In this document: one piece after another, positions 1 to 37,135 of the stretch
Numbering within the stretch: the first letter of the stretch is position 1
How the letters are laid out: every line of letters starts with the position of its first letter
Assembly: GCA_947623875.1 (NCBI GenBank)
Contig: CANQII010000007.1
Span: forward strand, 1-37,135
Origin: an uncultured Oscillospiraceae bacterium
GTDB lineage: Bacteria; Bacillota; Clostridia; Oscillospirales; Oscillospiraceae
Length of the DNA: 37,135 nt
Reading direction: 5' to 3'
The notes under the pieces: generated by a model
Databases searched by the model: none
Told to the model about the DNA's origin: nothing
What the model saw: only the letters and a program-made list of their open reading frames with translations
Translations under genes and position numbers: made by a program

Positions 1-550
1 GGCACTCTGAACTCTGAAAAAGAGAAACGAAAGGCATGCAGCAGATGAAGGTCTTGGGCATGCTCCGAGACAATTGAGCATTTTAAGATGAGTAGATGCA
101 TTTGTTTTGCTGGTAGCAGGAGAAATAGACGGAAAAGAAGCTAATGAACATGCTGTGGCGCTGTATAGCGGATATACTCCGTGGTCTTTTTGCGTTCAGG
201 TGCTTTTTTGCAGATATTGCTGTGAGGGTGCGCCGGTAGAGTTCAGAGTGCCACTTTGGCACTCTGAGTGGCACTCTGAACTCTGAAAAAGAGAAACGAA
301 AGGCATGCAGCAGATGAAGGTCTTGGGCATGCTCCGAGACAATTGAGCATTTTAAGATGAGTAGATGCATTTGTTTTGCTGGTAGCAGGAGAAATAGACG
401 GAAAAGAAGCTAATGAACATGCTGTGGCGCTGTATAGCGGATATACTCCGTGGTCTTTTTGCGTTCAGGTGCTTTTTTGCAGATATTGCTGTGAGGGTGC
501 GCCGGTAGAGTTCAGAGTGCCACTTTGGCACTCTGAGTGGCACTCTGAAC
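1..550. repeat. Tandem 269-bp direct repeat with nested palindromes
   Basis: Positions 1-269 and 270-538 appear identical, and a third copy starts at 539 but keeps only about 12 bases, so this is a tandem array that may continue left of the window. Each unit ends in a cluster of the word TGGCACTCTGA in both orientations. At 239-253/269-283 there is a perfect 15-bp inverted repeat, and inside it a 10-bp one at 244-253/257-266 with a 3-base loop. The two hairpins cannot form together. Reading frames through the unit are the same on both copies and carry no recognisable domain, so I treat them as non-coding. Confidence 0.9.
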
Positions 551-686
551 GCTACGATAGATACGCAGGGAGTGGCTGAGTTGCACCCTGAACATCTATG
601 AACTCATACGGTGCTTGGTTCAAAGTGCTGGAGCAGTTGCTGAAGGTATGCCCGAATACACTGGATGTTTCGGGAGGATGAGCCGA

Positions 687-1133
687 ATGCAAGAGAGCCG
701 TGAAGACAGCATTGAGTCGCTGTCTTACGAGATCTACGCACGCATCGCCAAGGATGAGTTTATCGATGGCAAGATTACAGTATCGGAACTGTTCATGAGG
801 ACTGCCTATGAGCGCGGGCAGATGGATTCTATGATGGATGCTCTGAAGTTTCTGTATAGGAGGAACCATGCCGATAACCATGTGCCGGAGGGCATATTGG
901 TGCTGATCGCCGCAGGTCCCTATGAAGCGGTTTGGACCAATGGGCAGGCCATCGCAGAGGAGCTGGTGTCTCATCCGGAGTTGCTGGTCCGGGAACGTGC
1001 GATCCAGTGCTATGAGCGGTGGAACTCAAAGAAAGGTCTGGATGTGTTGAGACGCCTGGATTGTACCCCCGAGTGGCTGCAGCAGTACGTGGATGAGATC
1101 ATCCTGGATATCGAGCGGACTGGAACGGAGTAG
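687..1133 (+). CDS. Hypothetical helical protein, possibly HEAT-like
   Basis: A 148-residue soluble, acidic protein, beginning MQESREDSIE. I chose this ATG because GGGAGG lies about 9 bases upstream. In-frame starts at 678 and 615 are open, but 678 touches the GGAGG. The C-terminal half (SHPELLVRERAIQCYERW, then LDVLRRLDCTPEWLQQY) has the look of a short helical repeat. No catalytic motif or membrane segment is visible and I do not recognise the family. It stands alone between the tandem repeat and a converging operon, with the shared hairpin at 1153-1188 after it. Confidence 0.6.
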   Translation: MQESREDSIESLSYEIYARIAKDEFIDGKITVSELFMRTAYERGQMDSMMDALKFLYRRNHADNHVPEGILVLIAAGPYEAVWTNGQAIAEELVSHPELLVRERAIQCYERWNSKKGLDVLRRLDCTPEWLQQYVDEIILDIERTGTE

Positions 1134-1152
1134 ATTGGTGTCCCGGCCTGCC

Positions 1153-1188
1153 AAAATGCCCTCAGACAGAGACCTGTCTGAGGGCATT
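1153..1188 (-). terminator. Terminator of the MarR-TSUP operon
   Basis: A perfect 15-bp stem (1155-1169 with 1174-1188) and a 4-base loop. On the minus strand it is followed by TTTT, which suits termination of the TSUP gene ending at 1207. It could also stop reading from the converging gene ending at 1133, but there is no T-run on that side. Confidence 0.8.
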
Positions 1189-1206
1189 GAGGTTCTTGGG
1201 GAGGTC

Positions 1207-1974
1207 TCACTTCACCAGGTTCACCACCATGATAGCGGCGCCCAGGACGGTGAGCACCACGCCGGTGGCCCGGTTCAAAGTGATGGGGCTGGCCTTGTTG
1301 GCAAAGAGTGCTGCGATCCTGGCCCACAGCAGGGTGAAGACCACACAGAGCACCAGACACAGGATGTCCGGCATGCCCCCAATGGCAAAGTGGCTGAGAG
1401 CTCCGGTGAGGGCGGTGAAGGTCATGATAAAGACGCTGGTACCTACGGCGGTCTTGAGCTCATAGCCCAGCACGCTGGTGAGAAGGAGGAGCATCATCAT
1501 GCCGCCGCCGGCCCCGATGAACCCGCAGATGAACCCAACCACAGTCCCGGAGACAGCAGCCTGGATGAAGCGCTTCTTGGGATCGGTGGCCGCCATAGCC
1601 TCCTTGGTGGTGAGGACGGGTTTCACGATGAACTTGATGCCGAGGATGAAGGTCATGAAGACGGAGGCGCTGCCCATGGTGGTGTTGGGCACCTTGCTGG
1701 CCACCCAGCTGCCTACCATGGTGAAGAGCAGCACGGAGACCATCATCACGATGCCGTTGCGGATGTCCAGATTCTTGTTCTTGCCGTAGGTGTATGCGCT
1801 GATGGCGCTGGCCAGCACATCGCTGGCAAGCGCGATGCCCACGGCGTGGTATGCCGGCATGCCCAGGAAAGTGATGAGCATGGGGCTGATGACTGCGGCG
1901 GCGCTCATCCCTGCAAACCCGGTGCCCAGGCCCGCCCCCATGCCGGCGAAGAAACAGACAATCAAAGTGATCAT
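1207..1974 (-). CDS. TSUP (TauE/SafE) family membrane exporter
   Basis: 255 residues, about eight hydrophobic helices, with the two-fold internal repeat typical of the TauE/SafE (TSUP) family. The Gly-rich motif appears near the N-terminus (GAGLGTGFAGMSAA) and again mid-protein (GFICGFIGAGGGMMM). Family members export sulfite, sulfoacetate or other small organic anions across the cytoplasmic membrane; the substrate cannot be read from sequence. The start codon overlaps the stop of the upstream MarR gene by 4 bases (ATGA type), so the two are translationally coupled and the MarR protein probably controls it. A strong terminator follows. Confidence 0.9.
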   Translation of the reverse strand: MITLIVCFFAGMGAGLGTGFAGMSAAAVISPMLITFLGMPAYHAVGIALASDVLASAISAYTYGKNKNLDIRNGIVMMVSVLLFTMVGSWVASKVPNTTMGSASVFMTFILGIKFIVKPVLTTKEAMAATDPKKRFIQAAVSGTVVGFICGFIGAGGGMMMLLLLTSVLGYELKTAVGTSVFIMTFTALTGALSHFAIGGMPDILCLVLCVVFTLLWARIAALFANKASPITLNRATGVVLTVLGAAIMVVNLVK

Positions 1975-2414
1975 TTCTCATGAACCTCCATGGCGGATTG
2001 TACGTTCTGTGCGATCTGGGTGAGGTATCCCTGGAACCGCTCCCGGTCCTCTTTGGGGAAGCCGGCGAAAAGTGCCTCGGCAAAGGCCATCTGCTGGCGC
2101 CGACCGTCCTCGATGAGCGGACCGGCCAGGTCTGTGCATTGCAGGTGGACGATGCGGCGGTCCTCCGTGTCCGGGCGGCGGCAGATGTATCCGTGGGCAT
2201 CCAGCGTGCGGAGCGAGGTGGAGACATGGGACTTTGCAAGACCCCGGAGGTTGGAGATGTCTGCGGCGATATCGTGGCTCGGGTTGTTGGCCAGGAAGAG
2301 GAGAATATCCAGCTCCGTGCGGGAGATTCCGTATTGGCGGCAGACCGGCTCCAGGCAGCGGCCATAGAGGGCTCGCAGCGCCGGCTGGACATCCCAGAAG
2401 TTTGACGGGGACAT
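1971..2414 (-). CDS. MarR family transcriptional regulator
   Basis: 147 residues with the MarR winged-helix layout: GISRTELDILLFLANNP, then recognition helix LAKSHVSTSLRTLDAHGYI and wing RRPDTEDRRIVHL. MarR proteins are dimeric, usually repress their own operon, and release DNA on binding a small ligand. The start has AAGGAAG 8 bases upstream. It is first in a two-gene operon with the TSUP exporter, and two inverted repeats lie just upstream (2436-2464). The likely logic is ligand-induced expression of the exporter; the ligand is unknown. Confidence 0.92.
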   Translation of the reverse strand: MSPSNFWDVQPALRALYGRCLEPVCRQYGISRTELDILLFLANNPSHDIAADISNLRGLAKSHVSTSLRTLDAHGYICRRPDTEDRRIVHLQCTDLAGPLIEDGRRQQMAFAEALFAGFPKEDRERFQGYLTQIAQNVQSAMEVHEK

Positions 2415-2435
2415 AAGAGCACTTCCTTTGTTAAT

Positions 2436-2464
2436 CGTTCGGAATAGAACGTTCGGTTTCGAAC
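2436..2464 (-). promoter_or_regulatory. Double inverted-repeat operator of the MarR operon
   Basis: Two adjoining inverted repeats: CGTTC-N6-GAACG at 2436-2451 and GTTCG-GTTT-CGAAC at 2451-2464, sharing one base. They sit 22-50 bases upstream of the MarR start, where an autorepressor would bind. The use of GTTCG/CGAAC in both suggests two dimers side by side. I could not settle the exact -35/-10 boxes. Confidence 0.65.
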
Positions 2465-2551
2465 AGTATAGTCTGGGAAGGGGAGGGTGTCAAGAGGAAA
2501 ATGAGGAGAGAACAGAATGCACCCGATCGGGTGTAAAACGGAGCAACTGGC

Positions 2552-2749
2552 ATGCACCAGATTGCCAAGTTGAAAGCCGCTGGCCTGACGCAGGATCTGA
2601 TCTCTGTGCGCACCGGTCCGGGGCTGCACTTTATCCGGGAACTGGAGCAGGGAAAGGAGACCGTCCGCATGGACAGGGGTAACGCCGCGCTGTCCATGTT
2701 CGGCATGGAGGCAGTTCCGAGCTATAAGGAGAAGATCAAGAACCTCTGA
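2552..2749 (+). CDS. Short HipB/XRE-like helix-turn-helix protein, probably a remnant
   Basis: 65 residues. KAAGLTQDLISVRTGPGLHF followed by IRELEQGKETVRMD matches the helix-turn-helix and conserved FIxELExGKxTV stretch of HipB/y4mF-type antitoxin regulators. The usual first helix is shortened and one base-contacting helix looks altered, so this may be a decaying antitoxin gene with no toxin beside it. No HipA-like gene is in the window. A GGAG lies upstream of the ATG and a good terminator follows, so it could still be expressed. Confidence 0.5.
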   Translation: MHQIAKLKAAGLTQDLISVRTGPGLHFIRELEQGKETVRMDRGNAALSMFGMEAVPSYKEKIKNL

Positions 2750-2776
2750 GCAAGCGGGCAAAAGAGCGAAAACAGA

Positions 2777-2807
2777 GCCGAACTCCATGGTTGGGGTTCG
2801 GCTTTTT
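2777..2807 (+). terminator. Rho-independent terminator after the HipB-like gene
   Basis: Stem 2777-2786/2793-2802 (GCCGAACTCC against GGGGTTCGGC, one G-T pair), 6-base loop, then TTTTT. Confidence 0.85.
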
Positions 2808-2988
2808 GCGTGGGCCATATCGGGGCTGTATTGACGCACCGCGGCGGTAGGCTGCTGCTCTGTGGGACATCGCGAGGACCCTCTTTCTGCGTTTGCCTTG
2901 CAGTACTGGGTTTTTGCGCAGCCCGGATGACGGGTTGCGCCACGGGGAATACCGGTTATGCCAAAACCTGCCCGGGTTTTGATTTTTT

Positions 2989-3009
2989 TGTGATAGCATA
3001 CAAATCACA
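2989..3009 (+). promoter_or_regulatory. Operator-like palindrome upstream of the GH43 gene
   Basis: TGTGAT-N9-ATCACA is a perfect 6-bp-arm inverted repeat ending 28 bases before the GH43 start. It overlaps an AT-rich stretch that could hold a weak promoter. This is a plausible site for a sugar-responsive repressor or activator; the protein is not identified. The rest of 2808-3037 holds nothing coding that I can support. Confidence 0.5.
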
Positions 3010-3037
3010 AAAGGCCGACAGCGAAAGGAGTGGTGAG

Positions 3038-4492
3038 ATGAAACAACAGGTATTTAATCCCTATCTTCCCAGTTGGGAGTACATCCCGGACGGAGAACCC
3101 CATGTGTTCGGAGACCGGGTGTACGTCTATGGCTCTCATGACAGCTTCAACGCACCGATCTTCTGCACGGGGGACTACATGTGCTGGTCCGCACCGGTGG
3201 ATGATCTGAGCGACTGGAGAAATGAGGGTGTCATCTTCCGGAAGATCCAGGACCCGAAGAATAAGCTGGGACTCAGACTTCTCTTTGCCCCGGATGTCTG
3301 CCAGGGACCGGACGGCAGGTACTACCTCTATTATGCCTTTGATTTCATGGGGATCATGGGCGTGGCGGTGAGCAATTCTCCGGCAGGGCCGTATGAGTTC
3401 CTGGGACATGTCCACTACAAGGACGGCACGATCTGGGGCCGAAGAAAGGGAGATCAGTTCCCCTTTGACCCCGGCGTTCTGGCAGATGACGATGGCCGCA
3501 TCTGGCTCTACTCCGGATTCTACACCCCGACACCCGCTATCGTGACGGGCTTCAAAAAGCTGAAAAACGATGGCGGCGTGGTGGTGGAACTGGAGCAGGA
3601 CATGGTGACAATCAAGACGGAGCCGAAGCTGCTCTTCCCCAAGGAGGGACCGGGATCCTTCCCCAACCATGAGTTCTTCGAGGCCAGCTCCATCCGGAAG
3701 GACAACGGGAAGTACATCTTCGTGTACTCCTCCCGGCACAATCACGAGCTCTGCTACGCCGTGAGCGACAAGCCGGACGATGGATTTGTCTACGGCGGTA
3801 CCCTGGTGGATCAGGGAGACATGTTCCTGAACGGCAATGAGGACGAGTCTAAAGCCCTCAACTATCTGGGCAACACCCACGGCGGCATGCTGAAGATCGG
3901 GGAGCAGTGGTACATCTTCTATCACCGGCAGACCAACCGTCACTCCTATTCCCGGCAGGCCTGCGCGGAAAAACTGGTGCGCAATCCGGACGGATCCTTC
4001 CAACAGGCGGAGGTTACCTCTTGCGGGCTGAACGATGGGCCGCTGAAGGCAGAGGGACGGTATGAGGCCCGGATCGCCTGCAACCTCTGGAGCAAGAACG
4101 GTGTAGGCCGGTATGACGGCTCCAGCCCGAAGAAGCGTCTCGCGGATCACCCGTATTTCACCCAGACCGGCAAGGACCGGGAGGAGAACGGAGACCAGTA
4201 CATCGCCAACATGCAGGACGGCGCGGTGGCCGGGTTCAAGTATTTCCAGTTTGACGGGCCTAAGAAGATTCTTGTTGAGCTAGGCGGCACGGCCGATGGA
4301 CAGATGGAGGTCTCAGATAACCCGGAGTTCAAAAACGTGACGTCCATTCCGGTCTCCTTGAAGGGAGGCATCGCCTCGTTCGGCAGCAGGCTGGACGTGG
4401 GAGCAGGGGTAAAGCCTCTGTATTTCAGGTTTGTTGGTACAGGCGCAGTGGATTTCCACGCGTTCGAACTACAGGACTTTCATATCAATTGA
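3038..4492 (+). CDS. Glycoside hydrolase family 43 enzyme with C-terminal beta-sandwich domain
   Basis: 484 residues. The N-terminal part has GH43 five-bladed propeller features: EPHVFGDRVYVYGSHD (first acid), FAPDVCQGPDGRYYLYY, FDPGVLADDDGRIWLYSG and FEASSIRK (candidate acid Glu). The last ~120 residues look like a carbohydrate-binding-type beta sandwich. GH43 enzymes release arabinose or xylose from plant polysaccharides; which one cannot be told. There is no signal peptide, so action is cytoplasmic. I chose the ATG at 3038 because AAAGGAG lies 7 bases upstream; the frame is open further upstream but has no ribosome site. The permuted GH3 gene follows after 12 bases, suggesting a shared transcript. 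Confidence 0.9.
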   Translation: MKQQVFNPYLPSWEYIPDGEPHVFGDRVYVYGSHDSFNAPIFCTGDYMCWSAPVDDLSDWRNEGVIFRKIQDPKNKLGLRLLFAPDVCQGPDGRYYLYYAFDFMGIMGVAVSNSPAGPYEFLGHVHYKDGTIWGRRKGDQFPFDPGVLADDDGRIWLYSGFYTPTPAIVTGFKKLKNDGGVVVELEQDMVTIKTEPKLLFPKEGPGSFPNHEFFEASSIRKDNGKYIFVYSSRHNHELCYAVSDKPDDGFVYGGTLVDQGDMFLNGNEDESKALNYLGNTHGGMLKIGEQWYIFYHRQTNRHSYSRQACAEKLVRNPDGSFQQAEVTSCGLNDGPLKAEGRYEARIACNLWSKNGVGRYDGSSPKKRLADHPYFTQTGKDREENGDQYIANMQDGAVAGFKYFQFDGPKKILVELGGTADGQMEVSDNPEFKNVTSIPVSLKGGIASFGSRLDVGAGVKPLYFRFVGTGAVDFHAFELQDFHIN

Positions 4493-4504
4493 GGAGGAGA
4501 AAAA

Positions 4505-7413
4505 ATGAAAAACAAAAAATGGCTGAAGCCCCTGATCGTTCTGGTTGTGATTGCAGTCGTCATCGCAATTGCTGCCTCCGCGATCATGAACTACCTGAAC
4601 AGCCGCTCGGTAGCCCTGACGTTTGATGATGTCATCACTACGGTTCGGGCCCTCTCCAGCTATCTGATCCCTCTCGCTGTGATCCTGGTGCTGGCAGTCG
4701 TGATCAGCCTCGTTGCATTCGCCATCAAGCGGCCGTTGGCCAGCTTGATTCGCGGTGAGGCGCTGGTGGCCGCCATATTGGCGATCCTGATCGTATTCAA
4801 TATGGTGTGCATGGGACCGGAGTTCACACTGCTCAACAACGCGTTCGGGGACACCTATCTTCTGGCGGACTCTACCATTGCCGCATCGGAACAGCTGGTC
4901 CAGGATATCGCGGATGAGGGCATTGTTCTGCTGAAGAATGAGGGCGGTGCCTTGCCTCTTTCCAATGTCTCGAAGCTGAATGTTTTCGGCTGGTCCTCGA
5001 CGTCTCCCATCTATGGCGGCACAGGGTCTGGCTCCGTAGACGAGACAACCTGCGTGACTCTGCTGCAGGGTCTCACAGATGCCGGCTTTGAACTGAATAC
5101 AACAATTTCGGATTTCTATGTCAATTATCTGGATGAGCGGCCCCACATCGAGATGGGTGGCCAGGACTGGACCATCCCCGAACCCACTATCGCAGAATAC
5201 GATGCCGCAGGCATTTTTGAGAATGCCAAGGCCTTCTCGGATACGGCGCTCGTCGTCATCGGCCGCAGCGGCGGTGAGAACGCCGATCTGCCTACCAGCA
5301 TTACCGATGAAAACACATTCGAGTTTGTAGGCGGCTGGTCCGGATATTCCGGCGTCTGCTACTCCTCCAACCCGGACGATGTAGACCCCAGCAAGTCTTA
5401 TCTCGAGCTGTCCAACCGTGAGATCGCCATGGTGGAACGGGTTGCCAGCGAGTTTGACAACGTCATCGTGGTGATCAACTCCGCCAGCGCTATGGAACTG
5501 GGCTTCCTGGACCAGTACGACTCCATCAAGGGCGCTGTATGGCTGGCTGGCCCCGGTCAGACGGGCTTCCGTTCCCTCGGCAGAGTCCTCCGGGGAACTG
5601 TCAACCCGTCTGGAAGATTGGTGGACACCTACGTCTATGACTTGCACAGCATTCCAGCCATCAACTACGTGGGTAGCCTGAAGTATGATGGTTCCACCCC
5701 TGTCGTTGCCACGGATACAGCTGCCTGGCTGTATGCCTCGTTTAACAACTACGTGGAAGGCATCTATGTGGGCTATAAGTTCTACGAAACCGCCGCTGTG
5801 GAGGGCTTCCTGGACTTTGACCAGGTGGTGCAGTACCCCTTTGGCTACGGCCTTTCTTACACCACATTTGAGCAGAAGATTACAGACCTCAAGGATGACG
5901 GCAAGAACATCACTGTCACGGTGTCTGTGACCAACACAGGTTCCACTGCAGGAAAAGACGTGGTGGAGCTCTACTTCACACCGCCCTACACAAATGGCGG
6001 CATCGAGAAGTCCGCCGTCAATCTGATCGACTTTGCGAAGACGGATGTGCTGGAACCTGGGGCCAGCGCGTCTATTGAAATCAGCTTTACCAGGGACGAT
6101 ATGGCCAGCTATGATTACAGCGGTATCAAGGCAGCCGGCGGCGCCTATGTCCTGGAGCAGGGCGACTACGACATCAGCATCCGTTCGGATTCCCACACTG
6201 TCCTGGACAGCCGCACGGTTACCGTGGACCGGGACTATATCTACAACGATGCCAACGATGGCAAACGTGCATCCGATGAGATTGCGGCTGTGAACCAGTT
6301 TGACTATGCCGCCGGCGACGTGACCTACCTGAGCCGTAAAGACCACTTTGCCAACTATGATGTGGCCACTGCAGCCCCCACCGACTTCACCATGACAGAC
6401 ACCGTTCTGAACGGCTTCTACTGCCAGAACACCTTTGACCCCTCTTCCTATGATGCCGCCCATACAGAGATGCCCACCCAGGGCGCCAGCGGCAGCCTCA
6501 CAATCCGGGACATGGAGGGCCTAGATTATGACGATCCCAAGTGGGATCAGCTGCTGAATCAGATCACGATTGATGAGATGAACAGCCTCATCGGTACAGG
6601 CGGCTACGCCTCTGCCAAGGTGGAATCCATCGGACTGCCCGCCACCATTGAGTGTGATGGACCACAGGCAATCAAGAACAACTACACCGGCCAGTCCGGT
6701 ACCGCCTATCCTGCCGCTACCATGATCGCCGCCACCTGGAACAAGGATCTTGCCTATCGCCGCGGCCAGTCCATGGGACTGCAGGCTGGATGGGTGCAAA
6801 CGAGGTGAAGGGCGCTCTGGAATACGGCGTACAGACTTACATAAAACATTTTGCCCTGAACGACTCCGAGACAAACCGCAAGAACATGCTGTGCACCTGG
6901 ACCAACGAGCAGGCTATGCGGGAAGTGTACCTGAAGTCCTTTGAGCTCTCTGTGAAGGTGGGCGGCGCCAACAATGCCATGACAGCCTTCAACTACATCG
7001 GCAATGTCTGGGCCGGTGCCTGTGAGCCGCTCCTTCAGACCGTGCTGCGCGGTGAGTGGGGCTTCCAGGGAGCCACGGTTACAGACTGGTTCAACGGCAC
7101 AACAGACGGCTGCATGTATGCAGATGCCGCAATCCGTGTCGGCGGAGACAAGATGCTGTCCTCTGCAGGCGATGTGAAGGGCTTTGCAAGCAACACGAAC
7201 AGTGCCGGTACCGTGAATGCCATGCGTACGGCCACCCACAATATCCTGTTTGGCATCGTAAACTCCAACGCGATGAACGACCGGAACTTCAAGACACCGG
7301 GCTGGGTTACCACCATCTATATCGCAGACGCTGTCGTTGCTGTGGCACTGGTTGCGATTGAGCTCTATGTGATTCTCCGGTTCCGGAAGCAGTCCAAGGC
7401 AGCTGCCCGCTGA
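4505..7413 (+). pseudogene. Membrane-anchored permuted GH3 glycosidase, broken by an internal deletion
   Basis: Two frames of one GH3 gene: 4505-6808 and 6790-7413. The domain order is reversed relative to ordinary GH3: the alpha/beta sandwich domain first (EGIVLLKNEGGALPL), then the fibronectin-like domain (PFGYGLSYTTFE), then the TIM barrel (TIECDGPQAIK, KHFALNDSETNR). Three hydrophobic segments precede the enzyme and one follows it (IADAVVAVALVAIELYVIL), so the catalytic part is held outside the membrane at both ends. The nucleophile motif VTDWFNG is in the second piece. Between GQSMGLQAG and MGANEVKGAL the stretch that normally holds the NxHR...NFEYYSEDP motif is missing and the frame shifts, so a deletion of roughly a hundred bases is inferred. 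The protein is probably inactive, unless this is an assembly error. Confidence 0.85.
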
Positions 7414-7444
7414 CCCAATTGCCGGCAATCCGCCGATTCCCAGA

Positions 7445-7476
7445 AGAGGGGACACCGATGTGACGGTGTCCCCTCT
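7445..7476 (+). terminator. Terminator after the GH3 gene
   Basis: A 13-bp perfect stem (7445-7457 with 7464-7476), 6-base loop, followed by a pyrimidine-rich CACCCTTTTC. It separates the glycosidases from the two-component genes. Confidence 0.8.
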
Positions 7477-7526
7477 CCACCCTTTTCGAGGGCAAGGGTG
7501 TATGAAAATGCTTCCAACATTTCGCT

Positions 7527-7554
7527 TTCGTGAATCAGACAGATATGGTATACT
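7527..7554 (+). promoter_or_regulatory. Promoter of the two-component operon
   Basis: TATACT at 7549-7554 is directly preceded by TGG (extended -10). A weak -35 (TTTCGT, 7527-7532) stands 16 bases upstream. It lies 35 bases before the response regulator start. Confidence 0.55.
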
Positions 7555-7588
7555 TTAGAAACAGAGATTGCTTCGGAGGAGATGCGCT

Positions 7589-8293
7589 ATGATCCGTATC
7601 GCAGTAGTGGAAGATGATCCCGGCTATCGCAGCAAACTGGAGGGGTATATCGCAGACTATGGCCGGGAGAACGGGGAGAGCTTTCAGATATCTACTTTCA
7701 TGGACGGGCTGGATATCGCCGAAAACTACACCGCCGGCTATGACGTGATCCTGATGGACATCGAGATGAAGCACCTCAACGGCATGGACGCTGCCAGACG
7801 GATCCGGACCATGGACGCGGATGTAGCCATCATTTTTATCACCAATTCAGCGCAGTTCGCCATCCAGGGGTATGAGGTGGAGGCGCTGAGCTACGTTTTG
7901 AAGCCGGTTTCGTACTTCGCGTTTTCCCAGGAGCTGAAGCGGGCGATCCGGCGGGTAAAGGAGAAGACGTCCTTCTTCCTGCACATCCCACAGAAGGAGG
8001 GAATGGTGCGGCTGGATGTCTCCCGGCTCAGATATGTGGAGAGCATGGGACACAACGTGATCTATCACACGGACACAGGCGATGTGGTGAACCGGGAGTC
8101 CCTGAAAAGTGTGGAGGAAAAACTGGTTCCCCACAGATTTTCCCGGTGCAACAACTGCTACCTCGTCAACCTGGCCATGGTGGAGCGGGTGGACCGGGAC
8201 TACGTGGTGATCGCCGGCAGTCCCCTGCAGATCAGCCGGGCCCGTCGCAAAGGCTTCATGGAGGACCTGGCGTCCTACGTGGGTGGTGAGTGA
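7589..8293 (+). CDS. LytTR-family response regulator
   Basis: 234 residues. The receiver domain occupies about residues 1-120: acidic pair VVEDD, phospho-acceptor in DVILMDIEM, and Lys in YVLKPV. A LytTR DNA-binding domain follows (LRYVESMGHNVIYHT, FSRCNNCYLVNLAMVERV). Proteins of this kind bind direct repeats upstream of target operons after phosphorylation. The ATG at 7589 has GGAGGA 8 bases upstream; an ATG 21 bases earlier lacks that spacing. The sensor kinase gene begins 3 bases after the stop. Being next to the glycosidases, it may regulate them, but no target site was identified. Confidence 0.93.
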   Translation: MIRIAVVEDDPGYRSKLEGYIADYGRENGESFQISTFMDGLDIAENYTAGYDVILMDIEMKHLNGMDAARRIRTMDADVAIIFITNSAQFAIQGYEVEALSYVLKPVSYFAFSQELKRAIRRVKEKTSFFLHIPQKEGMVRLDVSRLRYVESMGHNVIYHTDTGDVVNRESLKSVEEKLVPHRFSRCNNCYLVNLAMVERVDRDYVVIAGSPLQISRARRKGFMEDLASYVGGE

Positions 8294-8296
8294 GCA

Positions 8297-9637
8297 ATGG
8301 GTATGGAGGACATCCCCAAACTATATACCGCCCTGGCGGAGTGGCTGGCCTGTGTGATCTTTGTCCTGCTGCTCAAGCGGCGCCGCGGCAATCTGGAGAC
8401 CGCGGCTATCCTCGTGGGGTCTCTTGCTTTGCTGTGTGTCCTGCAGGCGGTGATTGGCATCGTCCCCATTGGGCTGTGGCTGCCGCTGATGGCGGTTGCG
8501 CTGGCTGTGATGTACGGCACGCTCCTACTGTGCTGCCGCCTTACCCCAACAACCGCCGCTTTCTACTGGTCTGTTGCCTTTATCATGGCGGAGTTTGTGG
8601 CCTCTCTGGAGTGGCAGTTCTACTCCTTCTTCCGCGCACTGGACGGTGCTCTGCTGCGGGGCGCGGTATTTCTGGTGTTCTACTCGGCGAGCTACCTCTT
8701 GCTATACAGGTTGGAACGCCGGCAGTTGTCTGAAGGGTGGAACTTGGACCTCACGAGACATGAGGTGCTGTCCGCCGCGGTAGTGTCTGTAGGGGCATTT
8801 CTCATCAGCAACATCAGCTACGTCAATCCCAATACACCCATGAGCGGACAGCACGGAGCAGACATCTTCTACATCCGCACGCTGGTGGACTTCGGAGGGG
8901 TGGTCATGCTGGTGGCGTTCCAGGAACACTGGCGGGAGCTGCAGTCCCGGCGGGAGGCGGACGCCATCCAGAACCTGTTTCAGCACCAGTACGAGCAGTA
9001 CCGCATCTCCCAGGAGAGCATAGACCTGATCCATCGGAAATATCACGACTTGAAGCACCAGATCGGGATTCTGCGCATGGAGACAGACGCTGGGAAGCGG
9101 GAGGAGTATCTGCGGCAACTGGAAAGCGGTCTTGGCAGTTTTGCCGCCGTGCAGAACACTGGAAGCGCCGTCCTGGACACCATCCTGGCCACAAAGCAGA
9201 GGTACTGTGCAGACCACCAGATCACCCTCAACGTGGTGGCGGACGGCAAACAGCTGGGGTTTATCGAAGTGATGGACCTCTGCAGCATCTTCGGCAATGC
9301 CCTGGACAATGCCATCGAGAGCGTTGAGAAGCTGGAGGACGCGGAGAAGCGCCTGATCCGCCTGGCCGTATACGCCAAAAACGGTCTTCTGATGATCCGT
9401 ACAGACAACTATTTCGAGAGCCCTCTGAAGAAGAACGGGGACAATTTCGAGACCACCAAGGCGGACAAGGCCAGCCATGGATACGGCATCAAGAACATCC
9501 GCTACATTGCGGGCAAGTACAACGGGTCTGTGTCCATCGACACCACAGACGGGTGGTTCTCCCTGAAGGTGCTGATCCCGATCCCAGAGGAGAGAGATGC
9601 TGCGAATGTGGGTACAGCGGTTCACTCTGCTGGTTGA
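8297..9637 (+). CDS. GHKL sensor histidine kinase (AgrC/LytS-like)
   Basis: 446 residues. Six or so hydrophobic segments fill the first ~215 residues and form the membrane sensor. A coiled linker follows, then the phospho-acceptor region YHDLKHQIGILRME and a GHKL ATPase domain with N-box NALDNAIESVEKL and a G-rich HGYGIKNIRYIAGKY. Kinases of this class usually sense peptides or cell-surface stress and phosphorylate a LytTR partner, here the gene just upstream. No precursor peptide gene was seen nearby. Confidence 0.9.
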   Translation: MGMEDIPKLYTALAEWLACVIFVLLLKRRRGNLETAAILVGSLALLCVLQAVIGIVPIGLWLPLMAVALAVMYGTLLLCCRLTPTTAAFYWSVAFIMAEFVASLEWQFYSFFRALDGALLRGAVFLVFYSASYLLLYRLERRQLSEGWNLDLTRHEVLSAAVVSVGAFLISNISYVNPNTPMSGQHGADIFYIRTLVDFGGVVMLVAFQEHWRELQSRREADAIQNLFQHQYEQYRISQESIDLIHRKYHDLKHQIGILRMETDAGKREEYLRQLESGLGSFAAVQNTGSAVLDTILATKQRYCADHQITLNVVADGKQLGFIEVMDLCSIFGNALDNAIESVEKLEDAEKRLIRLAVYAKNGLLMIRTDNYFESPLKKNGDNFETTKADKASHGYGIKNIRYIAGKYNGSVSIDTTDGWFSLKVLIPIPEERDAANVGTAVHSAG

Positions 9638-9662
9638 GCCGTCTGAATCAATCTGAATACAA

Positions 9663-9716
9663 CGAGGTCTGGGACTGCGCCATCCTTGAGATCGCGCAGT
9701 CCCAGACCTCGCTTTG
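9663..9716 (+). terminator. Strong terminator after the kinase gene
   Basis: An 18-bp perfect stem (9663-9680 with 9694-9711) with a 13-base loop, then CTTTGT. The T-run is short but the stem is exceptional. Confidence 0.75.
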
Positions 9717-9771
9717 TCTGAAGCAGGCTTGAAGACAGGACCGAACCCGCGATGGGGTAAAGGAAGTGCAG

Positions 9772-10020
9772 ATGCTGATCATCATCCCGGACACCGACTG
9801 GATCAACGAGAACGACAGCACCGCCGGCTTCAGCTTCAGAAAAGTGGCGCAGAAAAGTGGACTACGGCGTTTCCGTCAAAGGACTTGAAACGGGCACTGC
9901 TGCTGCGGTATAATGCAATCATCCCCGGCATGGAGATCGCGTGTTCCCTGGACCTGGAGCGGTATGCGGCCGGCAGCAGTACACCCCGGGGACCGTCAGC
10001 CGGCGGATGCGCGATCATGC
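9772..10020 (+). pseudogene. Degenerate coding remnant of unknown origin
   Basis: An ATG at 9772 with AAAGGAAG upstream opens a short frame (MLIIIPDTDWINENDSTAGF...) that stops at 9888. Coding-like codons continue in other frames to about 10020 (LKRALLLRYNAIIPGMEI). This looks like an old frameshifted gene. No family recognised. A promoter for the next gene appears to have arisen inside it. Confidence 0.3.
9885..9914 (+). promoter_or_regulatory. Promoter upstream of the DUF6933 gene
   Basis: TTGAAA (9885-9890), 18-base spacer, perfect TATAAT (9909-9914). The next gene begins at 10087, so the leader would be about 165 bases. Confidence 0.6.
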
Positions 10021-10086
10021 TCCCGTGAATTTCCGGCTCCCGCAGCCGAAAGTGAATAGAACAAAAGAAAGGAGTGCAAATTCCCC

Positions 10087-11184
10087 ATGAAGCTCTACTG
10101 CACAGATGCCATGCAGAAGAAATTGGGCGAGCGATACAAACCTGCTCCGGCGCCCACTGATCCCATGGACAGCTGGTGCGCCCACTATATCGCCCTCTCT
10201 TCGGGCTATGTGCTGGTGACTCTCACGGATATTCGCTTCAACGTTCTCCTCTGGAATATCCCGAAAGACCAGTGGGTCAATCTGGATCAGCAGATTGTCC
10301 AGCGTATCCGGGAAACCCTCGCATCGTACCAGATCCCGCAAGAGCACATAGACCGCTATATCCCCGCAGACACCGTCCTGGAAAGGTGCGGCGCTGCTTC
10401 CGGAACCCCCGCATCCACCATGACCACATTGTCCAACCGGGTCCGGAAGATGATCCAACAGGGAGAGGATCCCCAGAAGATCCAGGACCATCTCAACACC
10501 GGCTTCCTGGTCCGACTGTCCGGCGTGGCCTATGATTCCTCTGTACTGGCGATCCAAAAACTACTGCAGGAGTACGAACCTCCCGCCCCGAAACCGGTCC
10601 AGACCGGCGTGCCGGCGATGGAGCTGGAAGCCACTCTGGACCTGGAAATCTACAAGGTCCGCCGCACACTGATCGTCCCTGCAGACACCAACTTCCGTCT
10701 CCTGCACTGTTACCTCCAGGAGGCCTTCGACTGGTGTTTCTGCCATATCCATGAGTTCATCCTGCCGGCCAGGAGGGGACGGCGGGAGATGCACCTGGTG
10801 GCCCAAGTCGGCGACATGCTCGCCATGTCAGACGATGAGCTGGATCGGGACTACAAGCTGCAGGACTGCCTCGTGGAGGGTGATGTCTTCCAGTACATCT
10901 ACGACTACGGAGACTATTGGGAGCACAAGATCCGCGTCCGCCGGCTCATCCCGGACTGCACGGAAGATCTGCCCATCTGCACTCTGTCTGAAGGCGCTCC
11001 CCCGCCGGAAGACGTAGGCGGGGTTCCCGGCTTCCTGCATTTCTACCAGGTCATGCAGAATCCCAAAGATCCGGAGTATGAAGAGATGAAGGAATGGGTA
11101 GGCGAGGACTGGCCCAATCTGTATGATACAGAAACCATCAGCGTCCTGATGCACAATCTGCCGCCCTTTGCCGAGGACTACTAA
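10087..11184 (+). CDS. DUF6933 / plasmid pRiA4b ORF-3-like fusion protein
   Basis: 365 residues. The N-terminal ~150 residues begin MKLYCTDAMQKKLG, like DUF6933 proteins. From about residue 185 there is a pRiA4b ORF-3-like domain (PF07929 type), shown by YKVRRTLIVPADTNFRLLH, YDYGDYWEHKIRV and PPEDVGGVPGF. The fold is soluble and the biochemical function is unknown for both families; they are common in mobile and accessory regions. AAAGGAG precedes the ATG with a long spacer of 12 bases. The gene has its own promoter and terminator, so it stands alone. Confidence 0.85.
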   Translation: MKLYCTDAMQKKLGERYKPAPAPTDPMDSWCAHYIALSSGYVLVTLTDIRFNVLLWNIPKDQWVNLDQQIVQRIRETLASYQIPQEHIDRYIPADTVLERCGAASGTPASTMTTLSNRVRKMIQQGEDPQKIQDHLNTGFLVRLSGVAYDSSVLAIQKLLQEYEPPAPKPVQTGVPAMELEATLDLEIYKVRRTLIVPADTNFRLLHCYLQEAFDWCFCHIHEFILPARRGRREMHLVAQVGDMLAMSDDELDRDYKLQDCLVEGDVFQYIYDYGDYWEHKIRVRRLIPDCTEDLPICTLSEGAPPPEDVGGVPGFLHFYQVMQNPKDPEYEEMKEWVGEDWPNLYDTETISVLMHNLPPFAEDY

Positions 11185-11208
11185 GGCCCTCCGGCACTTC
11201 CGGTATAC

Positions 11209-11245
11209 ACATCGGGCAGGAGGTATGCCTCCTGCCTGATGTTTT
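11209..11245 (+). terminator. Terminator after the DUF6933 fusion gene
   Basis: A 15-bp stem with one G-T pair and a TATG loop at 11209-11242, then TTTTA. Confidence 0.85.
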
Positions 11246-11361
11246 AACTCGCGGAAAATCTCCTTACGGATGCGGCCTGCTGCCACCGCATTTTCCCATC
11301 TCCACACGCCGGGAATGGGAAACGCAGCACGGGCTGAGGCATCTAGACAACAGTACGCAGC

Positions 11362-11394
11362 AAAACAGGGCCGAACCCGCGGTGGGTTCGGCCC
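11362..11394 (-). terminator. Terminator of the CmpB-type membrane protein gene
   Basis: An 11-bp perfect stem (11368-11378/11384-11394). On the minus strand it is followed by TGTTTTG. Confidence 0.75.
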
Positions 11395-11410
11395 TTTGGT
11401 GGTTTGTAGA

Positions 11411-12106
11411 TCAGTGCCCGTAGTACTCCGGGAAGTGCATGGAGGGGTAATGCTGACTGAGCCATGTATCCGGGAAGGTCTTGTCCAGCCAGACGGACAC
11501 CTGAGAGATGGCGGGGACGCCGTTGTGCCGCTGTTCCATGCGGCCGAGGGCGGCTGCGGAGAGGAGAATGGAGAAAGCCATGAACACTGCCATGAAGGCG
11601 GTGAGGTGTCTTGCCCGGGGGCGCAGCCGCGTCTCAATGAAGTAGCAGAAGAGCGGGTAGATGGAGCGGATCCATACCACCGCCGCAAATCCCCAGAAGA
11701 AGCAGAACACCAGGTTGATCCGGGCGTTCAGGTTGAAGGGCAGGTGGCCGTAGTACCAGAACCAGACGCCGAAGACCTCCTCCTGGATCCAGGAGCAGAG
11801 GTACTCGAAGCAGCCACCGAAGAGGGTGCCAGCGGCGAAGATGGTGGAGGCACCCCGGTCTGCCAATGGCTGAATCAGCAGGGTGAGGAGAACAGCACCC
11901 AGACCCCAGACCACGCTGAAGGGTCCCACGATCAGGCTGCTCCGGTTGGTGATCTGGCCTCGTGTGATGAGCCAGAATACGGTTTCGATCAGATCCCCCA
12001 GAAAGCCGGCGAGCACAAAGAGCCAGAACACGCGGTACAGACTCTGCGGGGTCTCGGCTGCTTTGCGGGCCTGCTCCATGAGAGCTTTGCTGCTGGTTGT
12101 CTGCAT
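11411..12106 (-). CDS. Putative ABC-transporter type IV (CmpB-like) membrane protein
   Basis: 231 residues with about five hydrophobic segments and the conserved core of the PF06541 family: ETVFWLITRGQITNRSSLIVG then FGGCFEYLCSWIQEEVFGV and the short WFWYYGHLPFNLNARINL. The family is labelled a putative ABC permease but usually stands without an ATPase, as here, so transport is unproven. I took the ATG at 12106 (AAAGGAG 12 bases upstream); an upstream in-frame ATG at 12163 has no better site. No ABC ATPase gene is in the window. Confidence 0.8.
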   Translation of the reverse strand: MQTTSSKALMEQARKAAETPQSLYRVFWLFVLAGFLGDLIETVFWLITRGQITNRSSLIVGPFSVVWGLGAVLLTLLIQPLADRGASTIFAAGTLFGGCFEYLCSWIQEEVFGVWFWYYGHLPFNLNARINLVFCFFWGFAAVVWIRSIYPLFCYFIETRLRPRARHLTAFMAVFMAFSILLSAAALGRMEQRHNGVPAISQVSVWLDKTFPDTWLSQHYPSMHFPEYYGH

Positions 12107-12319
12107 GGTCTTGCTGTGCTCCTTTCTGCAGAGTGATGTGTCCTCCCGTAGGACGGGCAGCATTCTATCACAAAGGGGAAGGGACAGAGGTGAAGAAAAT
12201 GTTAAGAAACTTTTAAACTCACTTGGAAAAGGGATTTCTGGACGATAAAGCCAGCTTTTGAGGCTTTCAGGGGTACGCTTGCTGGGATACCACCAGGTTT
12301 TCAGACGAAATGAGACTTT

Positions 12320-13729
12320 TTACCCATAAAGTTTCTTTTTGACGTGCCCTGTAGGCACGGGCGTGTTGTCCGGGACGGAGGACAGGGGACGGTACACCAC
12401 AAAGTACATGGTGATGAAGCAGGCCAGACCACCCAAGAACTGGGAGATGGCCTCTGCCACAAAGACGCCGTTGGGACCCATGCCCAGGAAGGGGAGGAGC
12501 ACCGTGAGAGGCGCGTTGATGATGGCCTTCCGGAGCAGGGAGAAGAATACCGCCTGCTTGGACCGGCCCAGACCCACGAAGACGCCCTGCCCGGCAAGCT
12601 GCAGGGACATGAAGACGAAGAGACTGAAGTAGATCCGGAGGGCCACGATGCCGTGCTCCAGGGTGGCGGGGTCGTCATTGAAGATGCGGATCAGCATGCC
12701 GGGGGCTGCCATGGCCAGGACCCAGAACGCTGCGGAGTACACCACCGTTACCAGTACGGAGAACCGGATGGCCTCCTGGACCCGTTTGTATTTCTGAGCG
12801 CCGTAGTTGTATCCCTGCACCGGCTGGGAGCCGTTGGTGAGGCCGTGGACCGGCATGATGAAGACCTCCCGGAGGGAGTTAATGATTGTCATGATGCCGA
12901 CATACAGGTCTCCGCCGTAGGCCTTGAGGGTGGCGTTGCAGACCACCTGGACCAGGGAGTTTGTCATATTCATGAAGAAGCCGGAGAGGCCGAGCGCGGT
13001 GATCTGGCCGGTGCGGTGGGCCTCAAAGCGGATATTGGAGAACTTCAGCCGGAGGATGGCCTTCTTGCCGGTGAGGAAGATCAGCACCCAGGCGGCGGAG
13101 ATGCCCTGGGAGATCACGGTGGCAAGGGCGGCGCCTTTCACACCCATGTTGAGGCCGAAGTCGAAGATGAAGATGGGGTCCAGCACGATGTTCACCGCAG
13201 CACCCACCACTACCGTTACCATGCCCATGGTGCCGAAGCCCTGGGCGTTGATGAAGGGATTCATTCCAAGGCTAATCATCACAAAGAGGGTGCCGATCAG
13301 GTAGATGGTAAGGTAGTCGTTGGCATAGGGAAAGGTGTCTGTGCTGGCGCCGAAGAGGTACAGGATGGGCTCTTTCAAGATCATGAAGAACGCGGTGATG
13401 GCGATCCCCAGCACCAGCAGCATGGCAAAGGCGTTGCCGATTACCTTCTCTGCCTCGGTGTCATCTCCCTTGCCCCGGTCTATGGAGCACAGCGGGGCGC
13501 CGCCGGTGCCGCAGAGGTTGGCAAAGCCCATGATGATGGACACGATGGGCATGGTGACGCCGATGCCGGTGAGGGCCAGGTTGTCTGCAGAGGGCAGATG
13601 GCCCAGATAGATCCGGTCTACCACGCTGTACAGCACGTTCACCAGCTGCGCGGCTGTCATAGGAAGGGCCAGCTTCATGATGTTGCCGGGGATGCTGCCC
13701 TTGGAAAAGTCGTTCTTACGGTCCGCCAT
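12320..13729 (-). CDS. MATE family efflux transporter
   Basis: 469 residues, twelve hydrophobic segments in two related halves. MATE signatures include FSKGSIPGNIMKLALPMTAA, the Asp-containing VVDRIYLGHLPSADNLALTG and GTGGAPLCSIDRGKGD, with VQGYNYGAQKYKRV in the second half. It resembles the MepA branch, Na+ or H+ driven exporters of cationic drugs and dyes; the substrate is not predictable. GAGAGGAG lies 12 bases upstream. It has its own promoter at 13804-13832. No convincing terminator was seen in 12164-12319, which otherwise looks empty. Confidence 0.92.
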   Translation of the reverse strand: MADRKNDFSKGSIPGNIMKLALPMTAAQLVNVLYSVVDRIYLGHLPSADNLALTGIGVTMPIVSIIMGFANLCGTGGAPLCSIDRGKGDDTEAEKVIGNAFAMLLVLGIAITAFFMILKEPILYLFGASTDTFPYANDYLTIYLIGTLFVMISLGMNPFINAQGFGTMGMVTVVVGAAVNIVLDPIFIFDFGLNMGVKGAALATVISQGISAAWVLIFLTGKKAILRLKFSNIRFEAHRTGQITALGLSGFFMNMTNSLVQVVCNATLKAYGGDLYVGIMTIINSLREVFIMPVHGLTNGSQPVQGYNYGAQKYKRVQEAIRFSVLVTVVYSAAFWVLAMAAPGMLIRIFNDDPATLEHGIVALRIYFSLFVFMSLQLAGQGVFVGLGRSKQAVFFSLLRKAIINAPLTVLLPFLGMGPNGVFVAEAISQFLGGLACFITMYFVVYRPLSSVPDNTPVPTGHVKKKLYG

Positions 13730-13803
13730 GCGGGACTGCGTCTCCTCTCGCCTCGCAGATCACCCGCAAGCGGATGATCTGGAATGGATTGCTGTCTGGG
13801 GGT

Positions 13804-13832
13804 ATTGTACGCCGGCGAAGTACAGAATGCAA
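13804..13832 (-). promoter_or_regulatory. Promoter of the MATE gene
   Basis: On the minus strand, TTGCAT (13827-13832), 17-base spacer, TACAAT (13804-13809). The untranslated leader contains an imperfect hairpin at 13757-13780, with no role assigned. Confidence 0.65.
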
Positions 13833-13900
13833 CGGACAGACAGTACAAGAAAAAAGAGAACAAGTGCCTGCAGACTGGCAGGATTCCGCCAGAGAACATG

Positions 13901-13936
13901 TTTGGCGCCCTTTTCCAACGGGAAAAGGGCGCCAAA
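13901..13936 (-). terminator. Long stem-loop between the MATE leader and the XRE operon
   Basis: A 16-bp perfect stem (13901-13916/13921-13936) with a 4-base loop, just beyond the stop at 13978. It lacks a proper T-run on the minus side, but its position suits the end of the XRE operon. Confidence 0.55.
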
Positions 13937-13977
13937 ATCAGGTTTTAAGCCTTGCCTTGTGCAGAGCGGGGGATGGC

Positions 13978-14280
13978 TCAGAAGATGCCGCCGTTGTACT
14001 TGATCTGGCCGTACAGGATGATCCCCAGCCCCACGATGATCCCGGCGATCACTACCACAGTTGCCGCCAGATCGCTCACCTGCATCAGAAGGGGAGAGAC
14101 GGCTACCACAGCCCCAATCACTATGGTTCCGCCGCCCACGGTTTTTCCATAGGCCGGAATGTCCTCATCCCGCACATTCCGGCGGTTGTGCCGCTTGATG
14201 GTGCTGATATTTCCGGTCCAGTTCACAGCGCCGATCCCGATGAGAAGCAGACCCAAGACGAACGGTCCTAAGAGTTCCAT
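13978..14280 (-). CDS. Small membrane protein of the XRE operon
   Basis: 100 residues with three hydrophobic stretches: residues ~3-20, ~48-66 and ~70-92. A polar loop between them contains STIKRHNRRNVRDEDIPAYG, a pattern I associate with uncharacterised membrane proteins linked to XRE regulators. GAGGAGG is 8 bases upstream of this ATG, which is why I use it and not the longer open frame. It follows the XRE gene after 13 bases and belongs to the same operon. Confidence 0.75.
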   Translation of the reverse strand: MELLGPFVLGLLLIGIGAVNWTGNISTIKRHNRRNVRDEDIPAYGKTVGGGTIVIGAVVAVSPLLMQVSDLAATVVVIAGIIVGLGIILYGQIKYNGGIF

Positions 14281-14293
14281 GTGCGATACCTCC

Positions 14294-14497
14294 TCAAAAG
14301 TAGAATAGATCTTCGAATTTCTTGTCCAGCGCGGTGCAGAGTACCAGTGCCAGCTTGGCAGTGGGGCAGTACTGCCCCGTCTCAATGGAGCTGATGGTGT
14401 TGCGGGAGACGCCCACCAGCTCTGCCAGCTGCGCCTGAGACAGCTTCCGCTCTGCCCGGGCCTCTTTCAGGCGGTTTTGCAGCTTCAAGTCATTCAT
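14294..14497 (-). CDS. XRE family helix-turn-helix regulator
   Basis: 67 residues, almost entirely one HTH_3 domain: LSQAQLAELVGVSRNTISSI followed by ETGQYCPTAKLALVLCTALD. Small XRE proteins of this length pair with DUF6442-type membrane proteins and usually repress their own operon. The ATG overlaps the stop of the upstream gene (ATGA), showing translational coupling. Two palindromes in the promoter (14845-14898) are the expected binding sites. Confidence 0.93.
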   Translation of the reverse strand: MNDLKLQNRLKEARAERKLSQAQLAELVGVSRNTISSIETGQYCPTAKLALVLCTALDKKFEDLFYF

Positions 14498-14820
14498 CGG
14501 GCAGCCACCAGCCTCAGGATCAGGAACACCAGCATCGCTGCGGCCAGCCCGAACATCAGGATGGATACCACCAGATCGGACTTCACCCGCATCTTCTGGT
14601 ACCGGACCAGCCAGTTGGTCCCCAGAATGGAGCAGTAGATCACCCAGGGGCTGAGGAGCAGTGTGCCGCTGATCCAGAGGGACAGGACGGAGAGCAGGCA
14701 GCACACGGTGGCGCCCACCCGTCCGGCGATGGCTCCCGCTGCCACGGTTACCTCCAGTTCCGCCAGGTCCCGGTGCTTGTTCTCCCGGCGGCTGCGCTCC
14801 AGGATCTCTTCCGGCTTCAT
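14494..14820 (-). CDS. DUF6442 family membrane protein
   Basis: 108 residues. The start MKPEEILERSRRENKHRD is the usual opening of DUF6442 proteins. Three or four hydrophobic segments follow in the rest of the chain. Function is unknown; the family is almost always beside a small XRE regulator. GGAGG sits 8 bases upstream of the ATG. It is first in the three-gene operon 14820-13978. Confidence 0.85.
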   Translation of the reverse strand: MKPEEILERSRRENKHRDLAELEVTVAAGAIAGRVGATVCCLLSVLSLWISGTLLLSPWVIYCSILGTNWLVRYQKMRVKSDLVVSILMFGLAAAMLVFLILRLVAAR

Positions 14821-14844
14821 AAGCCATACCTCCTTTGTCTGTTT

Positions 14845-14898
14845 TGCCAAGTATGCTTGGCATGGCTCTATATTACTCTTGCCAAGTGTACTTGTCAA
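14845..14898 (-). promoter_or_regulatory. Autoregulated promoter with two XRE operators
   Basis: On the minus strand: perfect TTGACA (14893-14898), 17-base spacer, TAATAT (14870-14875). Palindrome TGCCAAG-TATG-CTTGGCA at 14845-14862 lies just past the start point. A second, TTGCCAAG-TGTA-CTTGTCAA at 14879-14898, covers the -35. Centres are 35 bp apart. This is a textbook autorepression arrangement for the XRE protein encoded in the operon. Confidence 0.85.
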
Positions 14899-15054
14899 GA
14901 GGAGGAGAAAAAATTTTTTCAGCAATGTTGGCGGCGACCCTACTGCCAGAAGTTGGGAAGGTGATGCTTGCGCTCCGGAACCAGCTTCGGCAGATTTCCC
15001 TACAGGTGCTGTTGCCCAGGCAATGAGATTTTTACTGCGTGGAATGAAAAAACC

Positions 15055-15083
15055 TGGTAATCAGCAGTGATATGGTATATAAT
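15055..15083 (+). promoter_or_regulatory. Promoter of the ktrBA leader
   Basis: Perfect TATAAT at 15078-15083 with a weak TGGTAA 17 bases upstream. It gives a leader of about 400 bases before ktrB. Confidence 0.6.
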
Positions 15084-15157
15084 GCGGTACCAGTGGGACT
15101 GTGCGCTGCGGTGTGAGGAAGAACACAATTCCAATGCGGAATGGAAATTTGTTTTTT

Positions 15158-15292
15158 CATGCAGCAAATGCATACTTCCTGCGGCGGATGAACCTGTCCG
15201 CAGTGGGAAGACACCCGTGGGGGTGATAGCTACTGCTCCTACTGGAGGCCGAAGTGAATTTGTGCCTGCAATCTGCTGCACATGATGCAGAT
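15158..15292 (+). ncRNA. Candidate c-di-AMP (ydaO/yuaA-like) riboswitch
   Basis: The leader contains GTGGGAAGACACCC, GGGGGTGATAG and GCCGAAGTGAATTTGTGCC in the order of the GGGGAACC / GGGGUGAAU / CCGAAUCCGUCAGC blocks of ydaO-type RNAs. The blocks are closed by a perfect 6-bp stem (TGCAGC 15160-15165 with GCTGCA 15275-15280). The 3' half of that stem can instead pair with GCAGAT (15271-15276 with 15287-15292), giving a mutually exclusive switch hairpin. c-di-AMP lowers K+ uptake through such RNAs in Firmicutes, and the next genes are ktrB and ktrA. The match is divergent. A further hairpin at 15339-15355 has no T-run, so the output mechanism is unclear. Confidence 0.55.
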
Positions 15293-15489
15293 CACGGCCG
15301 CTTTTGGGGCGATCATCCCAACAAGTTCGAAATGCACTGCACACCATCGGTGTGCGAAGAAGAACGCAAGAATGTACGTATGCCTATGCCTGGCAGGGAG
15401 AGCTGTGCTGCATGGATTATCGAAGAAGCGATAGTTTCTAGGAATGCAATACCCCTATACAGGCGTGTTTCAATACAGGAGGAACCTGA

Positions 15490-16830
15490 ATGAAGTCCGT
15501 TTTGAACACCTTTTTTCGAAAGCTCAGCACCCCGCGGCTGATCCTGCTGGGATTTGCAGCGGTGATTCTGGTGGGAACGCTGCTGCTCACCCTGCCGTTC
15601 TCCTCCCAGGACAGGGTGTGGACCAATCCCTTGGACGCCTTGTTTACTGCCACCTCTGCGGTGTGCGTCACCGGCCTTGTGGTCCATGACACCGCCACAT
15701 ACTGGTCCATCTTCGGCAAAGTGGTGATCATCGCGCTGATCCAGGTGGGCGGCATGGGCGTGGTAACCGTGGCTGTGGCATTGAGCCGGGCTGCCGGCGT
15801 AAAGCTCAGCCTGAAGCAGCGCTCCATCATGCAGGAGTCCGTCTCAGCCCATCAGCTGGGCGGCATTCTGGGTCTCACCCGCTTTATCGTCCGAGGCACC
15901 ATCCTCATCGAGGCCATTGGCGCGGTCCTGATGATGCCGGTGTTCATCCCGGAGTTCGGTTTGGTGCAGGGCCTTGCCTATTCCTTCTTCCACTCCATCT
16001 CCGCTTTCTGCAATGCCGGCTTCGACCTCATGGGCGTGAAAGAGCAATACTCCTCTCTGGTGTCCTATATCGGGAATCCGCTTCTGAATATCACGGTGAT
16101 GGCGTTGATCATCGTAGGCGGCATCGGATTTCTGGTGTGGGAGGACATCTTCAAGTACAAACTGAAGTGGAAGCGGTACCGCCTTCAGACAAAGGTGGTG
16201 CTCACCACCAGCGGTATCCTGATCGTTGTGCCCGCAGTGATATTCTTCTTCTGCGAGTTCGGAGACCTGCCCATCCTGGAGCGGATCCTGGCATCCCTGT
16301 TCCAGTCTGTTACCACGAGAACCGCAGGCTTTAACACGGCGGATCTCACCCAGCTCAGCGAGCCCGGCAAGGGCATGATGATGTTCCTGATGCTGGTGGG
16401 CGGCTCACCGGGATCCACCGCCGGCGGCCTGAAGACCACCACTCTGGCAGTGCTGGCCTGCACCGCCATCGCGGTCTTCCGTCGGGAGACCGCCACCGGC
16501 ATGTTCGGCCGCCGTCTGGAGTCGGACACCGTGCGCAGTGCCTCCGCCATCTTCACCATGTACCTCACCCTCTTTGTGGGCGGCGCCTTCCTCATCAGCC
16601 GGGTGGAGAACCTGCCTCTGGTGGAATGCCTCTTTGAGACCGCCTCTGCCGTGGGTACCGTGGGCCTCACCCTGGGCCTCACCCCAACTTTGGGCGCTAT
16701 CTCCAAGATTGTACTGGCCCTTTTGATGTACTTCGGCCGTGTAGGCGGCCTCACTCTGATCTTTGCCGCAGTCTCTGAGAGCCGCAGCAGCGCGGCGAGA
16801 CTGCCGGTGGACAAGCTTGTTGTGGGATAA
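15490..16830 (+). CDS. ktrB: KtrB/TrkH family K+ uptake channel subunit
   Basis: 446 residues, four repeated M1-P-M2 units of the TrkH/KtrB superfamily. Selectivity-filter-like loops are visible: SAVCVTGLVVHDT, SAFCNAGFDLMG, TRTAGFNTADL and SAVGTVGLTLG, each with the central Gly. The flexible intramembrane gate stretch GGSPGSTAGGLKTTT is present. It forms the dimeric Na+- or H+-coupled potassium pore in the cytoplasmic membrane and works with the KtrA ring encoded 14 bases downstream. AGGAGG precedes the ATG. Expression is probably under the leader RNA upstream. Confidence 0.93.
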   Translation: MKSVLNTFFRKLSTPRLILLGFAAVILVGTLLLTLPFSSQDRVWTNPLDALFTATSAVCVTGLVVHDTATYWSIFGKVVIIALIQVGGMGVVTVAVALSRAAGVKLSLKQRSIMQESVSAHQLGGILGLTRFIVRGTILIEAIGAVLMMPVFIPEFGLVQGLAYSFFHSISAFCNAGFDLMGVKEQYSSLVSYIGNPLLNITVMALIIVGGIGFLVWEDIFKYKLKWKRYRLQTKVVLTTSGILIVVPAVIFFFCEFGDLPILERILASLFQSVTTRTAGFNTADLTQLSEPGKGMMMFLMLVGGSPGSTAGGLKTTTLAVLACTAIAVFRRETATGMFGRRLESDTVRSASAIFTMYLTLFVGGAFLISRVENLPLVECLFETASAVGTVGLTLGLTPTLGAISKIVLALLMYFGRVGGLTLIFAAVSESRSSAARLPVDKLVVG

Positions 16831-16844
16831 GGAGCGAAAGCAAT

Positions 16845-17498
16845 ATGGAAAAGAACATTCTTCTGATCGGCGCCGGACGTTTTGGCCGGCATATCGCGGA
16901 AAAGCTGATGGAACTGGGCCACGAGGTGATGATCGCGGACAAGGACGAGCACCGCATCGATGTGGTGAAGGATCTGGTCACAGCAGTGCGCATCGGAGAC
17001 AGCACGGAGCGGGACTTCCTGTCCTCCCTGGGCGTGCGCAGCTTCGACGTCTGTATTGTTACCATCGGGGACGACTTCCAGAGCTCTCTGGAGACCGTGT
17101 GGCTGCTGAAAAATGAGCTGGGTGCCCGCAGGGTCATCGCAAGAGCTTCTCGGGACATGCAGGAGAAGTTCCTTCTGAACAACGGCGCGGATGAGGTGGT
17201 GTATCCGGAGAAGCAGATGGCCGCCCAGACTGCTATCCAATGCTCTTCCGAGACCATCCTCAGCTACTACGCCATGGACGATGGCTATGCCCTCTGTGAG
17301 GTGCAGATTCCCCGGGCATGGCTGGGCAAGACCGTGCTGGAGCTCAACGTCCGCAAGCGCTATGGCGTCACGATCCTGGGCTTCCGGGACAACGGCCGGA
17401 TGAACATGAATGTAACGGCAGACACCCTCATAGACACCGAGACCTCCGTGCTGGTGCTGGGGCCGGAGAAGCTCATCCACAAGCATTTTGACGTCTGA
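16845..17498 (+). CDS. ktrA: KtrA/TrkA family K+ uptake regulatory subunit
   Basis: 217 residues. The N-terminal RCK domain has the Rossmann motif LLIGAGRFGRHIAEKLMELG and acidic ADKDEHRI; a C-terminal RCK_C domain starts near residue 135. KtrA octamers bind ATP/ADP at the Rossmann site and gate KtrB; the RCK_C domain is a known c-di-AMP target in Firmicutes. With the leader RNA this would give two levels of c-di-AMP control, as an inference. AAGGAG precedes the ATG. Confidence 0.93.
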   Translation: MEKNILLIGAGRFGRHIAEKLMELGHEVMIADKDEHRIDVVKDLVTAVRIGDSTERDFLSSLGVRSFDVCIVTIGDDFQSSLETVWLLKNELGARRVIARASRDMQEKFLLNNGADEVVYPEKQMAAQTAIQCSSETILSYYAMDDGYALCEVQIPRAWLGKTVLELNVRKRYGVTILGFRDNGRMNMNVTADTLIDTETSVLVLGPEKLIHKHFDV

Positions 17499-17557
17499 GA
17501 TCCGTTAAAAAAGTGTAAATTCAGTGAAAAAACGTCCGGAATCCGTGGGATCGGGGC

Positions 17558-17586
17558 TGGACAAGTTTGCAAGTTCGCGCTAGAAT
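17558..17586 (+). promoter_or_regulatory. Promoter of the thioredoxin-reductase-like gene
   Basis: TGGACA (17558-17563), 17-base spacer, TAGAAT (17581-17586), 55 bases before the start codon. Confidence 0.7.
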
Positions 17587-17640
17587 TTCTCGTGATAAAC
17601 TGCGGATCCTGCGGGATTCGATACTGGAGGAAAATTTCGT

Positions 17641-18510
17641 ATGATTTACGATGCAGCGATCATCGGTGCCGGCCCTGCCGGTATCTCCGCCGCACTGAAT
17701 TTGAAGATCCATGACAAGTCCCTGATCTGGCTGGGCAGCAAGAGCCTCAGCAGCAAGATTGCCCGGGCGGAGCGCATCTCCAACTATCCGGGCTTTCCCA
17801 ACGCCACCGGCGAGGAGCTGCAGAAGGCCTTCCTGCACCACATCGAGGTGATGGGCCTCTCCCTCACAGACGAGATGGTGAACTCCATCCTCCCCATGGG
17901 CGGCCACTACGCCATCATGGCGGGCAGCGAGTTCTATGAGGCCAAGACGGTGCTCTTTGCCACCGGAACGGTGAACACCGCCGTGCTGAAGGGGGAGAGC
18001 GAGCTCGTAGGCCGGGGCGTGAGCTACTGTGCCACCTGCGATGGCGCTCTCTACCGGGGCAAGACCATTGCCATCGTGATCACCTCCCCCCGCTTTGAGC
18101 ATGAGGCCAACTACCTCTCCGATCTGGCGGGCCAGGTGCTGCTCTTCGCCCCGTACAAGGACTGCGGGGTGGACATGTCCAAGGTAACCGTGATGGGCCC
18201 CATGCCCGCCGCCATCGAGGGTACCAAGCGGGTAGAGGCGGTCCGCTGCATAGACGGCTCTGTCTATCCTGTGGACGGCGTGTTCTGCCTCCGGGAGTCT
18301 GTGGCGCTCTCTACCCTCCTGCCGGGTCTGCAGACGGAAGAAGGCCATATCGCGGTGAACCGTGCCATGGAGACCAATCTCCCCGGCGTCTATGCCGCAG
18401 GGGACTGCACCGGCAGACCCTATCAGTACACCAAGGCCGTGGGCGAGGGCAACGTGGCTGCCCACAGCATGCTGGAGTATCTGGCAGAGCAGGAGAAACA
18501 GGGGAAGTAA
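17641..18510 (+). CDS. Thioredoxin-reductase-like flavoprotein lacking the NADPH motif
   Basis: 289 residues. FAD-binding GAGPAGISAAL is at the N-terminus, the redox disulfide is CATC in SYCATCDGALYRGKT, and the C-terminal FAD motif is GVYAAGDCTG. Where thioredoxin reductases have GGGDSA and HRRxxxR for NADPH, this protein reads VITSPRFEHEA and LFAPYKDCG, so normal NADPH binding is unlikely. It is also shorter than the usual ~310 residues. Known clostridial relatives with these losses are the ferredoxin-dependent flavin thioredoxin reductases (FFTR) and deeply rooted DFTR proteins; FFTR is my preferred reading. No thioredoxin gene is adjacent. Confidence 0.85.
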   Translation: MIYDAAIIGAGPAGISAALNLKIHDKSLIWLGSKSLSSKIARAERISNYPGFPNATGEELQKAFLHHIEVMGLSLTDEMVNSILPMGGHYAIMAGSEFYEAKTVLFATGTVNTAVLKGESELVGRGVSYCATCDGALYRGKTIAIVITSPRFEHEANYLSDLAGQVLLFAPYKDCGVDMSKVTVMGPMPAAIEGTKRVEAVRCIDGSVYPVDGVFCLRESVALSTLLPGLQTEEGHIAVNRAMETNLPGVYAAGDCTGRPYQYTKAVGEGNVAAHSMLEYLAEQEKQGK

Positions 18511-18520
18511 AGGAAAACGA

Positions 18521-20041
18521 ATGAGAGCCAGGCTGCGGGGTGCTCTTTTCCGAGGCCTGGCGTGGAACGGGGGAATCTCCATGAGGAGCAGGACACATTT
18601 GAAACTGATTGCGCTGCTGCTGGCGGTGGTGCTCACGCTGATGCTGCTGCCGGGCACCGGGGTAACGCAGGCGATGGCTGTGAGCGAAGACGATGAGGTC
18701 ACCCAGGAGGAGATCGATGCGCTGGAGAGCGAGCTGGCGGGGATCCAGGCCCAGAAGGACGATATCGACCGCAGGCTGGCAGCTGCCCGCAACGACCTGG
18801 CCAGCGCCCAGCAGGCGGTGGACCTGGTGATGGCCAAGATCACCCTCACCGAGTCCCAGATCGCCGCCACCCAGGAGCTGATCACCGCCACCCAGCTGCG
18901 GATCACCGAGCTCAACGGGCGGATCACCGAGCTGAACACCCAGATCGACATGACCCAGCAGGAGATCAACCGCAGCGAGCAGCAGATCCAGGAGTTCGAC
19001 ACCCAGATTGCGGAGAAGCAGTCTGAGATCAAGGTTCTGGAGGCGGAAGAGGACGAACAGACCGAGACGTACTACGCCAACGTCCGGTGGATGGAGGAGA
19101 CCGGCCCGGTGTCCTATATCGCCATCCTCTTCAAGAGCAGCACCTTCTCTGAGATGCTGGACCAGGCCACCCTGATCATGGACGTGATGGACTACTCCCA
19201 GAAGGTCATAGCAGACATGCGCCTCACCCAGGCCAACCTGGGCGCCGCCCGGGACGCCCTGCAGATGAGCCGGGATCAGCAAAACGCGGTCAAGGAGAAA
19301 CAGGAACAGCAGAAGGGCGAGCTGGAGACACAGAAGGCCGCACTGAACGCTGAGACCCAGGAGCAGGAGGCGGAGAACGCAAGACTGCAGGCGTCTCAGG
19401 CCGCGCTTCAGAACGACAGAGCTCTGCGGGAGAGAGAGTACCAGGACGCCTTGGCCCTGATGAATCAGATCGCAGCCTCCGAGAGCGAGTATGCGGAGCA
19501 GGCGGCCAAGATCGCCGCCGCCGAACAGGAGACCGCCCAGGCATTGAAAGACGCCGAGCAGAAGTACCAGAGCCAGCTGGCAGCCCTGCAGAACACCGGA
19601 GACTGGTACTGGCCGCTGCCAAGCTACACCGCCCTGTCTTCCCTCTTCGGCGGACGAATCGATCCCATCTCCGGCCTCCCGGATAACCACACCGGCACAG
19701 ACATCCCCTGCCCGTACGGCACCCAGGTCCGCTCCGCCCAAGGCGGTCTCGTTACCTTCGTGAGCCAGAACGACAGCACCTCCTACGGCTGGTATGTGAT
19801 GATCGCCCACGGCAACGGGTATGTCACTCTGTATGCCCACTTGAGCCAGCAGGCCATCGTAGCCGAGGGACAGACCGTCTCCAAGGGACAGGTGATCGGA
19901 TACTCCGGCAGCTCCGGACGGACCACCGGCCCCCACCTGCACTTTGAACTCCGAATCAACGGCATCCGGGCGGACGTGCTCAGCATGTACCCGGGCTACA
20001 TCTTTACCTCTCCCAACGGCGGCACCATCATGGGCGGCTGA
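18521..20041 (+). CDS. M23 family murein hydrolase with long coiled coil (EnvC-like)
   Basis: 506 residues from the ATG at 18521 (AAAGGA 6 bases upstream). An ATG at 18581 gives a more usual signal peptide (MRSRTHLKLIALLLAVVLTL), so the true start is uncertain. After the signal sequence comes a ~330-residue Gln/Glu/Ala-rich coiled coil and then an M23 domain with zinc-site motifs NHTGTDIPCPYG and GPHLHFELR. It is exported and either cuts peptidoglycan cross-links or activates another hydrolase; the zinc residues are intact, so it is likely active. It lies 10 bases after the flavoprotein gene. Confidence 0.9.
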   Translation: MRARLRGALFRGLAWNGGISMRSRTHLKLIALLLAVVLTLMLLPGTGVTQAMAVSEDDEVTQEEIDALESELAGIQAQKDDIDRRLAAARNDLASAQQAVDLVMAKITLTESQIAATQELITATQLRITELNGRITELNTQIDMTQQEINRSEQQIQEFDTQIAEKQSEIKVLEAEEDEQTETYYANVRWMEETGPVSYIAILFKSSTFSEMLDQATLIMDVMDYSQKVIADMRLTQANLGAARDALQMSRDQQNAVKEKQEQQKGELETQKAALNAETQEQEAENARLQASQAALQNDRALREREYQDALALMNQIAASESEYAEQAAKIAAAEQETAQALKDAEQKYQSQLAALQNTGDWYWPLPSYTALSSLFGGRIDPISGLPDNHTGTDIPCPYGTQVRSAQGGLVTFVSQNDSTSYGWYVMIAHGNGYVTLYAHLSQQAIVAEGQTVSKGQVIGYSGSSGRTTGPHLHFELRINGIRADVLSMYPGYIFTSPNGGTIMGG

Positions 20042-20046
20042 GCGTA

Positions 20047-20196
20047 TCAGCCATGGTCTGTGCTGGCCTGGAGATACAGCACGCCGATTGCCGTGTCCAC
20101 AATCCGGCGGAGCGTGGTGCCCTGAAAGTGCTCCGGAGCACCATAGGCAAACCGCACGCCCGGCTGATACTCAAATTGAAACAGTTCTTTCCGCAT
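20047..20196 (-). CDS. Small protein of 49 residues, unrecognised
   Basis: The ATG at 20196 has GGAGG 7 bases upstream, and all 49 codons look like normal usage for this genome. The protein begins MRKELFQFEYQPGVRFAYGA and ends VLYLQASTDHG. It has no membrane segment. It ends 5 bases from the converging M23 gene stop. No promoter was identified upstream, where the IS605-type element begins about 120 bases away and may have cut its control region. Positions 20197-20312 contain nothing else I can support. Confidence 0.55.
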   Translation of the reverse strand: MRKELFQFEYQPGVRFAYGAPEHFQGTTLRRIVDTAIGVLYLQASTDHG

Positions 20197-20331
20197 GCGT
20201 TTTCCTCCGTGGTATCACACCGTTGGTGGATGGCGACTTCGATCCCGTGGTCGAGGATGTTTATCTGCGGGTTGAGATGGAGACCCTCTCTTCTATCCGG
20301 GAGCGCAGAGTACCCCGTCTGAAAGCGCCCC

Positions 20332-20794
20332 TCACTTCCCTTGATTTTTGATATACTGCGTGACTAATTCACTTGATCGCTCACTCACTGTCACTAGAAA
20401 ATAGGCATCGCTCCAGAAGTATGGTTTCCAATAGTACGGAGCAAGTTGCCTACTAAAGAGCTTGCGGATGTACCGAGACGAACATGACTTGTACTGCCCT
20501 ATAAAATGAGCAAGATTGATATCTGGTCGAGCTTCAAATAAAATATGAATGTGGTCCTTGTCTGAATTTAGCTCACAAAGGAGTAATATCGTGTTCCTGA
20601 AAGAACAACCGCGTATAACAGATTAGCGTTTCTTTAAGTTCGCCAACAATAACACTGTGTCTGTATTTGGTAACTAACACTAAATGATATTGCAACAGAA
20701 AACAGCTATGATTGTTTACGTAGTACCCAGCGCTTGTTTTCTTCGTATGTGTTTCCTCCAATCTTATTTTATGTGGTTTTACCCGGAAAGGCAT
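20332..20794 (-). pseudogene. tnpA: IS200/IS605 TnpA (Y1 HUH transposase), frameshifted
   Basis: The N-terminal part reads CFLLQYHLVLVTKYRHSVIV and runs to EHDIT. A frame change near 20575-20590 is needed to continue as LCELNSDKDHIHILFEARPD, FIGQYKSCSSRYIRK and YYWKPYFWSDAYFLV to a stop at 20332. The HUH metal motif (HIH) and the candidate catalytic Tyr (QYKSC) are both present after the shift. TnpA cuts and joins single-stranded ends. The simplest explanation is a 1-2 base deletion, so the gene is broken unless programmed frameshifting occurs. Confidence 0.88.
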
Positions 20795-20824
20795 TTTTTA
20801 TCAGAAGGTAAGCCGTTTTGCCTG

Positions 20825-20853
20825 TTGATTATTAGTCAGAAAAAGTGTATAAT
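20825..20853 (+). promoter_or_regulatory. Promoter of tnpB
   Basis: TTGATT (20825-20830), 17-base spacer, perfect TATAAT (20848-20853), followed by GAAAGGAGGTGG before the ATG at 20883. Transcription now runs into the nested element. Confidence 0.75.
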
Positions 20854-20997
20854 ATTGTATGTATCAGAAAGGAGGTGGAGACATGTCTTACTACGTTTAT
20901 AACCTGCAAATCAGCGTGAAATCCCCACTGCGAAATTATTGCCTACAGCAGACTCAGTATGCAAACAATATGTACAACGCTGCCCTGTTCCGCACTA

Positions 20998-21026
20998 GTG
21001 TAGCGTCCTGATGAGATTTGATTTTA
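20998..21026 (+). repeat. Left terminal inverted repeat
   Basis: Begins GTGTAGCGTCC directly after the TA at 20996-20997 and aligns with the right end with small gaps. It is followed at once by the terminator hairpin at 21035-21064. Confidence 0.8.
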
Positions 21027-21034
21027 TACGGCAT

Positions 21035-21064
21035 AAAACCCCCTTGAATTAACAAGGGGGTTTT
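21035..21064 (-). terminator. Bidirectional terminator just inside the left end
   Basis: An 11-bp stem (21035-21045/21054-21064) with A-run and T-run on both sides. It can stop the transposase transcript and also reading coming in from the tnpB promoter. Confidence 0.85.
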
Positions 21065-21170
21065 GCGCTGCATGTTCCAACGGGGCTTATCATGAGCATG
21101 CCGTATTTATTGGGCGAAAGTACACCCTGCATGCCCCAGGTTACATGGGGATCTGCTGGCAGATCAGTTG

Positions 21171-22451
21171 CTAGGGTGCGGTCGAGGCGATGCTGCCATC
21201 CACAGTGCTATCCGGCTGAGCCTCGTCAGTGGTAGCGTCAGAATCTCCTGGGATCTCTTCACCAGGCGGAACAATCTTATGGTGGGCTAGGAAATCGTAT
21301 TCCCCATCGGGAAGCGTAATAACCGGATACAGCGAGCGAAGCTTAACCCTCGCCTTCTCGGTGGTGAAGGTCCAGTGAATGGTGCACCGCTCCTCGTTCC
21401 GTGCCTTCTCCCAAGCAGCCACCTCATCCACCAAGATTTCGATATCGGGGATTCGCCGGTCAAGGCACTGCCGGGTCAGGACGTTGAGCTCAATCTCAGC
21501 CATGTCAAGCCAGCTTCCGTGCTTCGGCGTGTAGTGGATCTCAAACCTGCGCTTGATCCTGTTTGCCTCAGCGGGATAGAATGTCTTGTAAAGGGAAGAG
21601 ATGTCGTGGGTGTTCAGGTTGTCGCAGACAAGGGTAATCTGCTCCTTGTCCGGATACATGACGTCGCTTACATACTTAAGCACATGGGCGAAGTCGATGG
21701 ACGTGCGGCTCGTGCTAACGATTACGTGGCGAATGCCGGCGTACGGCTCGCAGATCATGAACATGCTCACAGTACCTCTGCGATCATATTCGCTGTCCCG
21801 CTTCTCCGTGCAGCCAGGGATCATGGGTAAGGGTTCACGTACTTCACCAAGGAGCTGATAAGACTTTTCATCAATGCACACCAGCGGAATGTCCGGATTG
21901 TAGGGGCGTTCGTATACATCCAGTACGTCTTCCATGCGGGAGACAAACTCAGCGTTAAGCGGTGTCGGGAGGCACCAGTAATCTATCAGGTGTGGCTTCA
22001 GTTCGCTTTCATTCAGGATCCTTCGGATGCAGTTCTTGCTCAATTCCTTTTCATATGTAGCTTGGACTTTGGAAGCCAGGAGCTTTAATGTCCAGCGCTT
22101 GAAACCCTTCGGTGGCTTGGAACACGCAACAGCTATCACCTCTGCACGTGTTCTGCCATCGGCTTTCAGCCTGGCAACATCGGAGGCTTCGCTGCGGTTC
22201 AATTTGAGGACTTCATCAACTCCACCGGTTTTGTACTTCTTCAAGGTGGTTGTAACCGTACCAACCGAAACGTCAGCAAGCTCGGCTATTCCCTCGCGGG
22301 AAAGGTTCTTTCCCGCACTCGCGTTGCAGATCTCCAGAATTCGGCACCGTGCATCTAAGGTCGTGCACAGGCCAAACTTGGTCCGCGTGGTCTTTATTCG
22401 TTCGCGCTCGTCATCTGTTAGACAAACCGAAACCGTTAGGGTCCTTGCCAT
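21171..22451 (-). CDS. IS630 family transposase
   Basis: 426 residues from the ATG at 22451 (AAAGGAGA 9 bases upstream). The N-terminal HTH region (SREGIAELADVSVGTVTTTL, about residues 51-70) is followed by the IS630 linker FKRWTLKLLASK. A DDE domain with CIDEKSYQ (Asp194), LVCDNLNTH (Asp277) and HGSWLDMAEIEL (Glu319) completes it. All catalytic acids are present and the frame is intact, so it can be functional. The C-terminal ~50 residues are an acidic Thr/Asp-rich tail. IS630 enzymes cut at TA, matching the duplication around this element. Confidence 0.92.
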   Translation of the reverse strand: MARTLTVSVCLTDDERERIKTTRTKFGLCTTLDARCRILEICNASAGKNLSREGIAELADVSVGTVTTTLKKYKTGGVDEVLKLNRSEASDVARLKADGRTRAEVIAVACSKPPKGFKRWTLKLLASKVQATYEKELSKNCIRRILNESELKPHLIDYWCLPTPLNAEFVSRMEDVLDVYERPYNPDIPLVCIDEKSYQLLGEVREPLPMIPGCTEKRDSEYDRRGTVSMFMICEPYAGIRHVIVSTSRTSIDFAHVLKYVSDVMYPDKEQITLVCDNLNTHDISSLYKTFYPAEANRIKRRFEIHYTPKHGSWLDMAEIELNVLTRQCLDRRIPDIEILVDEVAAWEKARNEERCTIHWTFTTEKARVKLRSLYPVITLPDGEYDFLAHHKIVPPGEEIPGDSDATTDEAQPDSTVDGSIASTAP

Positions 22452-22477
22452 TAATAAAAATCTCCTTTCTATCTGGT

Positions 22478-22516
22478 GCCATGCACAACTAACACAATAG
22501 TTGTGCATGGCTTTTT
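22478..22516 (+). terminator. Hairpin with plus-strand T-run inside the transposon
   Basis: A perfect 12-bp stem (22478-22489/22500-22511) then TTTTT on the plus strand. On the minus strand it lies between the IS1634-like stop and the IS630 ribosome site. Its orientation suggests protection from outside transcription, or a minus-strand attenuator. Confidence 0.6.
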
Positions 22517-22537
22517 ACGCTTTAAATCAGAATCAGT

Positions 22538-23971
22538 TCACATTGCAAGGTTCATCTCACGGAAAAACCGTGTGAAGCTCTCCTGCTTCGAAAACTCATA
22601 ATAAAAATCGGTACCAAAGCTTTTTTGAATCAATCCATAATCATCAGCACAACCGCTTTTAGCCATATCCAGGAGCATGACGTAACCACCCTTATCCAGC
22701 ACGATGCAGTTTGCTTCGCGCAAGGCTGCGCTGATTCGCGCAATCGGGATCTTGCGCTCCGCCATGTTCCTTTGAATTAGCCTTGCGATAGCGAGTCCTG
22801 TCAACAATGAGAGGGTGTATCCCCTGATACGTGCAGGGTCGTTCACAAAGGCAATCTTGGCATCATAATCGTACTTAACATCCCTGAGTGATCCGTCTAT
22901 ATTCTGCAGCTTATCATATAATTCCAGCATTTCATTAACACGCAACTCTTCTTCACTTGTAACTATTATTTTATCATCGAGCATAGACTTTTCGGTGTCT
23001 TCCGTCTCAAAAATAAGCAATTTCCGGCAGGATATACTCTTCTCATTCTGAACTATCTGTTGAGGATCAATCAGTCTCCATTTTCTGAATTCGGAGCAGC
23101 CGTCGGGATGCTGCAGCATCTCGCGAACCTTGGCTAACTCTGAGTCATTGCAGGAGCGAAATGTCAGATATCCATCCCCGCGCTGCCAAATAGCATCGCC
23201 GTCAATGTGTCCGGCTGTAACCATAATCAATCTGGAAGCCTCTGTTTGCCGCTTCGCCGTAGCCAAGGTATTCAGCACATCCGAGGCATCTTCTGCGCTA
23301 AACACGGCCACGCCAATGCAATGGTGATCTGGCCCCAGTAAAAGTCCGATCTTCAATGCCGGCGCTGCTTTGCGCCGGCCATCCGGCACCCTATAGCAAT
23401 CGGGTGGCTGCAACAGGAGACTCATCAAATCGCATCCAGCAAGGGATTGCATCCGATTTGCCATGGTTCTCTGTGCAGAATAGAACGACTCCCCGCAAAC
23501 GCCAATTGCCTGGTAAAACTGCTTCGTGTCTATATCAAAACCGTCAGTGCCATAATAAAGGGGAACCCTTGCAAGTGCCTCTCGAACACCGTCAGCATAC
23601 AGAAGCTGATCCGCAACGAGATACTTGAAAGTATCGTTGAGTTCCCTCCCCACAATCATGTCGCCAGTCACTTCGGAGTACACCTCTGTCACAAATCTCC
23701 AGCCGTAGTTTCTGGATCGCTGTACGTGGAAATCCATGCGCTTTGCATCAGGAATCGGAATCATCCTTGCAGTGCTGCCCTGTAAGCCATCGTTGCAGGC
23801 GTTCACTTCTTCCCAGAATTTCGCCTTATCACGCTGGTCTTCCAGGTAGCCGAAGTTTTTAATCGTTCGATGCTTTGGCGGCTGCCCAGGATACGGGCGA
23901 TACGATTGTATTACCCGAACCTGAGTCTTCACTCTTCCGTCGGCGAGTCTCCGCTTGTCTTGCCTTATCAT
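22538..23971 (-). CDS. IS1634-like transposase-fold protein with degraded catalytic site
   Basis: 477 residues. The start (DKRRLADGRVKTQVRVIQSY, then HRTIKNFGYLED) is typical of IS1634-group transposases. The core aligns by eye with that family: CDLMSLLLQP for the first Asp region, LKIGLLLGPDHHCIGVAVF for the strand pair, and ARIRGYTLSLLTGLAIARLI near the C-terminus. The second catalytic Asp (VADKG in relatives) is replaced by VTAGH (~251-255), and FPGN by FSAED. The long, open frame with good codons argues for a maintained protein that is not a transposase, perhaps a regulator or assembly factor. It has its own promoter at 24021-24049. Confidence 0.75.
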   Translation of the reverse strand: MIRQDKRRLADGRVKTQVRVIQSYRPYPGQPPKHRTIKNFGYLEDQRDKAKFWEEVNACNDGLQGSTARMIPIPDAKRMDFHVQRSRNYGWRFVTEVYSEVTGDMIVGRELNDTFKYLVADQLLYADGVREALARVPLYYGTDGFDIDTKQFYQAIGVCGESFYSAQRTMANRMQSLAGCDLMSLLLQPPDCYRVPDGRRKAAPALKIGLLLGPDHHCIGVAVFSAEDASDVLNTLATAKRQTEASRLIMVTAGHIDGDAIWQRGDGYLTFRSCNDSELAKVREMLQHPDGCSEFRKWRLIDPQQIVQNEKSISCRKLLIFETEDTEKSMLDDKIIVTSEEELRVNEMLELYDKLQNIDGSLRDVKYDYDAKIAFVNDPARIRGYTLSLLTGLAIARLIQRNMAERKIPIARISAALREANCIVLDKGGYVMLLDMAKSGCADDYGLIQKSFGTDFYYEFSKQESFTRFFREMNLAM

Positions 23972-24020
23972 CTCACCAATCCTTTCCTTGTGTATTGCGG
24001 TGGGCCCCTTCCGCTTCTGT

Positions 24021-24049
24021 AGTATAGCACCACGGTAGGGCTACGTCAA
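24021..24049 (-). promoter_or_regulatory. Promoter of the IS1634-like gene
   Basis: On the minus strand, TTGACG (24044-24049), 17-base spacer, TATACT (24021-24026), about 50 bases before the start at 23971. Confidence 0.7.
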
Positions 24050-24071
24050 GTACTTTTTCGGAAAATTTCAA

Positions 24072-24105
24072 AAAAATTTTCAGAGGCCGAAATCGGCCTC
24101 TGAAA
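24072..24105 (-). terminator. Terminator between first and second transposon genes
   Basis: A 13-bp perfect stem with a 2-base centre at 24078-24105. On the minus strand it continues into AAAATTTTTTT, so it ends the transcript of the gene stopping at 24161. Confidence 0.75.
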
Positions 24106-24160
24106 TCGATTCCTAGTCCCGAAAAGCGCGAATTCAGCCGCATCCTTTCCTTATTTTTGC

Positions 24161-24619
24161 CTATTTTAATGGTGCTTTCAGAATCCTGCTAACTGATGAT
24201 CTGCTTAACCCAACGCCATACGAGTTCATCAATTCCTTTGAGATGAGCCTTGCGCTCCAGCATCTGCAGCCAGTGGGCGGAGGCGCGTTGGTAATTTCAA
24301 AAATCAGCTGCTTAACAGGCTCAGTGGCTTTCAGGCGAGAAGTGTCAGATTTTTCAGAGCGCTTCAGCGATAATACCCCGTCCAAGCCGATCTGCAGATA
24401 GGCCTTCAACGTAGTCGTCACCGTTGATAGCGATGCCCCAGCCATCTCGGATATCTCCGTGCGAGCAAGGCATACTTCACTTTGGCTCTCATCAGCAGCG
24501 AGCAGTATCCGGCATCGTGTGATCACGGTCTTGCTTGAGGTAGCGTCACGAACAATGTCCTCCAGCCGCGACTTCTCCTCAGGTTCCAGTGCTATTCGAT
24601 AAGCCCTCGGCTTCGCCAT
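24161..24619 (-). CDS. Stand-alone IS630 N-terminal DNA-binding domain
   Basis: 152 residues from the ATG at 24619 (GGGGGA upstream). It is related to residues 1-150 of the IS630 transposase at 21171-22451: TRCRILLAADESQ, LARTEISEMAGASLSTVTTT, GLDGVLSLKRSEKSD and a second HTH ending SRSSVSRILK. It stops cleanly at the end of the DNA-binding region, with no DDE domain beyond. It could be a truncated copy, but a good promoter, ribosome site and terminator frame it, so a regulatory role such as competing for the transposon ends is plausible. Confidence 0.75.
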   Translation of the reverse strand: MAKPRAYRIALEPEEKSRLEDIVRDATSSKTVITRCRILLAADESQSEVCLARTEISEMAGASLSTVTTTLKAYLQIGLDGVLSLKRSEKSDTSRLKATEPVKQLIFEITNAPPPTGCRCWSARLISKELMNSYGVGLSRSSVSRILKAPLK

Positions 24620-24638
24620 GTGCAATCCCCCTTGAGAC

Positions 24639-24667
24639 ACTTTACCCACAGGAACTACTCCTGTCAA
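24639..24667 (-). promoter_or_regulatory. Promoter of the DNA-binding-domain gene
   Basis: On the minus strand, perfect TTGACA (24662-24667), 17-base spacer, TAAAGT (24639-24644), 19 bases before the ATG. Confidence 0.7.
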
Positions 24668-24882
24668 GATAGGAGGACATGTTTCTAGTAGAGAATTTCT
24701 TCAAATTTTAAATTTGAATTACGCACGACACGAGGTCTACAATTAATAAAACCAAATATCATTGGGAGGTCTTGCACCATGGTAGCACTACATTAGCTTT
24801 TATATTGTAGTGCACTACGGCAGAGCTAAAGAAAATGGCAGGAGTTCCGCACGGCGGTTCTCCTACCATAGGTCTACTATCG

Positions 24883-24912
24883 ATAAAGTGAAATCCATCA
24901 AAAATGCTACAC
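24883..24912 (-). repeat. Right terminal inverted repeat
   Basis: Read on the minus strand it begins GTGTAGCATTTT, followed by TGATGGATTTCACTTTATC, and abuts TA at 24913-24914. Positions 24668-24882, between the first gene and this repeat, hold a perfect AT-rich palindrome near 24709-24727 (TTCAAATTT/AAATTTGAA) and no gene. Confidence 0.8.
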
Positions 24913-26329
24913 TAGACAGGTCATGACAGCAGTTAAGAAAGATCCCAGCCAATGGTCTAAAAATGAGAGAGAAATCATGGATGAAATTCGGAATACCCTT
25001 CCGAATATGAATCCTAAATACAAGATGCCGACAGCAGACGGCTTCTTCCTTAACTACAGTTTTCTCAACGAGCTCATGCTGTATAGCCGGAATCCTGATT
25101 ACATTGCAACAGGGTTCCCTAGACAAGCAGCACAGCAGGCAATCAAGGAAGTAGTCCGTACCATGAAAGGCTTTTACGCTTCTCAACGGGAATACAAAAA
25201 AGAACCTGGAAAGTTCAATGGTCGTCCTAAACTGCCGCACTATCTAAAAAAGGGCGGTGAACACACTACAACCTTCACAAACCAGGACTGTGTAATCTAC
25301 AAGAATGATGATGGCACCAGCTATGCCAAACTGCCCAAGACCAATTTGCGTTGTGAACTTGGAACATTGCCGGAAGGTCTGAAGCTGAAGCAGGTGACCA
25401 TTAAGCCCTATCACAATATCTTTATCATGTCTTTCACCTTCGACTCTGCCAACGACATCTTTGCTCCTGTTTCTGAAGAACCGCAGCGGATCTGCGCCAT
25501 TGATATTGGTGTTGAGAATATCGTAACTATGACAAACAATGTCGGGGCTGGTCCCCTCATTGTTAAGGGCGGTGTAATCAAGAGCCAAAATCAGCTGTAC
25601 AACAAGAAGATGGCGAAGATCAAGAGCGAACAGACCAAAGGCACCAACAAGAAGTTTGTTTCGACTCCAGAGTCGGACAAGCTCTGCGTTAAGCGGAAGA
25701 ACCAGATGACGGACTTCATGCGGAAGACGGGAAAGCTGGTCATTACAACCTGCCAGGAGCATCAGATCGATACTATTGTCATCGGACATAACGATGGCTG
25801 GAAGCAGGAAGCCAACACCGGGAAGAAGAATAACCAGGAATTTGTACAGATCCCATTTGACCAGCTGATCCATACCATTACATATCTGGCGGAACGCCAG
25901 GGAATCCGCGTCATTGAGCGGGAGGAGAGTTATACTTCCAAAGCCTCTTTCCTGGATGGAGATCCGATCCCGACCTATGGTGATAAGGATATTCCTAAGT
26001 TCTCCGGTAAACGTGGCCCTACGATGTACCATGGGCACAAGAAGACACTGAAGAAGGACGGAAGTGGAAGCCCTGAGTATCGCGGTTTGTACAGAACCAA
26101 GAATGGTACTGTCATCAATTCCGATGTAAACGGCAGTGCCAACATCGGACGGAAGGCTTTTCCTGAACTGTTCACCGTAGAGAGTGTGAAGCTAACCGAT
26201 CCGACCATCATTCGGCATCCAGATTACGAGAACCGGAAGATCTTGCATGCCATACAACTTGCCTCACCAAGAGAGCCTAGCATGGCTGCTGCAAAACGCT
26301 CCGCCAGGAGAGCGCAAAAGTGCAAGTAA

Positions 26330-26436
26330 TCCTTTTAGGATAGAGTTTTGTGAATAGCTCTGAATCCCAAGTGACGGCTTAAGAAGCCCCGTCTGAAAGG
26401 ACGGTGCCCTTCTGTCCGTCAGGCGGGGTAATTCAC
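26330..26436 (+). ncRNA. IS605 right end and probable omega-RNA region
   Basis: Follows the tnpB stop directly. It contains hairpin 26387-26428 (CCCCGTCTGA against TCAGGCGGGG, with inner GGAC/GTCC) and ends TAATTCAC. In TnpB systems the guide RNA covers the 3' end of tnpB and the right end, with the guide taken from the flanking DNA beyond it. Here the guide would begin at 26437. The RNA limits are inferred from the family. Confidence 0.55.
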
Positions 26437-26568
26437 CCCTGGGACCCGATCACCCGGCAGGGCGGATACCTGGAGGTGGAGCTGCTGGAGGATGAGGGGC
26501 CGGACGAAGTCATGGTGCTCCCCATCTGTGCCGGCGGGAAGCCGTTGGGCGTGGTCTTTGACGATTGA
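26437..26568 (+). pseudogene. C-terminal fragment of a gene cut by the IS605 insertion
   Basis: An open frame without a start encodes PWDPITRQGGYLEVELLEDE... and ends KPLGVVFDD at 26568, followed by a perfect terminator. Codon use matches host genes. The 5' part must lie left of the insertion or be lost; a plus-strand frame up to about 20310 (DPVVEDVYLRVEMETLSSI) is a possible counterpart, but I could not show that the two belong together. Family unrecognised. Confidence 0.55.
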
Positions 26569-26596
26569 CCTGCGGAATCTGAACAACAATGCAATC

Positions 26597-26636
26597 CCAG
26601 GGCGGCGGCGAGCCTATCGCCGCCGCCCTGGTTTTT
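26597..26636 (+). terminator. Strong terminator after the gene fragment
   Basis: A 15-bp perfect GC-rich stem (26597-26611/26617-26631), 5-base loop, then TTTTT. Confidence 0.92.
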
Positions 26637-26651
26637 GGGGACATGGGCGGC

Positions 26652-26684
26652 AAAAAAGCGAGGGCAAATTGAATTTGCCCTCGC
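26652..26684 (-). terminator. Terminator of the AAA-ATPase/PD-(D/E)XK gene
   Basis: A 13-bp inverted repeat around one base (26658-26684). On the minus strand it is followed by TTTTTT. Confidence 0.88.
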
Positions 26685-26741
26685 CAGTGAATATCAGCTA
26701 TAACAGATGAAATAAAGGTTGCGGGTGAGTCCCTGTTGACA

Positions 26742-28577
26742 CTAGCAGCAAGAAGTTTTGGTGTCTAGCAATACCTTGCAGTTATCCCTGTAGCAGGCAA
26801 TGCCATAGCGCAATACTTTGGTGGCGCCATCGCGGAAAAACGCATCGGTATAGCGTTTTTCCTCAATCTGATGCAACGCTTCCTGTGCACCGGCTTCCAA
26901 ATCCTTGCTATCGAATTTCATCTCAATCACGACTGCAAGTTTCTTCTTGCAGAAAAACCCGAGATCGCAATATCCATCCCCAGACTGAATGTTGGAACGA
27001 ACTTTCCATTTGCTGTACAATAGGCCGAGGACTGTCCCGTGATAGAAATACTCTTTCTGCTGGTTTTGCGCAGACATATCTCTCGAGTTCATAACGTCAT
27101 GGAGGATTATTCTAAGGCGTTGCTCGACAGTATCGGGATCTCCCGAAGGAAAAGCAGCACAGAACTCAGATATTACGGTCGGGTTCGTATGGAAGGCAGT
27201 GTTTACCCACTGACTCAGCAGTTTGCCGAACAGTTGTCTGACTTCCCCGTTTGGGACTTTGAGTTCACATAGCTTTCCGCTATCAGCCGAGAAAGGATCG
27301 TCCTCGTCTACTTTCTCATCCTCATCCTCATCCGCATTCTCGTTTTCGTCCTCGATTTTGCTGCTTGCAATATCGCTCGCGATATGAACGTCGGCATCAT
27401 CTACATAGCTTTCAATCGTCAGGTATCCAGTGGTAACCAAGAGACTCCAGATGTTCTCTCCAAGTTCATTCAGTTCGCGATAAGTCAGTGCATTGGATAC
27501 GGTTTTTTGTATGGTCCCGCCTGCGAGAAGATGAATATAGTCTTTCTGGATGGAGACAGTGCTCGCTTGCAGCACGCGGATTAAAATGTCATTGTCGCTC
27601 GTGTCAGCCCAATAGTTTACGGGCGTGATGGACCGACCTTTTCTGCACTTGCCAACATATTTTATGATATCCCAGGGGCTATAAACATGCTCATTCCCAA
27701 AGCAGTAGCCGTCATACCATGCTCTTGCAGTATCAAGCACATTAGGAACGGAATAATACGCTAAAAGGTCCTTGACTTCCTCTTCAGTGAAGCCAAAATA
27801 CTCTGTAGAGAAGTTGTCCTCAAATCCCCACACTGAGATATTGTTCGTTCCAGTGAAAATGCTCTCTTTTGAAATGCGGAGGCACCCGGTGATCACCGAG
27901 AGCTTCAAGAATATATTCTCTTTCAGCAGGCTTTCAAACATGTCTTTTATTAAATCAACCATGTCGTCATAAAACCCGCCAAGGTAGGCTTTGTTGAGAG
28001 GGACACCATATTCGTCTATGAGCACTACGACATTTTTGCCGTAATGATCATGTAAAATTCTACAGATAGTGAACGGCGCGTTTACCAACAAAGCCTCGAA
28101 ATCCTCTGTTTTTTCGGGATAGTTATTTACGTTTAACAGCGCCATATAGGATTCCAGCAGTGCTTTGTCTTGGGGATCAATATCCTTTTCAGCGAGAAGA
28201 GGACGGAAGCTGACTGCGAGATTGCCGATTTTGGTAGCCAATGTCGTGAGTGCACCCCGGTAAGTTGTTGTATTAAAACCGGAGAGACTAAGCAGCATAA
28301 CTGGATATTGCCCCATATAGTTATCACAGAGTTCTTTTTCGTTCAGTATAGCGAGACCATCAAAAAGACTGCGTTCTGCCCCCAGAACAAAGAAGTTGCG
28401 CAGCATGTCGAGCATGAGGGACTTGCCGAATCTGCGGGGACGCGTAATGAGATTTACAGTGTGATTAGCATCCAGAAGTTCCTTGATAATCATGGTCTTA
28501 TCGACATAGTAATTGCCCTCTGAGATCAGGGTGGAAAAGTATTGTGTGCCTGCCTTCAGGTTTTTTTGCTTTTCCAT
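26742..28577 (-). CDS. AAA-ATPase-like / PD-(D/E)XK nuclease-fold protein
   Basis: 611 residues. The AAA-ATPase-like domain (PF09820 type) has P-loop variant RPRRFGKS (46-53) and Walker B VVVLIDEYGVPL (~183-194). The C-terminal DUF1703-type nuclease fold has GDGYCDLGFF (Asp538) and VVIEMKF (Glu552, Lys554). A highly acidic linker (ENENADEDEDEKVDEDD) separates the halves. These proteins are abundant in gut bacteria, often in many copies; no activity is firmly assigned, and roles in DNA mobility or defence are guesses. Start at 28577 with AAAGGAGG 7 bases upstream. It is a single-gene unit with its own promoter and terminator. Confidence 0.9.
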   Translation of the reverse strand: MEKQKNLKAGTQYFSTLISEGNYYVDKTMIIKELLDANHTVNLITRPRRFGKSLMLDMLRNFFVLGAERSLFDGLAILNEKELCDNYMGQYPVMLLSLSGFNTTTYRGALTTLATKIGNLAVSFRPLLAEKDIDPQDKALLESYMALLNVNNYPEKTEDFEALLVNAPFTICRILHDHYGKNVVVLIDEYGVPLNKAYLGGFYDDMVDLIKDMFESLLKENIFLKLSVITGCLRISKESIFTGTNNISVWGFEDNFSTEYFGFTEEEVKDLLAYYSVPNVLDTARAWYDGYCFGNEHVYSPWDIIKYVGKCRKGRSITPVNYWADTSDNDILIRVLQASTVSIQKDYIHLLAGGTIQKTVSNALTYRELNELGENIWSLLVTTGYLTIESYVDDADVHIASDIASSKIEDENENADEDEDEKVDEDDPFSADSGKLCELKVPNGEVRQLFGKLLSQWVNTAFHTNPTVISEFCAAFPSGDPDTVEQRLRIILHDVMNSRDMSAQNQQKEYFYHGTVLGLLYSKWKVRSNIQSGDGYCDLGFFCKKKLAVVIEMKFDSKDLEAGAQEALHQIEEKRYTDAFFRDGATKVLRYGIACYRDNCKVLLDTKTSCC

Positions 28578-28614
28578 GACGCGCCCTCCTTTCAGTATCT
28601 TATTACCCACATTC

Positions 28615-28643
28615 ATTCTAGCACAAAGGCTGCTGGATGTCCA
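28615..28643 (-). promoter_or_regulatory. Promoter of the AAA-ATPase/PD-(D/E)XK gene
   Basis: On the minus strand, TGGACA (28638-28643), 17-base spacer, TAGAAT (28615-28620). Confidence 0.75.
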
Positions 28644-28754
28644 ACGCTTTTTCTGATGCACAGAGATTATTTTTGCCTTGCTGATACTTCTCCGGAAACT
28701 GACAAAAGACCGCAGAAAAGACATGCCTGATTGTCCGAAAAGTTGGCCATCCCG

Positions 28755-28784
28755 TTGACAGCCCCTCCCCATCTGCAGTACAAT
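28755..28784 (+). promoter_or_regulatory. Upstream promoter of the sulfur locus leader
   Basis: Perfect TTGACA (28755-28760), 18-base spacer, TACAAT (28779-28784). Its surroundings resemble the second promoter at 29011 (both TTGACAG, C-rich spacer, TA-AATC), suggesting duplication. Confidence 0.65.
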
Positions 28785-28792
28785 CCCACCCT

Positions 28793-28878
28793 GCAGGCGG
28801 GCCAGTATGCCGATCCTTGGGGATGCAAAATGGGGATCGGAATGACGGCAGGGGAGCAGAATCCCCGCAATTGCCTGC
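28793..28878 (+). ncRNA. Putative structured RNA, three-way junction, class unknown
   Basis: Just after the promoter at 28755. Closing stem GCAGGC (28793-28798) with GCCTGC (28873-28878); arm CCGATCC/GGATCGG (28810-28816/28834-28840); arm GGGGA/TCCCC (28851-28855/28862-28866). It matches no riboswitch I can name (not SAM-I, T-box or cobalamin). It could be a leader element of the sulfur locus or a separate small RNA. Positions 28879-29010 show nothing further. Confidence 0.35.
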
Positions 28879-29010
28879 TTTGAGACGGATTATCCAAATA
28901 CTGGCGCGAAATTGGCTGAAAACGCCTCAAAACGGAACATGTCTGTGCATAGTGGAGAAACTTTATCGAGTGAAAGCGTGAAATTTTGGACGTTCCCCGT
29001 GATTTTCCTG

Positions 29011-29039
29011 TTGACAGACCCACCTTCATGCGGTAGAAT
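29011..29039 (+). promoter_or_regulatory. Proximal promoter of the O-acetylhomoserine sulfhydrylase gene
   Basis: Perfect TTGACA (29011-29016), 17-base spacer, TAGAAT (29034-29039). Confidence 0.8.
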
Positions 29040-29046
29040 CAAAACC

Positions 29047-29063
29047 AACCTACCAAGTAGGTT
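29047..29063 (+). promoter_or_regulatory. Inverted-repeat operator at the transcription start
   Basis: AACCTAC-CAA-GTAGGTT, perfect 7-bp arms, centred about 16 bases after the -10, where bound protein would block transcription. The Rrf2 regulator at 31227 is the obvious candidate. Confidence 0.65.
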
Positions 29064-29114
29064 AATGGAGGAAGCCGATTCCGGCTCCTAGCCCCGTGAA
29101 GGCAGGTATCCCTG

Positions 29115-29234
29115 ATGAAGAACTACTTTGAGACGCTTGTGCGGCAGAATTACCGTTTCGGACGAATGTGCTGTTGGCTCTGCTCTACCCATACCCCAGC
29201 CCCATCAACCAACAACACAAACAACGAAAGGTGA
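29115..29234 (+). CDS. 39-residue leader peptide with Cys cluster
   Basis: ATG at 29115, TGA at 29232-29234. It begins MKNYFETLVRQNYRFGR and continues MCCWLCSTHTP; three Cys codons fall at 29169-29174 and 29181-29183 next to a single Trp. The stop codon lies inside AAAGGTGA, the ribosome site of the sulfhydrylase gene, so ribosomes that finish or stall on the leader would change access to that site. Cysteine-responsive leader peptides are known upstream of sulfur genes in actinobacteria; this would be an analogous case. Its own ribosome site is weak (CAGG 8 bases upstream). Confidence 0.6.
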   Translation: MKNYFETLVRQNYRFGRMCCWLCSTHTPAPSTNNTNNER

Positions 29235-29239
29235 TTATC

Positions 29240-30529
29240 ATGTCAAAATACAAGTTTGAAACCCTGCAGCTCCATGTGGGCCAGGAGAACCCCGATCCCG
29301 CCACCGACGCCCGTGCGGTGCCCATCTACGCCACTACCTCCTATGTGTTCCACAACTGCGAGCACGCCGCCGCCCGCTTCGGCCTTGCCGACGCCGGCAA
29401 CATCTACGGCCGTCTCACTAACTCCACCCAGGACGTTCTGGAGCAGCGGGTGGCCGCTCTGGAAGGCGGTGTAGGTGCCCTGGCTGTGGCCTCTGGCGCA
29501 GCTGCCATCTCCTATGTGCTGGAGGCACTGGGCGCGAACGGCGGACACTTTGTCTCCCAGAAGACCATCTACGGCGGCAGCTACAACCTGCTGGCCCACA
29601 CCTTGCCGGGCTTTGGCATCACCGCCTCCTTCGTGAACATCCACGATCTCGCCGAGGTAGAGGCCGCCATCCAGGAGAACACCCGGGCCATCTACATCGA
29701 GACCCTGGGCAACCCCAACAGCGACATCCCGGACATCGACGCCTTGGCCGAGCTGGCCCACAAGTACGGCCTGCCCCTGGTAGTGGACAACACCTTCGGC
29801 ACGCCGTATCTGATCCGGCCCATCGAGCACGGCGCGGACATCGTGGTGCACTCCGCCACCAAGTTCCTGGGCGGCCACGGTACCACCCTGGGCGGCATCA
29901 TCGTGGACTCCGGCAACTTTGACTGGGCTGCCAGCGGCAAGTATCCCGCCATCGCAGAACCCAACCCCAGCTATCACGGGATCTCCTTTGTGAAAGCCGT
30001 GGGCCCCGCTGCCTTTGTGACCTACATCCGTGCCGTCATCCTGCGGGACACCGGCGCCACCATCTCTCCCTTCGCCGCCTTCCTGCTCCTGCAGGGCATC
30101 GAGACTCTGTCTCTCCGTCTGGAGCGGCACGCAGAGAACACCGCCAAGGTGGTGGATTTCCTGGTGAAGCATCCTCTGGTGGAGCATGTGAACCACCCGT
30201 CTCTGCCGGATCACCCGGATCACGCCCTCTATGAGAAATACTTCCCCAACGGCGGCGGCTCTATCTTCACCTTCGAGATCAAGGGCGGGGTGAAGGAGGC
30301 ACACACCTTCATAGACAACCTGAAGATCTTCTCTCTGCTGGCCAACGTGGCAGATGTGAAGAGCCTGGTGATCCACCCGGCCACCACTACCCATAGCCAG
30401 CTGAACGAAGAGGAGCTGGCGGACCAGGGAATCAAACCCAACACGATCCGCCTCTCCATCGGCACCGAGCATATCGACGACATCCTGGCAGACCTGCAGG
30501 CCGGTTTTGACGCCGTCCAGCAAGCCTGA
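29240..30529 (+). CDS. metY: O-acetylhomoserine aminocarboxypropyltransferase (sulfhydrylase)
   Basis: 429 residues, PLP-dependent Cys/Met metabolism family. It makes homocysteine from O-acetylhomoserine and sulfide (or methionine with methanethiol) in the cytoplasm. Motifs: YATTSYVFHNCEHAAARF, IYGRLTNSTQDVLEQR, ETLGNPNSDIPD, VVDNTFGTP and the PLP lysine in HSATKFLGGHGT (Lys208). The length fits MetY/CysD proteins. The ATG at 29240 follows AAAGGTGA by 6 bases; an upstream in-frame start at 29168 falls within the leader ORF and has no ribosome site. It is regulated by the leader described above. Confidence 0.93.
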   Translation: MSKYKFETLQLHVGQENPDPATDARAVPIYATTSYVFHNCEHAAARFGLADAGNIYGRLTNSTQDVLEQRVAALEGGVGALAVASGAAAISYVLEALGANGGHFVSQKTIYGGSYNLLAHTLPGFGITASFVNIHDLAEVEAAIQENTRAIYIETLGNPNSDIPDIDALAELAHKYGLPLVVDNTFGTPYLIRPIEHGADIVVHSATKFLGGHGTTLGGIIVDSGNFDWAASGKYPAIAEPNPSYHGISFVKAVGPAAFVTYIRAVILRDTGATISPFAAFLLLQGIETLSLRLERHAENTAKVVDFLVKHPLVEHVNHPSLPDHPDHALYEKYFPNGGGSIFTFEIKGGVKEAHTFIDNLKIFSLLANVADVKSLVIHPATTTHSQLNEEELADQGIKPNTIRLSIGTEHIDDILADLQAGFDAVQQA

Positions 30530-30544
30530 GCACCGTTCCAAAAG

Positions 30545-30594
30545 AGATCTGCGCCTCGGAGGCTGTTCTGGGGGAACTGCCGGGGCGCAGATCT
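30545..30594 (+). terminator. Stem-loop between metY and the ECF gene
   Basis: An 11-bp perfect stem (30545-30555/30584-30594) with a 28-base loop and no T-run. It could be an mRNA stabiliser or a weak terminator; read-through into the ECF gene is likely. Confidence 0.45.
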
Positions 30595-30628
30595 GCTCCA
30601 ACGCGCAAATTAAAAAGGAGAATGCATC

Positions 30629-31162
30629 TTGTCCCAGCAAAACACCCCCAAGGCCAAGTACACCGCATATTGGGTGTGCAGTACGGCCGTCTTCATGGCC
30701 CTGAACATCGCCATGAGTTCTTTTGGCATCCCCGTCCCTGGCGGGCACCTGTACCTCTGCGACGTGGTGATCGTAACGGCGTCCATTCTGCTGGATCCGC
30801 TGGCCGCCTTCGCCGTAGGTGGCATCGGTTCCTTCCTGGGAGACCTGCTGTTCTATCCCGCGCCCATGTTCGTGTCTCTCGTTACCCACGGGCTGCAGGC
30901 GGTGGTGATCTCCGTCTTCTCCCACCATGTGATGCAGAAGAAACCGGTGCTGGCCTCCACCATCGGGACCCTCATCGGCGCCGTGATCATGGTGGTGGGA
31001 TACACCCTGGGCAAGATCTATGTGTACAGCACCTTTGAGTACGCCATGCTCAAGCTGCCCTATGAGATCGCCCAGGCGGCCATCGGCGTTGCAGGCGGCC
31101 TGCTTCTCTGCTGGAAGGCCGGCTTTGTAAAGCTGTATCAGAAGCTGGCAAAGAAGCAGTGA
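30629..31162 (+). CDS. ECF transporter substrate-binding (S) component
   Basis: 177 residues with five to six hydrophobic helices and the N-terminal amphipathic part usual in ECF S proteins. STAVFMALNIAMSSFGIPVP and PLAAFAVGGIGSFLGDLLFY match the family pattern. It captures a vitamin or similar nutrient and works with a shared ECF ATPase/T-protein module not in this window. The start is TTG at 30629, supported by AAAAAGGAG 8 bases upstream; no in-frame ATG is nearby. Position between metY and an Rrf2 gene suggests a sulfur-linked substrate, as a guess only. Confidence 0.85.
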   Translation: MSQQNTPKAKYTAYWVCSTAVFMALNIAMSSFGIPVPGGHLYLCDVVIVTASILLDPLAAFAVGGIGSFLGDLLFYPAPMFVSLVTHGLQAVVISVFSHHVMQKKPVLASTIGTLIGAVIMVVGYTLGKIYVYSTFEYAMLKLPYEIAQAAIGVAGGLLLCWKAGFVKLYQKLAKKQ

Positions 31163-31226
31163 TTGGAAAGCGATCCCTTTTCCCGGCATCTGCTCTATAG
31201 TTCGAGAGACTGAGGTGGACCATCCC

Positions 31227-31649
31227 ATGCTGATATCCACAAGAGGACGCTACGCCCTCCGGGTCCTGGCGGACCTGGCAGAGCACGCCGGGAACGGCTA
31301 TGTGCCCATGAAGGAGATCGCAGAGCGCCAGGGGATCTCCCTGAAGTACCTAGAGCGGATCCTCCCCGTCCTTACGAAAAACGGGATCATTGAGGGCCTC
31401 CAGGGCAAGACAGGAGGATATCGTTTGCTGGTCCAGCCGGAGGAGTGCCGGGTAGGGGACGTGCTCCGGCTCACCGAGGGTGACCTGGCCCCAGTGGCAT
31501 GTCTGGAGTGCGGTGCGAAACCCTGTGAGCGGGCCTCCATCTGCTGTACCCTCCCCATGTGGACCGAGTTCCACCAGCTCATCAACACCTTTTTAGACAG
31601 CAAGACCTTGGCAGACATTGTCCGGGGAGATCCGGCCAACGCATTATAA
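31227..31649 (+). CDS. Rrf2 family transcriptional regulator with Cys-rich C-terminus
   Basis: 140 residues. The Rrf2 winged helix starts MLISTRGRYALRVLADLAEH and includes ISLKYLERILPVL and GKTGGYRL. The C-terminal part holds five Cys in CLECGAKPCERASICC (residues 92-107), near the positions where IscR binds an Fe-S cluster. Relatives include CymR, the cysteine-metabolism repressor of Firmicutes. The ATG at 31227 has GAGGTGG 8 bases upstream; a GTG at 31215 is possible but less likely. It probably binds the operator at 29047-29063 and senses cysteine status or an Fe-S cluster. Confidence 0.9.
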   Translation: MLISTRGRYALRVLADLAEHAGNGYVPMKEIAERQGISLKYLERILPVLTKNGIIEGLQGKTGGYRLLVQPEECRVGDVLRLTEGDLAPVACLECGAKPCERASICCTLPMWTEFHQLINTFLDSKTLADIVRGDPANAL

Positions 31650-31663
31650 CATCGCCCTGCACG

Positions 31664-31710
31664 AGAAGCCCGCCAGCATCTGTTCCCTCAGATGCCGGCG
31701 GGCTTCTTTG
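31664..31710 (+). terminator. Terminator after the Rrf2 gene
   Basis: Long stem AGAAGCCCGCC...GGCGGGCTTCT at 31664-31707 including inner GCATCTG/CAGATGC, then TTTG. It may also serve the converging minus-strand gene ending at 31717. Confidence 0.85.
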
Positions 31711-31716
31711 TCTTCT

Positions 31717-31905
31717 TTAGGGGGTGCCTTTGGCGTTCTGCAGTTTCTGTCGTTCCGCTGTGTACTTCGTCTGCTGGGATCCCGTGAGCATCTTGTCTAC
31801 TTCTCTCCCCAGCTTCAGGAGCTCCTGAAATTGCAAACGGACCTCTTCCGGGTCCACACGCTGCGGTTCCTTCTGAATCGGTTGGGTTTGTTTGCTGTTT
31901 TCCAC
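31717..31905 (-). CDS. Small basic helical protein, unrecognised
   Basis: 62 residues from a GTG at 31905 with AGAGGAGG 9 bases upstream; the ATG at 31974 has no ribosome site. Highly polar: QKEPQRVDPEEVRLQFQ then LLKLGREVDKMLTGSQQTK. It has no membrane segment. It is last in a minus-strand run of four short genes. Confidence 0.6.
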   Translation of the reverse strand: MENSKQTQPIQKEPQRVDPEEVRLQFQELLKLGREVDKMLTGSQQTKYTAERQKLQNAKGTP

Positions 31906-31984
31906 TTGTCTGTGCCTCCTCTGTGATGCAGGGTTGGTGCCGTCCTCTGCCGGTGCCGGATATACAGGCTGCATGGACGGGCTG

Positions 31985-32215
31985 CTACTTGTCTTCCTTC
32001 AGGGATTGTATGGCAAGGACTGCGCCGAATACCGCGATGGCATAGAACAGGATTACGATGTACCCGTCCGCACGCCCGAATCCCACAACGGGGAAGAGGT
32101 TCAGAAGGGTGCTCCAGGCTGCCGGCTCCACCAGGTTGCTGAATGCCAGCAGCCAGCCGGTGCCGCAGATCCCGCCAAACAACATGAGGGTACAGCCGAA
32201 GATCAGTTTTTTCAT
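31985..32215 (-). CDS. Small membrane protein, 76 residues
   Basis: ATG at 32215 with AAAGGAG 9 bases upstream. Two hydrophobic segments (LIFGCTLMLFGGICGTGWLL and IVILFYAIAVFGAVLAI) separated by a short loop; C-terminus is charged (SLKEDK). Family not recognised; similar short proteins accompany DUF6199/DUF6440 genes in gut Clostridia. Confidence 0.65.
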   Translation of the reverse strand: MKKLIFGCTLMLFGGICGTGWLLAFSNLVEPAAWSTLLNLFPVVGFGRADGYIVILFYAIAVFGAVLAIQSLKEDK

Positions 32216-32290
32216 ACGATCAGGCTCCTTTGCGGAAATTGGTAGGACAACCGCATGCAGCGGCAGATGGGCGGACAAGACGGGAAGGGC

Positions 32291-32497
32291 TCAATGCTGA
32301 AAGAAGAGATAAACCAGGCATGCCACCCCAAAGACCAGAAACACGATGCCACCAAACCGGGTGTCCTTGAGATAGAAATCTGAGGGCTCAGAGTCCGTGC
32401 TGGACTTCCAGCGCTCTGTGAGGTCATAGAAGCCTTCCGGATTGAGAAACAGGAACAGTCCGAACGCGATGAGAAAGATACAGAGGATGACGTACAT
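32291..32497 (-). CDS. DUF6199-like small membrane protein
   Basis: 68 residues from the ATG at 32497 (GGAGG 8 bases upstream). Two hydrophobic helices flank the motif NPEGFYDLTERWKSSTDSEP and DFYLKDTRFGGI, which matches DUF6199. Function unknown. Confidence 0.8.
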   Translation of the reverse strand: MYVILCIFLIAFGLFLFLNPEGFYDLTERWKSSTDSEPSDFYLKDTRFGGIVFLVFGVACLVYLFFQH

Positions 32498-32554
32498 TTC
32501 AGATACCTCCAAGCCTGATTTGTTGCTTCACCTGCACGCCTTGGCGGCGTGCGC

Positions 32555-32740
32555 TCACTTTGAGATGACCACTTTCCCCTCTGCGTCCAGGAGCGGAGTG
32601 ATGCCGCCGGCATAGCCGGATTTCCAGATGAGATAGTTCACACCGGTCTCTTTGTCCACAATGATCTGGCGGACACCGGATTCGCTCAGGGGAGAGCCAT
32701 CGATAAAGACGGACTCAAAACGATCGCTTGCTTTAGCCAT
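32555..32740 (-). CDS. DUF6440-like small protein
   Basis: 61 residues from the ATG at 32740, preceded by GGAGG. Characteristic stretch QIIVDKETGVNYLIWKSGYA followed by GGITPLLDAEGKVV. It is soluble and of unknown function. It is first in the run of small genes, after a 65-base gap from the DinB gene end. Confidence 0.8.
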   Translation of the reverse strand: MAKASDRFESVFIDGSPLSESGVRQIIVDKETGVNYLIWKSGYAGGITPLLDAEGKVVISK

Positions 32741-32805
32741 TTTAAAATACCTCCTAAAATTTTGAATTGCTGTCTTGCGGGTTTTATACCTGAGAACATG
32801 AGAAG

Positions 32806-33528
32806 CTACGCAGGCAGAATTGGGAGATGGTCCAGACAGGGCGGGAGATGCATCATGAAGTGGTTGGTAAGGGGCGTCTCCAACATGCCGGCACGGGTGA
32901 GCCTGCCCCAGAATACCAGCAGCCACACAGAGCGCAGATCTGCTGTGACGCCCCCTTCCTCGTAGATCCGCATGACCCACTCCTCGGGGACCATCTGGAA
33001 CAGTTCCTCGTCCTTCAGGTTCGAGAGGATCTCCCTGGTGTTTCTCCCTACCGCGACCATATAGGCGTGCAGTGCTTCCGGCCGGATCGCGTTACCGAAT
33101 TGGATGATCTCCTCCGGCTCCAGGGCGTTTCCGGTGTCTCTGATGGGCGAGCCGATCTCCGTTTGCCAGCGGTCGTCGAAGATCTGGCTTTGGTTTGCCA
33201 GGAGAATGTTGGAGACCAGATCCTCAATCCGTGCGGTGTGCCAGAGCTGCCACACCAGGGGCACCTGATCTGTGCCGGCGTAGTGGAGATCGGTCTCCCA
33301 GGGTTGCCTGGGTACCAGGTCTCCCTGGTGTCCGGCAAACATGTAATCTGACACATAGTCTGCCATGGTCTTCTCGCTGCTGCCGGATACGCAGGCGGGA
33401 TGGACCAGCGCGTGAAGCTGCAGCGCCAGGGACTTTGTTTGCTTGGGGTCCTTGGTCTCCAGCGCCCTGTGAAAAGCCTCGTTGATGGGGCGATAGGCGC
33501 CATAGAGTGCGGAGACTGTCTGTGTCAT
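32806..33528 (-). CDS. DinB-fold protein
   Basis: 240 residues. Four-helix-bundle pattern with VPLVWQLWHTARIEDLVSNI (candidate metal His in LWH) and a C-terminal NHFMMHLPPCLDHL with further His, as in the DinB_2 superfamily. Members use a metal to activate thiols or open rings; the substrate is unknown. I chose MTQTVSALYGAYRP at 33528; the frame is open upstream to 33603 but overlaps the AAA+ gene. It is last in the operon running from the right edge. Confidence 0.7.
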   Translation of the reverse strand: MTQTVSALYGAYRPINEAFHRALETKDPKQTKSLALQLHALVHPACVSGSSEKTMADYVSDYMFAGHQGDLVPRQPWETDLHYAGTDQVPLVWQLWHTARIEDLVSNILLANQSQIFDDRWQTEIGSPIRDTGNALEPEEIIQFGNAIRPEALHAYMVAVGRNTREILSNLKDEELFQMVPEEWVMRIYEEGGVTADLRSVWLLVFWGRLTRAGMLETPLTNHFMMHLPPCLDHLPILPA

Positions 33529-33571
33529 GATGGAGGACCATCCATTTATCGCGGTTCTTGGTTGAGCGGTA

Positions 33572-35008
33572 TCAGCCGGTTTCCTTGCGGACAGAGAAAT
33601 CATCGCTGCTCTGAGGGCGGATCACCCATGCAGGAAGATCATCCTTGACGATCTCATTCAACTCTTCGTCTGAGAGATCTGTTTTCTCGGCCAGCCGGTT
33701 TGCCTGATTGGAAAGCGCCGCTTCAAACAGATTTCTCATTTCACGTCCATTCGCAAAGTCCTCTGATTTGTTTTGGACGAGCCGGTGCAGATACGCCTTG
33801 ACGCACTCCTCTGCCTCATCACTGAGTTTCATGCTGTATGGCTGGCAGAAAGCGTTGAAGATACAAAACAGTTCGGATTCTGTGTAATCCTCAAACAGGA
33901 TGTTCTTGTTGAAGCGGGATTTGAGACCCGGGTTTGATGACAGAAACTGCTCCATTGGCTCTGGATATCCGGCGACAATGACGACGAAGTTCTCCCGATT
34001 GTCCTCCATGGCTTTCAGAATCGTATCGATGGCTTCCTGCCCAAAGTCCGAGCCGCCTTTTGCCAGGGTATAGGCCTCGTCGATAAACAGGATGCCGCCC
34101 ATCGCCTCATCGATCTTTTCCTTGGTCTTCAGCGCCGTCTGACCGACATATCCGGCGACCAGGCCTGCACGGTCTACCTCTACCAGCTGTCCCTTTTCGA
34201 GAACGCCGAGCTGCTTATAGATCTTGGACAGCAGCCTTGCCACAGTGGTTTTTCCGGTTCCGGGGTTGCCGAGGAAAACCAGGTGCTTGGATACGTTGGC
34301 GGTTTTCAAGCCTCGGGCATCGCGAATCTTCTTGATCTTGATCATGTTGATCAGCGTTGAGACTTCCTGCTTTACGCCTGCCAGCCCGATAAGAGCATTC
34401 AGCTTTTCCAACAGTTCCTCTAAGGTTTCTTCCGGTTCGTCCTCTTGTGCGGCTTCCGTGGGTTCTTCGTTGTCCTTGCTCTCCTCCGAATGTGCCTTCT
34501 GTGATGGCTTCTTCGGGGTTGCCGTATCCGTTGAGACCTTTCCAGTATCGCTGGGGCGCTCTTCTTCTTGGCGAGGCAGAGCATCCTGCAGAGAATGGAT
34601 ATAGTCTATGTATTTCTTGGGGTCTATGTCTTTCTTGTCCAATCTGCTGAGCAGATAGGACTTTCCAAGCTCGGACAGAAAGACTACAAGCAGGCCTGCT
34701 GTTTGTACTGAATTCTTCCTTTTTGAGGAGATATCGAATTGGTTTAGAACAACAAATGTTCTGGGTAAGTCATCCCTTACAGTGCAATCCAATTCAGAAG
34801 ATGGGTACGCTCCGCCTTGGTACACTTCATTAAAACAGCTGTACCGTTCCTCTGCACCGGATTTTGAAATCAGACAGATAAAGGCATGGACATCCTCCGC
34901 AAGAAGTCTTTTCAGGGGCAATCCGTCCTTTTGCTTCTGCCGGTGAGCGTCTACCCGCCCGCACGCTGTGACGAGCTTATCAAAAGCGTTCTTGACGGAA
35001 ACATCCAT
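33572..35008 (-). CDS. CbbX/SpoVK-like AAA+ ATPase
   Basis: 478 residues. An N-terminal helical domain (1-125, TerB-like in character), a Glu/Ser/Lys-rich disordered linker (145-195), then a CbbX-type AAA+ module: Walker A GNPGTGKT (247-254), pore loop GYVGQ (286-290), Walker B ILFIDEA (306-312) and Arg finger SRFNK. Hexameric relatives remodel proteins by threading through the pore (Rubisco activase CbbX, EccA of type VII secretion, SpoVK). Its target here is likely a neighbour in the operon. The start is 11 bases after the stop of the 346-residue protein gene. Confidence 0.92.
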
Positions 35009-35019
35009 AGCGGGTCACC

Positions 35020-36060
35020 TCAAGCCATGGCTGCCTGCTGCATCGCGTTTTGATACGCTGCTTGTACGGTCTCCTCATCCAAATCGCTGCCGGCTTCTCT
35101 GTATGCCGCTTCAATGGCGTCTGCGACTTCCTTTGTGCTCATCTCTTTATATTGCCGGAAGAGTTCAGGGTCCCCGATGGCGATGATCAGCGTCTGATTG
35201 TCCTCAATTTCGCTTCTCAAGTCTGCTACCTGATCCATCAAATTGGTGTAGTATACGTCCACACCTGCTGTTGATAGCTGTGTCTCGAATGTACCGTAAT
35301 CCTGCAGCTTTTCAACAAACCATTCGGAGGACAGAGTATCGTATACGCCCATCCACTTTTCGTGTGCCAGATGCCACACCTCTTTTTCTCCCAGCACCTG
35401 ATGGTTGTTGAAATAATACAACTCATCAAAAGTGCGCAGGGACACCGTGAACATCGCCAGCATAGAGAAGATGGAGAAGATCAATGCGCCGCGATCTCCG
35501 GAGATGTCCTTTTGGAAGGTACTGATCAGAAGCATCAGGACATTATACTCGCGGTCTACAAGTTCCCGCATTCTTCCCTCAGAGAAAGGCTGCTGCTTGC
35601 GCTGACAGTCCAGCATATCGGTATGCTCTGCCAGCACTTTGTTGAACTCGTAGTCGTTCCGGACATCTTGAGCCTGCTTCACTGTTTTCTGAAGTCGGTA
35701 CAGCTGTTGATTGATCTCCGCGCTCATCGCGTCCAGTTTGGCATACATGATTGCAAAGCCGGCACAGGTAGCGCATAGGTTCAGGCCGTTCAACAGTATA
35801 TCGATTTTCTCCAACTTTGCCACGTTGCCTAGGTTCTTCAAGGTTTTTTCACCCAGATGCGTATACTCATTGAGCTTGTCAATGACCGTTTGGGTAAGCT
35901 TTTTAACTTCCTCTTGCGTTTCTGAAAGATTGCTGAGCATAACTTTCTGAATGGTCTTGATGCGACCTTTCTGATCTCTGATTATAATTTCCATATAGCC
36001 TTTTTTGTTTAGAAATGCCTTCAGCTGTTCCAAGGCGTTGACTGCTAATGGCTCACTCAT
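35020..36060 (-). CDS. Helical protein with one hydrophobic segment, unrecognised
   Basis: 346 residues from the ATG at 36060 (AAAGGGGAGA upstream). Residues ~40-80 are coiled coil, then a hydrophobic stretch ILLNGLNLCATCAGFAIMYA and another coil (SAEINQQLYRLQKTVKQAQD). A second moderately hydrophobic region follows (ALIFSIFSMLAMFTVSL). The coil-hydrophobic-coil layout recalls membrane-acting helical proteins, including some anti-phage effectors and ClyA-like toxins, but this is form only. It overlaps the preceding gene by 8 bases and is tightly coupled to the AAA+ gene. Confidence 0.75.
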   Translation of the reverse strand: MSEPLAVNALEQLKAFLNKKGYMEIIIRDQKGRIKTIQKVMLSNLSETQEEVKKLTQTVIDKLNEYTHLGEKTLKNLGNVAKLEKIDILLNGLNLCATCAGFAIMYAKLDAMSAEINQQLYRLQKTVKQAQDVRNDYEFNKVLAEHTDMLDCQRKQQPFSEGRMRELVDREYNVLMLLISTFQKDISGDRGALIFSIFSMLAMFTVSLRTFDELYYFNNHQVLGEKEVWHLAHEKWMGVYDTLSSEWFVEKLQDYGTFETQLSTAGVDVYYTNLMDQVADLRSEIEDNQTLIIAIGDPELFRQYKEMSTKEVADAIEAAYREAGSDLDEETVQAAYQNAMQQAAMA

Positions 36061-36703
36061 GTTTGGTATCTCCCCTTTCTGTCCCATTGGCAATTGAGCA
36101 GAGAATCAGCATAGACAAGATCAATGTGCACACGTCATCGCTGTATAACTCCTTCATGTCAAACCGCCTCTTTTTGGAAGGAGGAAATACAACCGAGATC
36201 TCCTTATTTTTCAGGGCATTCACGATGTCCGTTGGAGAGAGGCAGTCTGCCGCATAGTTGAAGTTGTCGATCGGCTTCCCTTCGCTTTTCAGTGCTGCAG
36301 CGTACAGGCACAGCATGAACCGGGAATAGTCGATCAGCTGTGTCAGGGATAGATCCTTACCCTCTTTGATCATCATGGCCTTGTCGTAGTACATCCTTGC
36401 CCGAGGAACAACCGGCGTCTTGCCACCTTTTTTCGCCTGTGGTGGTTTGGCAATATGCGGTCCCACGATGGAATCCAAGGCATCCAGATAGGACTCGACA
36501 TGCTTGTTGAACGCCTTGCCGGTCTTGATTTCAAGCGTGCCAAAGTAGTCGCAGACCTTCTCTGCAAGAATGTCTCTGGTGACGCTCTTGTGATCTATGA
36601 TAGAGAATGATATGAATTCTCCGAGCAGCAACTGTTTGAGTTCTTCAAACACCGGCTCGCGCAGATCACAGATCATCGCCCTCACGAGGTTTTTGTATTT
36701 CAT
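36053..36703 (-). CDS. Hypothetical protein, 216 residues
   Basis: Mixed helical, basic in the middle (KPPQAKKGGKTPVVPRARMY). It carries a C-terminal segment LILSMLILCSIANG that is hydrophobic enough to anchor or pack. Not recognised. The start has GGAGG upstream (GGAGGCGGGCA-ATG). It shares an 8-base overlap with the next gene, so the two are probably made in fixed ratio. Confidence 0.7.
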   Translation of the reverse strand: MKYKNLVRAMICDLREPVFEELKQLLLGEFISFSIIDHKSVTRDILAEKVCDYFGTLEIKTGKAFNKHVESYLDALDSIVGPHIAKPPQAKKGGKTPVVPRARMYYDKAMMIKEGKDLSLTQLIDYSRFMLCLYAAALKSEGKPIDNFNYAADCLSPTDIVNALKNKEISVVFPPSKKRRFDMKELYSDDVCTLILSMLILCSIANGTERGDTKHE

Positions 36704-36774
36704 TGCCCGCCTCCATTCCGAAACTGCTCAGTCTGAGCCCATTTCAAATTCGTATTTGCCCTTGTGCACCGGAA

Positions 36775-37135
36775 TCAGTCACCCTTCCTACGGAGATCGG
36801 CAGTGTCCTGGACCGCCATTGAAAGCCAGTCTGGGTCGGCGCAGTCCAAGGGGATCACCAGTTCCTGAATCTTGTCCTCTTTGGTTGGCCGTTTGATCTC
36901 CTCCGGAAGATACTCCAGTCCAACCTCCCGTAGGCTCAAGACGCTATCGTGTATCCAGCCCACAGGCTCGCCATCGCAATAGAGACACCAGCAGCATCTT
37001 TTCACCCGTACCTGTCCCGTAAGACAGCTTCTGGCGCATAACCCATAGAAATCCCCCGCCAGAACACCCAGTACATGCCCTACCGGATGCTCATCACATA
37101 CACCTGACAGGGATTCCACTCGTCCCACAACGTGG
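36775..37135 (-). CDS. Partial Cys-rich hypothetical protein at window edge
   Basis: The frame is open to the right edge, so the start lies outside the window or at the GTG at 37126-37128. About 117 residues are visible: a Cys-dense patch (CARSCLTGQVRVKRCCWCLY then CDGEPVGWIH) and a polar C-terminus. The Cys spacing could hold zinc. It is upstream of and co-oriented with the AAA+ operon, 71 bases away, with no terminator between. Confidence 0.5.
   Translation of the reverse strand, partial: HVVGRVESLSGVCDEHPVGHVLGVLAGDFYGLCARSCLTGQVRVKRCCWCLYCDGEPVGWIHDSVLSLREVGLEYLPEEIKRPTKEDKIQELVIPLDCADPDWLSMAVQDTADLRRKGD

Follow-up and report, generated by a model that had tools for sequence, protein, structure and literature searches.

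An open reading frame (ORF) of 39 codons, three of them for cysteine, ends immediately upstream of metY in the genome of an uncultured Oscillospiraceae bacterium and raises the question of whether it encodes a regulatory leader peptide and, if so, to which signal it would respond. The original prediction described a cysteine leader peptide. We find that the ORF belongs to a conserved leader family whose hallmark is not a run of Cys codons. Instead, three consecutive in-frame codons define it: CGA (Arg), AUG (Met) and UGY (Cys) or UGA (stop).

Organization of the metY locus

The window, that is, the entire stretch of 37,135 nucleotides that was analyzed, contains the following features around metY (SD, Shine-Dalgarno).

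29011-29039, + strand: sigma-70-type promoter-like site, TTGACA-17-TAGAAT (11 of 12 positions match)
29047-29063, no strand assigned: inverted repeat AACCTAC-CAA-GTAGGTT spanning the expected start of transcription, candidate Rrf2 operator
29099-29106, + strand: SD-like sequence AAGGCAGG of the leader ORF
29115-29234, + strand: leader ORF, ATG start, 39 amino acids (MKNYFETLVRQNYRFGRMCCWLCSTHTPAPSTNNTNNER)
29149-29160, + strand: anti-SD segment within the leader, codons 12-16 (predicted pairing)
29163-29171, + strand: core codons 17-19, CGA ATG TGC (Arg-Met-Cys); CGA in 53 of 53 matches with a free Arg codon, CGA-ATG before 17 of 24 related metY genes
29167-29177, + strand: 5' strand of the predicted upper stem, TGTG.TGTTGG (core and first Cys codons)
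29169-29183, + strand: Cys stretch, regulatory tail; codons 19 (TGC, 29169-29171), 20 (TGT, 29172-29174) and 23 (TGC, 29181-29183)
29209-29219, + strand: 3' strand of the predicted upper stem, CCAACA.CACA
29225-29235, + strand: metY SD region CGAAAGGTGAT, predicted partner of 29149-29160
29232-29234, + strand: leader stop TGA, inside AAAGGTGA (29227-29234), 5 nt before the metY ATG at 29240
29240-30529, + strand: metY, O-acetylhomoserine/O-acetylserine sulfhydrylase (TIGR01326, E 8.8e-186; PF01053), the putative regulated gene
30629-31162, + strand: ECF-type transporter S component (PF07155), downstream of metY on the same strand
31230-31649, + strand: Rrf2-family regulator (TIGR00738, PF02082)

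Both the 39-codon ORF with its three Cys codons and the identity of metY as a sulfhydrylase gene, as originally proposed, were confirmed. The promoter-like site, from which the transcription start is predicted, ends 75 nt 5' of the leader ATG, with the SD-like site in between. In the leader family described below, 110 of 173 leaders have TTGACA in the 150 nt that precede them, and inverted repeats similar to that in the window (at most two mismatches) precede 44 of the 173, compared to 3 of 173 in a single mononucleotide shuffle. This lends some support to the mention of an Rrf2 operator in the original prediction, with an Rrf2 protein as the putative ligand of the repeat. The ECF transporter component encoded between metY and the Rrf2-family gene could have a sulfur compound as its substrate.

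In the scan of the window, no Rfam model (T-box, S-box or other catalogued RNAs) matched at the gathering score, and no intrinsic terminator was found between the leader and metY (+ strand, 28700-29300). A second candidate structured element, at 28790-28960, was dismissed, given that it folds no better than shuffled sequences (z -0.58), as was a fusion of the leader and metY frames via GTG at 29168, given that a stop closes the same frame in one locus inspected by eye (L006). Farther upstream, the window encodes an IS605 OrfB/TnpB-type protein (24923-26329, + strand; PF01385, PF07282) and an AAA-ATPase-like protein with a PD-(D/E)XK domain (26745-28769, - strand; PF09820, PF08011), which adjoins the metY unit on the opposite strand. 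A further strong promoter-like site, TTGACA-18-TACAAT, is located at 28755-28784 (+ strand), about 250 nt 5' of the metY promoter.

A family of leader ORFs in Clostridia

A peptide search of 300 genomes of the same bacterial family yielded many weak matches, spread over 185 genomes at E <= 1. Among the best, several lie directly 5' of metY in other genera, where the first 18 leader codons recur; some matches fall on the complementary strand, as conservation at these sites extends to the DNA itself. Scanning genome contigs with a pattern retrieved at least 120 stretches; among the matches listed, the titles are mostly those of Clostridia, Oscillospiraceae, Ruminococcaceae, Lachnospiraceae and similar groups, and a few refer only to Bacillota, Firmicutes or Bacterium. 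Together with loci retrieved subsequently, these yielded a family set of 176 distinct leaders carrying N12-[FY]-R-[FY]-G-R and CGAATG, with the consensus M1, F5, L8, R10, N12, [FY]13, R14, [FY]15, G16, R17, M18 (derived from 117 of the 176 leaders).

In 165 of the 176 leaders, the start codon precedes Met18 by exactly 17 codons, and AGG, GGA or GAG, a loose criterion, occurs at SD distance before 162 of these 165. All six Arg codons are in use at R10 and R14 and all four Gly codons at G16, with the residues constant, which indicates that the peptide is under selection. Judged by these sequence features (start position, SD-like site and coding constraint), the family displays the translated short ORF with its own initiation site 5' of the target that is expected of an attenuator.

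An order-wide search in which any Arg codon was allowed found 53 matches, distributed over 50 of 394 genomes, and none for the reversed-pattern control; three genomes (G586, G548 and G533) carry two leaders each. Leaders are also found in scattered families of the class. In a phylum-wide sample, 4 of 398 genomes matched besides the genome of the window itself, with the start codon in place in none of the four; we take these four to be chance matches and see no credible case in the rest of the sample. The patterns are strict, so that all these range counts are lower bounds. A class-wide pattern with both the Arg and the Met codon free (73 rows) was set aside as yielding mostly chance matches, control matches being about as frequent by eye. 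Of these rows, 44 were examined (30 given as loci and 14 hand-picked in favor of CG ends): 12 have ATG in place, all as CGA-ATG, and in a GTG-start match with CGG (L248) a stop closes the frame before the motif. Because of the hand-picked rows, the order-wide search with a free Arg codon is the clean test of codon choice.

The CGA-AUG-UG core

In that order-wide search (Arg codon free, ATG fixed, 394 genomes), the R17 codon is CGA in 53 of 53 matches; CGA accounts for 2.6% (36/1400) of the Arg codons in the downstream genes. Most of the other loci were fetched with CGA fixed and therefore cannot be counted for R17. Among the tRNAs found in a near-complete relative (G401, 99% complete), those for Arg have the anticodons ACG, TCT, CCG and CCT, and the only one for Cys has GCA; no Arg tRNA with TCG is present, so that CGA must be decoded by the inosine tRNA via I-A wobble. 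CGA is one of the slowly read Arg codons of Salmonella, and earlier work cited in the same report indicates that the Cys tRNA reads NNC faster than NNU (PMC4046918). In yeast, inhibitory codon pairs with CGA in the first position are documented (PMC7829197).

At codon 19, the 176 leaders have TGT (61), TGA (53), TGC (43), TGG (5) and others (14), a distribution shaped by the contig pattern, which forced TG at this position for many leaders; in the 66 leaders fetched otherwise, the counts are TGA 21, TGC 18, TGT 12, TGG 1 and other 14. The third base of TGN at this codon is G in just 5 of 162 cases. Met18 is followed by a stop, Cys, Trp, Tyr, Arg, Gln or Ser. The trio points to methionine as well as cysteine.

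Cysteine codons and stop codons beyond Met18

A stop immediately follows Met18 in 56 of the 176 leaders (53 TGA, 3 TAA), so that Cys is optional. Among the 120 leaders that read on, 116 contain Cys and 79 contain two or more. From codon 20 onward (801 codons), there are 146 Cys codons in frame compared to 13 and 22 in frames +1 and +2, suggesting that the Cys codons of the tail are under selection. The TGT:TGC ratio is 115:31 in the tails and 13:67 in the downstream genes; within the tails, Cys comes next after 35 of the 41 CGA codons and after 6 of the 63 other Arg codons. These counts cover related sequences, so p-values overstate independence.

The original prediction, when checked against relatives, is supported with respect to the conserved reading frame, the regulatory character of the leader and the selection for Cys, but not with respect to Cys as the defining feature. 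Similarly, the position of the stop inside the metY ribosome-binding site is real in the window but is not conserved: of the 115 examined leaders that continue beyond Met18, only 11 terminate at most 12 nt before the gene start or run past it.

The tails end with TGA (65), TAA (50) or TAG (5). Compared with these, the stop directly after Met18 is biased toward UGA over UAA (Fisher p 1.4e-8, for related sequences), a bias in part built in because the contig pattern fixed TG; among the leaders fetched otherwise, the counts are TGA 21 and TAA 3. Simple release does not explain this preference (53 versus 3). Selenocysteine insertion or read-through at this UGA was rejected for want of a lasting in-frame coding signal downstream: Cys codons in frame versus the other two frames number 15 versus 5 and 6 in the first 6 codons and 18 versus 13 and 12 over 15 codons, and the three frames contain 49, 47 and 50 stops.

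The core upstream of related metY genes

We sought metY in 49 chosen genomes (64 metY-like rows) and examined the upstream regions of 30 genes, 24 with 58-83% and 6 with 44-49% identity. Sixteen of the 24 have CGAATGTG with an in-frame start upstream, followed by A, T or C in all 16; one more (L310) has CGAATGTAT. The background of the octamer is 14 occurrences in 467 kb over both strands, or approximately 0.01 per 340-nt stretch. This search retained the core only where it had an in-frame start; inspection of seven sequences by eye revealed no core lacking such a start, bar a chance CGAATGGGA in L312. The seven genes without the core include some that have a promoter close upstream or lie behind another gene, as judged by eye. 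The octamer is absent from the six examined paralogs of 44-49% identity (L333-L338), two of which have a chance CGAATG; these paralogs represent a second metY-like clade within the same order.

Some of the leaders at related metY genes, such as MQFYFTLLLRANFRNG-RM, are clearly kin to the main family, and several carry the core behind unrelated peptides, among them MKANIQRRYC-RM, MKYKKSLYARGLW-RMC, MIGSRSIRRAE-RMCRCC and MIERTVAALPVR-RMCC. Given that the core is kept behind unrelated peptides, the codon trio, not the peptide, is the common denominator.

Genes downstream of the leaders

A metY gene lies downstream of 137 of the 176 leaders (tblastn). Of the 39 without a metY match, five lack an ORF, mostly at contig ends; by eye, 23 precede NlpA/MetQ-type lipoproteins, and the others include MetN (ABC and NIL domains), four ABC permeases, two ThiF proteins and one LytTR protein. 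Among these 39, the genes that could be identified are mostly of the methionine-transport type. A Pfam scan of ten of these 39 includes four NlpA-type proteins, MetN, three permeases, ThiF and LytTR. The genes behind the trio are methionine-centered (metY, NlpA/MetQ type, MetN), and leaders that stop after Met18 likewise precede metY and NlpA/MetQ-type genes. In L114 and L213, a Cys-tailed leader is located about 200 nt 5' of a ThiF-family gene, possibly a sulfur-transfer target, and in L072 an NlpA/MetQ domain fused to a family-3 solute-binding domain is encoded behind the leader.

SAM riboswitches are present in 252 of the 394 genomes of the order, mostly one per genome, so that another methionine-related signal is available. 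Mutual exclusion of leader and SAM riboswitch was considered and dropped, as leader genomes such as G456, G518 and G543 possess one.

Predicted RNA pairing

In the predicted fold of the window, the metY SD (29225-29235) pairs with 29149-29160, and the core together with the first Cys codons pairs with the linker (29209-29219). The SD is predicted to be 97% paired. Its predicted unpaired fraction is 0.03 without a ribosome; a ribosome placed at codon 17 or at codon 18 increases it to 0.62-0.63 (0.63 at codon 18), and one at codon 19 to 0.52. For a stall at 29166-29183, this prediction supports the original proposal of altered access to metY. The overall fold is only slightly more stable than shuffled sequences (z -0.85), and the family mean is z -0.96 (n=134).

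For the family analysis, 8 of the 176 leaders have no downstream ORF; 148 of the other 168 have a spacing of at most 130 nt and an SD, and 138 were left after removal of near-duplicates. In these 138, a ribosome at codon 18 raises the mean predicted SD opening from 0.31 to 0.54, with a gain above 0.2 in 61; a ribosome at the start codon leaves it unchanged (0.31), and one at codon 9 yields 0.50, nearly the value for codon 18. The duplex between a leader and its own linker has a mean energy of -13.39 kcal/mol versus -11.39 for swapped partners (z -11.1; none of 2000 permutations as good), with z -2.5 for reversed leaders and z -0.8 for codons 1-9. A control stretch inside the downstream gene pairs equally strongly (-13.95; own versus swapped z -2.1), so that the fit to the own partner, not the strength, stands out. 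The own linker is better than the mean of the 15 linkers nearest in GC content in 62% of the cases (p 4e-5). Covariation beyond shuffles was detected only for codon 12.3/SD+4 and codon 13.2/SD+2 among twelve columns, several of which are invariable; Tyr13 occurs with GGT in 9 of 23 leaders compared to 15 of 115 for Phe13 (p 0.006). The pairing statistics, like the codon counts, are drawn from related sequences. A MAFFT alignment (A1, 57 sequences) misplaced the SD and was excluded from the covariation analysis.

Among the 15 folded leaders of related metY genes, about 10 have a strong SD before the start used (by eye). An SD opening gain above 0.15 is predicted in four (L317, L322, L323 and L331), and the SD is predicted to be already free (0.71-0.94) in L318, L319, L320 and L324. 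The structural half of an attenuator model appears weaker at these genes.

A model of translational attenuation and its alternatives

With moderate confidence, we propose that the leader is a translational attenuator for sulfur amino acids that responds to shortage of charged tRNA-Met or tRNA-Cys, sharpened by slow decoding of CGA. The leader would be translated from its own SD. With no ribosome at codons 17-20, codons 12-16 are predicted to sequester the metY SD by base-pairing, and the linker to anneal to the core and first Cys codons, which would result in poor translation of metY. When charged tRNA-Met or tRNA-Cys is scarce, the ribosome would stall with the slow CGA or the Met codon in the P site while the A site, at AUG or UGU/UGC, stays empty; it would then cover the anti-SD segment and free the metY SD. 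A CGA that immediately precedes the sulfur codons would heighten the sensitivity of the stall, as the codon statistics and the Salmonella and yeast work suggest. Under good supply, the stop codon or a short tail would clear the ribosome quickly. An Rrf2 repressor probably adds transcriptional control.

The strongest competitor, which we nevertheless consider unlikely, is nascent-peptide arrest of the TnaC/SpeFL kind, in which L-R-x-N-[FY]-R-[FY]-G-R-M would stall its own ribosome at Met18 on sensing methionine, cysteine, SAM or a similar compound, with the codon after Met irrelevant. The strict retention of residues through synonymous codons and the fixed length of 18 residues in the main family speak for arrest, and the varied codons after Met18 fit a stall that precedes any A-site ligand; however, residue identity cannot account for CGA as the lone Arg codon in 53 of 53 matches, CGA-AUG-UG persists behind unrelated peptides at some related metY genes, and the tail Cys codons would be left unexplained. 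These Cys codons are the domain of a plain cysteine attenuator, for which shortage of tRNA-Cys alone would matter: their in-frame enrichment, the choice of UGU, the CGA-UGU pairs and the three Cys codons in the window are all as such a device would have them. It is rendered improbable by the 56 of 176 leaders with no Cys codon after Met18, which also occur before metY and NlpA/MetQ-type genes.

The near-invariance of the octamer could instead mean that CGAAUGUG is recognized by an RNA-binding protein or a small RNA, or acts as a DNA or polymerase-pause element, with the ORF incidental, and a partial complement, CACATTYR, is found in 13 of 138 linkers versus 0.9 expected. The in-frame occurrence of the octamer is partly built into the searches, which kept copies with an in-frame start, but the avoidance of TGG at codon 19, the enrichment of Cys in the leader's frame only, the placement of tail CGA, too, before Cys codons and the SD-like sites 5' of the ORF make this reading very unlikely. 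Release factor RF2 is methylated on a Gln by PrmC and would be under-methylated when SAM is low. The UGA form of the leader might then gauge methionine through slow termination at AUG-UGA, the waiting ribosome freeing the SD; the excess of UGA over UAA after Met18 (53 versus 3), unlike at tail stops, agrees with such a scheme, but UGA is one base away from UGY, so that descent alone could produce the bias, and three leaders use UAA. We regard this as the least probable of the alternatives, a long shot.

By the measure of classical attenuators, the one Met codon of the proposed device makes for a thin sensor. Tentatively, and with less assurance than the attenuator itself, we suggest that inosine-decoded CGA 5' of Met or Cys acts as a codon-pair tripwire that lets one codon report sensitively on the supply of charged tRNA. 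Sulfur control in many families of Clostridia might then depend on the geometry of decoding and not on codon runs, riboswitches or nascent peptides, and methylation of the release factor may be the route by which the UGA form monitors methionine. If correct, this would explain how many gut Clostridia set the expression of methionine and cysteine genes, shaping sulfur use in the gut, and would provide a natural, evolution-tested case of a synonymous codon fixed, apparently for decoding (CGA in 53 of 53, out of six choices). Natural bacterial use of CGA-first inhibitory pairs would be directly testable.

Comparison with known leader systems

Judged by titles and the beginnings of abstracts, none of the publications retrieved is evidently on this leader family, and a non-exhaustive search with peptide and octamer strings found no peptide-string match among the papers listed. 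Work by Canestrari in 2020 reportedly describes polycysteine leader ORFs of mycobacteria. In one report, uORF pairing hides the SD and stalling unmasks it (PMC13236596), and candidate Cys leaders of Actinobacteria are described in another (PMC1262725). The present family shares with such leaders a short ORF with Cys codons 5' of sulfur genes, and differs from them in the SD-led ORF, the CGA-AUG core, the optional Cys, the methionine targets and the occurrence in Clostridia. Of the two polycysteine hallmarks, a Cys run near the stop is replaced by three Cys codons in the window, and 56 of 176 members stop before any tail Cys; instead of a leaderless start, there is a predicted promoter-like site 75 nt upstream and an SD-like site.

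In the translational attenuators ErmCL and ErmBL, a ribosome stalled on the leader by antibiotic and peptide frees the SD of the next gene. The same release of the next gene's SD by a stalled leader ribosome is proposed here, but no drug is involved, and the stall is attributed to codons and charged tRNA. TnaC and SpeFL are arrest peptides; as in these, the short peptide is conserved, and here it is frequently closed by a UGA where the stall is presumed to occur. In contrast to them, the core outlives changes of the upstream peptide and one synonymous Arg codon is fixed: residues conserved in the manner of TnaC are kept in the main family and lost in several CGA-AUG-UG leaders of related metY genes.

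The his, trp and leu leaders of enterobacteria are attenuators as well. In the his leader, regulatory and slow codons set the position of the ribosome (PMC4046918, PMC11805395). Regulatory and slow codons would position the ribosome in the present leaders, too, but with no terminator in the window, with one Met codon and CGA in place of a codon run, and with the SD as the target.
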